Below are positions 1 through 64,000 of a DNA stretch of 64,000 bases, one piece after another. The DNA comes from an uncultured Eubacterium sp. (GTDB lineage: Bacteria; Bacillota; Clostridia; Lachnospirales; Lachnospiraceae), in assembly GCA_947385775.1 (NCBI GenBank), contig CANDMI010000004.1, forward strand, positions 1 through 64,000, in the 5' to 3' direction. Each line of letters begins with the position of its first letter. Within the stretch, counting starts at the first letter, position 1. A model generated the notes under the pieces. That model searched no databases, was not told where the DNA came from, and saw nothing but the letters and a program-made list of their open reading frames with translations. A program made the position numbers and the translations under genes.

Positions 1-1227
1 AAAGAAGAGCTGATGCACGGAAGGACGACGGGCATGGCGATTAAAGCGGGCTTTCAGAAAGCGATGTCCGCGATTTTAGACGGCAATGTAACGACGCTTA
101 TCGCTGCGGCGGTGCTTGCGATGAAAGGCTCCGGCACGGTAAAAGGGTTTGCCTATACCCTTGCGATCGGCATCCTGTTATCGATGTTTACGGCATTATT
201 TGTAACCCGCTATACAATGTATGCGCTCCATGCGGTTGGTTTTCAAGATGTAAAATACTATGGCGCCGCAAAAGAGCATAAAGCAATTGATTTTATATCC
301 AAACGGCGTGTATTTTTCATTATATCCATTGCCGTGATCGCGGCAGGGTTTATTGCGGAAGGCGTAAACAAAGCAGGCGGCAAGGGCGCGTTTAATTACA
401 GCCTGGAATTTGTCGGCGGCACCTCCACGACTGTGGATATGGGCAAAAACTATGAGTTATCCGAAATTGATTCCAAAATCGTGCCTTTGATTCAAGAAAA
501 GCTTGGCGATTCCGAAGTCCAGGTGCAAAAGGTTGCCGGCACAAACCAGGTGATCTTTAAAACGCGTAACCTGGAGCTGGAAGAAAGGGAAAAATTTGCG
601 GAGGTTTTTAAGGAGAATTATTCGGTAGAGGAAAAAGCGATTTCTTACCAGAACGTCAGCGAGACGATCAGTAAGGAAATGACGGCGGACGCGGTCTGGG
701 CGGTTGTCATCGCGGTAATTTTGATGTTAATATACATCTGGTTTCGGTTCAGCGATTTTTCCTTTGCATCCAGCGCCATTATCGCGCTGCTGCATGACAT
801 TTTAGTTGTGCTTACGTGCTACGGGATTGTCCGGATAGCGGTCAGCTCTACGTTTATCGCGGTTATGCTCACGATCCTTGGGTATTCCATCAACGATACG
901 ATCGTTACCTTTGACCGTATCCGTGAAAACCTGAAAGCGAAAACAAGGGTGAAGCAGTCGGAACTGATGGAAATTGCAAACCAGAGCGTGACCCAGACCT
1001 TATCGCGGTCGATCAATACGTCAGTCACGACATTTGTAATGGTGCTGCTTTTGTATATCCTTGGGGTAGCTTCGATCCGGGACTTTGCGCTGCCGCTTAT
1101 GGTCGGTATCGTCAGCGGTACGTATTCTTCGATTTGTATAGCGACAGAGCTGTGGTTTGAGATGAAGATCCACCAGCCTGCGGCGGCTTCGGGGAAGGCG
1201 AAAAAAGCGAAGAAGGCGAAGGCGTAA
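1..1227 (+). CDS. secDF: Protein-export membrane protein SecDF, 3' part
   Basis: The reading frame is open from base 1, so the gene starts before the window and 408 codons are visible. The first part matches the membrane end of SecD: GNVTTLIAA and a hydrophobic run ending near residue 80. A short linker leads into a complete SecF half, with its first membrane segment near residues 98-120, the outer motif LEFVGGTSTTVDM, and a four-helix C-terminal membrane region holding GYSINDTIVTFDRIREN. SecD and SecF assist the SecYEG translocon and use the proton-motive force to pull secreted proteins across the membrane. A fused SecDF is common in Gram-positive bacteria. The tail is short and rich in Lys and Ala. 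A terminator follows nine bases after the stop, which closes this transcription unit. Confidence 0.93.
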   Translation, partial: KEELMHGRTTGMAIKAGFQKAMSAILDGNVTTLIAAAVLAMKGSGTVKGFAYTLAIGILLSMFTALFVTRYTMYALHAVGFQDVKYYGAAKEHKAIDFISKRRVFFIISIAVIAAGFIAEGVNKAGGKGAFNYSLEFVGGTSTTVDMGKNYELSEIDSKIVPLIQEKLGDSEVQVQKVAGTNQVIFKTRNLELEEREKFAEVFKENYSVEEKAISYQNVSETISKEMTADAVWAVVIAVILMLIYIWFRFSDFSFASSAIIALLHDILVVLTCYGIVRIAVSSTFIAVMLTILGYSINDTIVTFDRIRENLKAKTRVKQSELMEIANQSVTQTLSRSINTSVTTFVMVLLLYILGVASIRDFALPLMVGIVSGTYSSICIATELWFEMKIHQPAAASGKAKKAKKAKA

Positions 1228-1235
1228 ATAAAAAT

Positions 1236-1277
1236 AAGAGGAGGATTTCCGCGGGGGCGGGGATCCTCTTCTTTTTT
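1236..1277 (+). terminator. Rho-independent terminator of secDF
   Basis: An 11-bp stem with one G-U pair (AAGAGGAGGAT against ATCCTCTTCTT) with a G-rich loop, running into a T tract, directly after the secDF stop. Confidence 0.85.
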
Positions 1278-1363
1278 GTGTGGTGAGGTGAAACATTTAT
1301 GTTTTCGCGGGGAGCGCGCCGGACAAATCCCCTTCCCGGCAGTATGAAATTATCACAATATGC

Positions 1364-1392
1364 TTGCAATTATAAAGCCAACCATTTATAAT
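1364..1392 (+). promoter_or_regulatory. Sigma-A promoter of the glyA-serS-carAB operon
   Basis: TTGCAA at 1364-1369 and TATAAT at 1387-1392 with a 17-bp spacer. The predicted transcript starts near 1399, about 70 bases before the glyA start. This leader is too short for a glycine or folate riboswitch and none is apparent. Confidence 0.8.
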
Positions 1393-1467
1393 TATGGCAA
1401 TGCAAGTCAGAATACGATAAACACCAGTATCACAAATATGAGAAGAAGAGAGAGGAGTTCGCAGATT

Positions 1468-2709
1468 ATGTATACGTTAGAAGATATCCAGGCAGTTGAC
1501 CAGGAAGTGGCGGCAGCTATTACGAGTGAATTGGACAGGCAGGACAGCCATATAGAGCTGATCGCTTCGGAAAACTGGGTGAGCAGGGCCGTAATGTCCG
1601 CAATGGGCAGCGTGCTGACAAATAAATACGCGGAAGGGTATCCGGGGCATCGGTATTATGGAGGCTGCGAATGCGTGGACGTGGTAGAGGAATTAGCAAG
1701 GGAGCGGGCGAAAAAGCTGTTTGGCTGTGAATATGCCAATGTACAGCCGCATTCCGGCGCACAGGCGAATATGGCGGTGCAGTTTGCGCTGTTGCAGCCA
1801 GGGGATACCGTAATGGGCATGAATCTTGACCATGGCGGGCATCTGACCCATGGCAGCCCGGTGAACTTTTCCGGCAGCTATTTCCATATCGTGCCTTATG
1901 GCGTAAATGACGAAGGGTTTATAGATTACGATAAATTAATGGAAACGGCAAAAGAATGCAAGCCGAAGATGATCATTGCAGGCGCGTCCGCTTATGCGAG
2001 GACGATCGATTTTAAAAAGTTCCGGGAAGCGGCGGACGCATGCGGCGCATATTTAATGGTAGATATGGCGCATATCGCGGGGCTGGTTGCGGCAGGGCTG
2101 CATCCGTCGCCGATTCCGTATGCGGACGTGGTGACGACTACGACACATAAGACTCTGCGTGGGCCTAGGGGCGGCATGATCTTATGCAGGGACGCGGAGC
2201 TTGCGAAAAAATATAAATTCAACAAAGCCGTATTCCCTGGCACCCAGGGCGGCCCGCTGATGCATGTGATCGCGGCAAAAGCGGTTTGCTTTAAAGAAGC
2301 GCTTTCACCGGAATTTAAAGTATACCAGCAGGGCATCATAGACAATGCCCAGGCATTATGCAAAGGGCTGATCGAGCGGGGCATTAAGATCGTGTCCGGC
2401 GGCACGGACAACCATCTGATGTTAGTCGACCTTACGAATTTCGGGCTGACCGGAAAAGAAGTGGAAGCAAGGCTGGATCTTGCAAATATTACGGCAAATA
2501 AAAACACGATTCCAAACGACCCGCAAAAGCCGACCGTTACAAGCGGCGTGCGCCTAGGCACCCCGGCGGTTACATCCAGAGGCATGAATACGGCCGATAT
2601 GGATAAGATAGCGGAAGCCATCGCGCTTATGATCAAAGAAGGCGAGCCTGCGGCGGAAAAAGCCCTTGCCATTACAAAAGAGCTGACGGCGAAATATCCA
2701 TTAAAATAA
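1468..2709 (+). CDS. glyA: Serine hydroxymethyltransferase
   Basis: GlyA is a cytosolic PLP enzyme that converts serine and tetrahydrofolate to glycine and 5,10-methylene-tetrahydrofolate, the main one-carbon entry point. The 413 residues match the family's usual length. Visible signatures are [10 protein letters not shown] near residues 30-39, the Tyr pair in [15 protein letters not shown] around 198-206, and the PLP lysine in [14 protein letters not shown] (Lys228). The frame is open further upstream, to an ATG at 1360, but that start lies before the promoter. The ATG at 1468 has an AGAGGAG ribosome binding site and gives the expected N-terminus. It is the first gene of an operon with serS 49 bases downstream, a serine-themed pairing. 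Confidence 0.96.
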
Positions 2710-2729
2710 GAAAAAATATTTATTATAAT
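2701..2729 (+). promoter_or_regulatory. Possible internal promoter before serS
   Basis: A consensus TATAAT at 2724-2729 lies in the AT-rich gap between glyA and serS. A weak TTAAAA lies 17 bp upstream, overlapping the end of glyA. It may add transcription of serS and carAB. AT-rich sequence alone can produce such matches. Confidence 0.35.
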
Positions 2730-2758
2730 ATAAAAAACGGCTGCTTTGGAGGAAAGAT

Positions 2759-4048
2759 ATGCTGGATATGAAATTTGTCAGGGAAAATCCTGACCTTGTG
2801 AAACAAAATATCAAAAACAAATTTCAGGAAAAAAAGCTTCCGCTTGTAGATGAAGTAATCGAACTGGATGCAAGGGCAAGGAAAGCGCAGCAGGAAGCGG
2901 ATACCTTGCGGGCAAACCGCAACAAATTGTCCAAGCAGATTGGCGCGCTGATGAAGTCGGGGCAAAAAGAGGAAGCCGCGGCGGTAAAAGAAAAGGTGGC
3001 CGAGGACGCGAAGCGGCTGGAAGAATTAGAAGCGCTGGAAAAGGATTTGCAGGAAAAAATCTATAAAAATATGATGGTCATTCCAAATATCATCGACCCG
3101 TCCGTTCCGATCGGGCCGGACGATTCCTGCAATGTGGAGCTTCAAAAATACGGCGACCCGACCGTGCCGGAATTTGAGGTTCCATACCACACAGATATTA
3201 TGGAGAGCTTTCACGGCATTGACCTGGATGCGGCGGGAAAAGTGGCTGGAAATGGGTTTTATTATTTAATGGGGGATATCGCAAGGTTACATTCAGCGGT
3301 TATTTCTTACGCCAGGGACTTTATGATCGACCGCGGGTTTACGTACTGCGTGCCGCCGTTTATGATCCGAAGCAATGTGGTAAACGGCGTTATGAGCTTT
3401 GAAGAAATGGACGCGATGATGTATAAAATCGAAGGGGAAGATCTGTACCTGATCGGCACGTCGGAGCATTCCATGATCGGGAAATTTATCGACACGATCC
3501 ATGAAGAAGAAAAGCTGCCGTATACCCTGACCAGCTATTCACCGTGCTTTCGCAAAGAAAAAGGCGCCCATGGCATTGAGGAACGGGGGGTATACCGTAT
3601 CCACCAGTTTGAAAAGCAGGAGATGATTGTGGTATGTAAGCCGGAGGAATCCATGCACTGGTATGATGAGTTATGGAAAAATACGGTGGATCTGTTCCGC
3701 AGCCTGGATATCCCGGTGCGTACGTTAGAATGCTGCTCCGGGGATCTGGCGGATTTAAAAGTAAAATCCTGCGACGTGGAGGCATGGTCTCCGCGCCAGA
3801 AAAAATATTTTGAGGTGGGAAGCTGCTCCAACCTTGGGGACGCCCAGGCAAGGCGGCTGAAAATCCGTGTGAAAGGAAAGGATAAAAGCAAATATTTTGC
3901 GCATACACTCAATAATACGGTTGCCGCGCCGCCGCGTATGCTGATCGCATTTTTGGAAAACAACTTAAACGCTGACGGAAGTGTGTCCATCCCGGTTGCC
4001 CTTAGGCCGTATATGGGCGGGAAGGAAAAATTGACGCCAGATAAATAA
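2759..4048 (+). CDS. serS: Serine--tRNA ligase
   Basis: SerS charges tRNA-Ser (and tRNA-Sec where present) with serine. The 429 residues show the class II layout. An N-terminal antiparallel coiled-coil tRNA-binding arm spans roughly residues 25-100 and is rich in Lys, Glu and Ala. The catalytic core follows, with motif 2 around FRKEKGAHGIEERG and RIHQFEKQE, and motif 3 in NNTVAAPPRMLIAFLEN. The start has a GGAGG ribosome binding site seven bases upstream. It sits between glyA and carA with short gaps and no terminator, so it is probably cotranscribed. No T-box leader is visible before it, although T-boxes often control tRNA ligases in this group. Confidence 0.97.
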   Translation: MLDMKFVRENPDLVKQNIKNKFQEKKLPLVDEVIELDARARKAQQEADTLRANRNKLSKQIGALMKSGQKEEAAAVKEKVAEDAKRLEELEALEKDLQEKIYKNMMVIPNIIDPSVPIGPDDSCNVELQKYGDPTVPEFEVPYHTDIMESFHGIDLDAAGKVAGNGFYYLMGDIARLHSAVISYARDFMIDRGFTYCVPPFMIRSNVVNGVMSFEEMDAMMYKIEGEDLYLIGTSEHSMIGKFIDTIHEEEKLPYTLTSYSPCFRKEKGAHGIEERGVYRIHQFEKQEMIVVCKPEESMHWYDELWKNTVDLFRSLDIPVRTLECCSGDLADLKVKSCDVEAWSPRQKKYFEVGSCSNLGDAQARRLKIRVKGKDKSKYFAHTLNNTVAAPPRMLIAFLENNLNADGSVSIPVALRPYMGGKEKLTPDK

Positions 4049-4070
4049 GGGAAGGGAAAGGATAAACCAT

Positions 4071-5153
4071 ATGAAAGCTTTTCTAATACTGGAGGACGGG
4101 CATATCTTTAAAGGGACAAGCATCGGGGCTGTCCGGGAAGTGGTCAGCGAGATTGTGTTCAATACGTCTATGACTGGCTATCTGGAAGTGCTTACAGACC
4201 CTTCCTATGCGGGGCAGGCGGTCGTCATGACCTATCCTTTGATCGGAAACTACGGGATCTGCTTTGACGATATGGAGTCCCGTAAACCATGGCCGGCGGG
4301 CTATATCGTAAGGGAGCTATCCAGGATGCCGAGCAATTTCCGGTGCGAGGGTACGATACAGGACTTTTTGTCAAAGCATGACATTCCGGGAATCGCGGGC
4401 ATCGACACCCGTGCGCTGACCAAGCTTTTGCGCACAAAGGGGACGATGAACGGCATGATTACGACAAATGAAAATTTTGTGTTAGAAGACGTGCTGCCAA
4501 GGCTTAAGGAATACAAGGTCGGAAATGTGGTAAAAAAGGTTACCTGTGCGCAAAAAAAGGTATTGCCAGGCAAAGGAGAGCGGGTTGCGTTACTGGATTT
4601 TGGCGCGAAGGACAATATCGCGCGCTCTTTAGTGCAGCGCGGATGCGAGGTCACGATCTATCCGGCGTATACGCCGGCGGAAGAAATCCTTGCGGCAAAA
4701 CCGAATGGGATCATGCTTTCCAACGGGCCGGGGGATCCGAAAAGCTGCGGGGAGATTATCACAGAGTTAAAAAAGCTGTATGAGTCGGATGTGCCGATCT
4801 TTGCAATCTGTCTTGGGCACCAGCTTATGGCGTTAGCGGCTGGCGCGGATACGCATAAATTAAAATACGGGCACCGTGGCGGTAACCATCCGGTGAAGGA
4901 TTTAGAGACCGGAAAGGTGTACATTTCTTCCCAAAACCACGGCTATGTGGTGGACACGGCGCATTTGGACGAAAAGGTGGCGGTTCCGGCATTTATCAAT
5001 GTTAACGATGGTACGAACGAAGGCTTGAAATATACAGGGAAAAATATATTTACGGTGCAGTTCCATCCCGAGGCATGTCCAGGGCCTTTGGACAGCGCGT
5101 TTTTATTTGACCGGTTTATTAAGATGATGGGAGGGGACAGAGTATGCCATTAA
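4071..5153 (+). CDS. carA: Carbamoyl-phosphate synthase small subunit (glutaminase)
   Basis: CarA hydrolyses glutamine and channels ammonia to CarB for carbamoyl phosphate, the precursor of arginine and pyrimidines. The 360 residues are full length. The N-terminal half is the small-subunit domain typical of CPSase. The C-terminal half is a class I glutamine amidotransferase with the nucleophile Cys247 in [10 protein letters not shown] and the His332/Glu334 pair in [11 protein letters not shown]. The last ten bases overlap the start of carB in another frame, so the two subunits are probably translationally coupled. No pyr or arg genes are adjacent, so the sequence does not show which pathway controls it. 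Confidence 0.97.
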
Positions 5154-8100
5154 ATCCGAATATTAAAAAAGTGTTGGTGATCGGTTCCGGGCCGATCGTC
5201 ATTGGACAGGCCGCGGAATTTGACTATGCCGGCACCCAGGCATGTCGTTCTTTAAAAGAAGAAGGGCTTGAGGTCTGCCTTGTAAACTCCAACCCTGCCA
5301 CCATCATGACCGATAAAAACATTGCCGACCAGGTTTATATTGAGCCTCTTACGGCGGATGTGCTTGAAAAAATCATTAAAAAAGAAAAACCGGACAGCAT
5401 CCTGCCGACGCTTGGCGGGCAGGCGGGGTTAAACCTTGGCATGGAGCTGGCGGAATCCGGCTTTTTAAAATCCCAGGGGGTAAAATTAATCGGCACCACC
5501 GCCGAAACGATCAAAAAAGCGGAGGACAGGCTTGAATTTAAAGAAACGATGGAAAAAATCGGCGAGCCTGTGGCGCCTTCCCTGGTGGTGGAGGATGTGC
5601 AAAGCGGGATTGAATTTACAAATACTATTGGCTATCCGGTAGTGCTGCGCCCGGCCTATACGCTTGGGGGCAGCGGCGGCGGCATTGCCCATAACGAGCA
5701 GGAGCTTTGCGACATTCTGGAAAACGGCCTTAGGCTGTCCCGGGTGGGGCAGGTTTTAGTAGAGCGCTGCATTGCCGGATGGAAGGAAATTGAGTACGAG
5801 GTAATGCGTGACGCCGCCGGAAACTGCATTACGGTATGTAATATGGAAAACATCGATCCGGTAGGCGTGCATACAGGGGATTCCATCGTAGTCGCGCCGT
5901 CCCAGACGCTTGGGGATAAGGAATATCAGATGCTGCGCTCCTCCGCTTTGAACATCATTACGGAGCTTGGCATTACCGGCGGGTGTAACGTGCAGTATGC
6001 GTTAAAGCCGGATTCTTTTGAATACTGCGTCATTGAGGTAAACCCGCGCGTCAGCCGTTCCTCCGCGTTAGCGTCTAAGGCGACGGGCTATCCGATCGCG
6101 AAGGTGGCCGCAAAAATCGCGGTGGGCTATACATTGGACGAGATTAAAAACGCGGTTACCGGAAAAACCTACGCCAGCTTTGAACCGGTGCTGGATTACT
6201 GCGTCGTAAAAATACCGCGGCTGCCGTTTGACAAGTTTATTACGGCAAAGCGGACGCTGACGACGCAGATGAAGGCCACCGGGGAGGTTATGAGCATCTG
6301 CGATAACTTTGAGGGCGCTCTGATGAAGGCGCTGCGTTCGCTGGAGCAGCATGTAGACAGCCTGTTATCCTATGATTTTACCCAGCTATCGGAAAAAGAG
6401 CTGCTGGAGCGTATGAAAACGGTAGACGACCAGCGGATCTTTATCATCGCGCAGGCAATCCGCCGGGGGATTAACTACCGGGCGATTCACGACATTACGC
6501 AGATAGACGAATGGTTTATCGATAAGATCGCGATTTTGGTGGAAATGGAAGAACGCCTGCAAAAAGAAGAGCTGACCGCGGAGCTTTTAAGAGAAGCGAA
6601 ACGAATGGAATTTCCGGACAATGTCATAGCAGAGCTTACAGGCAAAACGGAGCGGGAAATCCATGCCATGCGCATGGGATACGGCATTACGGCGGCGTTT
6701 AAAATGGTAGATACCTGCGCGGCGGAGTTTGAAGCGGAAACGCCGTATTACTATTCGGTATTCGGCAGCGAAAATGAAGCGGTGGGCACGGATGGCCGCA
6801 AAAAAGTGCTCGTGCTCGGCTCCGGGCCGATACGCATCGGGCAGGGGATCGAGTTTGACTACTGTTCGGTACATGCGACCTGGGCGTTTGCAAGGGCGGG
6901 TTATGAAACGATCATTATCAATAATAACCCGGAGACGGTCAGCACCGATTTTGACATTGCGGACAAGCTGTATTTTGAGCCGTTAACGCCGGAAGATGTG
7001 GAAAATGTCGTCAACATCGAAAAGCCGGATGGGGCGGTCGTGCAGTTTGGCGGGCAGACCGCGATCAAGCTGACAGAAAGCCTGATGCGGATGGGCGTGC
7101 CGATTCTTGGCACGGCGGCTAAGGACGTGGACGCCGCCGAAGACCGGGAGTTATTTGACGCGATTTTGCAAAAAACCGGGATTCCGCGGGCGGCAGGCGG
7201 GACGGTTTTTACAAGCGAGGAAGCAAAAAAGGTGGCAAACCATTTAGGGTATCCGGTGCTCGTGCGCCCGTCTTACGTGCTGGGCGGGCAGGGGATGCAG
7301 ATTGCGTATTCCGACGGGGAAATCGAAGAATTTATGGCGGTCATCAACCGTTATTCCCAGGAGCATCCGATTTTGGTCGATAAATATTTAATGGGCAAGG
7401 AGCTGGAAGTGGATGCGGTCTGCGACGGCACGGATATCCTGATCCCGGGCATTATGGAGCATATTGAACGCACGGGCGTGCACTCCGGGGATTCCATTTC
7501 GGTTTACCCTGCACCGACTATAAGCGACGCGGTGCGTGATAAAATCGCGGATTACGCCGCAAGGCTTGCAAAGGCATTGCATGTCAAGGGGCTTATTAAC
7601 ATCCAGTTTATTGCGGTGGACGAGGAAGTATACGTTATCGAAGTGAATCCGCGTTCCTCTAGGACTGTGCCGTATATCAGCAAAGTGACCGGAATCCCGA
7701 TCGTTTCTTTAGCCGCGGATGTGATCATGGGCAAGAAGATCCGCGACCTGGGATACGAGCCTGGCCTTGCGCCTGCGGCGGATTACTTTGCGATTAAAAT
7801 GCCTGTTTTTTCCTTTGAAAAAATTCGCGGCGCGGAAATCAGCCTTGGCCCGGAAATGAAATCCACTGGAGAGTGCCTTGGCATCGCAAAGACCTTTGAC
7901 GAAGCGCTTTACAAAGCGTTCTTAGGCGCGGGCGTGCAACTGCCGCGGCATAAGCAGATGATCATTACGGTAAAAGATGCGGACAAGCCGGAGGCCGCGC
8001 AGGTAGCCAAACGGTTTGAAGCGCTGGGGTACCGGATCTACGCGACGAAGCGCACGGCGGAGTTTTTACAGGAGCATGGCGTAAGCGCGCTTCGGATCAA

Positions 8101-8341
8101 CAATATCCATCAGGAGTCCCCTACGGTTATGGACCTTTTGCTTGGGCATAAGATCGATTTGGTCATTGATACGCCTACGCAGGGACGTGATAAAGCCAGA
8201 GACGGCTTTTTGATCCGACGCATCGCCATAGAAACCGGGGTTTACTGCATTACGGCGATGGATACGGCGAATGCGCTGGCGCTAAGCCTTGAGACGGCGC
8301 ATGAGGAGATGACGCTGGTGGATATTGCTTCGGTGCGGTAG
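5144..8341 (+). CDS. carB: Carbamoyl-phosphate synthase large subunit
   Basis: CarB makes carbamoyl phosphate from bicarbonate, ammonia and two ATP. The 1065 residues show the duplicated structure. The first synthetase half opens with [20 protein letters not shown] and contains the Gly-rich ATP loop LGGSGGG. The second half begins near residue 555 with [19 protein letters not shown] and has the loop LGGQGMQ. A C-terminal MGS-like regulatory domain starts near residue 940 and contains [12 protein letters not shown]. Both carboxyphosphate and carbamate sites therefore look intact. The ribosome binding site GGGAGGGG lies inside the end of carA. A strong hairpin about 90 bases downstream ends the operon. 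Confidence 0.97.
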
Positions 8342-8430
8342 AAAAGGGATTCTTTGAAGTTATTTGAATAAGCTAGTGTGAAAAAGGCTTGTTTTGGAAT
8401 ACATCGATAAGGGAATGAAGTTTTAATATG

Positions 8431-8477
8431 GAAAAGGGATTGTTGCATGAAATAGTTTATGCGACAGTCTCTTTTTA
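8431..8477 (+). terminator. Terminator of the glyA-serS-carAB operon
   Basis: A 16-bp stem with three G-U pairs (arms 8433-8448 and 8459-8474) around a ten-base loop, ending in a CTTTTT run. Confidence 0.75.
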
Positions 8478-8529
8478 TGCGCTGGGCGTATTTATAGCTG
8501 CCCCGTCCTAAAACCTTCGAGCGGCTAAG

Positions 8530-8553
8530 CTGGAGAGGGGGCGCCCTCTCCAG
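8530..8553. other. GC-rich hairpin between convergent genes
   Basis: A perfect 10-bp inverted repeat, CTGGAGAGGG against CCCTCTCCAG, eight bases beyond the stop of the minus-strand HD gene. It has no T tract on either strand. It may act as a 3' end-stabilising hairpin or assist termination from the minus side. Confidence 0.5.
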
Positions 8554-8561
8554 TCGTCTAG

Positions 8562-9740
8562 CTAGGATCGCGCGGCGCGGCGTTTTTCGATCTCTAATTT
8601 TTTAAACTGGTATTTCTGAATCGCCTTTGCGCTGTTTGCATCGCTCTCAAACTGTTTTAACGTATCCTCATCCACCTTAATGCGGTTGTCCATAGTGCGC
8701 ATAACATCGGCAATCTGCACCTCCTTACGGACAGCCGGATTGCTTAGGTCGAATATTTGGTTTAACGTAAAGCTTAAGACGATCGGATGGTTAAAGTCCT
8801 CTTCATTTTCCTGTAACACAAGCCCTTTGTCGCCGTTGGTTAAATCGACGCAGCACCCGTCCGGCATAATGTGTATACTGCGTACAAGAGCCTGCACGAC
8901 ATTGCCTGGATAAGACGCTGGGTGGTCTAACAGGTATCGGACTGCCGTAATATCAGAATCCGGCTTACGGCTTAAGCTCATGGCGGTCATCCGGTCAAAT
9001 TTATCCGCTACCGTTAAGATGCCTGTGCCTGTCAGCCAATTGCTGCGGTCTAGCTGTTCATCCTCGGAACGCCCGGCTTTGATCATCTGCGTGATCATAA
9101 CAAGCGAATCCGACGGGATGCTATACGGGTTTGTATCCGCGTGAAGCAGGGCGTAGGCTTTTTCGCGGTATTTCGCGATCGTGGAATTTTCGATTTCCGT
9201 GATATCCGCTCCTTTTTTCATAATATCCGCCGGCACGTATAAATAACCAAAATCGTATAAGAAAGCGGCGGTTATGACAGAAAGCATCGTGCTTTCCCGA
9301 AGCCCCATGGCGTGTCCGATCATCGCGGAAATGATCGCGACGCTGACCGAGTGTTTGTAAACGAAATCCGTGTTGCTGCGGATCGTCTGCGTAAATTTTA
9401 CCTTGTGGTCAAGCGTGCCGAAGTGGTCGTTAATGTCTTTCGCAAGGCTCGCTAAATCCGTCGGCATTTTTCCCTTGCTTATGTTTACAAGGCTGTCACG
9501 CAGGCGGAACATATAAAATGTCTGTAGCTGTTCAAATTCAAGTTCTTCCCTGGAAATAGGCGGCAGCGGCTCTGCCGGCTCCAAAATAAAAATACCGATC
9601 AGCCCAAAATTTGTGAGGTTCACAATATTTTGAAATGTGAGCTTGGTATTGCGGTCAAATAACAGTACGCCGTTTCGGTTATACACAGGTTTGGCGAGAC
9701 GCATACCTGGCTTAATGTCTTGTGCTTCTACAAATAACAT
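8562..9740 (-). CDS. Degenerate HD-GYP domain protein, probably without phosphodiesterase activity
   Basis: HD-GYP proteins normally cleave cyclic-di-GMP using an HD metal site and a GYP motif. This 392-residue protein has the right architecture. An N-terminal segment (about 1-110) with PGMRLAKPVYNRNGVLL is typical of Gram-positive HD-GYP proteins. A helical HD domain follows, with the first His at 130 (YKHSVSVA). The key motif is changed, however: the HDxGK stretch reads YDFGY (162-166), and the HHExxDGxGYP block is replaced by HADTNPYSIPSD (200-211). The later ILTVADKFDRMTA (241-253) is kept. I infer a sensor or scaffold rather than an active enzyme. The start has an AGGAGG site. It is divergent from the cell-wall hydrolase gene. 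The assignment to the superfamily is secure, the ligand is unknown. Confidence 0.8.
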   Translation of the reverse strand: MLFVEAQDIKPGMRLAKPVYNRNGVLLFDRNTKLTFQNIVNLTNFGLIGIFILEPAEPLPPISREELEFEQLQTFYMFRLRDSLVNISKGKMPTDLASLAKDINDHFGTLDHKVKFTQTIRSNTDFVYKHSVSVAIISAMIGHAMGLRESTMLSVITAAFLYDFGYLYVPADIMKKGADITEIENSTIAKYREKAYALLHADTNPYSIPSDSLVMITQMIKAGRSEDEQLDRSNWLTGTGILTVADKFDRMTAMSLSRKPDSDITAVRYLLDHPASYPGNVVQALVRSIHIMPDGCCVDLTNGDKGLVLQENEEDFNHPIVLSFTLNQIFDLSNPAVRKEVQIADVMRTMDNRIKVDEDTLKQFESDANSAKAIQKYQFKKLEIEKRRAARS

Positions 9741-9879
9741 AATACCCCTCCTAACAAAAAATATATTCCAATTCCGTTTTGGGTCTGTTTCCTCGAAAAT
9801 AAACCGCCAAAGGCGATAAGACGCTTATAACAGTAAAAACAGTTAAAACTTTAACTTTAGATATAGAAACAATGATGTA

Positions 9880-9908
9880 ATTATAGCATAACATTAACAA
9901 TAATACAA
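9880..9908 (-). promoter_or_regulatory. Extended -10 promoter of the HD-GYP-like gene
   Basis: Read on the minus strand: TTGTAT, 17 bp, then TATAAT preceded by TGC. Transcription would start near 9873 and give a leader of about 130 bases. Confidence 0.65.
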
Positions 9909-10061
9909 TCTGAAAATCAGAATGATTTGGTAAAAATGTTATAGTTTCACCCTCCCTTTACGGTAACGGGTTCTGGCTTAGATGAAATCAAAAAAGATAA
10001 AATTTTGTCATAATTTGTACATAAAGTGTCACATTTTTATCTGTACGGCATAAAATGATTG

Positions 10062-10070
10062 TGTTATAAT
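10062..10070 (+). promoter_or_regulatory. Extended -10 promoter of the cell-wall hydrolase gene
   Basis: TGTTATAAT is a perfect extended -10 element about 55 bases before the GTG start. The -35 region at 10042 (TGTACG) is weak, as expected for this promoter class. Confidence 0.6.
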
Positions 10071-10124
10071 ATTTAAATATTAGTAATAGTTTGGTAATAA
10101 TGATTCAAAGGTAGGTGCAAAATT

Positions 10125-11426
10125 GTGCAAAAGAAAAAAATCCGCTTTCTTGCGCTTATAGTATGCGTGTGTATAATCTGCACGGTTCCGGCAAGGGCGG
10201 GCGCGCTTAGGAATAAAATTGAGGCGCTTGAAAATGCCCTGAATAAAGCGGACCAGTCCATCGGTACATATGAACAGGAAAAAAGCGCGTTGGAAGAAAG
10301 CATTGCCAAAGGCCAGGAATCCATCCAGCAGTTGGCTGGGCAGCTGGACAATACGGAAAAAGAATACGAAAAGACGACACAGGAGATCGCGGAGACAAAA
10401 AAAGAGCTTGAAAAAGCCGAAAAAGACAAGCGGGAGCAATATGAGGACATGAAGCTTCGGATCCGTTTTATGTATGAGCACAGCACGCAGTCCATGCTGG
10501 TGGATATTTTACAAGCGGGCTCCTTGTCGGAAATGCTAAAGCGGGCGAATTATTTCGAAGCGGTCACAGGCTATGACAGAAGGAAGCTGGAAGAGTTCAA
10601 AGCGGTCGCAAAAAAGATAAAAAAAGACAAAGAAAAGCTGGATGAAAAGGAGCGGCGGCTTTTGTCGTTAAAGCAGGAGCAGTCCGATAAGCTTGCGGAA
10701 ATGGACCGTACGGTGCAAAAGTTTCAAGGAGAGCTTTCCGACGCGATTTCAAAAATACAGTCCTCTAAGGAACTGCGCAAAAAATATGAAAAAGAGCTTG
10801 TAAGGCAAAAAGAGTACGAGCGGGAGTTAGAGCGAAAGAAAGCGGAGGAAGACAGAAAGCGCAAAGAGGAGATCCGCCGCCAGGAAGAAGAATTAAAAAA
10901 ACAGCAGGAGGAGCAGCGCAGACGGGAAGAAGAAGCAAGGCGCAAAGCGCAAAGCGCAAAGACAGACGCTGCATCCAAAAGCCCGGGCGCGGGGGACTCG
11001 CAGACTGCGGATACGGGAAACAGCTCACAGCAAGGCGATACGGGCAGCCAAAGAGGGGATGAATATGGAGGCTCTGATATGTCCACAGCGTCGGCGGGGG
11101 ATCTGGAGCTGCTTTCGACGATCATATACTGCGAGGCGGGAAACCAGCCTTATGAAGGGCAGCTTGCGGTAGGCAGCGTTGTGATGAACCGTGTGGCGAG
11201 TAGCAGCTTTCCAAACAGCATTAGCGGCGTGATATACCAAAGCGGGCAGTTTTCGCCGGTGGCAAGCGGCAGGTTTGCCTATGCGCTTGGCGCGGGGCTT
11301 GGTTCGTCGTGCCGTCAGGCGGCGCAGGCGGTGTTAAATGGCACAAGGACGGTGGATTGCCTGTATTTTCGGGTGGATACAGGGCTGATTGACGGCATTG
11401 TGATCGGCAGCCATGTTTTTTATTAG
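10125..11426 (+). CDS. Secreted coiled-coil cell-wall hydrolase with C-terminal SleB-type domain
   Basis: This 433-residue protein begins at GTG with an AAGGTAGG site ten bases upstream. A signal peptide (KKK followed by a hydrophobic run, cleavage after ARA near residue 25) precedes a long coiled coil, about residues 29-260, rich in Glu, Lys, Gln and Arg, as in CwlO/PcsB-type proteins. A Ser/Gly/Asp-rich linker covers about 275-325. The C-terminal 105 residues match the Hydrolase_2 (SleB/CwlJ) family: STIIYCEAGNQPYEGQLAVG with the conserved acidic residue, then SVVMNRV and a long Gly/Ser-rich loop. Such domains cleave peptidoglycan, in SleB the cortex of spores. CwlO/PcsB proteins usually carry NlpC/P60 or CHAP domains instead, so this combination is notable. 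A role in vegetative wall turnover or spore processing is inferred. Confidence 0.85.
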   Translation: MQKKKIRFLALIVCVCIICTVPARAGALRNKIEALENALNKADQSIGTYEQEKSALEESIAKGQESIQQLAGQLDNTEKEYEKTTQEIAETKKELEKAEKDKREQYEDMKLRIRFMYEHSTQSMLVDILQAGSLSEMLKRANYFEAVTGYDRRKLEEFKAVAKKIKKDKEKLDEKERRLLSLKQEQSDKLAEMDRTVQKFQGELSDAISKIQSSKELRKKYEKELVRQKEYERELERKKAEEDRKRKEEIRRQEEELKKQQEEQRRREEEARRKAQSAKTDAASKSPGAGDSQTADTGNSSQQGDTGSQRGDEYGGSDMSTASAGDLELLSTIIYCEAGNQPYEGQLAVGSVVMNRVASSSFPNSISGVIYQSGQFSPVASGRFAYALGAGLGSSCRQAAQAVLNGTRTVDCLYFRVDTGLIDGIVIGSHVFY

Positions 11427-11456
11427 CAGGTTTGCATAAAAAAATAAACTTTTGGG

Positions 11457-11485
11457 TTGCCAAAAAGAGGCAATTATGTTATTCT
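11457..11485 (+). promoter_or_regulatory. Probable promoter of the butyrate operon
   Basis: TTGCCA at 11457-11462, 17 bp, then TATTCT at 11480-11485 preceded by TGT (extended -10). A second possible -10, TATATT at 11521-11526, would place the Rex operator directly at the transcription start. Either arrangement lets a bound repressor block transcription. Confidence 0.55.
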
Positions 11486-11538
11486 TAATTTAGCAGTTCA
11501 GTCTTATAGCTAAGGCAGTTTATATTTTTTTAAGGTGA

Positions 11539-11556
11539 TTGTTAAAATTTTAACAA
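11539..11556. promoter_or_regulatory. Rex operator (perfect palindrome)
   Basis: The 18 bases read TTGTTAA, AATT, TTAACAA. This is an exact match to the known clostridial Rex consensus TTGTTAANNNNTTAACAA and a perfect palindrome. Rex is a repressor that leaves DNA when NADH/NAD is high. The site lies 41 bases before the thl start, upstream of genes that consume NADH, which fits known Rex regulons. No rex gene is in the window. Confidence 0.9.
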
Positions 11557-11597
11557 CAGTCCAAACAAGTTTTAAAATAGGAAAAGGAGACGAGAAA

Positions 11598-12782
11598 ATG
11601 GCAAACAAGGTAGTTTTAGCAGGCGCATGCCGTACTGCAATTGGCAAAATGGGTGGAGCGTTAAGTAATACTCCGGCAGCGGAATTAGGCTCGATCGTAA
11701 TCAAAGAAGCATTAAACAGGGCTGGCGTGAAGCCGGAACAGGTTGATGAAGTATTAATGGGATGTGTTATCCAGGCTGCCCAGGGCCAGAACGTTGCACG
11801 CCAGGCTTCAATTAAAGCAGGGTTGCCAGTGGAGATTCCGGCAGTTACATTAAATGTAGTGTGCGGCTCCGGCTTAAAGTGCGTAAATGAAGCGGCAGCG
11901 CAGATTTTGGCGGGACAGGCAGATATCGTGGTTGCAGGCGGTATGGAAAATATGTCAATGGCTCCGTATGCTATGACAAAAGCACGCTTTGGCTATCGTA
12001 TGAACAACGCGACAATCGTAGATACCATGGTAAACGATGCGTTAACCGATGCGTTTAACCAGTATCACATGATGATCACAGCAGAAAACGTATGTGACAA
12101 ATACGGCCTTACCCGTGAGGAATTGGACGCATTTGCGGCAGACAGCCAGCAGAAATGCGAAAAAGCGATCGCAGAAGGCAAGTTTGACGATGAGATCGTG
12201 CCTGTGCCGGTTAAGGTAAAGAAAGAAATTGTAGAGTTTAAGAAGGATGAAGGGCCTCGCGCGGGCGTAACGGCAGAAGGGCTTTCTAAATTAAGATGCG
12301 CTTCCGGAAAAGACGGCGGGCTTGTTACAGCAGGCAACGCATCCGGTATCAATGACGGCGCTGCGGCGATCGTTGTTATGAGCGAAGAAAAAGCAAAAGA
12401 GCTTGGCGTTACACCGATGGCTACATGGGTAGCGGGCGCGCTTGGCGGCGTAGAGCCAGAGATCATGGGCGTTGGTCCGGTTGCGGCTACAAGAAAGGTA
12501 TTTGAACGGACAGGCCTTACGATCGACGATATGGATTTAGTAGAAGCAAACGAAGCGTTTGCGGCACAGTCTGTTGCAGTTGCAAGAGATCTGAACTTTG
12601 ATATGTCCAAAGTAAATGTAAACGGCGGCGCAATTGCGCTTGGACATCCAGTAGGCGCGTCAGGATGCCGTATCCTTGTTACCTTATTATATGAAATGCA
12701 AAAGAGAAATGCAAAGAAAGGTCTTGCGACGCTTTGCATCGGCGGCGGTATGGGCTGCGCTACAATCGTAGAAAGAGATTAA
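11598..12782 (+). CDS. thlA: Acetyl-CoA C-acetyltransferase (thiolase)
   Basis: Thiolase condenses two acetyl-CoA to acetoacetyl-CoA, the first step of the butyryl-CoA route. The 394 residues are standard for the biosynthetic enzyme. Cys89 in [10 protein letters not shown] is the acyl-carrying nucleophile. [16 protein letters not shown] near residue 348 carries the catalytic His, and CIGGGMGCA near 380 the second Cys. The ATG at 11598 follows an AAAAGGAGA site. An earlier in-frame start at 11535 would overlap the Rex operator and is rejected. The gene leads an operon with hbd, bcd, etfB and etfA and uses A/T-ending codons more often than the flanking genes, which fits high expression. Confidence 0.96.
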
Positions 12783-12872
12783 TCTGTAATAGGATAAAGA
12801 TCAGGATATAATTTTAGATATAAACATAGAAATATGGAAGAAACAGCAAAGAAATATTGAAGGAGGATCATA

Positions 12873-13712
12873 ATGAAAGTAGGAGTTATCGGCGCGGGAA
12901 CGATGGGTTCTGGCATTGCGCAGGCATTTGCACAGACAGAAGGCTATGAAGTATGCTTGTGCGACATTAACGAAGAGCTGGCTGCAAACGGCAAGAAAAA
13001 AATCGAAGCAGGTTTTTCCAAACGTGTTGCAAAAGGCAAAATGGCACAGGAAGACGCAGATAAGATTTTAGCTAAGATCGCAACAGGCGTAAAGACGATC
13101 TGCTCAGACTGCGATCTGATCGTAGAAGCTGCGCTGGAAGTTATGGATGTGAAAAAGCAGACATTTAAAGAATTGCAGGATATCGTAAAGGCAGACTGCA
13201 TGTTTGCTACAAATACATCTTCTTTATCCGTTACAGAAATTGCGGCAGGGCTTGACCGTCCGGTAATCGGTATGCATTTCTTTAATCCGGCTCCTGTAAT
13301 GAAATTGATCGAGGTTATCCAGGGGGAAAACACACCGGATGAAATGAGAGATAAGATTGTTGAGATTTCAAAGGAGATCGGGAAAACGCCAGTAGAAGTA
13401 AAAGAAGCTCCTGGATTTGTTGTAAACCGTATCTTGATTCCGATGATCAATGAAGCGATCGGCATTTATGCAGACGGCGTTGCGTCTGTAGAGGGCATCG
13501 ATACCGCTATGAAACTCGGCGCAAACCATCCGATGGGGCCTTTGGCGTTGGGCGACTTAGTTGGTCTGGATATCTGCCTTGCGATCATGAACGTATTGTA
13601 TGACGAAACAGGCGATCCGAAATATCGTCCGCATCCATTGTTAAAGAAAATGGTACGCGCAGGCAAATTAGGCCAGAAGACCAAGATTGGCTTCTATGAT
13701 TACAGCAAATAA
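12873..13712 (+). CDS. hbd: 3-hydroxybutyryl-CoA dehydrogenase
   Basis: Hbd reduces acetoacetyl-CoA to 3-hydroxybutyryl-CoA with NAD(P)H. The 279 residues show the N-terminal Rossmann fold with [14 protein letters not shown] (residues 7-20). The catalytic His135 lies in [16 protein letters not shown], with TNTSSLSV before it. The C-terminal helical domain has the conserved [13 protein letters not shown] and [17 protein letters not shown]. The start has an AAGGAGGA site. It follows thl after 90 bases. A crotonase gene normally sits next to hbd in this pathway but is not present here. The gap to bcd contains a 10-bp hairpin. Confidence 0.96.
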
Positions 13713-13728
13713 AAAATAGATTTAATAT

Positions 13729-13755
13729 ACAGGCAGTAGATACCATACTGCCTGT
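13729..13755 (+). other. Hairpin between hbd and bcd
   Basis: A perfect 10-bp stem (ACAGGCAGTA against TACTGCCTGT) with a seven-base loop lies between the hbd stop and the bcd ribosome binding site. Only a short T run follows, so full termination is unlikely. It may set relative mRNA stability or act as a processing point within the operon. Confidence 0.6.
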
Positions 13756-13784
13756 TTGATAAATAAAATGGAGGAGTAATAATC

Positions 13785-14939
13785 ATGGATTTTTCTTTAG
13801 ATAAGAAACATGAAATGGCGAGGACTTTATTCAAAGAATTCGCTGAGACAGAAGTAAAGCCTCTTGCGCAGGAAGTAGATGAGACAGAAAAATTCCCGGC
13901 AGGAACAGTAGAAAAGATGGCGAAAGCAGGATTTATGGGAATCCCGGTACCGAAGGAGTACGGTGGACAGGGATGCGATCCGCTTACATACGTAATGTGC
14001 GTAGAAGAATTGTCTAAAGTCTGCGGTACAACAGGCGTTATTGTATCTGCACATACATCTTTGTGCATTGACCCAATTTTAACATATGGTACAGAAGAAC
14101 AGAAGCAGAAATATGTGGCTCCGCTTGCAAAGGGTGAAAAGCTTGGCGCATTCGGTCTGACAGAGCCGGGCGCTGGAACAGACGCGCAGGGCTGCCAGAC
14201 AAAAGCGGTATTAGACGGCGATGAATGGGTATTAAACGGCTCTAAATGCTTTATTACAAACGGCGAAGTGGGCGATGTTTATATTATTATTGCGATCACA
14301 AGCATTACAGAAGACAAACGCGGCAGAAAGAAGAAAAACTTCTCCGCATTTATCGTAGAAAAAGGCACACCGGGATTTTCCTTCGGCACAAAAGAAAAGA
14401 AAATGGGTATTCGCGGCTCCTCTACATATGAATTGATCTTCGAAGATTGCCGGATTCCAAAGGATGCGCTCCTTGGGCCGGAAGGAAAGGGATTCCCGAT
14501 CGCAATGCACACCTTAGACGGCGGACGTATCGGTATTGCGGCGCAGGCTCTTGGCATTGCGGAAGGCGCATTAGAACGCGCGATTGAATATACAAAAGAA
14601 AGAAAACAGTTCGGCCGCTCTATCGCACAGCAGCAGAATACGCAGTTTAAGCTGGCGGATATGGCAGCAAGGATTGACGCTGCAAAATTCTTAGTATACC
14701 GCGCGGCTATGGCAAAAGCGACCCAGAAAGTATATTCCGTAGAAGCGGCTAAGGCAAAATTATTTGCGGCAGAGACAGCTATGGCTGTTACAACAGAAGT
14801 GGTACAGTTGTTCGGCGGTTATGGATATATCAGAGAATACGATGTAGAACGTATGATGCGTGATGCGAAGATCACAGAGATTTACGAAGGAACATCTGAA
14901 GTTCAGCGTATGGTAATCTCAGGCGCGTTATTAAGATAA
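13785..14939 (+). CDS. bcd: Butyryl-CoA dehydrogenase (acyl-CoA dehydrogenase family)
   Basis: Bcd is an FAD enzyme that reduces crotonyl-CoA to butyryl-CoA. In anaerobes it forms a complex with EtfAB that couples the reaction to ferredoxin reduction by electron bifurcation. The 384 residues match the family. FGLTEPGAGTDAQG and CFITNGEVGDV bind flavin and substrate, and FGGYGYIREYDVERMMRDAK precedes the catalytic base Glu368 in IYEGTSEVQRMV. The start follows a TGGAGGAG site. It lies directly before etfB and etfA, the usual partner order, so the substrate assignment is supported by context as well as by sequence. Confidence 0.95.
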   Translation: MDFSLDKKHEMARTLFKEFAETEVKPLAQEVDETEKFPAGTVEKMAKAGFMGIPVPKEYGGQGCDPLTYVMCVEELSKVCGTTGVIVSAHTSLCIDPILTYGTEEQKQKYVAPLAKGEKLGAFGLTEPGAGTDAQGCQTKAVLDGDEWVLNGSKCFITNGEVGDVYIIIAITSITEDKRGRKKKNFSAFIVEKGTPGFSFGTKEKKMGIRGSSTYELIFEDCRIPKDALLGPEGKGFPIAMHTLDGGRIGIAAQALGIAEGALERAIEYTKERKQFGRSIAQQQNTQFKLADMAARIDAAKFLVYRAAMAKATQKVYSVEAAKAKLFAAETAMAVTTEVVQLFGGYGYIREYDVERMMRDAKITEIYEGTSEVQRMVISGALLR

Positions 14940-14978
14940 CAGACAAATTAAAAACAAAATATAAGGAGTGAAATTACC

Positions 14979-15761
14979 GTGAAAATCGTTGTATGTATTA
15001 AACAAGTGCCAGATACCAAGGGCGGTGTGAAATTTAATCCGGACGGTACGCTGGATAGGGCAGCAATGCTTGCAATCATGAATCCGGATGATAAAGCCGG
15101 ACTGGAAGCGGCTCTTCGTATAAAAGATGAAACAGGCGCAGAAGTTACGGTATTGACAATGGGCCTTCCAAAGGCAGACGACGTGCTTCGTGAAGCAATG
15201 GCTATGGGCGCTGACAATGCGATCCTTGTTACAGACAGAGTATTAGGCGGAGCTGACACATGGGCTACCTCCACAACTATTGCAGGCGCGCTTCGCAATA
15301 TTGACTATGATCTGATCATTACCGGCCGTCAGGCGATTGACGGCGATACCGCACAGGTTGGGCCGCAGATTGCAGAGCATCTCGGATTACCGGTTATTTC
15401 TTATGCGGAAGACCTTAAGATTGAAGGAGACAGCGTTGTCGTAAAGAGACAGTATGAAGACAGGTATCATGTATTAAAAGCAAAGATGCCATGCCTTGTT
15501 ACGGCGCTTTCTGAATTGAATGTTCCTCGTTATATGACTCCAGGCGGGATTTTTGATGCGTATGATAAGGATGTAACGGTATGGGGACGCCCGGATCTGA
15601 AAGATGTAGATGATTCAAACCTTGGTTTAAAAGGCTCTCCAACAAAGATTGCAAAAGCATCCGACAAGGTGCGCAAAGGCGCTGGCGAGAAAGTTACCCT
15701 GGATGCGGAAGAATCCGTAACCTATATCATGGGCAAATTAAAAGAGAAGCATGTAATCTAA
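14979..15761 (+). CDS. etfB: Electron transfer flavoprotein subunit beta
   Basis: EtfB pairs with EtfA to move electrons between NADH, ferredoxin and Bcd. In bifurcating Etf the beta subunit carries the bifurcating FAD. The 260 residues begin KIVVCIKQVPDTKGGVKFNPDG and contain TGRQAIDGDTAQVGPQIAEH and the region KAKMPCLVTALSELNVPRYM. The translation start is GTG with an AAGGAG site 11 bases upstream. It lies 39 bases after bcd and 26 before etfA. A bifurcating role is inferred from the anaerobic gene context. Confidence 0.95.
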   Translation: MKIVVCIKQVPDTKGGVKFNPDGTLDRAAMLAIMNPDDKAGLEAALRIKDETGAEVTVLTMGLPKADDVLREAMAMGADNAILVTDRVLGGADTWATSTTIAGALRNIDYDLIITGRQAIDGDTAQVGPQIAEHLGLPVISYAEDLKIEGDSVVVKRQYEDRYHVLKAKMPCLVTALSELNVPRYMTPGGIFDAYDKDVTVWGRPDLKDVDDSNLGLKGSPTKIAKASDKVRKGAGEKVTLDAEESVTYIMGKLKEKHVI

Positions 15762-15787
15762 TTCGATAAGGAAAGTGGTGGAAAAAA

Positions 15788-16825
15788 ATGGGTTTAGAAG
15801 AATATAAGGGCGTATATATCTACGCACAGCAGGTAGATAATGAATTAAGCAGTATTGCCTTTGAATTGATCGGTAAAGCAAAAGATCTGGCGAAAGACTT
15901 AAACACGGATGTTACAGCTGTTCTTCTTGGTTCGAATGTAATGGGCTTAGCAGACCAGTTGGCGGAGTATGGCGCTGACAAGGTAATCGTTGTGGATGAT
16001 CCAAAGCTTGAGCCATACCGCACAGAGCCGTATGCACAGGCATTGACTTCTGTAATTAACGAATTTAAACCGGAAATCATGTTAGTAGGCGCAACCGCCA
16101 TCGGTAGGGATCTGGGGCCTACCGTATCCGCAAGGGTACAGACCGGGTTAACCGCAGACTGTACACAGCTTGAAATCGGCGATTTCCCATTGAACCCGCA
16201 GGCAGGGCAGGAGCAGAAACACAATCAGCTGCTTATGACCCGTCCGGCGTTTGGCGGAAATACGATCGCTACGATCGCATGCCCGGATAACCGTCCACAG
16301 ATGGCTACGGTTCGCCCAGGCGTTATGCAGAAATTAGAGCCGGTTGCCGGAACAAAGGCAAATGTGATCGAGCATAAAGTTGCATTTGAAGAAAACAACC
16401 GTTTTGTAGAAATCGTAGAAGTGATCAAGCAGGCAAAGAGCGTGGAAAACATTATGGATGCAAAAATCCTTGTTTCCGGCGGCCGTGGCGTTGGCTCTGC
16501 GGAAAACTTCCAGATTTTACAGGATTTGGCGGATGTGCTTGGCGGCATGGTAAGCTGCTCCCGTGCAGTTGTGGAAAATGGCTGGAAGCCAGTTGACTGC
16601 CAGGTAGGCCAGACTGGTAAGACCGTTCGTCCAAACGTATATTTTGCAATCGGTATCTCCGGCGCGATCCAGCACGTAGCTGGTATGGAAGAAGCGGATA
16701 TCATCATTGCGATCAACAAGGATGAAGACGCTCCGATCTTTGATGTAGCGGATTATGGCATCGTAGGCGACTTGAATAAGATCGTTCCGGCTCTTACGGC
16801 AGCATTAAAGGCAGAGCTTGGCTAA
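15788..16825 (+). CDS. etfA: Electron transfer flavoprotein subunit alpha
   Basis: EtfA is the partner of EtfB and holds an FAD that passes electrons to butyryl-CoA dehydrogenase. The 345 residues have the N-terminal alpha/beta domain and the conserved C-terminal FAD domain: VSGGRGVGSAENF, SRAVVENGWKPVDCQVGQTG, VRPNVYFAIGISGAIQHVAG and INKDEDAPIFDVADYGIVGD. No N-terminal rubredoxin or ferredoxin extension is present. It is the last gene of the operon. Four 18-bp repeats and a bidirectional terminator follow. Confidence 0.96.
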   Translation: MGLEEYKGVYIYAQQVDNELSSIAFELIGKAKDLAKDLNTDVTAVLLGSNVMGLADQLAEYGADKVIVVDDPKLEPYRTEPYAQALTSVINEFKPEIMLVGATAIGRDLGPTVSARVQTGLTADCTQLEIGDFPLNPQAGQEQKHNQLLMTRPAFGGNTIATIACPDNRPQMATVRPGVMQKLEPVAGTKANVIEHKVAFEENNRFVEIVEVIKQAKSVENIMDAKILVSGGRGVGSAENFQILQDLADVLGGMVSCSRAVVENGWKPVDCQVGQTGKTVRPNVYFAIGISGAIQHVAGMEEADIIIAINKDEDAPIFDVADYGIVGDLNKIVPALTAALKAELG

Positions 16826-16864
16826 GCCATTACGCAAAGCGCTTAAATAAAGTTAAAATCGAGC

Positions 16865-16936
16865 AGGAAAGGTTTCCACTGTAGGGAAGATTTTCCTTGT
16901 GGGAAAGGTTTCCCCTATGGGGAAGATTTCCTGTGT
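16865..16936 (+). repeat. Four imperfect 18-bp tandem repeats, each a small dyad
   Basis: Units at 16865-16882, 16883-16900, 16901-16918 and 16919-16936 follow the pattern GGGAAAGGTTTCCCCTAT with variation. Each unit has GGAA...TTCC symmetry, so each can fold alone or pair with a neighbour. They lie between the etfA stop and the terminator, in the 3' untranslated part of the butyrate transcript. Confidence 0.8.
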
Positions 16937-16950
16937 ATATAAAAAAGAAT

Positions 16951-16982
16951 GCCGGGCGGCAGTTATGCGCCCGGTGTTTTTG
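16951..16982. terminator. Bidirectional terminator between etfA and the glycosyltransferase gene
   Basis: CCGGGCG (16952-16958) pairs with CGCCCGG (16968-16974). A TGTTTTTG run follows on the plus strand, and CATTCTTTTTT follows on the minus strand. The stem overlaps the last codons of the minus-strand gene. Confidence 0.8.
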
Positions 16983-18168
16983 TGTCGTTGGAAAGCGTTT
17001 TGTTTAGCGCCTTGTCCCATTTTTGTAAAACAACGTCCATTTGAAATTTCTCAATTCCAAGCTTCGCATTTTCAGAAAAAGACTTACGCAGCGTTTCATT
17101 TTCAATTAATTTTCCGATGCAGTCCGCCATCTGTCCGCATTGGAACGCGGGGATCAAAAAGCCGTTGCGCCGGTCTAAAATAATCTCCCTTGGCCCTGTG
17201 GCGATATCAAAGCTGACGCAGGTAAGCCCGTGCGCCTTTGCTTCCAATAAACACATCGGCATCCCTTCCCAGCGGGAGGTCAGCACGAAAATCTGCGCCT
17301 TGTCAAGAAAATAGGCGATGTCAGCTGTATGCCCTGCCAGGATCAGGCGATCGCTTAACCCTTTTTCTTGAAGCCGGTTTTCCATGGTTTCGCGCTCTTC
17401 TCCATCACCGAGCACGATCCATTTCCAGTCCGGATATTTTTTCAACACAAGCTCTGCGATCTGGAGTAGATAATCCATGCCTTTTTGGTAAGTCAGCCGT
17501 CCTGCCGTGATGATCCATGGTTTCTTTTTATTTTGGGCGCTTTGGCTTCGGATGCGGCTTTTTTTGATCGTATTGCGAGGATAAATGAAAGGGTCTGGTA
17601 TCGGATTTTGAATGGCGCAGACGGATAGACGTTTTTTCTGACGATGTTTGAAAGCATGCAGGAAACGCTTTTGATCGCCTTTTATGAAAGCGCGCAGGAA
17701 TTGTTTTTGATCGCCTTTTGTAAGGGTCACAAGCAAGTCTGTCCTTGTGGTCATATGGCGGATGATCCATCTGCGGTATCCTATGGAATTTTCGAACTGG
17801 TAGTTAAAATGCTCCCAGGAGAGGATTTTTATCTTTGTAAAACTTGCGGCTGGAACTGATAAAACATCCAGCACCGTGTCAATGTCGATCAACAGGTCTA
17901 CGTGGCGCTTTTGTAAAAAATGGCGGAGCTTTGGAATGATCGGTAAATAAGCAATGCCGGGCGTGATCCATCGCTTTGCAAGCGCGTAATGGCGGATTTT
18001 TGGCTCCAAGCGAAAATAGGGTTTTTTGTTTTTCGCCTGTTCCGTTAAGCTGACAAAAAGAATTTTGTATTTTCCTTGGCGCGCCAGAGCGTTTGCCAGC
18101 ATGACGGCTACATATTCCGTGCCGCCGCTTCTAGTAATGTCTCCTGAAAAAAAACAAATTGTTTTCAC
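16963..18168 (-). CDS. Glycosyltransferase, GT4 family
   Basis: A 401-residue retaining glycosyltransferase with the two-Rossmann GT-B fold, probably transferring a sugar from a nucleotide donor to an envelope polysaccharide or lipid. The N-terminal domain starts ICFFSGDITRSGGTEYVA. The C-terminal donor domain begins near residue 225 with IITAGRLTYQKGMDYLL, then VLGDGEERE, FVLTSRWEGMPMCLLEAKAH (the E-x7-E motif) and GPREII. A lysine-rich stretch near residues 150-175 holds a duplicated 12-residue unit (KGDQKxFLxAF) that looks like a recent tandem duplication in a loop. The start is GTG, ten bases after the sigH stop. Its place behind sigH is unusual and a link to sporulation is only a possibility. 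Confidence 0.85.
   Translation of the reverse strand: MKTICFFSGDITRSGGTEYVAVMLANALARQGKYKILFVSLTEQAKNKKPYFRLEPKIRHYALAKRWITPGIAYLPIIPKLRHFLQKRHVDLLIDIDTVLDVLSVPAASFTKIKILSWEHFNYQFENSIGYRRWIIRHMTTRTDLLVTLTKGDQKQFLRAFIKGDQKRFLHAFKHRQKKRLSVCAIQNPIPDPFIYPRNTIKKSRIRSQSAQNKKKPWIITAGRLTYQKGMDYLLQIAELVLKKYPDWKWIVLGDGEERETMENRLQEKGLSDRLILAGHTADIAYFLDKAQIFVLTSRWEGMPMCLLEAKAHGLTCVSFDIATGPREIILDRRNGFLIPAFQCGQMADCIGKLIENETLRKSFSENAKLGIEKFQMDVVLQKWDKALNKTLSNDTKTPGA
17649..17720 (-). repeat. Two 36-bp tandem repeats inside the glycosyltransferase gene
   Basis: Units 17649-17684 and 17685-17720 differ at six of 36 positions and encode two 12-residue copies (KGDQKQFLRAFI and KGDQKRFLHAFK). The frame is kept. 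Confidence 0.85.
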
Positions 18169-18178
18169 AACCTTATCC

Positions 18179-18784
18179 TCATTCTTCCAAAACGCCTGTC
18201 AGCTTTGCGCGGATGCGCTGTAGGGCATTGTCAATGGATTTTGCGGGCTTTTCCATATGCTCTGCGATCTGGCGGTAGCCCATGCCGTCAAGGTAAAAGG
18301 AAAGCACCTGTTTTTCCATTTTGCTTAAGCGTTCGTTTGCCCGCTGTAAAAGAAGCTGAACTGTTTCCTGGCTGATAAATACCGCCTCCGGATCCTGCAT
18401 ATGGAAATAGTTTTCCATATCAAAGCAAAAAGCGTCCCCATCCTGTCCTTCATCCAATGAAACGTAGGTGTTTAAGGGGCTGTGCTTTTTGCGCTGTGAC
18501 GCTTCCACCGCGGTATACATCTGCCTTACAATGCATATTTCCGCAAAATGGTAAAAGGAGGTGTCCTTATCGCTGCGATAATCCTGGATCGCTTTAAACA
18601 GCCCAATCATGCCCTCCTGGATCAGATCCTCGGTTTCCGCGCCGATTAAATAAAGCGCGTTCGCGCGTTTGCGCACCAGGTTTTTATACTTATTTAACAG
18701 GTAATCCGCAACCTGCGGCTGACCGCCGCGCAGCATGGCGATCAGCTGTTCGTCCGTTACGTCCTTGTATTTATCCTGCTCCAT
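18179..18784 (-). CDS. sigH: RNA polymerase sporulation sigma factor SigH
   Basis: SigH directs RNA polymerase to early stationary-phase and sporulation genes. The 201 residues have sigma region 2 (NKYKNLVRKRANALYLIGAE, then DLIQEGMIGLFKAIQDY, which binds the core and the -10 element) and region 4 with a helix-turn-helix near residues 150-195 (GMGYRQIAEHMEKPAKSID). Length and gene order (cysS-mrnC-rlmB-sigH) match the classic Firmicutes locus. In Bacillus, yacP lies between rlmB and sigH; here it is absent and the gap is only six bases, so translation is likely linked with rlmB. Confidence 0.95.
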   Translation of the reverse strand: MEQDKYKDVTDEQLIAMLRGGQPQVADYLLNKYKNLVRKRANALYLIGAETEDLIQEGMIGLFKAIQDYRSDKDTSFYHFAEICIVRQMYTAVEASQRKKHSPLNTYVSLDEGQDGDAFCFDMENYFHMQDPEAVFISQETVQLLLQRANERLSKMEKQVLSFYLDGMGYRQIAEHMEKPAKSIDNALQRIRAKLTGVLEE

Positions 18785-18790
18785 TCGTTT

Positions 18791-19636
18791 CTAACCGTTC
18801 CTGTCCTCCATCCGCTGCCTTACAATCTCATAAGAGAGCACTCCGGCTGCGACGGACGCATTTAAAGAATCGATATCGCCCTTCATTGGGATCGCTGCCG
18901 TATAATCACAGTTTTCCCGCACCAGGCGGCTTACGCCTTCTCCTTCACTGCCGATCACAAGTCCGATCGGCCCGGTCAGATTCTGCCGGTACATCAGATC
19001 CCCTTTCCGGTCTGCGCACACAAACCATATGCCCTTTTTTTTCAGGTCTTGAATCGTCTGGCACAGATTGACGGTTTTTGCGACCGGCGTATGATAAACC
19101 GCCCCGGCAGAGGCTTTCGCGGCAGCGGCGGTTAGTCCCGCGGCACGGCGTTTCGGGATAATGACCCCATGCGCTCCGGCAAGGTTCGCGGTGCGTATGA
19201 TCGCTCCAAGGTTGTGCGGGTCTTCAATGCCGTCTAATAAGATCAAAAATGGCGGTTCTCCTTTATCTTTTGCGGCGGCTAAAATGTCGTCAATGCTGGC
19301 GTAAGTATAAGCCGCGGCTAAGGCGATGACACCCTGGTGCTTTTTTGTTTCTGACAACTGATCTAAGCGTTCCCTGGCAATAAAACTTACGATCGTATCC
19401 TGTTTTTTCGCCTCACGCAGTATGGACTGGACCGGGCCGTCCTTACAGCCGGACAACACGTACAGTTTGTCGATCGTCATGCCGGCGCGGAAAGCTTCCA
19501 AAACCGCATTGCGCCCTTCGATTTTGCTGCTATTTTCGGTTAACGGTTCAGACTCATTTGTATCAGGAAAAGCCTTTTTTTCTTTTATGATATTGTGATT
19601 TATGACATTATGATGATTGTTTTTTCTCATTTTCAT
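18791..19636 (-). CDS. rlmB: 23S rRNA 2'-O-ribose methyltransferase RlmB (SpoU/TrmH family)
   Basis: RlmB methylates the 2'-O of a guanosine in 23S rRNA (G2251 in E. coli). The 281 residues start with a non-conserved, Asn/His-rich N-terminus of about 38 residues. The substrate-binding domain follows (KIEGRNAVLEAFRAG) and then the SPOUT knot: DGIEDPHNLGAIIRTANLAG (motif 1), GLVIGSEGEGVSRLV (motif 2) and IPMKGDIDSLNASVAAGVL (motif 3). The ATG at 19636 has an AAGGA site seven bases upstream. The enzyme name rests on family and gene order; a related target in the same family cannot be excluded. Confidence 0.9.
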   Translation of the reverse strand: MKMRKNNHHNVINHNIIKEKKAFPDTNESEPLTENSSKIEGRNAVLEAFRAGMTIDKLYVLSGCKDGPVQSILREAKKQDTIVSFIARERLDQLSETKKHQGVIALAAAYTYASIDDILAAAKDKGEPPFLILLDGIEDPHNLGAIIRTANLAGAHGVIIPKRRAAGLTAAAAKASAGAVYHTPVAKTVNLCQTIQDLKKKGIWFVCADRKGDLMYRQNLTGPIGLVIGSEGEGVSRLVRENCDYTAAIPMKGDIDSLNASVAAGVLSYEIVRQRMEDRNG

Positions 19637-19701
19637 TCGTCCTTGTGTGTGCGATTAAAAGATCTGTCAAATGTGCAAGACGCAGGAAAGCGATAGGGAA
19701 G

Positions 19702-20163
19702 CTATCGGTTTCTGGCTTCCGTCCCCTGAGGGTCGTTTGGCGTGTAACGCGACAGAGCTTCTTTGATAAGCTCCGTCAGCCTTGGCAGATTGTCGGATAA
19801 ATATAAATATCCCATCAGCGCCTCAAACCCCGTCGCTTTTTTATAATCGTTTACGGAAGCGTTTTTTGCCGTCGTATAGGGCTTGGCATTGCGACCGCGC
19901 TTATATATGACGGTTTCTTGCTCCGTAAGCATGGAAAGCAGCGTATCCATCATCGCGGCCTGAGCCTGCGCTTTCACATAGCGGCTGGTTTCCCGATGCA
20001 GCTTGTTTACCTGCTTATTGCCGCCGCTTACTACGATCGAACGCATGATCAGCTCATAAACCGCATCCCCGATATAGGCAAGCACAAGCGGGGAAAAGCC
20101 GTTTGGATCCCATTCCCCTAATGAAAATTGCCGTCTGATATAATCCCCAAAGCTCTGTTCCAT
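19702..20163 (-). CDS. mrnC: Mini-ribonuclease 3 (Mini-III)
   Basis: Mini-III is a double-strand-specific endoribonuclease without a dsRNA-binding domain. In Bacillus it matures 23S rRNA. The 153 residues show the RNase III catalytic signature LAYIGDAVYELIMR near residues 28-41 and the second acidic motif in GFEALMGYLYL. It lies between cysS (12 bases upstream) and rlmB (65 bases downstream), the conserved position for this gene. It ends with a short basic tail. Confidence 0.94.
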   Translation of the reverse strand: MEQSFGDYIRRQFSLGEWDPNGFSPLVLAYIGDAVYELIMRSIVVSGGNKQVNKLHRETSRYVKAQAQAAMMDTLLSMLTEQETVIYKRGRNAKPYTTAKNASVNDYKKATGFEALMGYLYLSDNLPRLTELIKEALSRYTPNDPQGTEARNR

Positions 20164-20174
20164 GATCCAATCCT

Positions 20175-21581
20175 TTAAATGCGCTGCCAGACAACGCCTT
20201 GTCTTGTATCCTTTAATAAAATCCCCTTTTGCTCCAACTCGTCGCGGATCTGGTCGGCTCTGGCAAAGTTTTTTTCCTTGCGGGCGGTTTGGCGCTCTTC
20301 GATCAGCCGCTTGATATCCTCATCCAGCAATTCTTCTTTTTTTTCGATTAAAATGCCAAGCACGTCGCATAAGACTGCCAGCCTAGCGTACAGGTTCTTT
20401 AAATAAATGCTCGTATTGTCGGCACAAGCGTTTGTGTTGATAAATTTCACCAATTCAAAAATCGCAGAAACCGCGTCCGCCGTATTGCAGTCATCCTCCA
20501 TTGCCGCGTCAAATTTATCTTGGTATTCCCTTGTTTTTTCAAACAATTCCCGTTCCGTTTCATTCATTTCCCCTGGCCCTGCGACAGCTGACAGTCGTTT
20601 TACATTGGAGGCGGCTGTGACAATGCGCTCTAGGCCGTTTTTTGCCGCGTCCATTAATTCCGCGCTGAAATTCAACGGGCTTCTGTAATGCGCGCTTAGC
20701 ATGAAAAACCGCAAAACCTGCAAGTCATATTTTTGCGCAATGTCACGGACGGTGAAAAAGTTATTGAGCGATTTGGACATTTTTTGATTGTCGATATTTA
20801 AAAACCCGTTATGCATCCAGTAATGGGCAAACGGTTTGCCGCTTGCCGCTTCGGACTGGGCGATCTCGTTTTCGTGGTGCGGGAAGATCAGATCCTCTCC
20901 GCCGGCATGGATGTCGATTGTTTCGCCCAAATATTTTTTGGACATGACCGAGCACTCGATGTGCCATCCCGGACGGCCCTCGCACCAAGGAGATTCCCAT
21001 GCAGGCTCTCCTTCTTTTTTTGGCTTCCAGAGCACGAAATCAAACGGGTCTTCTTTTAAATCCCCTGTAACCTGGATTTCCCTGTGTCCGGCCTGTAATT
21101 CGTCCAGATTTTTATGGGACAGCTTTCCGTAATCGGCAAACTTTTTTGTGCGGTAATAAACCGTGCCGTCCGCCGCCTGATATGCATAGCCCTTGTCAAT
21201 TAACGTCTGGATCATTTCGATCATGCCTTCGATTTCCTGGGTCGCAAGGGGATGCACCGTAGCCGGACGCACGTTCATATCCGCCATGTCTTTTTTGCAT
21301 TCTTCGGTATAGCGTTTTGCGATAGTTTGCGCGTCCGTACCCTCTTCTATGGCTTTTTTTATGATTTTATCATCTACATCGGTAAAATTTGACACAAAAT
21401 TGACTTCATAGCCCTTATATTCCAAAAATCTGCGGAAAGCGTCAAATACGATCATCGGCCTGGCGTTTCCAATATGGATTAAGTTATAGACCGTTGGCCC
21501 GCATACGTACATGGATACGCGCCCTTTTTCGATTGGCGTGAATTCTTCTTTTTTCCTGGTCAGTGTATTATAGATTTTCAT
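20175..21581 (-). CDS. cysS: Cysteine--tRNA ligase
   Basis: CysS charges tRNA-Cys. The 468 residues are full length. The HIGH-type motif is HIGNARP, preceded by the zinc Cys in [10 protein letters not shown]. The KMSKS motif is KMSKSLNN. Zinc ligands occur also in [10 protein letters not shown] and [11 protein letters not shown]. The ATG at 21581 has the site GGGAGGG and lies inside the last codons of ispF, overlapping it by 14 bases, so translation is probably coupled. The frame remains open upstream but that part belongs to ispF in another frame. No T-box leader is seen before the ispF-cysS unit. Confidence 0.96.
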
Positions 21582-22125
21582 GGTTTCCCTCCCTGTGGCG
21601 CGGGCATCCGCTGCATCCGAGCGCGTTTCCCGCGATTTCAAAGCTGCCCTCATAAATGGAAGAAAGGGAGCAGACCGCATAAGCGCGGATTCCCTGCCCG
21701 TTTCCGGTATATCCAAGGCCCTCTTCCGTCGTAGCCTTGACATTTACCTGGTTTTTTTGCAACCTTAGCGTATCCGCAATATTTTGCTCCATTTGTTCGA
21801 TATAGGGCCGCAGCTTTGGCTGTTGGGCTACGACAGTCGCGTCGACATTTTCGATCACATAATTTTCCTTAAATAAAAGATCCCTGACACGTTCCAGCAG
21901 TTTCATACTGCAAATGCCTTTATAGGATTCATCGGTATCTGGGAAATGCAGCCCGATATCCCCAAGGGCCGCGGCGCCAAGCATCGCGTCCATGATCGCA
22001 TGCACAAGGACATCCGCATCCGAATGCCCGAGCAGTCCCTTTGTATAAGGGATCTTAACGCCCCCTAAAATAAAATCCCGTCCTTCTTTTAGCCTGTGGA
22101 CATCATATCCCATCCCTACGCGCAT
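21568..22125 (-). CDS. ispF: 2-C-methyl-D-erythritol 2,4-cyclodiphosphate synthase
   Basis: IspF forms the cyclic diphosphate in the non-mevalonate (MEP) isoprenoid pathway. The 185 residues start [12 protein letters not shown] with the metal ligands Asp8 and His10, and continue with [28 protein letters not shown] and the conserved [12 protein letters not shown] near residues 130-141. The usual protein is about 157 residues. Here a tail of roughly 28 residues with CSGCPRH follows, and its coding bases also contain the cysS ribosome binding site and start. It is the first gene of the minus-strand cysS-sigH operon. Confidence 0.94.
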
Positions 22126-22187
22126 AAAATCCTCCTGCTGTCTGCCATGCCGCGTTAGCGGCGGCTTGATTTTTTCGTATCCTTTTC

Positions 22188-22215
22188 AGTTTACCACATA
22201 TTATGGCAATTGCAA
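22188..22215 (-). promoter_or_regulatory. Possible promoter of the ispF-cysS-mrnC-rlmB-sigH operon
   Basis: Read on the minus strand: TTGCAA, 16 bp, TAAACT, about 60 bases before the ispF start. Confidence 0.45.
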
Positions 22216-22379
22216 GTTTTTTCCGAACCGATACCACGTTTCGTCAAATTGATAAAATCGCTTCATTTTTTTTGTCACTTTGACGGAACAAGACCAGATA
22301 AAGCATGTTTTCCGTCAATTCCACGATAGTATCTGCAAAAATTTTAGAAAATTACATAATAGCCAAATCCGGCTTGATT

Positions 22380-22388
22380 TGTTATAGT
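22380..22388 (+). promoter_or_regulatory. Extended -10 promoter of the ABC ATPase gene
   Basis: TGTTATAGT at 22380-22388, about 47 bases before the ATG. No good -35 element is seen 17 bp upstream. Confidence 0.5.
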
Positions 22389-22434
22389 ATTTTTAGTAAT
22401 TAATTGACAGAGATGAAATGAGGAGGAATCAAAC

Positions 22435-23544
22435 ATGTCCAGTGTATCAATGAAGAACATCTGCAAAAAGTATCCAAACGGCTTTGAAGCAGTAAAAGAT
22501 TTTAACCTTGAGATTCAGGATCAGGAATTTATCATTTTCGTAGGGCCGTCCGGCTGTGGAAAATCAACGACGCTTCGTATGGTTGCGGGGTTGGAAGAGA
22601 TTTCATCCGGCGATCTGATTATCGATGGAAAGCGTATGAATGACGTAGAGCCAAAAGACCGCGATATCGCGATGGTATTCCAGAACTACGCTTTGTATCC
22701 GCATATGACTGTTTATGATAACATTGCGTTCGGCTTAAAAATGAGAAAAGTTCCGAAGGCTGAAATTGATAAAAAAGTAAAAGAGGCTGCAAGGATCCTT
22801 GACCTTGATCAGTTATTAGACCGTAAGCCAAAGGCTCTTTCCGGTGGTCAGAGACAGCGTGTTGCCATGGGTCGTGCGATCGTGCGTAGTCCAAAGGTAT
22901 TCTTAATGGATGAGCCGTTGTCCAACCTGGATGCGAAGTTAAGGGTTCAGATGAGAACTGAGATTTCCGCGCTGCATCAGAAATTGAAAGCGACGATCAT
23001 CTATGTAACTCATGACCAGACAGAGGCTATGACGCTTGGAACAAGGATCGTTGTATTAAAGGACGGCGTTGTACAGCAGGTGGATTCTCCGCAGAAATTA
23101 TACAACCAGCCGGACAACTTATTCGTAGCGGGCTTTATTGGCTCTCCGCAGATGAACTTTGTAAACGCTACCTGCAAGGTAAGCGGATCAGATGTAACGT
23201 TGAACTTTGATAAGTTCTCCATTGCGCTTCCGCCAGCAAAAGCAAAGAAATTGATCGACGGCGGCTACAATGGCAAGACTGTTATTATGGGTATCCGTCC
23301 GGAAGACCTTGGGGATTCCCAGTATGAGATGGAGCATTACGCAGCGCGGGTAGACGCAAACGTAACTGGTTACGAGTTGCTTGGCTCTGAAGTCATCCTG
23401 TATTATCAAATTGCGGGCGCAAATATGAGCGCAAAAGTAGAATCTTCTACACCGGCGCGTCTGGGCGACCATGTAACGCTTGCGTTGAACCCAGAAAAAA
23501 TTCATGTATTTGACCATGATACAGAGTTGACAATTACGAATTAG
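22435..23544 (+). CDS. Sugar ABC transporter ATP-binding protein, MsmX/UgpC/MalK type
   Basis: The 369-residue ATPase energises import of sugars or glycerol-3-phosphate. It has Walker A GPSGCGKS (residues 37-44), the Q-loop in MVFQNYALYPHMTVYDN, the signature LSGGQRQRVAMGRA, Walker B FLMDEPLSNLD and the switch His in YVTHDQTEAM. A C-terminal TOBE/OB regulatory domain follows from about residue 240, containing MGIRPEDLG. No permease or binding protein gene is adjacent. This matches known orphan ATPases such as MsmX that serve several carbohydrate importers at once. The start has an AGGAGG site. A perfect consensus promoter for a downstream transcript overlaps its stop codon. Confidence 0.92.
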   Translation: MSSVSMKNICKKYPNGFEAVKDFNLEIQDQEFIIFVGPSGCGKSTTLRMVAGLEEISSGDLIIDGKRMNDVEPKDRDIAMVFQNYALYPHMTVYDNIAFGLKMRKVPKAEIDKKVKEAARILDLDQLLDRKPKALSGGQRQRVAMGRAIVRSPKVFLMDEPLSNLDAKLRVQMRTEISALHQKLKATIIYVTHDQTEAMTLGTRIVVLKDGVVQQVDSPQKLYNQPDNLFVAGFIGSPQMNFVNATCKVSGSDVTLNFDKFSIALPPAKAKKLIDGGYNGKTVIMGIRPEDLGDSQYEMEHYAARVDANVTGYELLGSEVILYYQIAGANMSAKVESSTPARLGDHVTLALNPEKIHVFDHDTELTITN

Positions 23545-23555
23545 TAAAATATAAT
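23527..23555 (+). promoter_or_regulatory. Perfect consensus sigma-A promoter
   Basis: TTGACA at 23527-23532, exactly 17 bp, TATAAT at 23550-23555. It overlaps the last codons of the ABC ATPase gene, and transcription would start near 23561. Such a perfect match is typical of strongly expressed stable RNAs. Confidence 0.85.
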
Positions 23556-23560
23556 AGACA

Positions 23561-23718
23561 TGTTCAATATATTATAATTAGTCTCTTCGGAGGTTGATTA
23601 TAAACTGATGAAAATGTAACCTAAGGCAACCAAAGGTACGGAAGTTACATATAAATCAGCAACGAAGAAAGGAAGCATAAAATATCACCAACCCGGTATT
23701 TGCTTCCTTTCTTTTTAT
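23561..23718 (+). ncRNA. Candidate small structured RNA (or leader of the PucR-type gene)
   Basis: About 158 bases between a perfect promoter and a strong terminator, with no convincing open frame. The RNA can fold into one long nested hairpin: TCTTC (23584-23588) with GAAGA (23664-23668), GTTG (23593-23596) with CAAC (23660-23663), CTGAT (23605-23609) with ATCAG (23655-23659), and ATGTAAC (23614-23620) with GTTACAT (23644-23650). The 3' strand of the three outer helices is continuous, and the 5' strand carries the bulges GGAG and ATTATAAA. The 23-base apical loop is purine-rich. I do not recognise an Rfam family. It could be an independent sRNA or a terminator-controlled leader for the PucR-type gene 22 bases beyond the terminator. 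Confidence 0.6.
23667..23718 (+). terminator. Terminator of the candidate RNA
   Basis: GAAAGGAAGCA pairs with TGCTTCCTTTC (11 bp), followed by TTTTTATT. The stem may extend through ATA/TAT pairs near the loop. Confidence 0.8.
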
Positions 23719-23739
23719 TACGAAAGCGAGGGGCCGGGA

Positions 23740-24807
23740 ATGAAAAAGCTGCAAAAAATACTGGACGAAATTATGGAAATCTCACGCATCCCGATGCTTT
23801 TGTACAACGCGAAAGCGGAATGCGTCGCGGCTACTGCAAACGAAGACGCCGTTTCTTTGGACAGTATCCAATCGTTTATTGATTCTGAAATGAATATTCA
23901 GTCTTGTGGGCCTTTTCATTATCTTAAGGTGATGTATTCGGAGGCGCTTTCGTATGTCTTGCTTGTATTTGCGGTTTCACCGGATTCCTTTACGATAGGC
24001 CGGTTGACGGTCTGCCAGCTACAGCATTTGCTGGAGAGTAAGGAGGACGCGGTTACGAAATCCAGCTTTATCCGCAACCTGATATCTGGGAACTTCACTC
24101 CGGCGGAAATGGAGCGGCAGCTAAAAAAACTTCGCCTTTCCCCAGCGTCAGCTTGTTGGTATGCGTTTGTAATAGAAAGCGATGACAAGCTTGAAAATTC
24201 TTATATATACCAAATGGTTTCCCGCGCGTTTGCGGGGTATAAATTAGACTTTTGCTACGAGCTGGATGAAAAACGCCTGCTCTTATTTAAGGACGCTTCG
24301 AATATTCCAGATGCAAATGTATTTGCCCAAACCCTGGTGGATACGCTGCGGGCGGAAGCGATGATACAGACCCATGTCGGCTACAGCACAAAAGCGGAAA
24401 GCTATACCCAGTTTCCTCGCATTTTCCAGGAAGCAAACACCGCGCTGCGCATCCGCCGTACTTTTTTTGCGGAACGCGATACGGCGGCATACGATAAGCT
24501 TGGCATCGGGCGTTTGATCTCAGAGCTTCCGGCGCAGCTTTGCAGGGAATTTTTATTCGAGGTGTTTGGCGATCAGATCCCGGATAATATCGATGAAGAA
24601 ACCCAAAACACGATTCATAAATTTTATGAAAACAACTTAAATATTTCAGAAACCGCCAGGCAGCTTTACCTGCACCGCAATACGCTTGTATACCGCTTAG
24701 AACGTATGGAAAAAATGCTTGGGCTGGATATCCGAAAGTTTGATGATGCGATGACGTTTAAACTGGCGATGATGGTGTTGACGCATTTGCGCGCGATTGA
24801 AAAATAA
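23740..24807 (+). CDS. PucR/CdaR-type transcriptional regulator
   Basis: A 355-residue probable activator. The N-terminal part, about 1-110, resembles a small sensory domain without a clear motif. The middle resembles the GGDEF-like region of PucR proteins. The C-terminal 60 residues match the PucR helix-turn-helix: FYENNLNISETARQLYLHRN followed by TLVYRLERMEKMLGLDIR. Related proteins control purine, sugar-diacid and nitrogen metabolism genes, but nothing here identifies the ligand. The start has a GCGAGGGG site. It lies directly behind the candidate RNA and its terminator, so its expression may depend on read-through. Confidence 0.82.
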   Translation: MKKLQKILDEIMEISRIPMLLYNAKAECVAATANEDAVSLDSIQSFIDSEMNIQSCGPFHYLKVMYSEALSYVLLVFAVSPDSFTIGRLTVCQLQHLLESKEDAVTKSSFIRNLISGNFTPAEMERQLKKLRLSPASACWYAFVIESDDKLENSYIYQMVSRAFAGYKLDFCYELDEKRLLLFKDASNIPDANVFAQTLVDTLRAEAMIQTHVGYSTKAESYTQFPRIFQEANTALRIRRTFFAERDTAAYDKLGIGRLISELPAQLCREFLFEVFGDQIPDNIDEETQNTIHKFYENNLNISETARQLYLHRNTLVYRLERMEKMLGLDIRKFDDAMTFKLAMMVLTHLRAIEK

Positions 24808-24950
24808 GTCATTTCTTCATAGTTTTGAAATTATACCTACGAGCGCAATTATTTGCCAGATACCTCCTAATGATCAGCCTCTTGTCAAGCAGACAGCGGG
24901 TCAAAACTTTAAGCGTATACGGCTTAAACAGTGAAAGTAAGTTACAGAGC

Positions 24951-24987
24951 AACCAGCGGCGAATCTGTCACAAATTTGCCGCTGGTT
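24951..24987. terminator. Hairpin between convergent genes
   Basis: AACCAGCGGC (24951-24960) pairs perfectly with GCCGCTGGTT (24978-24987) between the PucR-type gene and coaBC, which converge. The T tract is poor on both strands, so its efficiency is uncertain. Confidence 0.5.
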
Positions 24988-25001
24988 TAATAATCTGTCA
25001 T

Positions 25002-26192
25002 TTACAAAATAGCCCGAGCAATCTGATCCAATATCCTGCCCGCAGCCTCATCCTTGCTCATAATCGGAAGCTCTATCGCCTGTTCTTTTGTGATCATTGT
25101 AATAATATTCGTATCCGTGCCAAACCCGGCGCCTTCCATGCGCAGGTTGTTTGCTACAATCAAATCCAGCTTTTTCCGCTCCAGTTTTTTGCGGGAATTT
25201 TCCAGCATATTTTCCGTTTCCATAGAAAAGCCGCATAAAAACTGATTTTTCTTTCGTTTGGACATTTCCGCTAAAATATCCGTTGTGCGTTCCAGCTCCA
25301 AAATGCTGGCATCTCCGGTTTTTTTAATTTTTTCGGCTGCGACATGCGCCGGACGGTAGTCGGCTACGGCAGCGGACATGATCACGATATGCTGCTCGTC
25401 GAACCGAGCTTCCACCGCATCGTACATCTCCTGCGCGCTCGTTACATGGACGGCGCTTACAAACAGCGGCGCGCGTAAATGGGATGGCCCGGTAACCAGC
25501 GTGACTTTGGCGCCCCTTCTGGCGGCGTTTTTTGCAAGCGCATAACCCATCTTTCCGGTGGAATGGTTCGTGATATAGCGCACCGGGTCGATGGCTTCCT
25601 GGGTAGGCCCTGCGGTGATCAGCACATTTTTGCCGGAGAGGTCTTTTTGAAACGCGGTTTCTTGAATGATATATTCCAACAATTGCTCTGGCTCTGGCAT
25701 TTTCCCTTTTCCGGTATCCCCGCAGGCCAGATATCCGTCCGCAGGCTCGACAATATGATATCCGAAAGCTTTTAGCTTTTCGATGTTTTCCTGGGTCGCG
25801 GGATGCTCGTACATAAACGTATTCATAGCCGGGGCGAGATAAACAGGCGCGCGGACGGCAAGCATCGTAGTGGAAAGCATATCATCCGCGATCCCATGCG
25901 CCAGTTTTGCAAGGATATCCGCGGAAGCCGGGGCAATCATCACGACATCCGCTTCGTGCGCCATTGCAATATGCGCCACATGGTATCCGCTGTCTCTGTC
26001 AAAAACGTCGTCTATGACCTTATTTCCGGTTAACGCTTCAAAAGCGACCGGGCCGATGATCTTTTCCGCGTTTTTTGTCATAATTACATGGACATCGGCG
26101 TGCAGTTTTGCAAGCATACTGGCAAGGGTTGCGGTTTTATAGGCGGCGATCCCGCCGGTTACGCCAAGTAAAATGTGTTTTCCTGTAAGCAT
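25002..26192 (-). CDS. coaBC: Bifunctional phosphopantothenoylcysteine decarboxylase/phosphopantothenate--cysteine ligase
   Basis: CoaBC catalyses two steps of coenzyme A synthesis: ligation of cysteine to phosphopantothenate, then decarboxylation. The N-terminal CoaC flavoprotein domain begins LLGVTGGIAAYK and shows the catalytic His in HIAMAHEAD, the PAMNTFMYEHPAT motif and the Cys of ACGDTGKGKMPEP. The CoaB domain starts near residue 190 with VLITAGPTQEAIDPVRY and ITNHSTGKMGYALA. An ATG six codons further upstream contains the GGAGG ribosome binding site itself. The start at 26192, 11 bases after that site, is therefore preferred and gives 396 residues. Confidence 0.95.
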   Translation of the reverse strand: MLTGKHILLGVTGGIAAYKTATLASMLAKLHADVHVIMTKNAEKIIGPVAFEALTGNKVIDDVFDRDSGYHVAHIAMAHEADVVMIAPASADILAKLAHGIADDMLSTTMLAVRAPVYLAPAMNTFMYEHPATQENIEKLKAFGYHIVEPADGYLACGDTGKGKMPEPEQLLEYIIQETAFQKDLSGKNVLITAGPTQEAIDPVRYITNHSTGKMGYALAKNAARRGAKVTLVTGPSHLRAPLFVSAVHVTSAQEMYDAVEARFDEQHIVIMSAAVADYRPAHVAAEKIKKTGDASILELERTTDILAEMSKRKKNQFLCGFSMETENMLENSRKKLERKKLDLIVANNLRMEGAGFGTDTNIITMITKEQAIELPIMSKDEAAGRILDQIARAIL

Positions 26193-26290
26193 ATTGAAAA
26201 GTACCTCCATAAGTTAAAGTCAAAGCGGAAGTTTGGGAATCCAGCTCTTTGCCAAAGGCAAACATTTTAACTATATAATAGAAGTTTGCC

Positions 26291-27112
26291 TTATGGAAGC
26301 CGTAAAAATAAAGGCTTCCGTTTTTGAAACACCGTATAATAAGAAAAACCGACAGATTGTAGCAATTCCGTAACCTGATCAAAACAAAACCCGACATGCT
26401 CCGGCATATGTGCATCCGCTCCGATCGTTAAGATTTCACCGCCAAGCTTTCGATACCTTTTTAAAATCTCCTCACAGGGGTTCGGATGCCCAAGTCCATA
26501 TTTAAAACCGGCAGTATTTACCTCAATGCCTTTCCCAGCGTGGATAAGCTGCATTAAAATCTCTTCTATGATATTCCAGATATCCAGGTCGTTTTTCAAC
26601 AAACGATAGCTAACATCCGTATCCTTATCCGGGCAGTAGCGGATCACATAGTCCAGATGCCCGTATACGTCAAAGCCGGAAAACGCCTGTATGTTTTCCA
26701 GAATGGATTCAAAATATTCCAGATACGCGCTTTGCACCGTGCGCCCCTCAAAATACGAAGCGTAATAAGGGTCTGTTCCATGCACCACATGGGAAGAGCC
26801 GATCACAAAGTCAAAATCATTGTTTTTCAGCGCCTCTTCATGCTTTTTTGCAAGATGCGGCTGTAACCCAAGCTCGATTCCGTAAAAAATCTTAAGACGG
26901 GAGGCGTACTCTTTTTGCAGCGCGCGGATTGCTTTATTATAGGAAGAAAAATCTAATAAAAATAATTCAGGGTCGTCCGGGTAATCATAGTCCAGATGGT
27001 CGGTAAAGCAGATTCCGGAAAGCCCGCGTAAAAGGGCGGCGTTTGCCATATCCTTTGGCTCGCTTTTGCTGTCGCCGGAAAACCGGCTGTGCATATGGGT
27101 GTCCCATAACAT
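26291..27112 (-). CDS. PHP-domain phosphatase, histidinol-phosphatase (HisJ) family, copy 1
   Basis: A 273-residue PHP-fold metal-dependent phosphoesterase. Metal ligands are visible in DTHMHSRFSGDS (residues 4-15), CFTDHLDY, GIELGLQ, IGSSHVVHG, YGHLDYVIRY and IGADAHMPEHVG. HisJ-type enzymes remove phosphate from histidinol phosphate. No other histidine gene is nearby, so the substrate is not proved. The start has an AGGAAAGGA site. A paralogue with the same motifs lies at 45747-46574. It is separated from coaBC by about 100 bases and has its own leader. Confidence 0.85.
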   Translation of the reverse strand: MLWDTHMHSRFSGDSKSEPKDMANAALLRGLSGICFTDHLDYDYPDDPELFLLDFSSYNKAIRALQKEYASRLKIFYGIELGLQPHLAKKHEEALKNNDFDFVIGSSHVVHGTDPYYASYFEGRTVQSAYLEYFESILENIQAFSGFDVYGHLDYVIRYCPDKDTDVSYRLLKNDLDIWNIIEEILMQLIHAGKGIEVNTAGFKYGLGHPNPCEEILKRYRKLGGEILTIGADAHMPEHVGFCFDQVTELLQSVGFSYYTVFQKRKPLFLRLP

Positions 27113-27293
27113 AAAAATGCATTCCTTTCCTAAATATGGTTCGCTTCTTCTTTCGAATGCTGGTATAGTGTGCTGTGTCTATATTGCACCGGATTTTGGG
27201 CAATGTCAATTACTTTATCATAGATTTACCCGATAAACAATAGAATTTTTTGAGGAGTCATAGATATTTTTTTAACAAACTGCGTATTTGCAC

Positions 27294-27322
27294 TTGAATT
27301 TTTGTGAAAAATTGGTTAAAAT
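27294..27322 (+). promoter_or_regulatory. Promoter of gap
   Basis: TTGAAT at 27294-27299, 17 bp, TAAAAT at 27317-27322, about 67 bases before the gap start. A TTAACAA half-site near 27273 is not a complete Rex operator. Confidence 0.65.
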
Positions 27323-27388
27323 AGGTAACAGGTTGGGTGTTCTATCCAAAAAGATAAAAATCAAACTATGTTTAGGAGGAAAATTAGC

Positions 27389-28405
27389 ATGGCAGTAAGA
27401 GTAGCAATTAATGGTTTTGGTCGTATTGGCCGTCTTGCATTTCGGCAGATGTTTGGGGCAGAAGGATATGAAGTTGTTGCAATCAACGATCTGACAAGCC
27501 CGAAGATGTTAGCGCACCTGTTAAAGTATGATTCTTCACAGGGTAAATATGAACTCGCTGACAAAGTGTCTGCTGGCGAAGATTCTATTACAGTAGATGG
27601 CAAGGAAATCAAAATCTATGCATTCCCGGATGCAAATAATTGCCCATGGGGAGATTTAAAGGTTGACGTTGTATTAGAGTGCTCCGGTTTCTATACAAGC
27701 AAGGAAAAAGCACAGGCGCATATCAATGCAGGCGCTCGCAAAGTTGTTATCTCAGCTCCAGCTGGTAATGACCTTCCTACGATTGTATTCAATACAAACC
27801 ATGAGACTTTAAAGGCTTCTGATACGATTATTTCCGCTGCATCCTGCACAACAAACTGCTTGGCTCCGATGGCGGACGCATTAAACAAATATGCTCCGGT
27901 TGAATCTGGTATCATGGTAACGATCCATGCTTACACAGGCGATCAGATGACATTGGACGGCCCGCAGAGAAAAGGCGATTTAAGAAGATCCCGCGCTGCG
28001 GCAGTAAACATTGTGCCAAACTCAACAGGCGCAGCAAAAGCAATCGGCCTTGTTATTCCGGAATTAAACGGTAAATTAATCGGTTCCGCACAGCGTGTGC
28101 CTACTCCTACTGGCTCTACAACAATCTTAACAGCGGTTGTAAGAAAAGCAGACGTTACAAAAGAAGGCATCAATGCTGCAATGAAAGCTGCTGCAAATGA
28201 GTCATTTGGATACAATGAGGATGAAATCGTATCTTCCGATATCGTTGGTATGAAATATGGTTCCTTATTCGACGCTACACAGACAATGGTATGCAAGATC
28301 GCAGATGACTTATACGAAGTACAGGTAGTATCCTGGTATGATAATGAGAACTCTTATACATCCCAGATGGTACGTACGATCAAGTATTTCTCAGAGTTAG
28401 CATAA
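27389..28405 (+). CDS. gap: Glyceraldehyde-3-phosphate dehydrogenase, type I
   Basis: GapA oxidises glyceraldehyde 3-phosphate to 1,3-bisphosphoglycerate with NAD. The 338 residues start [20 protein letters not shown], the NAD-binding fold. Asp34 in AINDLT indicates NAD rather than NADP. Cys153 in [14 protein letters not shown] is the catalytic nucleophile. The C-terminus has [15 protein letters not shown]. The start at 27389 has an AGGAGG site ten bases upstream; an in-frame ATG seven codons earlier precedes that site. Codons are biased toward a small preferred set, as in highly expressed genes. A GC-rich hairpin follows before pgk. Confidence 0.97.
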
Positions 28406-28452
28406 TTTGGATTAAGAATCTGAAAATTTCCTGGAGGTTCCAGGAGGCTCAA

Positions 28453-28484
28453 AAAGGGCCCGGCTGTTTTGGGCCGGGCCCTTT
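28453..28484 (+). terminator. Hairpin between gap and pgk, probable partial terminator
   Basis: A perfect 12-bp stem, AAAGGGCCCGGC against GCCGGGCCCTTT, with an eight-base loop. The following sequence GTTGTAG is not a good T tract, so some transcription probably reaches pgk. Confidence 0.7.
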
Positions 28485-28528
28485 GTTGTAGTTTACGCCA
28501 AGCATTTTTATCATGGAGGACAAAAACA

Positions 28529-29737
28529 ATGGGTTTAAATAAAAAATCAGTAGACGATATACAGGCGGCAGGCAAGAGGGTGCTTTGCAGATGTGATTTC
28601 AATGTGCCGTTAAAAGAAGGCAAGATCACAGATGAAAACCGCCTTGTAGCGGCGCTTCCTACGATCAAGAAATTAATCGCAGACGGCGCAAAGGTAATTT
28701 TATGCTCACACCTTGGCAAGCCGAAGGGGGAGCCAAAGCCGGAATTGTCCCTTGCGCCGGTGGCAAAAAGACTTTCCGAGCTGTTAGGCCAGGAAGTAAA
28801 ATTTGCGGCTGACCCAGAGGTTGTAGGGGCAAACGCAAAAGCGGCGGTAGAAGCTATGAAAGACGGCGAAGTGATCTTACTGGAAAACACCCGTTACCGC
28901 GCGGAAGAGACGAAAAACGGCGAAGCTTTCAGCAAAGAGCTTGCTTCCTTATGCGATATCTTTGTAAACGACGCATTCGGCACGGCGCACCGCGCGCATT
29001 GCTCAAACGTAGGCGTTGCAAAGCTCGTGGATACAGCGGCAGTTGGATATTTAATGCAAAAAGAAATCGATTTCCTTGGCAACGCGGTAGAAAATCCGGT
29101 ACGTCCGTTTGTAGCTATTTTGGGTGGCGCAAAGGTAGCGGACAAGTTAAATGTAATTGACAACCTGCTTGAAAAATGCGATACGCTCATTATCGGCGGT
29201 GGCATGGCTTATACATTCTTAAAGGCACAGGGAAATGAGATCGGCACCTCCCTTGTAGACGAATCCAAGATCGATTACTGCAAGGAAATGATCGCAAAAG
29301 CGGAAAAGCTTGGCAAAAAATTACTGCTTCCGGTAGATGCGGTTACGATCAAAGAGTTCCCGAACCCGATTGACGCGGAAGTGGAAACGGCTGTTTACGC
29401 TTCAGACGAAATGCCGGCAGACAGACAGGGCTGCGATATCGGGCCAAAGACACAGGAAATTTTTGCGGACGCGGTAAAATCTGCAAAGACAGTTGTATGG
29501 AACGGGCCGATGGGCGTATTTGAAAACCCGACCCTTGCGGCAGGCACGATCGCAGTCGCAAAAGCGCTGGCAGACACCGACGCTACAACAATCATCGGCG
29601 GCGGCGATTCCGCGGCGGCAGTAAACCAGCTTGGATTTGGCGATAAGATGTCCCATATTTCAACAGGCGGCGGCGCTTCCCTGGAATTTTTGGAAGGCAA
29701 AGAGTTACCAGGCGTTGCGGCTGCAAATGATAAATAA
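28529..29737 (+). CDS. pgk: Phosphoglycerate kinase
   Basis: Pgk transfers phosphate from 1,3-bisphosphoglycerate to ADP. The 402 residues show the signature [19 protein letters not shown] near residues 17-35, SHLGKPKG, the substrate Arg in NTRYRAEE, and the nucleotide loop [15 protein letters not shown] with [13 protein letters not shown] at the C-terminus. The ATG at 28529 has a TGGAGGA site. It stands between gap and tpiA in a glycolytic cluster. It is separated from gap by a hairpin and from tpiA by 24 bases without a terminator. Confidence 0.97.
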
Positions 29738-29761
29738 AAAAGCATCAGGAAAGGATGAACC

Positions 29762-30511
29762 ATGGCAAGAAAGAAGATCATAGCCGGCAACTGGAAAATG
29801 AATATGTCCCCAAGCCAGGCGGTAAAATTAGTGGAAGAATTAAAACCATTGGTAAAAAACGATGAAGTGGACGTTGTATACTGCGTGCCTGCAATCGATA
29901 TCGTGCCAGTGGTGGAAGCGGTAAAGGGAACAAACGTAGAAGTCGGCGCGGAAAATATGTATTATGAGGAAAAAGGCGCATATACAGGAGAAATTTCTGC
30001 GGAAATGTTAGTAGACGCAGGGGTGAAATATGTCATTATCGGCCATTCTGAAAGACGCGATTATTTTAAGGAATGCGACGAAATGCTCAATAAAAAGGTG
30101 AAAAAAGCCATCGAGCATGGCCTGACCCCGATCCTTTGCTGCGGCGAGACATTAGAGCAGCGCGAAATGGGCATCACATTAGACTGGATTCGTATGCAGA
30201 TCAAGTCCGATTTAAAAGACATCCCGGCTGACCAGGTGGCTTCCTTAGTCATTGCTTACGAGCCGATCTGGGCAATCGGCACCGGCAAAACAGCAACCTC
30301 AGACCAGGCGCAGGAAGTATGCGGCGCAATCCGTGACTGCATCCGCGAGATGTACGACGCACCGACAGCGGACGCGGTACGCATCCAGTATGGCGGCTCT
30401 GTAAATGCAGGCAACGCGGCAGAGTTATTCGCAAAACCGGACATCGACGGCGGCCTTGTGGGCGGCGCAAGCTTGAAAGCGGATTTTGGGAAGATTGTAA
30501 ATTACAAATAA
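29762..30511 (+). CDS. tpiA: Triose-phosphate isomerase
   Basis: TpiA interconverts dihydroxyacetone phosphate and glyceraldehyde 3-phosphate. The 249 residues contain [11 protein letters not shown] with the active-site Asn and Lys, IIGHSERR with the electrophilic His, and [13 protein letters not shown] with the catalytic Glu and mobile loop 6. The phosphate-binding end has [11 protein letters not shown] and GGLVGGASL. The ribosome binding site AGGAAAGGA lies just upstream. It ends the glycolytic cluster, followed by a strong terminator. No phosphoglycerate mutase or enolase gene follows. Confidence 0.97.
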
Positions 30512-30567
30512 GATAATTTTTGCAGCTTGTTTTTGTGATTTATAATCGTTGTTTTACAGTAAAATGA

Positions 30568-30606
30568 GGGCATCGAAGGGATTGAAATCCTTTGATGCCC
30601 TTTTTT
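30568..30606 (+). terminator. Terminator of the glycolytic cluster
   Basis: GGGCATCGAAGG pairs with CCTTTGATGCCC (one G-U pair) and runs into TTTTTT. Confidence 0.9.
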
Positions 30607-30716
30607 GCTGGGTTCGATCGATATGGAACCGCCCTATGTTGTAAGCCGCTGTGCCGCATCCGCAGGTTTTTACTTTAAAGAAAATGAAAAAAATTAGTGG
30701 AATCATGTAAAACTTG

Positions 30717-30725
30717 TGTTATACT
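30717..30725 (+). promoter_or_regulatory. Extended -10 promoter of the aldolase-like gene
   Basis: TGTTATACT at 30717-30725, about 77 bases before the gene start, with no clear -35 element. Confidence 0.5.
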
Positions 30726-30801
30726 GTGTTAGGTCGTGTTAGGGTGGATTTTGATAATTTTACAATATAGTAGAAAAATACAGCAAAAGGAGACAGGAAA
30801 G

Positions 30802-31776
30802 ATGAAAGAGATTTCAGCGTTAATGGGATATCGGCCAAGCATTCATGTCGTAGACGCTACATTGCGTGACGGCGGGCTGGTCAATGATTTTTATTTTACG
30901 GATGATTTTGTCAAAGCCTTGTATCGCGCCAATATCAAGGCAGGCGTTGATTATATGGAATTTGGTTACAAGGCTTCTAAGGAGATGTTTGACGAAAATA
31001 AATTCGGGAAATGGAAATTTTGTAAGGATGAGCACATCCGGGAGATCGTTGGGGACAACGATACGGATTTAAAGATCGCGGTTATGGCGGATGTGGGGCG
31101 CTGCGACTATAAGCAGGATATTATAAACCGCATTGACAGCCCGATTGACTTAATCCGCGTCGCGACTTATCTGACGACCATCCCGGGAGCGGTTGCTATG
31201 ATCGAAGACGCGAAAAATAAGGGCTATGAGGTTAGCTGCAATATTATGGCGATCTCAAATACCCAGGAAAGCGACCTTCGCATCGCGCTTGACACCCTGG
31301 GGCAGACTCCGGTGGATGTGCTGTATATTGTAGACAGCTTTGGCGCGCTCTACCCGGAGCAGATTGCCAGGATTACGGATATTTATATGGAATTTGCGGA
31401 AAAATATAACAAAAAGATCGGCATCCATGCGCACAATAACCAGCAGCTTGCGTTCGCAAATACGATCGAAGCGGTAGGCGACGGCGTAGACTGGCTGGAC
31501 GCGACCTATGCGTCTATGGGGCGCGGCGCGGGGAATTGCGCGATGGAGCTTTTGCTCGGCCTGCTGCGCAATCCAAAGTACCATATTTACCCGGTGATCC
31601 AATTTATCGAAAAGCATATGAATAAGCTAAGGGAAGATGGAATTGTATGGGGATATGATCTGCAATATTTAATGACCGGGATTTTAAACCAGCATCCAAG
31701 GACTGCGATCCAGTTTACAAAAGAGCGCAGGCAGGATTATACCGAGTTTTACAAAGAGATCATTGCGCAGGATTAA
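30802..31776 (+). CDS. DRE-TIM metallolyase family protein (HMGL-like aldolase domain)
   Basis: A 324-residue TIM-barrel protein of the HMG-CoA lyase/isopropylmalate synthase/4-hydroxy-2-oxovalerate aldolase superfamily. The DRE motif appears as VVDATLRDGG near residues 16-25, with the metal Asp in DATLRDG. The metal-binding His pair is in IGIHAHNNQQLAFANT and the Gly-rich loop is SMGRGAGNCAMELLLG. The expected reaction is a metal-dependent carbon-carbon bond cleavage or condensation of a 2-oxo acid. The short length, without LeuA or citramalate-synthase regulatory domains, favours an aldolase. The ATG at 30802 follows an AAAGGAGA site. It is a single-gene unit, so the pathway is unknown. Confidence 0.82.
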   Translation: MKEISALMGYRPSIHVVDATLRDGGLVNDFYFTDDFVKALYRANIKAGVDYMEFGYKASKEMFDENKFGKWKFCKDEHIREIVGDNDTDLKIAVMADVGRCDYKQDIINRIDSPIDLIRVATYLTTIPGAVAMIEDAKNKGYEVSCNIMAISNTQESDLRIALDTLGQTPVDVLYIVDSFGALYPEQIARITDIYMEFAEKYNKKIGIHAHNNQQLAFANTIEAVGDGVDWLDATYASMGRGAGNCAMELLLGLLRNPKYHIYPVIQFIEKHMNKLREDGIVWGYDLQYLMTGILNQHPRTAIQFTKERRQDYTEFYKEIIAQD

Positions 31777-31796
31777 TGCAATGGCGGGCTTTGGCG

Positions 31797-32618
31797 CTAT
31801 AAAATAAATTTTTCAATGATTTCTGCGATTGCGCCCTCATCGTTTGTGGCATTTGTGACATAGTCGCAAAGCGGTTTCATTTCCGGAACTGTATTACAAA
31901 CCCCCGCGCCAAGGCCCGCCGCCTGTATCATGGATAGGTCGTTGTAATTATCCCCTATGGCGATGATCTCTTCCGGGCGGATATGAAGCAGGTCTGCTAA
32001 GAATAACATGCCAAAGCCTTTATTTATGCCCTTGCGGTTAAATTCAATGTAGCGGTTGGAGGAATAGCTTACGTCAATATCCGCAGTAATCGGTTTTAAA
32101 TCCTCCTCGATCTGATTTAAATACGAGCAGTCGGTATTTTGATAAAGAATTTTTACGATCTTTTGTCCTTTTAGAAAATCCAGGCGGTCTGTGAAAATCT
32201 CCTGTAGCTCCAGCCTGCCTTCTACATGGTCTTTTTCCTCTTTATTCAGTCGATATGCGTATACGGTGTCTTTTGTATACACATGGATGCATACATCATA
32301 AGAAAGCCCATGGCAATACAATTCCTCCGCTTTTTGAAACGGGATTTCCTGAAAGCTTAGCAGGCGTTCCCCTTTATTTTCGGTAACTGCGCCGCCGTTA
32401 AAGGAGATTACGTATTCCCGCTCCATTTCCCGAAGTCCGATCGCGTCCAGTATCTTATGGACGCTGCGGTATCCCCTGCCTGTAGCCGGCACAAAGCGAA
32501 CGCCAAGTTCGCGCGCTTTTTGGATTGCCTGTATGTTTTTGGAAGGGATGCGGCCTTGCGCGTCAAGGAGCGTTTCGTCTAAGTCTGAGACGATCATTTT
32601 GTATTTTGGATGTGCCAT
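31797..32618 (-). CDS. HAD-superfamily hydrolase, Cof type
   Basis: A 273-residue haloacid-dehalogenase phosphatase of the Cof/YbiV class. Motif I is VSDLDETLLDAQG near residues 10-22, motif II is the Thr/Ser region VPATGRGYRSV, and motif IV is IAIGDNYNDLSMIQAAG near 215. The C2 cap lies between motifs II and III. Cof proteins dephosphorylate sugar phosphates, pyridoxal phosphate or FMN with broad specificity, so no substrate is given. The start has a GGAGGTA site, and an extended -10 promoter lies 30-60 bases upstream, divergent from the VOC gene. Confidence 0.88.
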   Translation of the reverse strand: MAHPKYKMIVSDLDETLLDAQGRIPSKNIQAIQKARELGVRFVPATGRGYRSVHKILDAIGLREMEREYVISFNGGAVTENKGERLLSFQEIPFQKAEELYCHGLSYDVCIHVYTKDTVYAYRLNKEEKDHVEGRLELQEIFTDRLDFLKGQKIVKILYQNTDCSYLNQIEEDLKPITADIDVSYSSNRYIEFNRKGINKGFGMLFLADLLHIRPEEIIAIGDNYNDLSMIQAAGLGAGVCNTVPEMKPLCDYVTNATNDEGAIAEIIEKFIL

Positions 32619-32648
32619 TTTTTACCTCCGAAAAACAGATTGGGCTTT

Positions 32649-32677
32649 ATTGTAGCATATATTCGTTTATAAGTAAA
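32649..32677 (-). promoter_or_regulatory. Promoter of the HAD hydrolase gene
   Basis: On the minus strand: TTTACT, 17 bp, TACAAT preceded by TGC (extended -10). Confidence 0.65.
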
Positions 32678-32735
32678 GAGACGCGAAAAGCGCGTCCGGT
32701 CAGTTATAAATGTAACGGATTGCCAACGCTTCTAC

Positions 32736-32764
32736 TTGTCTTTCTTCTTCCCATCGTTTATACT
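32736..32764 (+). promoter_or_regulatory. Promoter of the VOC-domain gene
   Basis: TTGTCT at 32736-32741, 17 bp, TATACT at 32759-32764, about 37 bases before the start. Confidence 0.65.
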
Positions 32765-32800
32765 GTCATTAACCAAAAAACGAAAATGGAGGGAAAATCT

Positions 32801-33169
32801 ATGAACTTTAAAATGATCCACGAAAACTACAACGTCTATGATTTACAAAAATCACTTGATTTTTATGAAAAAGCGTTAGGCCTTAAGGAAAAACGTCGCA
32901 ATACCGCGGAGGACGGCTCTTACATCATCGTTTATGTTGCAAATGAGCAGTCGGATTTTGAGCTGGAATTAACCTGGATGCGGGATATGGACAGGCCATA
33001 TAATCTTGGGGACTGTGAGTTCCATCTGGCGTTTCAGGCGGATGATTATGAAGCCGCCCACAAGCTTCATAAAGAAATGGGCTGCATCTGCTTTGAAAAT
33101 CCGAAAATGGGGATTTACTTTATCCAGGACCCGGACGGCTACTGGCTGGAGATCGTGCCGCGGCGCTAG
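32801..33169 (+). CDS. VOC family protein, lactoylglutathione lyase (glyoxalase I)-like
   Basis: A 122-residue vicinal-oxygen-chelate protein made of two beta-alpha-beta-beta-beta units. The N-terminal half shows the metal His/Glu pattern of glyoxalase I (MIHENYNVYDLQKSLDFYEK) and the C-terminal half FIQDPDGYWLEIVPRR with the second Glu. Glyoxalase I converts the hemithioacetal of methylglyoxal, a toxic side product of triose phosphates, to the lactoyl thioester. The thiol used by this organism is unknown. The start has a GGAGGG site; a longer frame upstream lacks one and would overlap the promoter. It converges with the YgjP-like gene. Confidence 0.85.
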   Translation: MNFKMIHENYNVYDLQKSLDFYEKALGLKEKRRNTAEDGSYIIVYVANEQSDFELELTWMRDMDRPYNLGDCEFHLAFQADDYEAAHKLHKEMGCICFENPKMGIYFIQDPDGYWLEIVPRR

Positions 33170-33193
33170 ACACTTATAAAGTGGAGCGCGCGG
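33158..33193. terminator. Nested hairpin between convergent genes
   Basis: CCGCG/CGCGG and GCGCT/AGCGC arms enclose CACTT/AAGTG. It overlaps the last codons of the VOC gene and lies just before the stop of the opposite gene. It has no strong T tract, so a bidirectional terminator is tentative. Confidence 0.45.
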
Positions 33194-33206
33194 ACTATGA
33201 AAATAT

Positions 33207-33956
33207 TTATTTAAGCTTATCCTTGCGGCTCTTCCAGTCCGGCAGGATCTGTTCTACAAATTGATAAAACGCCTTGGAATGGTCCGGGTGGATAAAATGT
33301 GAAAATTCATGCACGACCACGTATTCAATGCTTTCCGGCGGTTTTTCCAGCAACAGGCTGTTAAAGGTGATTTTTTGTTTTTGTGGGATGCAAGAGCCCC
33401 AGCGTGAGCGCATTTTTCGGATTTTGATCTCTGGATAGGCGACCCCAAGCTTTTCAAACGCGGGATAGTGCAAACGGCTGTACTTCCCGCATATGATGCC
33501 GGTCTGGATTTTTTGCCAGGCTTCGTATAGTTGCCGTTTATGGTCGTCGTCATCTTCTTTTGTAAATAAATACAGGAAGCCGTCCCTGCAAAATACGGCT
33601 TCTCCATAATTGTTTCTGGAAAAGCTTTGGATGCTGCCGTTTTGGATCTCCTCCATCCAGGCAGGGATAAGCCGCCTGTCGGCCTGCCCAGTATGTAAAA
33701 TAAGAAAGCCGCCAAGGTAAGGCATCTGTTCTCCGGTCTTAAAAAGCGGCATTGGCGTATGGTTTTGATTTTGTTCCATACGGGCGCGGGCTTTTTCGAT
33801 AAAGGAAGCCTGGGACAGCACAAAATCGTCAATGTATTTTTTGGGGACTTTTGGATGCGCGGATACGACGATGCTTCCGTCCGGTTTGATGCGCAGGTTT
33901 ATATTTTTTACGTTTTTTCGGATCAATGTGTATGGATAGACTTGTGTATTTTCCAA
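33207..33956 (-). CDS. YgjP-like (DUF45) zinc metallopeptidase domain protein
   Basis: A 249-residue protein of the YgjP/M48-related family. The zinc-protease motif HEFSH lies in EYVVVHEFSHFIHPDHSKAF near residues 212-231, with a downstream His as third ligand. Upstream are the family signatures RKNVKNINLRIKPDGSIVVS (residues 13-32) and RKMRSRWGSC. The family is often linked to restriction or nucleotide-processing proteins, but this copy stands alone and its substrate is unknown. The start is probably TTG at 33956, nine bases after a GGGAG site; no in-frame ATG precedes the conserved region. Confidence 0.82.
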   Translation of the reverse strand: MENTQVYPYTLIRKNVKNINLRIKPDGSIVVSAHPKVPKKYIDDFVLSQASFIEKARARMEQNQNHTPMPLFKTGEQMPYLGGFLILHTGQADRRLIPAWMEEIQNGSIQSFSRNNYGEAVFCRDGFLYLFTKEDDDDHKRQLYEAWQKIQTGIICGKYSRLHYPAFEKLGVAYPEIKIRKMRSRWGSCIPQKQKITFNSLLLEKPPESIEYVVVHEFSHFIHPDHSKAFYQFVEQILPDWKSRKDKLK

Positions 33957-34099
33957 ATTCTGTCACTCCCAAAGTTTGAAATTTCATTTTGCCCTTATCA
34001 GGCGGCTGCGGTTTGATAAAGGCGGTAAGGATCGCGGGTTTTGATCGCGAGTTTCTTATGTTGATTATAGCACGAAAACAGGGAAAAGTAAAAATGTAA

Positions 34100-34873
<774 letters not shown>

Positions 34874-34926
34874 ACGCAGTCACATATTTAAAACACAGGC
34901 ATATTTTGAAAGAAAAGGGTTTGATC

Positions 34927-35400
34927 ATGGCATATGAGGCATTTGTGCCGGTTATCGGCACGATTTTAAATATTACAAGAGAAAATGATTGTTGCAGCCA
35001 GATGGTGGCGCTGCGGACAGAAAATGGGATCGTAAATTTTATTGTAGACGCGCAGACGCTTGTGATTGAAAGCAGGCAGCTTCGGGTAGGCATGCGGGTG
35101 GCGGCGTTTTACGACAGTAGGCTTCCGATGCTGTTAATATACCCGCCGCGGTATGTTGCGCAGATCGTTACGGCGCTTGGCAGGAATGAGCAGGTGACGC
35201 TTAAATATTTTAACCGGAGGCTGTTGGCGCAGGATCGGTCTTTGCAGTTAAATATTGCAGACGGCACCCTCGTGCAGGCGGTGAATGGCCAAAGATATGA
35301 CTGTAGCCCGGGGAACCGGGAGCTGTTAGTTTATTATTCGGCGACGACGAGGAGCATACCGCCGCAGACAACGCCAAGCAGGATAGTCGTGTTTTGCTAG
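34927..35400 (+). CDS. Conserved hypothetical protein, possible OB-fold N-terminus
   Basis: A 157-residue soluble protein without signal peptide or membrane segment. The N-terminal 80 residues are rich in beta-strand pattern and end with GMRVAAFYDSRLPMLLIYPP. The C-terminus has VYYSATTRSIPPQTTPSRIV followed by a final Val-Phe-Cys. I recall similar unnamed proteins in other Clostridia, with the same TTRSIP-QTTP ending, but no function is known to me. The ATG at 34927 has an AAAAGGG site. A TTG start seven codons earlier is less likely. It lies 53 bases behind the serine recombinase gene with no terminator between, so cotranscription is possible. Confidence 0.7.
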   Translation: MAYEAFVPVIGTILNITRENDCCSQMVALRTENGIVNFIVDAQTLVIESRQLRVGMRVAAFYDSRLPMLLIYPPRYVAQIVTALGRNEQVTLKYFNRRLLAQDRSLQLNIADGTLVQAVNGQRYDCSPGNRELLVYYSATTRSIPPQTTPSRIVVFC

Positions 35401-35473
35401 AGGCGCAATGCAAAGTCTTTATTGGCAGGAAAAGGGCAGAACCGGAAAATCCGGCGCTGCCCGAACGCCAGCG

Positions 35474-36370
35474 CTACTTTACGATCAATGTTCCACTGTC
35501 GCTTTTTATGGATAGATCGCGTTTTCCTTTTCCAATGGCGCCCTGCTTGCATCCATCCGTATCCATAGTGTACGCCGCGTTTTTGAATTGCGCCGTTATG
35601 TCATCAGAACCGCTGGATATCGTATAAGACAGATTATCCGGGGCTGTTTTATGGGATAACGAGATGTCTCCCGAACCTGTTTCCACGAGCAGGGATTTAT
35701 AAGCGTTTATATTTTGTATTCCCACTTCGCCGGAATCGGTTAAAACGGCAGCTTTGCCAAGCTCTGTATTTTTTATGGTGACATACGCGGATTTTGTTTG
35801 AATATCAGAATCCGTACATTTGGAATCCGTCATTTTAATATCGCCGGAATCGGAGATGAAGCTTGCGTTTTTAACCGCCATATCAGACAAAAACACATAG
35901 CCGCAGCGATTATCTAAAGAAAGCTTAGAAAGCGTAACGCCGTCCAAAGCGATCTCGCCCGAGTCGTTTTGAATGTCCAGCAAAACAGCATGGTCTTTTG
36001 GGATAGAAAGGGTAACTTTGCCGGCTTCCCTGAAAGAAAACTGTCCTGCTATGGTTTTATCGTCCTCATCCTGCTGCTGTATCATTAGCGTCTGCCCTTT
36101 TTGCATTACCTGCGCTTTACGTTCGTCTTCCTTTTTTCCGTTATAGCTTACATGTATTTTTTTATCGTTTGACGCTGATATTTTAATGTCCCAGGATGAA
36201 ATATCCATAGAGATCTCCAAGACTTCGTCTGCCGGAAAATCCTTTTGAAAAGCGGCTTTTTGCTCGCTTCCACATGCGGATGCGAAAAGAAGGGTTCCAA
36301 GCGCCCCTGCGAAAAGCGTGTTTTTCATATTTACAAGTCCGATTTTTTGAGTCATTTTATTTTGAGTCAT
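35474..36370 (-). CDS. Lipoprotein with DUF4097-type beta-helix domain
   Basis: About 298 residues. A lipoprotein signal peptide (MKNTLFAGALGTLLFASAC, lipobox ending at the Cys) follows a short leader. The mature part is a run of repeated beta strands: NDSGEIALDGV, SDSGDIKMTDS, TDSGEVGIQNI, TGSGDISLSH and SDSGTLIV. The repeated SGxI/V pattern of about 20-residue spacing is the hallmark of DUF4097 adhesin-like beta helices. These proteins are extracytoplasmic and often linked to envelope-stress systems; no specific partner is visible. The start is uncertain: three ATG codons lie within 40 bases. The second (36370) is chosen because an AAAGGA site precedes it and the first is too near the predicted transcription start. 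Confidence 0.8.
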   Translation of the reverse strand: MTQNKMTQKIGLVNMKNTLFAGALGTLLFASACGSEQKAAFQKDFPADEVLEISMDISSWDIKISASNDKKIHVSYNGKKEDERKAQVMQKGQTLMIQQQDEDDKTIAGQFSFREAGKVTLSIPKDHAVLLDIQNDSGEIALDGVTLSKLSLDNRCGYVFLSDMAVKNASFISDSGDIKMTDSKCTDSDIQTKSAYVTIKNTELGKAAVLTDSGEVGIQNINAYKSLLVETGSGDISLSHKTAPDNLSYTISSGSDDITAQFKNAAYTMDTDGCKQGAIGKGKRDLSIKSDSGTLIVK

Positions 36371-36376
36371 TTTATT
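36347..36376. repeat. 15-bp tandem duplication at a gene start
   Basis: TTGAGTCATTTTATT occurs twice in direct succession (36347-36361 and 36362-36376). On the minus strand it duplicates an ATG start codon of the DUF4097 lipoprotein gene. Confidence 0.85.
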
Positions 36377-36690
36377 TTTTATCCTTTCTGTCATTTTTTC
36401 TTGATTTTATCCTGATTATAGCGATGCGGCTTTTCAAAACTCTTGCCCAATTCTTACGATTTTCTTTCCTGCGCCGGCGAAAAAGACTGCCGCCTGATGT
36501 TTGAAAAAAGCTTTGTATCTGTGTGGGGACAGGCGCATCGTCCGCCTGCCGGCATAATATAGTGTTAGTTAAAATTGACTTTCCTTTCCAGCAATGCTAT
36601 AATCTTACCCGTACCTTTATTTCAAATTAGTTTATTTTAGGAATTTTATATGGAAAAGAAAAAAATAACTGGATACACAAAAGAAGCATT
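36371..36690. other. Divergent region between the lipoprotein and hybrid-kinase genes
   Basis: On the minus strand a TATAAT (plus coordinates 36415-36420) is a likely -10 element for the lipoprotein gene, without a clear -35. On the plus strand a strong promoter for the hybrid kinase is at 36575-36603. The rest shows no gene. The first 14-codon frame of the kinase mRNA is annotated separately. Confidence 0.5.
36575..36603 (+). promoter_or_regulatory. Strong promoter of the hybrid kinase gene
   Basis: TTGACT at 36575-36580, 17 bp, TATAAT at 36598-36603 with TGC before it (extended -10). Transcription would begin near 36610, 40 bases before the ATG at 36650. Confidence 0.8.
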
Positions 36691-36694
36691 TTGA
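36650..36694 (+). other. Likely true start of the hybrid kinase, out of frame by one base at an A7 tract
   Basis: An ATG at 36650 with an AGGA site eight bases upstream opens a frame of only 14 codons, which stops at 36692. A run of seven A residues (36659-36665) lies just after the start. One additional A would give MEKKKNNWIHKRSILILPFV, a natural cytoplasmic N-terminus joined to the first membrane segment of the kinase. This may be a sequencing error, a real mutation, or a slippery phase-variable tract. Confidence 0.6.
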
Positions 36695-39222
36695 TACTTC
36701 CCTTTGTGCTGGCATTTTGCGTCTTAGGGGTTGTCGTTTTTTTTGTATCCAATAAAATATCGATTAAAATGTCAGAATCAGCCATCGCAAATTTGAGCGA
36801 GCGGCTGGATCTAATCAGCAATACCATAGACACGATCTTAAAAAAAGAAGCGGATTTTCAAAAGATGCTGGCGCAGGAGATCGCGCATGCCGAAAAGCCG
36901 GAGGAATTCATCTTATCTTTTGACAGAAATTCAACTATGGTAAAGCTGTCCTTGATTTTATCCGGTGAAAAAGAAGGCGTTTCCAATACGGGGGAAAAAT
37001 TTACGGAAGAAGGCATGGATTTTTCAGGGGGAATGACTGTAGACGGCATGTCCATGTCGACTTCTTATGTCAATGGCATGGGAACCTGGGCGTATACGTT
37101 AAAATGTCCGGTTGTGAAAAAGGAGGAGCAGATCGCGTCGCTTTATGTGGAATACATTTACGATTCCTTTGATGAGGCGCTGCCGGGGAAATTTTATAAT
37201 AAGGAAGCAAAGCTCTACTTAATGGACGCAGTCAGTGAGCGCATGGTGCTAAAGCCAAAGGGCATAGGGGAACGCGACGCGGGGCATATGAATCTGGCGA
37301 ATTTTTACAATGCCAATAAGATCCAGGAGAAAGATATCCAGCAGGGCATTGAAAGAAGCATTCAAGAAGGAAAAGACGTGATGTTTTATCACGATATTCG
37401 CAATGAGGATTCCCTGATCTATTTGTGGTCGGTCAATGGCGGGGCGGTCTATCTGGTTGGCTATGTGCCGGTTGTGGCGATACAGCGGGAAGGGGATGCG
37501 GTAAACCAAAATATTTATATTGTGGTCATCGTCATGTTTGTTGCGTTTATTTCCTGCTGTCTGTTTTATCTTTTATTTCAAAGGCAGCACAACAGGCTTC
37601 GAAAGGAGCGGGAAGCGGAACGGGAGCTTTATAATAAGCAGCTGCAAGAGGCGCTACAGGCGGCGCAGGTCGCAAACCAGTCAAAGACCATGTTTCTTTC
37701 GAATATGTCTCATGATATCCGTACGCCGATGAACGCCATATTAGGGTTTGCGACGCTGCTTGGAAAATATGCGCAGGACCCAAAGCAGGTGCGGGAGTAT
37801 ACGAAAAAAATAACCGCTTCCGGCCAGCATTTGCTGGGGCTTATTAATGATGTTTTGGATATTTCGAAGATCGAAAGCGGCAAGGTCGTGCTGACTATAG
37901 GGGAATTTGAGTTAAAAGATATGATATCCTCGATTGACGCGATCATCCGCCCGGCGGCAAAAGGCAAGGACCAGAACTTTGAGATAACGGTTGTGGGCAT
38001 CCGCCATGAACATTTAATCGGCGATGAGACGAGGATGAACCAGATTTTGATCAACCTTTTATCGAATGCGGTGAAATATACGCAGTCTGGCGGAAATATC
38101 TGGCTTCGCATTATAGGGTTAGAGCAGCGTTCCAGCCAGTTTGAGCATATCCGCATCGAGGTGGAGGATGACGGCTACGGGATGACGCCAGAATATTTGG
38201 AAACGATCTTCGACGCGTTTACAAGGGCGGAAAACAGCACGACAAATAAAGTTCAGGGGACAGGGCTTGGCATGGCGATCACGAAAAATATCGTAGAGCT
38301 TATGGGCGGCACGATCGAGGTTACAAGCGAGGTCGGAGTCGGAAGCCGTTTTATGGTGGAATTGGAGCTTCGCATCCCGGAGGGGAAAGCCGATGAACAA
38401 TTCTGGGAGCAGAGGGGCATTTCAAGGCTGCTCGTCGTGGATGATAACGCCGATAACTGCCAGGCGGTGCAGCTTTTGATGCAGGACATGGGGATGCGCG
38501 TAGACGCGGCTTTAAGCGGCGCGCAGGCCCTGGGGATGCGAAAAGCGGCATGTGAGGCGGGAGAGGATTACCATGTGGTCTTGCTGGATTGGAAGATGCC
38601 GGAAATGGATGGAATCGAAACGGCAAAGCAGCTTCGGGCGGTGTCATCGGAGCATATCCCGATTTTGCTGCTGACAGCGTATGACTGGGAGGAGATCCAG
38701 GAAGAGGCGCGGGACGCCGGAGTGGATGGTTTCTTACAAAAACCGTTCTTTAAGGCGGCTTTCCAGGAAAAGATTTTGGAGCTTTCTAAAGAGAAGGAAA
38801 ATGACGAAAATACTTTGCCAGATGCGGAGGAAGGCGTTTTGACCGGGCGTCATTTCCTTGTGGCGGAGGATAATGAGATCAATTCCGAAATTTTGGCGGA
38901 AATCTTAAGCATCGAAGGGGCGACCTGTGAGGTTGTGGAAAATGGCGCTCTGGCGGTGGAGTGTTTAAAAAAGGCGCGGCCGGGGCAGTTTGACGCGGCG
39001 CTAATGGATGTCCAGATGCCGGTTATGAATGGCTATGAAGCATCCCGCGCGATCCGGGAATTGGAACAAAACGGCGCGCAGCGGATACCGATCATCGCCA
39101 TGACAGCGAATGCGTTTGCGGAGGATGTAAAAGACGCGATGGACGCGGGGATGGATGCGCATATTGCAAAGCCGATAGACGTAGAGACGCTCAAGCGGAC
39201 GATCGTGCAGTATATGAAATAA
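36691..39222 (+). CDS. Hybrid sensor histidine kinase with two receiver domains
   Basis: As read, translation from TTG at 36691 gives 843 residues. Membrane segments lie near residues 3-20 and 274-296. Between them is an extracellular sensor of about 250 residues with a Cache-like pattern. The cytoplasmic part has HisKA with the phosphorylated His341 in SNMSHDIRTPMNAILG, HATPase with NLLSNAVKYT and GTGLGMAITKNIVELMGG, then two receivers: LLVVDDNADN with Asp in LLDWKMPEMDG, and LVAEDNEINSE with Asp in MDVQMPVMNG. No Hpt domain or DNA-binding output is present, so signal transfer needs another protein. The upstream ATG is one base out of frame. The solute-binding lipoprotein directly downstream may present the ligand. 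Confidence 0.88.
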   Translation: MILPFVLAFCVLGVVVFFVSNKISIKMSESAIANLSERLDLISNTIDTILKKEADFQKMLAQEIAHAEKPEEFILSFDRNSTMVKLSLILSGEKEGVSNTGEKFTEEGMDFSGGMTVDGMSMSTSYVNGMGTWAYTLKCPVVKKEEQIASLYVEYIYDSFDEALPGKFYNKEAKLYLMDAVSERMVLKPKGIGERDAGHMNLANFYNANKIQEKDIQQGIERSIQEGKDVMFYHDIRNEDSLIYLWSVNGGAVYLVGYVPVVAIQREGDAVNQNIYIVVIVMFVAFISCCLFYLLFQRQHNRLRKEREAERELYNKQLQEALQAAQVANQSKTMFLSNMSHDIRTPMNAILGFATLLGKYAQDPKQVREYTKKITASGQHLLGLINDVLDISKIESGKVVLTIGEFELKDMISSIDAIIRPAAKGKDQNFEITVVGIRHEHLIGDETRMNQILINLLSNAVKYTQSGGNIWLRIIGLEQRSSQFEHIRIEVEDDGYGMTPEYLETIFDAFTRAENSTTNKVQGTGLGMAITKNIVELMGGTIEVTSEVGVGSRFMVELELRIPEGKADEQFWEQRGISRLLVVDDNADNCQAVQLLMQDMGMRVDAALSGAQALGMRKAACEAGEDYHVVLLDWKMPEMDGIETAKQLRAVSSEHIPILLLTAYDWEEIQEEARDAGVDGFLQKPFFKAAFQEKILELSKEKENDENTLPDAEEGVLTGRHFLVAEDNEINSEILAEILSIEGATCEVVENGALAVECLKKARPGQFDAALMDVQMPVMNGYEASRAIRELEQNGAQRIPIIAMTANAFAEDVKDAMDAGMDAHIAKPIDVETLKRTIVQYMK

Positions 39223-39249
39223 TGGCAGGGGAATCAGAAAGGGGAAAAT

Positions 39250-40569
39250 GTGAAAGGGAGTATGAAAAAAGCGGCGGCGTTATTCATGGCAGGGGTGTTG
39301 GCTGTTTTTTTTGCGGCATGCGGGAAAAACGATAAGAAAGGGCAGATCATCACAAACGAGGAGGACAACAGAAAAGCCATAGAGCTGTTTGCGCCGATGG
39401 AGCGGTCAAAGCCGGACGCGAAAAACGTCGCTAGGACAGCGTTTGACAAAACGGTTATGATGGCGGAGGAAAATCTTGATGTGATTGTGGAGTATAACAC
39501 TTATACCGCCAAAGACTATCAGGAAAAAACCTTCGACGAAGTGGCGCTGGACCGGATACGAAGCGGCATGGACGACCTTTATCTGCTAAATCCGGACGTT
39601 TTGCAAAAAACAGGGGAGGAAGGGCTTTTGGCAGACCTGTCTGACTTGGAATGCGCAAAAAACCTAAGGGAAGTGGTAAAAGCAGCCAATACAGTGGACG
39701 GAAAGCTGGTGGGAATACCTCAGGAGGTTGTAGTTTACGGCCTGTTTATCAATCAGGATATGTTTGATCAATACGGCATTGAGATCCCAAATACGCCGGA
39801 AGAATTTTTGGACTGCTGTAAGAAGTTCCAGGAAAACGGAGTCCAAACGCCGATCGGCGCAAACCGCTGGTGGCTGGAAACCTTTGTTTTCGCCCAGGCT
39901 TACGCGGATCTTTATAACGGCGGCAATGCGGCAAAAGAAGTGGAGGAGCTAAACAGCGGGAAACGTAAATACAGCGACTACATGCGCGCCGGGTTTGTGT
40001 ACCTGAAAAAGCTTATCGACGCAGGGTACATCGATGCCAAGACCGCTTTAACCTATGAAGCGATCGAGGGGGAAGGCGCAGATTTTATGGCGCAAAAAAC
40101 GCCGATCGTCATGGCGTACTGGGGAGCCGCCAATGCGGAAACCGCTTATGGGAAACCGGATTTTAACATGCAGGTCATCGGTTTTCCAAGTGAGCGCGGG
40201 CAGATGCCGGTTGTGTCCATGACCGGAATGTCGGCGCATGCAGATTCAAAAAAGCTGGATGATACGCTGGACGTTTTAGAAGAGATCCTTTCCGATAAAG
40301 CGTTGCAGGTATATGCGGAAACCAATAAGGTCATTTCGCCTTCGAAAAATGTAGAGGTGGAATGCGTTCCGGCATTGAAGCCGTTGAGCGATCTGGTAAA
40401 TGAGGGAACCTACGTCCTTGCCAGCAACGCGGGCATGAAAGTGGAACAGTGGGGCAATGCCTGCCTGATCGTGCGAAAACTTCTTGGCGGAATGTCGGTA
40501 AAAGAATGCATGGCGGAATTTGACCGTTTGCAGGAGGAGACATTAAAAAAGGACGGAAAAAATAAGTGA
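39250..40569 (+). CDS. Extracellular solute-binding lipoprotein (ABC sugar-binding family 1)
   Basis: A 439-residue lipoprotein with signal peptide MKKAAALFMAGVLAVFFAAC and Cys in the lipobox at residue 25. The mature protein follows the two-lobed family 1 binding-protein pattern: KTGEEGLLADLSDL, VDGKLVGIPQEVVVYGLFIN and FMAQKTPIVMAYWGA. Such proteins bind sugars or oligosaccharides for ABC importers. No permease genes are near. It follows the hybrid kinase by 27 bases and is probably cotranscribed, so a role as ligand-presenting co-receptor is inferred. The start is GTG at 39250 with a GGGG site; an ATG four codons later lies too close to its own possible site. A terminator follows. Confidence 0.85.
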   Translation: MKGSMKKAAALFMAGVLAVFFAACGKNDKKGQIITNEEDNRKAIELFAPMERSKPDAKNVARTAFDKTVMMAEENLDVIVEYNTYTAKDYQEKTFDEVALDRIRSGMDDLYLLNPDVLQKTGEEGLLADLSDLECAKNLREVVKAANTVDGKLVGIPQEVVVYGLFINQDMFDQYGIEIPNTPEEFLDCCKKFQENGVQTPIGANRWWLETFVFAQAYADLYNGGNAAKEVEELNSGKRKYSDYMRAGFVYLKKLIDAGYIDAKTALTYEAIEGEGADFMAQKTPIVMAYWGAANAETAYGKPDFNMQVIGFPSERGQMPVVSMTGMSAHADSKKLDDTLDVLEEILSDKALQVYAETNKVISPSKNVEVECVPALKPLSDLVNEGTYVLASNAGMKVEQWGNACLIVRKLLGGMSVKECMAEFDRLQEETLKKDGKNK

Positions 40570-40579
40570 TCGCACGATA

Positions 40580-40631
40580 GAGCCAAAGGCTTCGCGGCAT
40601 GTTTAGAAAGCCGCAGGCCCTTGGCTTTTTC
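40580..40631 (+). terminator. Terminator after the solute-binding protein gene
   Basis: A long interrupted stem (GAGCCAA...TTGGCTT outside, GCGGC/GCCGC inside) followed by a TTTTT run. Confidence 0.8.
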
Positions 40632-40640
40632 TGATCCTAA

Positions 40641-41492
40641 TTATTTTAGTTGCAGTTCTTTTAGCGTCCGAAACAGCGGCCGCAGGGCTCTGTAATATCG
40701 CTGCGGCGGATTTTGATTGAATTTTTTGTCAAAATCATTTTTGATCGCGGATAGATTTTCGGGGTTGTGGCACAGGATGATCTTGTATGCCTCCTCCGCG
40801 TTATCCACGTCCAGGTCATAGCGGTTTAGCGTCGTGGCCACCAGGCTGACACCGCGTAAATGGGCGTCGGTCATGAAATAGGCGGAAAGGGATTTCCGCA
40901 ATTGCATATCGTCCTTGAATTTTAAATACCAGTCAAGCCCTTCTTCCTGTCCCAAAATAGTAGTAAGCGCCTGATGCCATGCCGCCATGTTCGAAACCGG
41001 GATGGATTTTGCGATGGCCGCTAAATACTGCTCGTCCGTCAGCTTTGGATTATGAAAATTCGTTTCGTTTGCCAACGCTTTTTTGGACTGGGAAGTTTTT
41101 TCTTTTTTCTTTTTTCTCTTTTTCTTTTTTGATAATTTATAGCCTTTCTGACAGATTTTAATCCCACGGCTTTTCCAAAATTCCACTGTGTCATGATAGT
41201 CCTTGTCATTGGAATAAATGCAAAAGGACGATTTTGGATGCTTTGCGATTAAATACGACAAAACCCCGATCAGCTGGTAGTCCAGCGCGTTTTCGCCAGC
41301 GGCGCATTCCAGCCAAAGGATCCTTGGGTTATGTACCTGTTTTGACAAAAACTTTTCCAGATGCTTGGAATGGTTTTTTGTATAAAAGGTTACGATCTTG
41401 TCTTTTCTTCGGATTTTATGAGGCATATCCAGCCAGCGGTTGCCGACATTTTCCGTATCGATTAAATAATATTTCCTGCTCAAATTTTTCAC
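40641..41492 (-). CDS. PIN-like (NYN/PIN) domain protein with a lysine-rich linker
   Basis: A 283-residue cytosolic protein. Residues 8-115 form a PIN-like nuclease fold with the acidic set in YLIDTENVG (Asp12, Glu14), ENALDYQLIG (Asp71) and YSNDKDYHDT (Asp96, Asp98, Asp101). These positions match metal-binding nucleases such as NYN and PIN families. A striking run of Lys and Arg follows at about 119-135 and then a helical C-terminal domain of about 140 residues that I do not recognise. RNA is the most likely substrate; toxin or phage-defence roles are known for some relatives, but no antitoxin gene is adjacent. The start is probably GTG with a weak ribosome binding site. Confidence 0.72.
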   Translation of the reverse strand: MKNLSRKYYLIDTENVGNRWLDMPHKIRRKDKIVTFYTKNHSKHLEKFLSKQVHNPRILWLECAAGENALDYQLIGVLSYLIAKHPKSSFCIYSNDKDYHDTVEFWKSRGIKICQKGYKLSKKKKRKKKKEKTSQSKKALANETNFHNPKLTDEQYLAAIAKSIPVSNMAAWHQALTTILGQEEGLDWYLKFKDDMQLRKSLSAYFMTDAHLRGVSLVATTLNRYDLDVDNAEEAYKIILCHNPENLSAIKNDFDKKFNQNPPQRYYRALRPLFRTLKELQLK

Positions 41493-41575
41493 CTGATTTC
41501 TGCGCTTGTAATTCGCTTATCTTTGCGACTGCCCGTAACGATACAAATCCCGCCTGTTTGTCAATGGATGTAGCA

Positions 41576-41610
41576 AAAAACAGGAAACCGTTTCCCGATT
41601 TCCTGTTTTT
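41576..41610 (-). terminator. Terminator of the MGMT-like gene
   Basis: AAAAACAGGAAA pairs perfectly with TTTCCTGTTTTT around an 11-base loop. Read on the minus strand, a T-rich run follows the stem. Confidence 0.85.
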
Positions 41611-41732
41611 ATATGGCATTTAGAAAAATAGCGGCAATTTGGATTTTTGGCATTTGGTGTAATTTTTATTTTTTCATTTTAACATTATGCGGGTGACAAT
41701 GCAATATGTTTATCATTTATTAAGAAATTAGG

Positions 41733-42209
41733 TTACAATTTATAGAGCGCGGATTCATAGTCTTTTACAAAATACCGGATGTTCTTCCTGCCTTTTTGGA
41801 TGATCGTATGCCCTTCATTTTCCAACATTTCTTTTTGCGCGTCAATGCCGCCAGGGTATTTTGCGTTCAATTCCCCGTTTGCCTTTAACGTCCTCCAGTA
41901 GGGCGTTTGATCGTCTTTTCTCTGATGGCTTGCCCATGCCGCGATGGAGATAAAGATCCCCGCGGTTATCGGCTCTGTAAAGTCCGCGCCGTTTTGTTTT
42001 GCAAAATATTCCCTGATCGCGCCTACTGTAAGCAGCTTTCCAAACGGCACAAGGCGCATCACGCTGTCATAATCGATCGGCGCGGCAAAATACATTCGGT
42101 TCCCGCCATACTTTTTTATGCTTTTTTCGTCCGTAATAGTCTGAAATTTTGGCATATCCTTACTGTCGTGCAGCATTGCGTTAAAATCTTTTTTATCTTC
42201 ATTTGCCAT
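41733..42209 (-). CDS. MGMT-family (alkyltransferase-like) protein lacking the acceptor cysteine
   Basis: A 158-residue protein matching the DNA-binding domain of O6-alkylguanine-DNA alkyltransferases: VPFGKLLTVGAIREYFAKQN (helix-turn-helix region) and TPYWRTLKANGEL, then KYPGGIDAQKEMLENEGHTI. In active enzymes the motif is PCHR with the alkyl-accepting Cys. Here it reads PYWR, so methyl transfer is not expected. Alkyltransferase-like proteins with such changes bind damaged guanine and hand it to excision repair. That role is inferred. The ATG at 42209 follows an AGGAGGT site; a GTG three codons upstream overlaps the site. Confidence 0.8.
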   Translation of the reverse strand: MANEDKKDFNAMLHDSKDMPKFQTITDEKSIKKYGGNRMYFAAPIDYDSVMRLVPFGKLLTVGAIREYFAKQNGADFTEPITAGIFISIAAWASHQRKDDQTPYWRTLKANGELNAKYPGGIDAQKEMLENEGHTIIQKGRKNIRYFVKDYESALYKL

Positions 42210-42307
42210 ATGGTACACCTCCTAAATAAGCATAGCGGAAAAAAAGAATATATGCAATGAGGCGGTTTGTAAAATTTATGGGGAAAACAGAAGTTCATTC
42301 CAACCTC

Positions 42308-42336
42308 TTGACATCACCGCTTAGAAGCGCTAATTT
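42308..42336 (+). promoter_or_regulatory. Possible promoter of the response-regulator operon
   Basis: A consensus TTGACA at 42308-42313. At 17 bp lies only a weak TAATTT, with a better TTATAT four bases further on. Confidence 0.4.
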
Positions 42337-42416
42337 ATATCCACTGCATAGAAACATCACCATATCCTATAGGTGGACGCCAGACAAACCAATTCAAATA
42401 TAAGGCAGGTATTTTT

Positions 42417-43082
42417 ATGGGCGCTATATTGATCATTGAAGATGATAAGACAATTAACGGGCTTTTGCGCAGTATTTTAAATCATAGCGGGTATGTCGCT
42501 GACAGCGCGGACAACGGCGCGGATGGATTGGCTATGGCTCTGCGTGGGGATTATTGCCTGATCTTACTGGATTTAATGCTGCCGGAAAAGACTGGGGAAG
42601 AGTTTATAAAGGAGCTTCGCAGGGTGAAGGAAACCCCGGTCATTGTGTTGTCCGCAAAAGGGGAAACCCGTGACCGGATAGAGCTGCTTTCCCTTGGAGC
42701 GGATGATTACATTACAAAGCCTTTTGATATAGACGAGGTATTGCTGCGGATACAGGCGGTATTGCGCCGGACGCAGCAGGAACAGAAAGAAATTGTATTT
42801 CATGAGCTTCGTCTTGAACCGGAAGCCGGGCGGGTGTTTGTAAACGGCGGGGAGGTTATCTGCACGGCTACGGAATATGCCATACTGGAACTGCTTATGA
42901 AAAACCCGGCAAGGATATTTTCCAAACGCGCGTTGTACGAGCATGTGACGGGGGAGGACTATATGCAGGAGGACAATACGATGAATGTCCATATAAGCAA
43001 CCTGCGCCGCAAGATCGCAAAGCATACGCCCCGAAAATACATAGAAACGGTATACGGCATGGGATACCGGCTGGTAAGATAA
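42417..43082 (+). CDS. OmpR/PhoB-family response regulator
   Basis: A 221-residue transcription factor. The receiver has the acidic pair Asp9/Asp10 in LIIEDDKT, the phosphorylated Asp52 in ILLDLMLPEKTG and the Lys of DDYITKPFD. The C-terminal winged helix starts near residue 127 and contains TATEYAILELLMKNPARIFS and a typical end, YIETVYGMGYRLVR. It opens a four-gene module with an ABC ATPase, a permease and a kinase. In similar modules the regulator activates the transporter genes when the kinase detects cell-wall-active peptides. No ribosome binding site of high quality is seen, AAGGCAGG being the nearest. Confidence 0.92.
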   Translation: MGAILIIEDDKTINGLLRSILNHSGYVADSADNGADGLAMALRGDYCLILLDLMLPEKTGEEFIKELRRVKETPVIVLSAKGETRDRIELLSLGADDYITKPFDIDEVLLRIQAVLRRTQQEQKEIVFHELRLEPEAGRVFVNGGEVICTATEYAILELLMKNPARIFSKRALYEHVTGEDYMQEDNTMNVHISNLRRKIAKHTPRKYIETVYGMGYRLVR

Positions 43083-43176
43083 GGAAAGCTACAGTCTAAA
43101 GCTTTAGAAAATCTTTAAGTTTTATAAAGGAAGCATTTAACATTACACCGTAACATAGTCCCTGGAGGTGTAAGGT

Positions 43177-44100
43177 ATGAAGAAAGCAATACTGCAAACA
43201 AACAATCTGGTAAAGTCCTATCATAATGTGAAAGCGCTGGACGGCGTTTCGATATCGCTGGAGGCCGGGCATATTTACGGGTTTATTGGGGAAAACGGCG
43301 CGGGGAAAACGACGTTGATGCGTATCCTTACGGGGTTAACATTTCCTACGTCCGGGAGCTTTTCTATATTTGGAAAGGAAAGTCCAGGGGATATGCGTAT
43401 GATCCGGCGGCGCATTGGCAGCACGATCGAGGAGCCGACGCTGTATCCGGAATTTTCCGCTTACCGCAATCTGGAATTACAAAGGATACTGCTTGGAAAT
43501 CCGGATAAGTCTGCCTGTGACGATCTGCTGAAATTGATGGACTTATATGAAGTAAGGGGCCGTAAGGTCAAAGAGTTTTCCATGGGCATGAAGCAGCGCC
43601 TTGGGATTGCGTTAGCGCTTTTAGGAAAGCCGGAGCTTTTGATCTTAGACGAGCCGGTTAATGGGCTGGACCCGAAAAACATTTCCGCCCTCCGTTCGCT
43701 TTTAAAAAAGCTCAACGAAGAACGCGGGATTACGATGCTGATTTCCAGTCATATTTTAAACGAGCTGTATTTGCTGGCGACGGATTATATGATCATCCAT
43801 AAGGGCCGGGTCATCGAAGCGCTTTCCCATAAAGAGCTGGAAGAAAAATGTGAAAGTTATGTGAAGATCAGCACGGACAGTCTGCCGAATTGTGTGACGG
43901 TCTTAGAAAGGGAATTGCAGATCTTTGACTATAAAGCGGTGGACGACCATACGCTGCACGTTTATGGTTTTACAGAAGAGCCGCAGCGGATTTCCCAGGC
44001 ATTGATGCGCAACCATATCGTAATCGGAGAAATGTCCGTATGCGCGCAAAGCCTGGAAGAATATTTTTTATCGGTAACGGGGGGAAAAAGACATGATTAA
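43177..44100 (+). CDS. ABC transporter ATP-binding protein, BcrA/lantibiotic-resistance type
   Basis: A 307-residue ATPase with Walker A GENGAGKTT (residues 38-46), signature FSMGMKQRLGIALAL, Walker B LLILDEPVNGLDP and switch His in MLISSHILNELYLLA. The C-terminal extension of about 90 residues is typical of the BcrA-type subgroup. These exporters protect against bacitracin or lantibiotics or remove them from the membrane. The start has a TGGAGGTG site. The gene overlaps the permease gene by eight bases, so the pair is translationally coupled. Confidence 0.9.
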   Translation: MKKAILQTNNLVKSYHNVKALDGVSISLEAGHIYGFIGENGAGKTTLMRILTGLTFPTSGSFSIFGKESPGDMRMIRRRIGSTIEEPTLYPEFSAYRNLELQRILLGNPDKSACDDLLKLMDLYEVRGRKVKEFSMGMKQRLGIALALLGKPELLILDEPVNGLDPKNISALRSLLKKLNEERGITMLISSHILNELYLLATDYMIIHKGRVIEALSHKELEEKCESYVKISTDSLPNCVTVLERELQIFDYKAVDDHTLHVYGFTEEPQRISQALMRNHIVIGEMSVCAQSLEEYFLSVTGGKRHD

Positions 44101-44803
44101 TTTACTTCGGGTGGAATTTTACAAATTAAAGAGGTTTTCCTTTGGTTATATCGCCTTACTTTTTATGATCGTGATCGGATACCTGTACGGGGACAGCCGC
44201 CTTGGCAACAACCCGTTTCCTTTTACAGCTAACACAGAGGTATTATTTGTCAATACGGTGGGGGATACGTCATTTGCATTTTTGATCGCGATCACAGCCG
44301 CGTTATTTATGGGGAAGGATTTTTCCAGCCGCACGATCTGCAATGAGATCAAGCTGGGGCATAGCCGCGTTCAGATTTTGCTGTCCCGGATGTTGGTCGT
44401 TGGCATGTTTTCGGCCTTTCTTCATTTGGCGTATCTTGTGTCTGCCACAGTTGGTTTTTGCGTCGTGCGGGGATTTGACGCAAGCATGTTTTGTATGGAA
44501 AATGCTTTCTGGCTGATTACGGTTTTGACGCAGCTTGCGGCGCTTACAAGCCTGGTGGTTTTGATCACATTTCTGACAAAAAAGGTTTCCGAAGCCATTG
44601 CGCTGTCGGCATTGAGCATCGTGTTATGCTGCAATATTTTGCGGAACTTTATCCATATAAAAATTTATACGCTGTCCTGTTTTTGCTTTGCACAAAACTG
44701 CAAAGCGGAAAATTTAGGGATCTCGTTTATCAGCGCAGTCGTAACAATGGTTTTGTTTTTGTCCATTGCGGCGGTTTCATTTCAGAAAGCGGAAGTAAAA
44801 TAG
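44093..44803 (+). CDS. ABC-2 type transporter permease
   Basis: A 236-residue integral membrane protein with about six hydrophobic segments, at approximately 20-33, 55-72, 100-125, 138-160, 165-185 and 212-230. Between the first two is the surface segment GDSRLGNNPFPFTANTEVLF. The cytoplasmic motif GKDFSSRTICNEIKLGHSR is typical of ABC-2 permeases in lantibiotic-immunity systems. It forms the channel with the ATPase encoded just upstream. Substrate identity is inferred only from the module type. Confidence 0.85.
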   Translation: MINLLRVEFYKLKRFSFGYIALLFMIVIGYLYGDSRLGNNPFPFTANTEVLFVNTVGDTSFAFLIAITAALFMGKDFSSRTICNEIKLGHSRVQILLSRMLVVGMFSAFLHLAYLVSATVGFCVVRGFDASMFCMENAFWLITVLTQLAALTSLVVLITFLTKKVSEAIALSALSIVLCCNILRNFIHIKIYTLSCFCFAQNCKAENLGISFISAVVTMVLFLSIAAVSFQKAEVK

Positions 44804-44816
44804 GAGGCGGGCGGCG

Positions 44817-45725
44817 GTGGATTATTTTATCATTTTTATACTTTTTGCCGCTGCGTTGTTTTTTGCGGGAAAATACCGGATGCTGAAAAACCAGTTAAAA
44901 TCCATCTGCACGCAGCTAAAAGACGGGCATACCAGGCTGGTGTCCGTAGAGCTTCTGGACAAGGACATCGAAGCGGTTGCGTTTGAAATTAACCGCCTGC
45001 TGGAAAACATACAGCAGACGGTAATCAAAAGCAACGCTTCCGCCGCGGCGTTAAAATCGTCCATAACGGATATTTCCCACGATATGAAAACGCCTTTGAC
45101 ATCTGTCATAGGCTATTTGCAGCTTGCCAAAAAAGGGGGCTGCGATGAAAAAACAGAAGAGATCATAAACATCTGCTTGGAGCGGGCGGCTTCCTGCAAC
45201 GCTTTGATCAACGACTTTTTCGAGTTATCGCTGTTTGAAGCCCAGGGCTGTAAGGTTTTGCTTGAAAAAGTGGATGCTGCGGGGATAATCTGCGAGCAGA
45301 TACTGATGAATCACCCGGCGTTTGAGAAAAAAGGGATTATGCCCCATTTTGAAAATTCCGACCAGGCGGTCATGGTAATCGCCGACTCTGGCCTGTTAAA
45401 CCGGGTTATCCAAAACCTGATTTCCAACGGCGTTCGGTATACGCAGGGGGATATCTTTTTTTCCATCTGCAAAGAAAACGGGCGGGCGCTCATAACGGTG
45501 CGAAATCCAGTCCCGCCCCATGCGCAGATTGACGTTTTCCACATCTTTGAACGATATTATACCCAGGATAAGTCCAGGAGCAGGGGGAGCGGGATCGGGC
45601 TTTTTTTATGCAGGCAGTTTGTAGAGGCTATGGGCGGGAGTATTCGCGCGCAGGCGGATGGGGGGAGCTTATGGATTCAAGTGGGGCTTAAATTATGTGA
45701 TGACATATATCCAGTGGATAAATGA
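44817..45725 (+). CDS. Sensor histidine kinase with a single short membrane anchor
   Basis: A 302-residue kinase. One hydrophobic segment at residues 3-18 leads straight into a cytoplasmic helix, with no extracellular sensor. HisKA has the phosphorylated His88 in TDISHDMKTPLTSVIGYLQ. The ATPase domain has VIQNLISNGVRYTQGD (N box), FERYYTQDKSRSRGSGIGLF (F and G1 boxes) and SLWIQVGL at the end. Lack of a sensor domain resembles intramembrane-sensing kinases that detect flux through a partner ABC transporter. The start is GTG with an AGGAGG site eight bases upstream. It lies 13 bases behind the permease gene. Confidence 0.88.
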   Translation: MDYFIIFILFAAALFFAGKYRMLKNQLKSICTQLKDGHTRLVSVELLDKDIEAVAFEINRLLENIQQTVIKSNASAAALKSSITDISHDMKTPLTSVIGYLQLAKKGGCDEKTEEIINICLERAASCNALINDFFELSLFEAQGCKVLLEKVDAAGIICEQILMNHPAFEKKGIMPHFENSDQAVMVIADSGLLNRVIQNLISNGVRYTQGDIFFSICKENGRALITVRNPVPPHAQIDVFHIFERYYTQDKSRSRGSGIGLFLCRQFVEAMGGSIRAQADGGSLWIQVGLKLCDDIYPVDK

Positions 45726-45746
45726 ACCAGAACGTGCAGCCTCATT

Positions 45747-46574
45747 CTAAAGCTTATGAAAAATAGGTTTTTGTTTTTCAAATGTGCAAATATACAAAAA
45801 ACCCAGCTCCCGAAGCAATTTTTCGCCCTCCCTAATATAAGCCCCTAAATGCTCCGCTTTATGGCAGTCGCTGCCGATCGTAATGATCTCGCCGCCCAGC
45901 TTTCGGTACAGCTTTAAAATGTCGATAGACGGCGTTGTGTCTTTTAACCCGTATCTGTGATAAGAGGTATTTAATTCAATCCCTTTCCCATCCGCGATCA
46001 CGAGCTTTAAAATATCCGAAATCAGGGGCCTTACGTTTTCAAAAGGGTACACGCCGTTTTCGTCATACCGTACGATCAGATCCATATGCCCCAATACGCT
46101 GTAATCCCGAAAGGCTTTGATGACATCATACATTTCCTTATAATACCGTTCGTTATATTCCTTCTGGCTCCTTCCCTTTTGAAAATCCTGTGTCCAAAAT
46201 TCCTTGTTTTCTACCTGGTGGATAGACAGGATCGTAAAATCAAAGGGATATTTTTGAACAAGCGCCTGATAGCATGGGATTGTATGCGTTTGAATGCCAA
46301 ATTCCATCCCCAGCCGTATGTGGATTTTGGAATGGTACATATCCTGTAAGGCCCGGATTTTCGAAACATACTCCGGGTAATTTACATTTGCAAGCGGCTC
46401 GCCGCCGCGGTATACGATCGGTTCGCCGCAATCCCAGTCTTTTTTGATGCCGTAATCCACATGGTCTGTAAAACAAATTTCCTCGATGCCTTTTTCGATA
46501 GCGTCAAGGACGGCCTGCTCCATTGGGTAAACCGAATCGTCGCTAAATTCTGTATGAACATGGTAATCAAACAT
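45747..46574 (-). CDS. PHP-domain phosphatase, histidinol-phosphatase (HisJ) family, copy 2
   Basis: A 275-residue PHP phosphoesterase with metal motifs DYHVHTEFSDDS near the N-terminus, CFTDHVDYG, GMEFGIQTHT, LSIHQVENK, LGHMDLIVRY and ITIGSDCHKAEHLG. It has the same domain order as the protein at 26291-27112 but diverges through most of its length, so this looks like an old duplication with possible change of substrate. The chosen ATG (46574) has an AAAGGG site six bases upstream; an ATG five codons earlier has none. It converges with the kinase gene, leaving only 21 bases between stops. Confidence 0.84.
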   Translation of the reverse strand: MFDYHVHTEFSDDSVYPMEQAVLDAIEKGIEEICFTDHVDYGIKKDWDCGEPIVYRGGEPLANVNYPEYVSKIRALQDMYHSKIHIRLGMEFGIQTHTIPCYQALVQKYPFDFTILSIHQVENKEFWTQDFQKGRSQKEYNERYYKEMYDVIKAFRDYSVLGHMDLIVRYDENGVYPFENVRPLISDILKLVIADGKGIELNTSYHRYGLKDTTPSIDILKLYRKLGGEIITIGSDCHKAEHLGAYIREGEKLLRELGFLYICTFEKQKPIFHKL

Positions 46575-46655
46575 ATCTGCCCTTTCCATCTATTCTAAAT
46601 AATCTTGCTAAGGAACCGGTATAAAGCCGCGGCGGATTTTTAACAGCATCGTATG

Positions 46656-47291
46656 TTACCGCATCCGCTGCAAAATATCCTCCCACGCTTCATCGTCAAT
46701 TTCTTCCTCCCGGAATAATTTGCGCATATCTTCGTCGGTGATTTTACGGATGACTTTGCACGGATTGCCTGCCGCGATGCTCCAGTCGGGAATGTCTTTT
46801 GTAACGACGCTGCCCGCGCCGATAACGACATTGCTTCCGATATGCACACCCGGGCAGACTACCGTATTGCCGCCCAGCCATACATTGTCCCCGATCGACA
46901 CTTCCTTGCCGTATTCATAGGCGGAATTTCGGCTCATTGGATGAACCGGATGCCCGGCGGTGTAGATCGCTACGTTTGGCGCCATCTGGCAGTTGTCGCC
47001 GATTTTAATTTTAGCCACATCTAAAAGCGTGCAGTTATAGTTTGCAAAAAAGTTTTTCCCAACCTCGATGTGTTTTCCATAATCACAGTAAAACGGCGGG
47101 TTTACAAACGCATCCTCGGATTTTCCAAAAAGCTCTTTTACCGTTTCGCGGATTCCGTCAAGGTCAAATCGATCCATAAAATTCAATCTTTGCAGTATTT
47201 TTTTGCATTGAAGCATTTCCTCGTTTACGGCTTCATCTGCAATATACGCCATGCCTGCGTCTCTGCGCTGTGGGTGTGTCAGTTTTTCCAT
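46656..47291 (-). CDS. Sugar O-acetyltransferase, maltose/galactoside (LacA/Maa) type
   Basis: A 211-residue acetyl-CoA-dependent acetyltransferase. The N-terminal helical Mac domain (MAYIADEAVNEEMLQCKKIL) precedes a left-handed parallel beta helix of hexapeptide repeats: FYCDYGKHIEVGKNFFANYN, IGDNCQMAPNVAIYTAGHPV with the catalytic His, IGDNVWLGGNTVVCPGVHIG and NVVIGAGSVVTKDIP. It probably acetylates maltose-like or galactoside sugars, often as detoxification of non-metabolised sugars. The start has a GGAGGTA site. It may share a transcript with the MATE gene 66 bases upstream. Confidence 0.9.
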   Translation of the reverse strand: MEKLTHPQRRDAGMAYIADEAVNEEMLQCKKILQRLNFMDRFDLDGIRETVKELFGKSEDAFVNPPFYCDYGKHIEVGKNFFANYNCTLLDVAKIKIGDNCQMAPNVAIYTAGHPVHPMSRNSAYEYGKEVSIGDNVWLGGNTVVCPGVHIGSNVVIGAGSVVTKDIPDWSIAAGNPCKVIRKITDEDMRKLFREEEIDDEAWEDILQRMR

Positions 47292-47357
47292 TTTTTGTTA
47301 CCTCCATTTATGAATATTTTTATGCGCTGTTGTTTATTACGCTGGTTTCCAATCGTA

Positions 47358-48716
47358 TTATGCATCCAAATCTATAGTAAGGTCTTTCACCCATTTATAT
47401 TTTTGGTAATTCCGGTAAACTGCGGGCAGCTTTACAAATTCATCCAGGTTTATAATAAAATATACGGCTGCGACCGGAAGCTTTAGGACAAACGCGGCTA
47501 TCATCCCCAATGGGACGATCACGCACCACATTGTAATTGTATCACAGATAAAACCAAATCTGGAATCTCCGCCTGCGCAAAAAATGCCCGCGATCGTAGT
47601 TCCGTTTATGGACTTTCCGATCATATAGTAGGAACACATAATAAGCATCCATTTTAAGTAGGTATTTGCGGTGGGGCTTAAATCCGTTGCCGCAAAAATA
47701 AGCGGGCTTAATGCAAGCAGCAAAATTCCGGATAACGCGCCAAATAAAATCGCCAGCCGGCAGAGCTTCGCTCCATATTCCTTTGCCGCATCCAGCCTGC
47801 CTGCGCCAAGCTCATTTCCCACTAATATCCCGCCGCCGCTTCCGATGCCAAGGCAGAGGCAGGAAGCCAGGTTTTTTGTGATATTGGCAATGGAATTTGC
47901 CGCAACCGCGTCCGAACCCAAATGCCCCATAATTACAGAATACATCGTAAATCCCACGCCCCAGACAATTTCATTTCCCAAAACCGGAGTTGTATACTTC
48001 CAAAAATCGTGCAAAAGCAGTTTGTCGTTATGTAAAAGGTTTGAAAGCCTTAGCTTTATGCAGTCTTTTTTTGCAGTCTCTCCAATGCACCATACTGCTT
48101 CTACCAGCCTTGCGGCTACCGTAGCGTACGCCGCGCCTGTAATCCCAAGCTTAGGCAGCCCGAACAGCCCGAAGATCAAAAGCGCGTTCAGCGCAATGTT
48201 TAACGCCACGCTGACAGAGCTGATGATACTGGATTTCGCGGCTTTTCCCGTATTTTTTAAAATGCATAAATAAACCTGCGAAATCCCGGTCAGGATAAAA
48301 GATAGAGATACTGCGCGCAAATAGGACGCGCCGCCTTTGATCAACGGCTGTTCGTTTGTAAATATGCGCATCAAGCTATCCGGCGCACAAAGTCCCGCGA
48401 GAAAAAACAGGAAGGAAACGAATACGGTAACCTTCATCACATAGGCAAATATCCGCTCGATGGCTTCCTTATTTTGCTTCCCCCAATATTGCGCCGCAAG
48501 CACAGACAGCCCGATGGTCATTGCCGCAAAAAACAGATTTTCCACAAAGGTAACCTGGCTTGCCAGGGAAACCGCCGACAGAGCGTTTTGCGCTAACATT
48601 CCAAGCATCAGCGCATCCGAAGCGCTGACCAGCGCCAGCATAAGCTGCTGGAATGCGATAGGAATCACCAGGGTCAGCAGTTTTTTCAAAAAATCGTTGG
48701 ACGGATAAGCTCTCAT
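47358..48716 (-). CDS. MATE family efflux transporter
   Basis: A 452-residue membrane protein with about twelve hydrophobic helices in two similar halves. The MATE pattern is seen in FLKKLLTLVIPIAFQQLMLA at the N-terminus, GLSVLAAQYWGKQNKE near 84-98, and in the second half GSGGGILVGNELGAGRLDAA around 290-309. MATE proteins export cationic drugs or metabolites using a sodium or proton gradient. The start has an AGGAGGAAGG site. No regulator is directly linked, although an AraC-type gene is divergent across a 350-bp spacer and may control it. Confidence 0.9.
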   Translation of the reverse strand: MRAYPSNDFLKKLLTLVIPIAFQQLMLALVSASDALMLGMLAQNALSAVSLASQVTFVENLFFAAMTIGLSVLAAQYWGKQNKEAIERIFAYVMKVTVFVSFLFFLAGLCAPDSLMRIFTNEQPLIKGGASYLRAVSLSFILTGISQVYLCILKNTGKAAKSSIISSVSVALNIALNALLIFGLFGLPKLGITGAAYATVAARLVEAVWCIGETAKKDCIKLRLSNLLHNDKLLLHDFWKYTTPVLGNEIVWGVGFTMYSVIMGHLGSDAVAANSIANITKNLASCLCLGIGSGGGILVGNELGAGRLDAAKEYGAKLCRLAILFGALSGILLLALSPLIFAATDLSPTANTYLKWMLIMCSYYMIGKSINGTTIAGIFCAGGDSRFGFICDTITMWCVIVPLGMIAAFVLKLPVAAVYFIINLDEFVKLPAVYRNYQKYKWVKDLTIDLDA

Positions 48717-49066
48717 TTTCCTTCCTCCTGTAATCGCAAGATTTCAATGAGCTGGATTTTGTTACTGTAAAGCCAAAGGCTAAACAGAAATTTGAAAAGC
48801 GCGGCGTAAATAAATCTTATTTGACAATATCAGGTTTTTGATTTAATATCATTCAATATCGCTTGTTTTTATATAACAATCTTCTATTTTAAGATGTTTA
48901 TGCGGTTTTATAAGGCATCCGGCTGGCTATCATTCTTTTCAAACGAGTAAAGGTAGTGTATAATAATAGCATTAAGATAGATTTTAAATATATTTGAGGA
49001 TAAACAAAATTATCCAGGTCTGCTTAAATTTAAATAACCAAATACCTGGTTAAAAGGAATACCATT
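48717..49066. other. 350-bp divergent region between MATE and AraC-type genes
   Basis: Very AT-rich. It contains a plus-strand promoter at 48936-48964 and a CCAGGT/ACCTGG hairpin at 49014-49049 in the leader of the AraC-type gene. I found no convincing minus-strand promoter and no small gene. Confidence 0.5.
48936..48964 (+). promoter_or_regulatory. Promoter of the AraC-type regulator gene
   Basis: TTTTCA at 48936-48941, 17 bp, TATAAT at 48959-48964, about 100 bases before the start. Confidence 0.6.
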
Positions 49067-50005
49067 ATGGAAAACAGCAAAAAATATTGCTCCGTATTCA
49101 ACTCTGATTTTTCAGAAACGGTTGCATATAACAATCCTTTGTTTCCCGCATACGTCGCATATGGGATTTTATCCTCCTACCCGGATTATTCCGGCATCAG
49201 CCATTGGCATTCGGAGCTTGAGTTTATTGTGGTGAAAAAAGGGGCGATGACCTACAATGTAAATGGTGAGTTCATTAAGCTGCCAAAGGGGAGCGGGATT
49301 ATGGTAAACAGCAGGCAGCTCCACTACGGTTTTTCGCCGGAACATAATGAGTGCGAATTTCTTTGCCTGGTGCTTTCTACGGAATTGTTGCAGGGAAACC
49401 GCTGGTTTTATCAAAATTGTATAGAGCCTGTTACAGAAAACGCATCCTGTCCGTACCTGTATCTTGGCGGGGAGGAATGGACGGCTGCTATTATGGAGCT
49501 GCTGGATGGGATTTATTTCGCATTTGAAAAAACGCCGATAAAGCCGCCCGCATATTTTGAGCTGATTGGGAAATTTACAGCCATTATGAAGCTGTTATAC
49601 GAAAACCAGGCGATGGAAAATCGGATTCAGCGCCCGGAATCTTCGGACATTTCCTCTCTTAGAAGCATGGTAAGCTATATCGAAAAACATTACATGGAGC
49701 GAATTTCTTTGGAAAAAATCGCGTCGTCAGGCGCCTGCTGTAAAAGCAAATGCTCCCTGCTGTTTAAAAAATACCTGCGGGATACGCCGATTACCTATAC
49801 CACAAAGCTGCGGTTAAGAAAAAGCCTTTCCATGCTGCTTGGCACAGAACGCAGTATCGCGGATATCGCTTATGAGAATGGCTTTGGAGGGGCAAGCTAT
49901 TATTGTGAGGTATTTAAAAAATATTATGGGATATCGCCGCTTCTGTACAAGCAGAGTCAGGAAAATCTGTTTTCGGAATCGGCGCCAGCCATCGAGGGGT
50001 TATAA
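49067..50005 (+). CDS. AraC-family transcriptional regulator with cupin sensor
   Basis: A 312-residue regulator. The N-terminal cupin-like part (about 25-110) has SHWHSELEFIVVKKGAMTYN and LPKGSGIMVNSRQLHYG, the usual sugar-sensing beta barrel of this family. The C-terminal 100 residues carry two helix-turn-helix motifs: ISLEKIASSGACCKSKCSLL and RSIADIAYENGFGGASYYCE, then FKKYYGISPLLYK. The inducer is unknown. An AAAGGA site precedes the ATG. The gene is divergent from the MATE pump and may regulate it. A degraded gene fragment starts right at its stop codon. Confidence 0.88.
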   Translation: MENSKKYCSVFNSDFSETVAYNNPLFPAYVAYGILSSYPDYSGISHWHSELEFIVVKKGAMTYNVNGEFIKLPKGSGIMVNSRQLHYGFSPEHNECEFLCLVLSTELLQGNRWFYQNCIEPVTENASCPYLYLGGEEWTAAIMELLDGIYFAFEKTPIKPPAYFELIGKFTAIMKLLYENQAMENRIQRPESSDISSLRSMVSYIEKHYMERISLEKIASSGACCKSKCSLLFKKYLRDTPITYTTKLRLRKSLSMLLGTERSIADIAYENGFGGASYYCEVFKKYYGISPLLYKQSQENLFSESAPAIEGL

Positions 50006-50187
50006 AAGATGTGCTTCCGACCAACATCCCGACAGTGAGGGCGAATGAGCTGCGATTGGATAATCTGTTTGAGCTTGCGGATGGCACAGTGGCGGTCGTG
50101 GACTATGAAAGTGTATATCGGAAATCAGACAAGGTAAAATACCTTAATTACCTGGCCGGAATCAAGCTGCGGCCAGGTATGATATAG
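50005..50187 (+). pseudogene. Relic of a larger conserved gene (possibly an Rpn/transposase-like nuclease)
   Basis: A 60-codon open stretch without start codon or ribosome binding site reads DVLPTNIPTVRANELRLDNL, then FELADGTVAVVDYESVYRKS and DKVKYLNYLAG before a tail ending at a TAG. The strongly patterned sequence (ELRLDNLF, VDYES, KYLNY) looks like a real protein core and not chance. From memory it resembles the N-terminal nuclease part of Rpn/PD-(D/E)XK-type proteins common in Lachnospiraceae, but I cannot confirm this. A CCTGGCC/GGCCAGG hairpin spans the end of the relic. It suggests an old insertion/deletion event behind the AraC-type gene. Confidence 0.5.
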
Positions 50188-50230
50188 GCGCTTTGCAGAT
50201 GCGTAGAAATAGAGTGATCGAGGGAAAAGG

Positions 50231-50258
50231 CAAAGGGTATGCGTATGCACACCCTTTG
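50231..50258 (-). terminator. Terminator of the MerR/TipAS gene
   Basis: CAAAGGGT pairs with ACCCTTTG around a 12-base loop. On the minus strand CCTTTTCCC follows, only moderately T-rich. Confidence 0.55.
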
Positions 50259-50266
50259 TCCGGCAG

Positions 50267-51022
50267 TTACATCCATCGTGCGATAGCGTCGTGCAAAAGC
50301 TTGGCGCACCCGGAAATATCGCGGTCATAATACGAGGTAAACCGTTCATCCGCAAGGTACATTGCCGCGATGCACTTATGCGTATTTGCGGAATATTCGG
50401 GTAAGGAGATAGACAGCCATTCCTTGTGGAGCATTGCGATTTGCTTTGCTTCCTCGCTGTCTGCCTGGATGGCGGATTGCACGCCGGCTGACAGACGTTT
50501 TCGGATCTCTTCGTCCAGGCTTTTCCATTTGAGCCATTGCTCTTTAGAAAGGTTTAACATTTTTTGGTTTGCCTTATCCACTTGTAAGTCCCCGTATTTA
50601 TTTCGCGCTTCCTCGCCGTAATCGGCTTCATTTTCACGGATCATCTTTTCTTTAAATGCCTGGAATTTTTCTTTGTCGCTCATTTCATAGCCTCCTTTCA
50701 TACATTGAATGGTTTTCTTTACGGTCTGGATCAAGGCTTGTGTGTAAGCCTTTTGCTTTTCCAGTTCCAGAAGATGCTCTTCCATGGCTTTTAACATGTC
50801 AAAGTCTTTTTCATAAATGATCTTTTGAATGGTTTTCAGGTCAAAGCCCCGTTCCTTATAAAACAGGATCTGCTGTAAAATGGCAACCTGGGCCTGACCA
50901 TAGATGCGATAGCCGGTGGCGGTTGCTTTCAATGGTTTTAGCAGACCGATTTCATCGTAATAGCGCAGGGCTCTTGTGCTTATGCCTGCCAGTTTTGATA
51001 AGTCTTTGATTCCGTATTCCAT
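50267..51022 (-). CDS. MerR-family regulator with TipAS antibiotic-recognition domain
   Basis: A 251-residue regulator. The N-terminal winged helix (YGIKDLSKLAGISTRALRYY, then DEIGLLKP and GYRIYGQAQVAILQQILFYK) is classic MerR. A coiled-coil dimer helix near residues 80-110 links to a C-terminal helical domain of about 130 residues resembling TipAS, with QWLKWKSLDEEIRKRL and LADERFTSYYDRD. TipA-type proteins bind thiopeptide antibiotics and activate their own promoter. The ATG at 51022 has a GGAGGTC site. The promoter just upstream has the 19-bp spacer expected for MerR control, so autoregulation is likely. Confidence 0.88.
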   Translation of the reverse strand: MEYGIKDLSKLAGISTRALRYYDEIGLLKPLKATATGYRIYGQAQVAILQQILFYKERGFDLKTIQKIIYEKDFDMLKAMEEHLLELEKQKAYTQALIQTVKKTIQCMKGGYEMSDKEKFQAFKEKMIRENEADYGEEARNKYGDLQVDKANQKMLNLSKEQWLKWKSLDEEIRKRLSAGVQSAIQADSEEAKQIAMLHKEWLSISLPEYSANTHKCIAAMYLADERFTSYYDRDISGCAKLLHDAIARWM

Positions 51023-51359
51023 GTTGTGACCTCCTGTTGCGCGCATCAATATATATTAGACACGCGCTAAAACAAGGATAGCAGTTTACGCTGCGTTAAT
51101 GTCAATGCTTTTTCTGATTTTCTTAAAAATTTATATTATTTTTAGTATGAAATAAGATGTCCATAATATAAGGAGCGATCGCCTAGGTAATTGCCGTTAC
51201 AAACTGACTTATTTGGGTAAAATTTCGAATAATTCCAAAAGCATCGGGAAAGACTAATGCAAAACAAAACTTTGATTCAATGATTAGGGACAGCTTCCAA
51301 GTCTCAAAATGAAATGCATCAAATTTAGTTCAACTTAATTCAGGAAAGGAAACCAGCAT
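51023..51359. other. 337-bp divergent region between MerR and the DUF3787/nifJ genes
   Basis: Holds the MerR-type promoter (minus strand) near one end. Toward the plus-strand genes the sequence is AT-rich, with GCGATCGC at 51176-51183 and no convincing sigma-A promoter. The small spore-type gene downstream could use another sigma factor, but no clear element was recognised. Confidence 0.45.
51075..51105 (-). promoter_or_regulatory. MerR-type promoter with 19-bp spacer
   Basis: On the minus strand: TTGACA, exactly 19 bp, TATCCT. The long spacer contains an ACGCAGCGT dyad. MerR proteins act at such over-long spacers by twisting the DNA, so this is very probably the autoregulated promoter of the gene. 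Confidence 0.75.
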
Positions 51360-51554
51360 ATGAGTAACCCAAAAAGCCAGGCGCTTACTGGCGAGAATAA
51401 TAACCGTATGGATAAGATCACGCGGACAGAAAACGAATACACAGCGGCATGGGCAGGCACAGACCATTATACAAAAAAAGCAAACGTATCCATCCCACGG
51501 GAGCAGGCAGTTGAAAACGCCAAAGAGTGGGTAGATAACGGCAGCCGTTTATAG
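51360..51554 (+). CDS. Small DUF3787-type spore surface protein
   Basis: A 64-residue hydrophilic protein. The C-terminal half EYTAAWAGTDHYTKKANVSI followed by PREQAVENAKEWVD matches the DUF3787 pattern (TAAWA, an I/VP stretch, then NAKEWVD) known in the CDIF630_02480 family of clostridial spore surface proteins. No signal peptide is present. The ATG has an AAAGGA site nine bases upstream. It ends 13 bases before nifJ without a terminator, so both could be on one transcript. The family assignment is from memory of the motif. Confidence 0.75.
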   Translation: MSNPKSQALTGENNNRMDKITRTENEYTAAWAGTDHYTKKANVSIPREQAVENAKEWVDNGSRL

Positions 51555-51567
51555 GAGGTAGATGCAG

Positions 51568-54500
51568 ATGGGAAAACTATCCATGACCGTAGACGGCAAT
51601 ACGGCGGCGGCTTATGTGGCTTATGCGTTTACCGATGTAGCCGCGATATATCCGATCACGCCGTCCTCCACAATGGCGGAGGTTGTAGATGAATGGGCCG
51701 CAAATGGCAGAAAAAATATGTTTGGGCAGGTTGTGAGCGTAAAGCAGATGCAGTCGGAAGCCGGGGCGGCGGGGGCGTTTCATGGCTCCTTACAGGCCGG
51801 GGCGTTAACGACGACGTTTACCGCATCCCAGGGACTGCTTTTAATGATCCCAAATATGTATAAGGTCGCGGGGGAATTGCTGCCTGGCGTGTTCCATGTA
51901 AGCGCGAGGGCCATTGCCGCGCAGGCGTTGAATATTTTTGGCGACCATCAGGACGTAATGGCGGCCAGGCAGACCGGGTGCGTGATGCTTGCCTCCGGCT
52001 CCGTGCAGGAGGTTGCGGACTTGGCTCCGGTGGCGCATTTGGCGGCGATTAAAGGGCGGCTGCCGTTTGTGCATTTTTTTGACGGGTTTCGTACATCCCA
52101 TGAGGTGCAAAAAATCGAAGCGCTTTCCTATGAAGACTACGCTGGATTGATCGATCAGGAAGCCTTAGCGCAGTTTCGCCAAAGGGCATTGTCCCCGAAC
52201 CATCCGGTCACCAGGGGGACGGCGCAAAATCCGGATATTTATTTCCAGACACGCGAGGCGTGCAACCCGTTTTATGACAATGTGATTCAAATCGTGGAAG
52301 ACTATATGGATCAGATCAGCCGGCTGACAGGCAGAGAGTACGGCCTGTTTAACTATTATGGAGCAAAGGACGCGGAATATGTGATCGTCGCCATGGGCTC
52401 TGTATGCGGCACGGCGGAGGAAACCATTGATTATCTGAACAGCCAGGGGGAAAAATACGGGATTTTAGAGGTGCATTTGTTCCGTCCGTTTTCCGTAAAG
52501 CATTTTTTGAAAGCCGTTCCAAAGACCGTAAAAAGGATCGCGGTCTTAGACCGTACAAAGGAGCCTGGCGCCATTGGGGAGCCGCTGTATCTGGATGTAA
52601 AGGGCAGCTTTTACTGGAAGCAGGATGCGCCGATGGTCATTGGCGGGCGTTACGGGCTTGGCTCTAAAGATACGACCCCGGCGGACATTCGGGCGGTATT
52701 TGAAAATCTGAAAAAGGATTCCCCAAAGACAGACTTTACCGTAGGCATTGAGGACGATGTGACCCATACGTCCCTTCCTCCTGTGGAAAATACGGTTACG
52801 GCAAAGGAAGGGACGGTGCGGTGTAAATTCTGGGGGCTTGGCTCGGACGGCACGGTTGGGGCCAACAAGCAGGCGGTTAAGATCATCGGGGAGCATACGG
52901 ACAAATACGTACAGGCTTATTTTGCCTATGACTCCAAAAAATCCGGCGGCCTTACGACCTCCCATTTGCGGTTTGGGGATGAACCGATCAAATCCGCTTA
53001 TTTAATTGACGAAGCCGATTATATCGCCTGCCATAACCAGTCCTTTGTCCATAGCTACGATTTGTTAGCGGGGCTTAAGAAAAAGGGGATGTTTGTGCTA
53101 AACTGCATGTGGGAGGATCCAAAGGAGCTGGAAGAAAACCTCCCACCTGCGATGCTTCGTTATATCGCAAAAAATGAAATTAAGTTTTACTGCATCAACG
53201 CCATTAAAATAGCGGAAGAAATCGGCCTTGGCAACCGCATTAACATGATCATGCAGGGCGCGTTTTTTAACCTTGCCGGGATTTTGCCAAAGGAAGAAGC
53301 GAAAAATTATTTAAAGGAAGCCGTAAAAAAAGCTTATGGGAAAAAGGGCGACAAGGTCATAAAGATGAACCACGAAGCGATAGAGCATGGCTTTTCGGAT
53401 ATCAGACAGATTGATGTCCCATCCTCCTGGGCGGAGATGCCGGATATCGCGCCGCAGCCGGGGGAGGGGCATGTAAAGGAACCGGAATTTGTTACAAAGA
53501 TCATGCGCCCGATGAACCGCCAGGAAGGGGACAAGCTTCCGGTCAGCGCGTTTTCGGGGATTGAGGACGGCACGTTTCCAAACGGCACGTCGGCTTACGA
53601 AAAACGCGGGATCGCGGTGAACGTGCCGCAATGGAACGAGGAAACCTGTATCCAGTGTAACCAGTGCTCGTTTATCTGCCCGCATTCCTGCGTCCGTCCG
53701 TTTTTATTGACAAAAGACGAGCTTTCAAAAGCGCCGGAAGGCTTTCTAACGCAGCAGGCCAAGGGGAAAGGAATGGAGGACTATGCGTTCCGAATCCAGA
53801 TCAGCATTATGGACTGTACGGGCTGCGGTAACTGTGCGGATATCTGCCCGGCAAAGCCAAAGGCGCTTGTTATGAAAAAGCTGTCGTCCCAGTCTAAAGA
53901 GGCGGAAAACTGGAAGTACGCGGTTAGTGAGGTTTCCCATAAAGGGCATTTATTTGAAGGAAAGACCGTCAAAGACAGTCAGTTTAGACAGCCACTTATG
54001 GAGTTTTCCGGCGCATGCGCAGGCTGCGGGGAACCGGCCTATATCAAGCTGGTGACACAGCTTTTTGGGGAGCGCATGATGATCGCAAACGCCACCGGAT
54101 GTTCTTCTATCTGGGGGGCTTCCGCGCCGACCACCGCGTATACCTGCACCCGCGACGGAAAAGGGCCGTCCTGGGCCAATTCCTTATTTGAGGACAACGC
54201 GGAATTTGGATATGGCATGTGCCTAGGGGTCACTCAGATGCGGGAAGGCATTGCGTTGCAGATGCAGGAGCTGATCAAATCCGGAATCAGTGATGATTTG
54301 AAAGAAGCGTTTGAACAGTGGCTCCAGGCAAAAGAGGATGCGGATGAGTCCGTGCAGGCATCCGACCGGCTTTTAGCCGCGCTTGAGCGCTTAGAGCCTG
54401 CGGATACGGATACGCAGCAGAAGAAGCGTTTATTAAATGAAATCCGAAGTAAAAAGGACTATTTTGCAAAACGCTCCATCTGGATGATCGGCGGCGACGG

Positions 54501-55125
54501 CTGGGCGTACGATATCGGCTTTAGCGGCGTAGACCAGGTTTTAGCCAGCGGGGAGGATGTGAATATCCTTGTATTTGACACCGAGATTTATTCCAACACC
54601 GGAGGGCAGGCTTCCAAATCCACCCCGTACGCGGCGGTTGCAAAATTTGCGGCGGCAGGCAAACGTTCCGGGAAAAAAGACCTGGGCAGGATGATGATGA
54701 CCTATCAAAATGTATACGTCGCGCAGGTGGCAATGGGAGCGGACAAAAACCAGACGTTGAAAGCCATCCGGGAAGCGGAAAGCTACAAGGGGCCGTCCCT
54801 TATCATAGCCTATGCCCCATGTATCAGTCACGGGTTAAAATCCGGTATGGGAAAGAGCATGGAAAACATGGCCCAGGCGGTACAGGCAGGCTACTGGCAG
54901 CTTTACCGCTATGACCCAAGGCGGATTCAGGAAGGGAAAAACCCGTTCCAGTTAGATTCAAAAGACCCGTCCGGAGATTTCAGGGAGTTTTTAATGGGCC
55001 AGGTGCGCTATTCCGCTTTGGAACGCCAGTTCCCGGATAAGGCAGTAGAGCTTTATGAAAAAGCCGCGGAGGATGCAAAGCGACGTTTAAAAGAATACCG
55101 CATGATGGCGGATGTGGCAAATTAA
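51568..55125 (+). CDS. nifJ: Pyruvate:ferredoxin (flavodoxin) oxidoreductase
   Basis: PFOR oxidises pyruvate to acetyl-CoA and CO2 and reduces ferredoxin, the main pyruvate-catabolic step in anaerobes. The single 1185-residue chain holds all domains: domain I with YPITPSSTMAE near residue 30, the gamma-type domain near 410-600, two 4Fe-4S motifs CIQCNQCSFICP (about 693) and CTGCGNCADICP (about 750), and the thiamine-diphosphate domain with CAGCGEPAYIKL (about 818), GGDGWAYDIGF (about 975) and EIYSNTGGQASKSTP. The ATG at 51568 has the better spacing to the AGGAGG site than the ATG two codons earlier. Acetyl-CoA produced feeds the thl operon. A strong terminator lies 170 bases downstream. Confidence 0.96.
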   Translation: MGKLSMTVDGNTAAAYVAYAFTDVAAIYPITPSSTMAEVVDEWAANGRKNMFGQVVSVKQMQSEAGAAGAFHGSLQAGALTTTFTASQGLLLMIPNMYKVAGELLPGVFHVSARAIAAQALNIFGDHQDVMAARQTGCVMLASGSVQEVADLAPVAHLAAIKGRLPFVHFFDGFRTSHEVQKIEALSYEDYAGLIDQEALAQFRQRALSPNHPVTRGTAQNPDIYFQTREACNPFYDNVIQIVEDYMDQISRLTGREYGLFNYYGAKDAEYVIVAMGSVCGTAEETIDYLNSQGEKYGILEVHLFRPFSVKHFLKAVPKTVKRIAVLDRTKEPGAIGEPLYLDVKGSFYWKQDAPMVIGGRYGLGSKDTTPADIRAVFENLKKDSPKTDFTVGIEDDVTHTSLPPVENTVTAKEGTVRCKFWGLGSDGTVGANKQAVKIIGEHTDKYVQAYFAYDSKKSGGLTTSHLRFGDEPIKSAYLIDEADYIACHNQSFVHSYDLLAGLKKKGMFVLNCMWEDPKELEENLPPAMLRYIAKNEIKFYCINAIKIAEEIGLGNRINMIMQGAFFNLAGILPKEEAKNYLKEAVKKAYGKKGDKVIKMNHEAIEHGFSDIRQIDVPSSWAEMPDIAPQPGEGHVKEPEFVTKIMRPMNRQEGDKLPVSAFSGIEDGTFPNGTSAYEKRGIAVNVPQWNEETCIQCNQCSFICPHSCVRPFLLTKDELSKAPEGFLTQQAKGKGMEDYAFRIQISIMDCTGCGNCADICPAKPKALVMKKLSSQSKEAENWKYAVSEVSHKGHLFEGKTVKDSQFRQPLMEFSGACAGCGEPAYIKLVTQLFGERMMIANATGCSSIWGASAPTTAYTCTRDGKGPSWANSLFEDNAEFGYGMCLGVTQMREGIALQMQELIKSGISDDLKEAFEQWLQAKEDADESVQASDRLLAALERLEPADTDTQQKKRLLNEIRSKKDYFAKRSIWMIGGDGWAYDIGFSGVDQVLASGEDVNILVFDTEIYSNTGGQASKSTPYAAVAKFAAAGKRSGKKDLGRMMMTYQNVYVAQVAMGADKNQTLKAIREAESYKGPSLIIAYAPCISHGLKSGMGKSMENMAQAVQAGYWQLYRYDPRRIQEGKNPFQLDSKDPSGDFREFLMGQVRYSALERQFPDKAVELYEKAAEDAKRRLKEYRMMADVAN

Positions 55126-55298
55126 GATTTTTCTATTTTTACAAAGCATACCCGCAAAGCCGCGTTCCATCCCAAAGGACTGTACAAAATGCCTGTTTGT
55201 ATGTATGATAAAAACACAGCGCCCCTTTTGGAGGTTAAACTTTGTAAATTAGAGTTTATCTACAAAATGTATGCTGTATATTCCAATCTTTTAGGGTC

Positions 55299-55333
55299 AG
55301 ATTTCCCCACGGCGCTTCGCCGTGGGGAAATCT
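55299..55333 (+). terminator. Very stable terminator hairpin after nifJ
   Basis: A perfect 16-bp stem, AGATTTCCCCACGGCG against CGCCGTGGGGAAATCT, with a three-base loop and a T-rich tail (ATTTGTTTTCTTCTCTT). It overlaps the stop codon of the convergent kinase gene. Confidence 0.85.
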
Positions 55334-56642
55334 ATTTGTTTTCTTCTCTTGAAGCATTCAACAATATTCGCACCACAAACATCCCCTCTTCCAGCGAAAA
55401 CGCCGCCTCCCCATTGTAAAAAGAAGCCACCTTTAAAATGCTTAAAATCCCGGTTCCGCCGCCGGCGTCTGACACGGGCAGGCCGTGCTTTAGCTTTACA
55501 TTTGGCGAGCAGGTGTTTTTGCATTGGATCACGATTTTATTTCCTTTACGTTTGATAGAAAAATGTATTTTTCTAACCGGGGAAAAAGACATATTGCAGC
55601 CATGGATCGCGTTTTCGAAAATATTGGCGATGACAGCCACCAGGTCGATATCTTTGATGGGGATGTTTCCTGCGACCTTTGACTGAACCGTCACGTCGAT
55701 GTTTTTCTCCTTTGCGCGCCGGATATAGACGGATAAAATGTTGTGTATCGTTTCATTTCCAAGCCGGGCGACTTCAGAGCGGCGGCTTTCCAGCTCTTCG
55801 CGGTATTGATGGATATACGCAGCAAGCTTATCCGTTTCTTTCTTATTAATATATTCCTCGATCAAACGACAGTGGTGCCTTGCGTCGTGGCGGATTCTGG
55901 AAAGCTCATCTTTGGATTCCCGCATCAGCTCAAGCTGCCCCTGGATCAGCCGCTCGTTGGTTTCCAAAAGCTCTTTTTCCACCTGGTAACGGCGTTCCTT
56001 CCCCCTGTGCAGGTAAACCTGGAAAACAAGGTATTGGATGACCCCTGACATAAAAAACAACAGGATGATCCGAAACACCCTCGCGAATGACAGAGTTCTA
56101 TTGCGGGGCCAGTAGGTCACAAGCGCGGCGATCAAAATGGATACAACGATCGTGATCGCGCTAAACCAGTCCAGTTCCTCACGCAGGTAATCGATGCCGT
56201 CTAAAAAAGGTTTGCGGACACGAAGCGCGATGAAAAAAAGGATTCCAGTCGCCACCAGGATACGGATGACGATATCCGCCCAAAGATTTGAGTTAAAAAA
56301 TATCCGGGATATGTCAATGCCGCAAAATACCGTTAGGGCAAGCAGATAAAATCCAAGCGTTAATTTATAAAAAGCAAGATATAAAGTGTCCCTGCTCATA
56401 TAAATGCCAAAAATCCCGATGGTCGGAATGGAAAGGAGTCCGGAAAACCGCATGTAGGTCGCGCTGTCCAAAATATACCAGCAGCTGAACGTGGTCCCGG
56501 AAAGCAGCCCGAATAAAATATAGCAGTATTTCGTTTTTTTCCTCGAAAATCTGGGACGGTCCAAAAGATAGAAGATCGATAACATCACGCATGCGCCCAG
56601 GCAGTTTCGAATGACCCCCACTCCAAATGATCCTCCTAGCAT
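55332..56642 (-). CDS. AgrC-like sensor histidine kinase (GHKL ATPase)
   Basis: About 436 residues from the ATG at 56642, which has an AGGTGGAG site. Six to seven hydrophobic helices fill residues 1-225. A coiled coil follows, then the dimerisation segment with the probable phospho-acceptor in SRIRHDARHHCRLIEEYI. The GHKL ATPase domain has VIANIFENAIHGC (N box) and DAGGGTGILSIL (G box). This layout is that of AgrC/ComD kinases of the HPK10 group, which detect small peptides. The LytTR regulator divergent from it is the natural partner. No AgrB or AgrD gene is present, so the signal may not be an autoinducer. Longer starts run through the repeats upstream. Confidence 0.86.
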   Translation of the reverse strand: MLGGSFGVGVIRNCLGACVMLSIFYLLDRPRFSRKKTKYCYILFGLLSGTTFSCWYILDSATYMRFSGLLSIPTIGIFGIYMSRDTLYLAFYKLTLGFYLLALTVFCGIDISRIFFNSNLWADIVIRILVATGILFFIALRVRKPFLDGIDYLREELDWFSAITIVVSILIAALVTYWPRNRTLSFARVFRIILLFFMSGVIQYLVFQVYLHRGKERRYQVEKELLETNERLIQGQLELMRESKDELSRIRHDARHHCRLIEEYINKKETDKLAAYIHQYREELESRRSEVARLGNETIHNILSVYIRRAKEKNIDVTVQSKVAGNIPIKDIDLVAVIANIFENAIHGCNMSFSPVRKIHFSIKRKGNKIVIQCKNTCSPNVKLKHGLPVSDAGGGTGILSILKVASFYNGEAAFSLEEGMFVVRILLNASREENK

Positions 56643-56709
56643 TTTCACTCCACCTCTTTTCTTTCTGCCGGGCATGGAACAGCGTTCCTTCCGCATTTTT
56701 GCGCTCTTC

Positions 56710-56760
56710 ATAAAAAGTATCGTATAAAAAGTAATTGCATAAAAAAGTATTGTATAAAAA
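56710..56760. repeat. Four short direct repeats upstream of the kinase gene
   Basis: ATAAAAA begins at 56710, 56724, 56739 and 56754, with similar flanks (GTAT before, GTA after). The step is 14-15 bp. Regularly spaced direct repeats are usual for LytTR regulators, but these do not match the published consensus closely. Confidence 0.55.
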
Positions 56761-56946
56761 GTGACGCAGGGCCGGCTTATAATCGTATAAATAATAGGAG
56801 ACGAATCTCCACTCTATATCCTGTGCGATTTATGCTTTCAGTATAACAAAAATTGTTCCATCTTAAAAGCATACGGTACAGTTTGTGAGTTTTGCGGCAT
56901 CTTTTGCACAAGTTGATAAAATCCGCCTGTGTAATTTATTTTTTTG

Positions 56947-56974
56947 TTGTTTTTGACGGAAAAAAAGATATAAT
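56947..56974 (+). promoter_or_regulatory. Promoter of the LytTR regulator gene
   Basis: TTGTTT at 56947-56952, 16 bp, TATAAT at 56969-56974, about 37 bases before the start codon. Confidence 0.6.
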
Positions 56975-57010
56975 AACATTGGCGGACAAAAGATACGAAA
57001 GAGGTGTTCC

Positions 57011-57745
57011 ATGTATTATATAGCGCTTTGTGACGACAAGGAAGAAGAACTGGAAAAAGCGGAAAGCATGTTAAAAATATATAAACAGCAGCATAGCGAC
57101 CGCGGGCTTATGATAAGGAAATTTCAAAAAGCGGCCGATCTTTTGGAAGCTGTGCGTGACAAAACATATATGCCAGATTTAGTTCTTATGGATATCTTTA
57201 TGCCAGGGGAGTTGGGCGTAGACGCGGCAAGGAAGCTTCGGGAAATGGGGAGCGGCTGTGAGATCGTGTTTCAGACCGTAACGAAAGAATTTGCGCTGGA
57301 AGCGTTTTCGGTGGACGCTGTGCAATATCTGCTAAAGCCGGTGGCGCAGGACGAGCTGTTTCTTGTTTTGGATAAACTATGGAAAAAACGGCAAAAAGAA
57401 GAACAAAAATTTCTCGTCATAAGGGTCGGAAACAGTATTTGCCGGATTCCGGTGCAGGAAATTACCTATGTGGAAGCGCAAAAAAAGTTCCAAAATCTGT
57501 ATCTTTCTGACGGGACGCAGTATATGCTGCGCCTTACCATGGCAAAAATTTACGAAATGCTTAGCGAGCACGAGGCGTTTGTGAAAGCCGGAGTTTCTTA
57601 TATTATAAACTTAATACATGTAAAAAGCATTAGCGCGCAAAGCGTAAAGCTGGATAATGGAATGCAGATTTATCTTCCAAGGGGCGCGTATCCGGGTTTA
57701 AAGGAGCAGTATTTTCGATTCTATTGCACAGAAGACGATTGCTAA
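57011..57745 (+). CDS. LytTR-family response regulator (AgrA-like)
   Basis: A 244-residue regulator. The receiver has Asp8/Asp9 in ALCDDKEEE, the phosphorylated Asp61 in LVLMDIFMPGELG and the Lys in VQYLLKPVAQDE. The C-terminal LytTR DNA-binding domain begins near residue 135: LVIRVGNSICRIPVQEITYV and VKAGVSYIINLIHVKSISAQ. LytTR proteins bind pairs of short direct repeats. Its partner kinase is encoded divergently. A GAGGTG site precedes the ATG. The promoter of the next gene overlaps its end, so the two downstream units may be independently controlled. Confidence 0.9.
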   Translation: MYYIALCDDKEEELEKAESMLKIYKQQHSDRGLMIRKFQKAADLLEAVRDKTYMPDLVLMDIFMPGELGVDAARKLREMGSGCEIVFQTVTKEFALEAFSVDAVQYLLKPVAQDELFLVLDKLWKKRQKEEQKFLVIRVGNSICRIPVQEITYVEAQKKFQNLYLSDGTQYMLRLTMAKIYEMLSEHEAFVKAGVSYIINLIHVKSISAQSVKLDNGMQIYLPRGAYPGLKEQYFRFYCTEDDC

Positions 57746-57767
57746 TTTCGGCAATTTCTGTTATAAT
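57739..57767 (+). promoter_or_regulatory. Strong promoter of the surface-polymer cluster
   Basis: TTGCTA at 57739-57744, 17 bp, TATAAT at 57762-57767 preceded by TGT (extended -10). It overlaps the stop of the LytTR gene and lies 83 bases before the transferase start. Confidence 0.75.
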
Positions 57768-57849
57768 CTTACTAAATATTTTGATAAATATTTTAGATTA
57801 TGTAAAAAATAAGAACATTAGGGTAAAATATGCACAAGGAGAAAATGAG

Positions 57850-59595
57850 ATGGAGAATCTGGTGGAGAAGCGGCAGATCACTGCTTATGTTACAAAGATA
57901 AGGTGGGAGCGCATCTGGCTTCATCTGGAGGTGCGGATTCAGTATGCCGAAAATGCAGACAAACAAAGTGAACTGTCCTTTTACCTTATTAACGGCTTGT
58001 ATGAAGCAAAGGCAAAGCTTAAGGCAGAAGGCCGCAACCAGGATACGTACAAGTTAAAACTGAATATAACAAATCCGGGTACGGGCTTATGCCTGCCGCA
58101 GGGGACTTATTCTTTGATCGTCTGTCAGAATCATTGCCAGATGGCAAAGGCGGAGATCACGGAGTCGCTTGTCAAGGATATGAGCAACGCCTCCCGCAAC
58201 TTCTTATATGGGGGACGCGCGAAAATATACAGCGTTACCTTTTATGTGACGGAAGGGGACGAGGGGCTGCCGTTTATTATGTACGTGCTTGCAAGCACGC
58301 GCACGGCGATCTCCGCGCCAAACAGCCAGAGCGGGAAAAAAGGGTTCGACCCGAAAAAGGAATTAAAAAAACGTTATTCCAAATTTAACAAACCGTTTAA
58401 AACCGATATGTACTGGTCATACCGAAAAAAATATAAACATAAGAGCCAAAAACCGGTCGTGCTTTTTATGTCCGAGCAAAGCACGAGCATCAGCACGAAT
58501 CTAAAGGCGGTCAAAGACCGGATGCTTGCCAGGGGCATGGATAAGGAATTTTTGATACTGGAATCCTACCGTTCTTCCGTGACAACGCCGCGCATGGGGC
58601 TGCAAAGCTGGATGGATACGCTTAAAAAAATGGCCATGAGCGATTTTATATTCTTAGACGACCATGCGCCGATGTTAGACTGGCTTGTGATCGATAAAGA
58701 TACGGTCATCACGCAGCTTTGGCACGCGGGCGCGGGCTTTAAGGCTTCCGGCTACAGCCGTTGGGGGCATATTGGCTGTCCGGCCCCTTATAGCTGCCAC
58801 AGGCAGTATAAATACGGCATTTCCGGGTCTAAAAATATCGCCCATTTCTTTTCCGAGGTCTGGGGCATTAACGATTCCCAGGTATTGCCGACAGGGATGC
58901 CGCGCATTGACGAATTTTTAGACGAAGGCTACCGCGGCAAAAAAACGAAAGAGCTGTATAAAAAATACCCAATGTGTAAAGATAAAAAGGTCATCTTATT
59001 TGCGCCGACCTACCGTGGGAAAAATAAAGCCAGCGCCCATTATCCGTACGAGCTGATCGATTTTGAACGGCTGTATGAGTTGTGCGGCGAGGAATACGTC
59101 GTGCTGTTTAAAATGCATCCTTGGGTGGCGGAAGGCGTGCCGATTTTAGACAAATACAAAGACCGGTTTGCGGACGTGGGAACGTACCCGAATATCAACG
59201 ACCTGTTTTATATTACGGAGCTATTGATCACCGATTACTCCTCCAATATATTTGAATATTCCCTGATGCGTAAGCCAATGCTGTTTTTCGCGTTTGACGA
59301 GATCCAGTATTCTTTCTCCAGAGGGTTCCACAGGGATTACGAGGAATCCGCTCCGGGTAAGATCTGCCATACCTTCGAAGAAGTGTTGCAGGCGATCGAA
59401 AAAGAGGATTATGAGTACCCGAAGGTGGAAGAATACGTGGAAAAACACTTTGATTACATTGACAGCGGCGCATCCGACCGGGTCATCGACTGGGTGCTCC
59501 TTGGTAAAATGCCGGACTTTGTGCAAAGGGAGCTTGCGGCGGACGCGGCTGTGAAAAAGGAGCTGGAAACCTTAGATTTTCGGCCGACCATATAA
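57850..59595 (+). CDS. CDP-glycerol/CDP-ribitol glycerophosphotransferase family protein (TagF/TarL-like)
   Basis: A 581-residue peripheral-membrane transferase predicted to polymerise glycerol or ribitol phosphate for a teichoic-acid-like polymer. The first 170 residues are a beta-rich domain of unknown function. The catalytic GT-B part contains ITQLWHAGAGFKASG (acceptor-site His), LPTGMPRIDEF, FAPTYRGK, LFKMHPW with the second catalytic His, and ITDYSSNIFEYSLMRKPMLF. The ATG at 57850 has an AAGGAG site; longer starts precede the promoter. It is followed after ten bases by a TarI-like gene, which supports CDP-ribitol or a related CDP-alditol as donor. Confidence 0.88.
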   Translation: MENLVEKRQITAYVTKIRWERIWLHLEVRIQYAENADKQSELSFYLINGLYEAKAKLKAEGRNQDTYKLKLNITNPGTGLCLPQGTYSLIVCQNHCQMAKAEITESLVKDMSNASRNFLYGGRAKIYSVTFYVTEGDEGLPFIMYVLASTRTAISAPNSQSGKKGFDPKKELKKRYSKFNKPFKTDMYWSYRKKYKHKSQKPVVLFMSEQSTSISTNLKAVKDRMLARGMDKEFLILESYRSSVTTPRMGLQSWMDTLKKMAMSDFIFLDDHAPMLDWLVIDKDTVITQLWHAGAGFKASGYSRWGHIGCPAPYSCHRQYKYGISGSKNIAHFFSEVWGINDSQVLPTGMPRIDEFLDEGYRGKKTKELYKKYPMCKDKKVILFAPTYRGKNKASAHYPYELIDFERLYELCGEEYVVLFKMHPWVAEGVPILDKYKDRFADVGTYPNINDLFYITELLITDYSSNIFEYSLMRKPMLFFAFDEIQYSFSRGFHRDYEESAPGKICHTFEEVLQAIEKEDYEYPKVEEYVEKHFDYIDSGASDRVIDWVLLGKMPDFVQRELAADAAVKKELETLDFRPTI

Positions 59596-59605
59596 GGGGG
59601 AGATT

Positions 59606-60379
59606 ATGAATATCGCGATCATATTTGCAGGCGGAAGCGGGATACGCATGGGGGCGGGCATCCCGAAGCAGTTTTTGGAGATTAACGGAAAGCCGGTTAT
59701 CATCCACACGTTGCAGTTATTCCAGTACCATGATGAGATCGATAAGATCTACCTTTCGGTTTTAGAAGATTATATCGGGTATATGCAGGAGCTGGTTGAC
59801 GAATACCGGTTAAAAAAGGTGGCGTGCATCCTGCCTGGCGGGGAGACTGCCCAGGATTCCATATACAACGCGTTAAAAAAAGCGGAGTCGGAAAACCCGC
59901 CGGATTCTATCGTGCTGCTGCATGACGGGGTAAGGCCGTTTGTGTCTTACGAGGTGATCTCCAATAATATCGAGGGCGTAAAGCAAAATGGAAACGCCAT
60001 CACCTGCACCTCCTGCTATGAGACGATTTTATTAAGCCATGGCGGAGAAGTGGTGGAATCCGTCCCGTTTCGAAAGGACACATTTGCGGCGCAGGCTCCC
60101 CAGAGTTTTTATTTAGAGGATATTATAAAAGCGCATGAGCAGATACGAAAAAGGCCGGAGCGGTACGAAAATATGGTGGACGCATGCACGATCATCCGAA
60201 GCCTTGGGCAAAAAGCGCATATGGTGGCGGGCAACCGGGGAAATATTAAAGTTACGACGCCGGAGGACGTTTATATGTTCCGGGCGCTGCTGCAATATAA
60301 AGAAAACGAGCAGGCTTTCGGATTAGGAATTACAAATCGCATTGAAACCCGCATGAACAAGCATCATAGAAAACGGTAA
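59606..60379 (+). CDS. D-ribitol-5-phosphate cytidylyltransferase-like protein (IspD/TarI family)
   Basis: A 257-residue nucleotidyltransferase that joins CTP to an alditol phosphate. The N-terminal CTP loop is AIIFAGGSGIRMGAGIPKQF (residues 3-22). HDGVRPFVS near residue 109 and KVTTPEDVYMF near 215 are family signatures. IspD (MEP pathway) usually has HDAARP at the first site, and TarI has HDGVRP, so TarI is the better match. Its neighbour, a CDP-alditol phosphotransferase, agrees. TarJ, the usual ribitol-phosphate dehydrogenase partner, is not in the window. The AAGGGGGAG ribosome binding site lies between the two genes. Confidence 0.82.
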   Translation: MNIAIIFAGGSGIRMGAGIPKQFLEINGKPVIIHTLQLFQYHDEIDKIYLSVLEDYIGYMQELVDEYRLKKVACILPGGETAQDSIYNALKKAESENPPDSIVLLHDGVRPFVSYEVISNNIEGVKQNGNAITCTSCYETILLSHGGEVVESVPFRKDTFAAQAPQSFYLEDIIKAHEQIRKRPERYENMVDACTIIRSLGQKAHMVAGNRGNIKVTTPEDVYMFRALLQYKENEQAFGLGITNRIETRMNKHHRKR

Positions 60380-60509
60380 AAAGATTTTTAGAAAAATTTT
60401 AAGCAAAATATTCAAGGAAAATATCAGGCGGAAATATTAAGGGGAAATATTAAGGAAGAAAATTGTAAGAAATGTAAAAAGAATTTTCAAGGTATTTTAA
60501 ATCAAAAAG

Positions 60510-60568
60510 CCTTAAGATAGAAAAAGGCTGGCTTTACAATAAAGCCCACAGCCAGCCAAATCTTAAGG
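60510..60568 (+). promoter_or_regulatory. Two-stage hairpin directly before a ribosome binding site
   Basis: CCTTAAGAT (60510-60518) pairs with ATCTTAAGG (60560-60568) and encloses GGCTGGCT (60526-60533) pairing with AGCCAGCC (60550-60557). The outer stem ends one base before the AAGGAGG site of the epimerase gene. It may slow or regulate translation or set mRNA stability. It has no T tract, so it is not a normal terminator. Confidence 0.65.
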
Positions 60569-60582
60569 TAAGGAGGAAAAGA

Positions 60583-61710
60583 ATGTCTTTTGTATTGAAA
60601 TCAGAAAAAGAAAGCCCGAAAGATCCCCTCTTGCAGGAGGACCTAGAGCGTTTTACCGATATAAAGGAAATCCCGTTTGACCAGCTTTCGGGCAAAACCG
60701 TGCTCGTGACCGGGGCGACCGGGCTGATCGGCTCCTTTTTGGTAAAAGCGCTTGCCTGCGCCAACCGCAAGCTGGATACTAGGATACAGATTTATGCTTT
60801 GGCGCGCAGTCAAAAAAAGGCGCAAAAAGTGTTTGGAAGCCTGTTAGACAGGGAGGATATCCATCTGCTTTATGCGGATGTGGCGGAAGGCGGCGCATTG
60901 GAAGCGATAAGCTGCAAGGCGGATTATGTGATCCACGGCGCAAGCACCACGAGCTCGAAATATTTTGTTTCGAATCCGGTGGAAACCATCCATACCGCTA
61001 TACAAGGCACGGTCAATGTGCTGGAATATGCAAAAAGGGTACAGGCAAAAGGGGTCTTATACTTATCTTCCTTGGAGGTGTACGGTACGCCTGCGCCGGA
61101 TGCGGGGCTGATCGACGAATCCTACAGCGGCTACATCGACCCGATGCAGGTGCGAAGCAGCTATTCCGAAGGAAAGCGCATGGCGGAATGCATCTGCGCG
61201 TCCTATGCTTTGGAATATCAGGTTCCGGTCAAAGTCGCTCGTCTTTCACAGACCTTTGGCGCGGGGGTGGACTATGAGGATGGCAGGGTGTTTGCCGAGT
61301 TTGCCAGATGCGCGCTGGAAAAAAAGGATATCGTGCTGCATACGGCGGGAAAAACGGTGCGCAGCTATTGCTATATGTTAGATGCGGCTTCGGCGCTTTT
61401 TCTGATTTTATTAAAAGGAGAAAACGGGGGCGCCTACAATGTGACAAATATGGATACGAAAATTTCCATCGCGGATATGGCAAAGCTTGTATGCAACACT
61501 TTTCCAGAGGCGGGCATTCAGGTCGTATTTGACCAGCCTAAGGATGTTTCTTCTTTTGGTTATAATCCGGAAATGGTCATTACGATGGATAGTAAAAAAT
61601 TAATGTCCCTTGGCTGGAAACCGACCGTGGGCTTATCGGAAATGTTTATCCGCTTGGCAAAGAGCATGAGCGGGCAAAAATGCGATATGAGTGAAGGAAA
61701 ACGGTTTTGA
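60583..61710 (+). CDS. NAD-dependent epimerase/dehydratase (extended SDR)
   Basis: A 375-residue extended short-chain dehydrogenase/reductase acting on nucleotide sugars. About 38 residues precede the Rossmann fold. The NAD loop is VLVTGATGLIG (GATGLIG at 44-50), the active site has YLSSLEVYG (Ser162/163) and Tyr194/Lys198 in SSYSEGKRM. The C-terminal part has GGAYNVTNMDTKISIADMAK. The product could be a modified sugar for the surface polymer encoded just upstream. The exact reaction is not readable from sequence. Between it and tarI lie 203 bases of AT-rich leader with a large hairpin that ends at its ribosome binding site. Confidence 0.86.
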   Translation: MSFVLKSEKESPKDPLLQEDLERFTDIKEIPFDQLSGKTVLVTGATGLIGSFLVKALACANRKLDTRIQIYALARSQKKAQKVFGSLLDREDIHLLYADVAEGGALEAISCKADYVIHGASTTSSKYFVSNPVETIHTAIQGTVNVLEYAKRVQAKGVLYLSSLEVYGTPAPDAGLIDESYSGYIDPMQVRSSYSEGKRMAECICASYALEYQVPVKVARLSQTFGAGVDYEDGRVFAEFARCALEKKDIVLHTAGKTVRSYCYMLDAASALFLILLKGENGGAYNVTNMDTKISIADMAKLVCNTFPEAGIQVVFDQPKDVSSFGYNPEMVITMDSKKLMSLGWKPTVGLSEMFIRLAKSMSGQKCDMSEGKRF

Positions 61711-61741
61711 TAGGTTAGCTAGAAAGAGGTTATGATTTAAA

Positions 61742-64000
61742 ATGAAGAAAAAGAAATGGGGCTGGATTGCCAGCCTCCTGTTATTTTTTGTATTGTCCGG
61801 CATATTTACCCCGCAGGCAAGCGCAGCGGCGGCAACGCAAAAAGCGACGCTTCGCATCGTTTCTACGACGGACCTGCACGGGAAAGTCTCAAAAATGTAT
61901 TACGACAGCGCGGTGGAGCGAAATGGCTGCCTCGCACAGGCGTATTCGTTGATCGAGCAGGCAAGAAAAGAAGCAGGAGCTTCCAATACGATGACGGTGG
62001 ACATCGGGGATTCCATGTACGGGTATTCGGCGGATTATGTGCTTGGCCATTCCGCCCAGAATACGGTGCAGCCAATCTACAAAGCGATGTCAGCGGTAGG
62101 GTATGACGCCATTACAATTGGGAACCATGATTTTGATTACGGCTACTCTTATTTAAAGCAGCAGTTGGAGTTAGCAGGGTTAAGCGATAAATGCGTGCTT
62201 TCCAATGTGATCTTGGCGGATACCGGGAAAACCATATGGAATGAAACAAAGATCATCACAAAAAAGGTTCAGACAAACAAAGGGAAAAAGGTCAGCGTAA
62301 AAATTGGTCTGATCGGCGTTACCACAAGGACGATGTCCACCGTAATGGATTGTACGCAGGAGCTTGCTTCCCTGCCGATCATCCAGACAGTCAGCAAGGA
62401 AACAGAGTATTTGAAAAAAAAGGGTGTGGATGTCGTCGTTGCCTTAGTGCACAGCGGCATTGGAAATAAAACGCCGCTGGATACGGATGACAATGTGGTG
62501 TACGGCCTGTTAAATACGGTAGACGATCTGGACGCTGTCGTCGCGGGGCACAGGCATATTAATTATCCGATGGAAATAGCGGAAAATGAAAGCATTTACG
62601 AAAGAGACAATGTAGACGCGGACACCGGGATGATCAACGACACGCCGATGACTATGGTAAAAGACCGGGGAGCGGGCATTGGCGTGATCGATTTAAATCT
62701 GAAGATTAATTCAGACGGGGACATTTCCATATCCAGTTCCTCGGCAGGCGTGCGCATGGTGGAAAAGGATACGCCTGTCAGCCAAAAGATATTGGATGCG
62801 CAGCAGGCGGAGATCAAGCCTGTGGACGATTCTCTGACCCAAATCGTAGGGAACCTTTCCGAAAATGAAAGGATAGACAGCTATTTTGCGCTGATCGAGG
62901 ATAACTATGCGATCCAGCTTGCAAACGAGGCGAAGATTTCCTATGGCTTATCTTATACCGGAGGGGAAGGGAAAACGGAATATGCGTCTTATCCGGTGCT
63001 TGCGATGACAAAGTATAAGCTAAATGGCTCTTATTCCGCCGATGACCAGATCGACATTAATGGCACGATCACGATGAAGGACATTTTAAATGTGCAGATG
63101 GCGGGTCATGCATTTAACAAGCTGTATTGGATAAGCGGGAAGCAGCTTCGCGAGTGGCTGGAATGGTCGGCAAGCATTTACAGCACGTCCGGCGCAAAGA
63201 TCACGTCGGATGAGATGCTTGGAAGGCTCTTAGAGGAGCGGGGCGCGGCTACGATCACAGCGTCAGATTGGATGGACGACTGGGGAGAATTTGCAGTCTG
63301 CGACGGCGTGTGCTACACGATCGACGCAACGCAGCTGCCGCGTTATAATAAGAAAGGAAAGCTCAAAAACGAAGCTTCCCACAGGATCGTAAGCCTTACC
63401 TATGACGGGCTTCCGGTTACGGATGACCAGAAATTTATTATTGTGGCGAACAATCTTACAACCGCCGACGCGACAGCCGGCATAGAAGAACAAAAAGTAT
63501 TTGCCGAAAAAAACCAGGCGTATCTGGAACTTTCAGATTATGTGGCGGCGCAGCAAAAATTTGGGAGCCTGTCATCGAATGTAGACCACAACTGGAACGT
63601 ATTGTTTATGCCGGATGCAAATTACATTGTGCGCTCCAGTGTGTTTTCGCAGCCCCAGGCGATCATCAAAGACTGGTTCCGCGAGGTGGCGGGATACAAT
63701 GACACATTCGCGTATTATCTGGCGCAGTTCATCCGTAAGGATGCAGGCGAAGATAAGGAGAAACCGCTGCTTGTGATCTCCTCCACGAGCCGGCAGGAGA
63801 CGGACGGGCCGTTTGACATTAAGGTGCAGGCGACGGACGCTTCCGGGATAAAAACGGTCAAATGGCTGCCGGGCAGGCAGGAGGAAGACAGCAGCCTATG
63901 GCTGACCGCGCCGGATGTGGCGCAGGGTGCGTTTACGGCGGACAGCAACCAGGTCTATTCGGTGTTGGCGGAGGACAATGCGGGCAACAAGTCGTTAAAA
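61742..64000 (+). CDS. Secreted 5'-nucleotidase/2',3'-cyclic phosphodiesterase family protein, 5' part
   Basis: The frame is open for 753 codons to the window end, so the C-terminus is missing. A signal peptide (KKKKWGW, then a hydrophobic core, cleavage after QASA) starts the protein. The metallophosphatase domain has Asp44/His46 in STTDLHG, Asp90 in VDIGDS, GNHDFDYG (128-134), His237 in VALVHSG and AGHRH (His270, His272). The 5'-nucleotidase C-terminal domain follows near 360-620, and after about residue 670 begins an Ig-like surface domain (FDIKVQATDASGIKTVKWLP). It probably frees phosphate or nucleosides outside the cell. The ATG has an AGAAAGAGG site. It lies 31 bases behind the epimerase gene. 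Confidence 0.9.
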   Translation, partial: MKKKKWGWIASLLLFFVLSGIFTPQASAAAATQKATLRIVSTTDLHGKVSKMYYDSAVERNGCLAQAYSLIEQARKEAGASNTMTVDIGDSMYGYSADYVLGHSAQNTVQPIYKAMSAVGYDAITIGNHDFDYGYSYLKQQLELAGLSDKCVLSNVILADTGKTIWNETKIITKKVQTNKGKKVSVKIGLIGVTTRTMSTVMDCTQELASLPIIQTVSKETEYLKKKGVDVVVALVHSGIGNKTPLDTDDNVVYGLLNTVDDLDAVVAGHRHINYPMEIAENESIYERDNVDADTGMINDTPMTMVKDRGAGIGVIDLNLKINSDGDISISSSSAGVRMVEKDTPVSQKILDAQQAEIKPVDDSLTQIVGNLSENERIDSYFALIEDNYAIQLANEAKISYGLSYTGGEGKTEYASYPVLAMTKYKLNGSYSADDQIDINGTITMKDILNVQMAGHAFNKLYWISGKQLREWLEWSASIYSTSGAKITSDEMLGRLLEERGAATITASDWMDDWGEFAVCDGVCYTIDATQLPRYNKKGKLKNEASHRIVSLTYDGLPVTDDQKFIIVANNLTTADATAGIEEQKVFAEKNQAYLELSDYVAAQQKFGSLSSNVDHNWNVLFMPDANYIVRSSVFSQPQAIIKDWFREVAGYNDTFAYYLAQFIRKDAGEDKEKPLLVISSTSRQETDGPFDIKVQATDASGIKTVKWLPGRQEEDSSLWLTAPDVAQGAFTADSNQVYSVLAEDNAGNKSLK

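Follow-up and report, generated by a model that had tools for sequence, protein, structure and literature searches.

A terminator hairpin with a near-fixed loop, probably an undescribed RNA control element, upstream of a PucR-type regulator gene in one genus of Lachnospiraceae

In the window (the whole 64,000-nt stretch of DNA analysed here), a sugar ABC transporter ATPase gene and a PucR/CdaR-type regulator gene lay side by side on the forward strand, separated by a gap of 195 bases between the end of the ATPase stop codon (23544) and the PucR-type start (23740) (Table 1). The ATPase carried ABC ATPase, MalK OB-fold and TOBE domains; ATPases of the MsmX type serve several sugar importers. The source organism belongs to a genus, which we take to be Eubacterium_J in GTDB naming, that takes in Eubacterium plexicaudatum, a species placed under Eubacteriaceae in the NCBI taxonomy. 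Thirteen species of the genus were compared, the window species counted among them. In E. plexicaudatum ASF492 (L020 and L144; G004; record L050), the match to the PucR gene was split into two pieces, residues 2-137 and 130-351, which overlap and lie in different frames, reflecting a frameshift or a sequencing error. Elsewhere in the window, the gap between two convergent genes (ends at 16825 and 16963) held alternating GGGAAAGGTTTCC and GGGAAGATTTTCC-like units at 16863-16934, which fold into a long hairpin.

Table 1. Features at the ATPase-PucR junction, in window coordinates.
Feature	Position	Strand	Basis or remark
MalK/UgpC/MsmX-type sugar ABC transporter ATPase	22435..23544	+	PF00005, PF17912 and PF08402 domain matches
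Exact TTGACA-17-TATAAT promoter	23527..23555	+	12/12 matches; overlaps 3' end of ATPase gene
H1, 14-bp hairpin with UUCG loop	23572..23603	+	Fold; comparison of species
H2, CUGAU/AUCAG stem	23605..23659	+	Fold; enlarged here by an inserted AUGUAAC...GUUACAU hairpin
T, intrinsic terminator hairpin	23664..23714	+	Fold; 13/13 species
AC-only apical loop of T, ACCAACCC	23687..23694	+	Identical in 11/13
PucR/CdaR-type regulator	23740..24807	+	PF13556 (PucR C-terminal HTH), PF17853 (GGDEF-like)

The 158 nt from position 23561 were predicted to fold stably into three hairpins (H1, H2 and T) at -45.4 kcal/mol, a value reached by none of 200 dinucleotide shuffles (z = -6.1). T was made up, in order, of an outer stem, a 3-nt 5' bulge, an inner 6-bp stem, an 8-nt loop and a U-rich tail; it bore out the strong terminator of the original prediction and was missed by a simple terminator scan. 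The four helices that had been proposed to nest in one rod were not the stable fold, and the comparison of species backed separate H1 and H2 hairpins instead. When the rod was enforced (UCUUC/GAAGA, GUUG/CAAC and CUGAU/AUCAG), the full RNA reached -31.2 as against -44.5 kcal/mol (13.3 worse) and an RNA ending at 23680 reached -15.8 as against -21.6 kcal/mol (5.8 worse); by eye, the outer helices of the rod were not retained in congeners. In an RNA ending at 23692, just before T forms, an unconstrained rod-like fold with UCUUCG/CGAAGA was the minimum at -21.8 kcal/mol, ahead by about 0.2 kcal/mol. By this folding model, the rod may be a transient and not a stable fold in this species, and a transient antiterminator may arise from the rod-like fold in this species. 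The rod-like fold spans 23584-23668 and pairs the pyrimidine strand of H1 with the foot of T; it was the minimum only for RNA ending near 23692.

The suggestion made earlier that a bulged GGAG mimics a ribosome-binding site was not supported, since three of its four bases fall on the 3' side of the H1 stem. The earlier remark that no convincing open frame fits held: no plus-strand ORF of at least 40 aa lay inside the RNA. A 60-aa ORF with a TTG start (23700-23882) began in the 3' arm of T and overlapped the PucR gene in a different frame. When the intergenic sequences were scanned for an ORF that has a start and runs across the T loop, one was found in six of the 13 species (L010, L012, L014, L017, L018 and L019) and was absent from seven, this one included; those of L010, L014 and L019 shared the frame ...TNPVxASFLF, dictated by conserved bases. 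A common short coding sequence through T was rejected on these counts, which cover the intergenic sequences only.

T was found between the ATPase and PucR genes in all 13 species, as one strong copy each scoring 54.8 to 80.8 bits. An apparent further species beyond the 13 (L049) had T at 73.7 bits. No second strong copy was found in the genus, the next best match (39.1 bits) being the same place on the other strand. The loop ACCAACCC was replaced by CCCAACCC in L013 and by ACCAGCCC in L018, and the 3' arm GCTTCCTT was kept throughout. In 12 species, five or more of the first eight bases past the stem were T; L017 kept the hairpin with a tail, TTAACGGA, holding two T. T started about 30-221 nt past the ATPase stop in all species, and its stem ended 17-108 nt upstream of the PucR start (28 nt in the window, 17-49 nt in seven of the 13). 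As a control, fourfold-degenerate sites of the ATPase gene were invariant at 10 of 126 positions (sites with a codon family common to all 13), with an identity to the window of 0.48-0.61. Terminator loops are usually free to change, and a near-fixed loop beside ATPase fourfold sites that have mostly changed suggests that something reads the loop. The best hairpin before a T-run downstream of tpiA differed in each of the 13 genomes, with no common stem or loop; this was a single control gene with an automatically chosen hairpin, so that the true terminator may be missed in some genomes, and the candidate in L148 was weak (-10.9 kcal/mol).

A model of T (R1) was searched over 299 genomes of the family and gave 23 matches at E ≤ 0.01 under stricter filters. 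Two of these, with scores of 80.4 and 73.7 bits, were congeners. None of the remaining 21 exceeded 35.2 bits, and by score alone they were generic-terminator-like; a strong match was thus absent from 297 of the 299 genomes, both exceptions being congeners. The ATPase also adjoined the PucR gene in 25 of 28 loci of the family outside this genus (taken from the 30 top-scoring PucR loci among 150 genomes, minus the window, L056, and a congener, L070). T was not found in these 28 loci, where the best score was 24.2 bits, and the 25 junctions carried different hairpins by eye; L057, L073 and L083 were left out of the junction comparison because the adjacent ATPase end was not found. When named genomes were scanned with a T-derived pattern, 17 stretches were returned. 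Both genes stood beside T in 11 (L049 among them), from E. plexicaudatum ASF492 and from uncultured Eubacterium, Eubacteriaceae, Lachnospiraceae and Marvinbryantia. The remaining six (Streptomyces, Hymenobacter, Methylococcaceae, Halobacillus, a Bacillota MAG and Paenibacillus) had neither gene, scored 19.0 or 15.9 bits or nothing, and were therefore taken as chance. The window and 12 congener loci had no match in Rfam 15 at the gathering score; the Rfam/Infernal check suggested with the original prediction yielded no family, the best weak match being SNORA69, whose 24.4 bits fell short of its gathering score of 47. No prior description of T was found in Rfam or in the literature on E. plexicaudatum sRNA and on UgpC and PucR in Lachnospiraceae. 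By these comparisons, T is real as a structured RNA element and, within the genomes sampled, confined to one genus. That it is an ordinary terminator conserved by descent only is very improbable: the other-genus junctions likewise have a hairpin after the ATPase (by eye), as this explanation would have it, but the hairpins after tpiA in these genomes are not related to one another, and most fourfold sites in the adjacent ATPase gene have changed.

In the alignment of T, 92.7% of cells paired, compared with 38.0-57.6% when the partners were slid. Few of 500 shuffles reached the observed number of paired cells (3), of cells changed on both sides (2) or the covariation score (2). Three of 16 pairs were changed on both sides, a count reached by 83 of 500 shuffles, and the observed value for pair types was reached by 42 of 500. 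Alignment A2 misplaces the 5' arms of L018 and L021, so the pair counts for T are lowered. The RNAalifold covariation term was 0.12, effectively nil, because the outer stem hardly varies, sequence being kept along with structure. At one inner pair (columns 23/35), U-G was present in seven, C-G in four and U-A in one of the 13 species, making a DNA dyad less likely. A DNA operator overlapping the terminator, used for example in PucR autoregulation, would fit the adjacent regulator gene and the partial dyad at the tip of T; such an operator is quite unlikely in view of the U-G pairs in the stem and the variable spacing of the two stems. Moreover, no second site with two or fewer mismatches was present in the source genome, and three congeners together had five extra two-mismatch sites against three control hits.

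In the alignment of H1 and H2 (seven sequences), both sides were changed in 4 of 20 pairs (reached by 8 of 500 shuffles; covariation score by 5 of 500), and three of the 14 H1 pairs were of this kind. H1 was present in seven of the 13 species (weakly in L012) and H2 in six. A compact H2 was seen in five congeners (L010, L011, L013, L016 and L019); the inserted hairpin that enlarges H2 here (23614-23650) was absent in these five. A model of H1/H2 (R2) matched seven of the 13 congeneric genomes, L012 (G011) weakly, and no second copy was found in the genus with this model. These seven species form one side of a branch in the ATPase tree (support 72/61). The distribution points to T, within the sampling, as a trait at genus level and to H1/H2 as one at clade level.

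The exact consensus promoter noted originally at the end of the ATPase gene was confirmed, its -35 hexamer doubling as Leu-Thr codons of the ATPase C-terminus ELTITN. Exact consensus sites with a spacing of 16-18 numbered 53 in the 3.98 Mb genome, compared with one for a reversed control pattern; the site is therefore very probably a real promoter, though its -35 overlaps ATPase codons. Five of the 53 exact promoters in the source genome (G000; C2, C57, C110 and C124) share a similar TTGACATTT...CAATGGTTATAAT, which is perhaps a repeated element; two of the five copies stand at the first base of a contig. A good counterpart of the promoter was found in one of 12 congeners (L010, 10/12 matches). 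Promoter-like sites in the remaining congeners matched at 7-9/12, those of 8-9/12 being at the level of shuffles (which, here and for the antiterminator below, preserved base composition only), with the exception of L021 (9/12, shuffle frequency 0.06).

This promoter bears on the main rival reading, a trans-acting sRNA of about 155 nt (about 23562 to 23716) transcribed from the consensus site and using the AC-only T loop as its seed, which we regard as possible. It would account for the promoter here and in L010, for a compact three-hairpin RNA in six of 13 species including this one, and for the both-side changes in H1, and a loop of A and C only, being incapable of G-U wobble, would be apt for a seed. 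However, a promoter of its own was not conserved among the species, as one would look for in an sRNA, and H1/H2 were missing in six of the 13 species that keep T. Counted by position, GGGTTGGT lay 2-14 nt before an ATG 102 times in the 13 genomes (five of these being T itself on the other strand) compared with 71 for a reversed control, a mild excess that may include targets. Of the original structured-RNA interpretation, selection on RNA structure stood; its leader version is favoured by position, and its sRNA version leans on the poorly conserved promoter.

The position of T fits a terminator in the leader of the PucR gene. Across the species compared, T is a hairpin kept in sequence and structure, with its U-tract in 12 of 13 and directly upstream of PucR in all. 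No promoter-like site was found between the T loop and PucR in eight of 13 species, so PucR there needs read-through; sites of 7-9/12 were present between T and PucR in the other five (L013, L014, L015, L018 and L020). In L014, L015 and L020, a -35-like TTGGCT lay within the 3' arm of T, 17 nt from TAAGAT, TAACAT or TATGAT, possibly a weak PucR promoter starting inside the terminator. In some species (e.g., L012 and L014), another hairpin followed the ATPase by eye and T was kept regardless. The need for read-through, the kept U-tract and the persistence of T behind other ATPase hairpins make a leader terminator our best reading, in which a factor would recognise its tip, at a probability of roughly 0.45. 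The feature would then form a 5' leader to the PucR-type gene with T at its end, H1/H2 as a clade-specific portion and the recognition signal carried by the loop and inner stem of T. Transcripts from the consensus promoter (in this species) or from ATPase read-through would mostly stop at T, and a protein or small ligand binding the hairpin tip would alter termination or stability, thereby setting the amount of regulator. We infer termination at T in vivo, control of PucR by T and a factor that binds the T loop.

Antiterminator pairing of the T 5' arm with upstream sequence was within shuffles in all 13 species (z -1.6 to 1.2), and L015 and L017 had scant structure upstream of T. The H1 pyrimidine strand came out as the top upstream partner of the T purine arm in L012, L013 and L016, as in the rod, again in the shuffle range. 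No conserved cis partner for the T loop was found in 8.5-20 kb of flank. With neither an antiterminator nor a cis partner, the tip itself is proposed as the recognised part. The tail of L017, with two T, indicates that termination is not the whole role of T in that species. L017, in which the hairpin lacks a U-tract and directly precedes the PucR ribosome site, would also suit a processing or stability boundary between the cistrons, at which T protects the 3' end of the ATPase mRNA and lowers PucR, its loop being a site for a nuclease or RNA-binding protein. The placement of T after the ATPase stop in every species agrees with such a boundary; it is nevertheless unlikely, since, by eye, a different hairpin already follows the ATPase in several species and the 25 other-genus junctions have other hairpins there. 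Returning to the leader terminator, a more specific form is doubtful. In it, T would be a receptor built into a terminator and specific to the genus: a ligand or dedicated protein would bind the AC-only loop and inner stem of this hairpin of about 50 nt while transcription proceeds, so gating the PucR-type regulator next to a general sugar-importer ATPase, and T would be a new class of minimal RNA switch. More generally, the T hairpin, loop included, is probably a hitherto undescribed RNA control element, and the PucR-type gene is its most likely target. It is a small element, present as one strong copy per genome before a regulator gene and beside an ATPase of the multi-importer type; its size, copy number and position therefore make it a case in which RNA control close to carbohydrate uptake can be tested in gut Clostridia.

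Among known systems, sRNAs of the RsaE/RoxS and RNAIII types in Firmicutes have an unpaired C-rich apical loop. The RNA described here resembles them in its unpaired C-rich loop and, in this species, in its consensus promoter and terminator; it differs in that ACCAACCC is not the complement of AGGAGG and the promoter is not conserved. Leader attenuators of the BglG/LicT and PyrR types are read by RNA-binding antiterminators and combine a terminator before the gene with a conserved hairpin. T is likewise a terminator before a gene, and is set apart from this general description by antiterminator pairing that stays within shuffles. Nearest in logic is the HMP-PP riboswitch (thiS motif), a terminator-embedded aptamer (PMC6478431). 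T has no Rfam match, occurs in one genus beside one PucR-type gene, and is followed by that gene in 13/13 species, not by a thiazole or thiamin gene. The thiS riboswitch has an alternative ON fold with a separate P1 and a pseudoknot; here no pairing of a T arm or loop with upstream sequence was common across species. T was not classed as a thiS/HMP-PP member because the downstream gene differs and no alternative fold with upstream sequence was found. In the thiS report, an abnormally conserved terminator loop was the first of four peculiar features and the first hint of function (PMC6478431), and the loop of T, likewise part of an intrinsic terminator upstream of a gene, is also conserved to an unusual degree.
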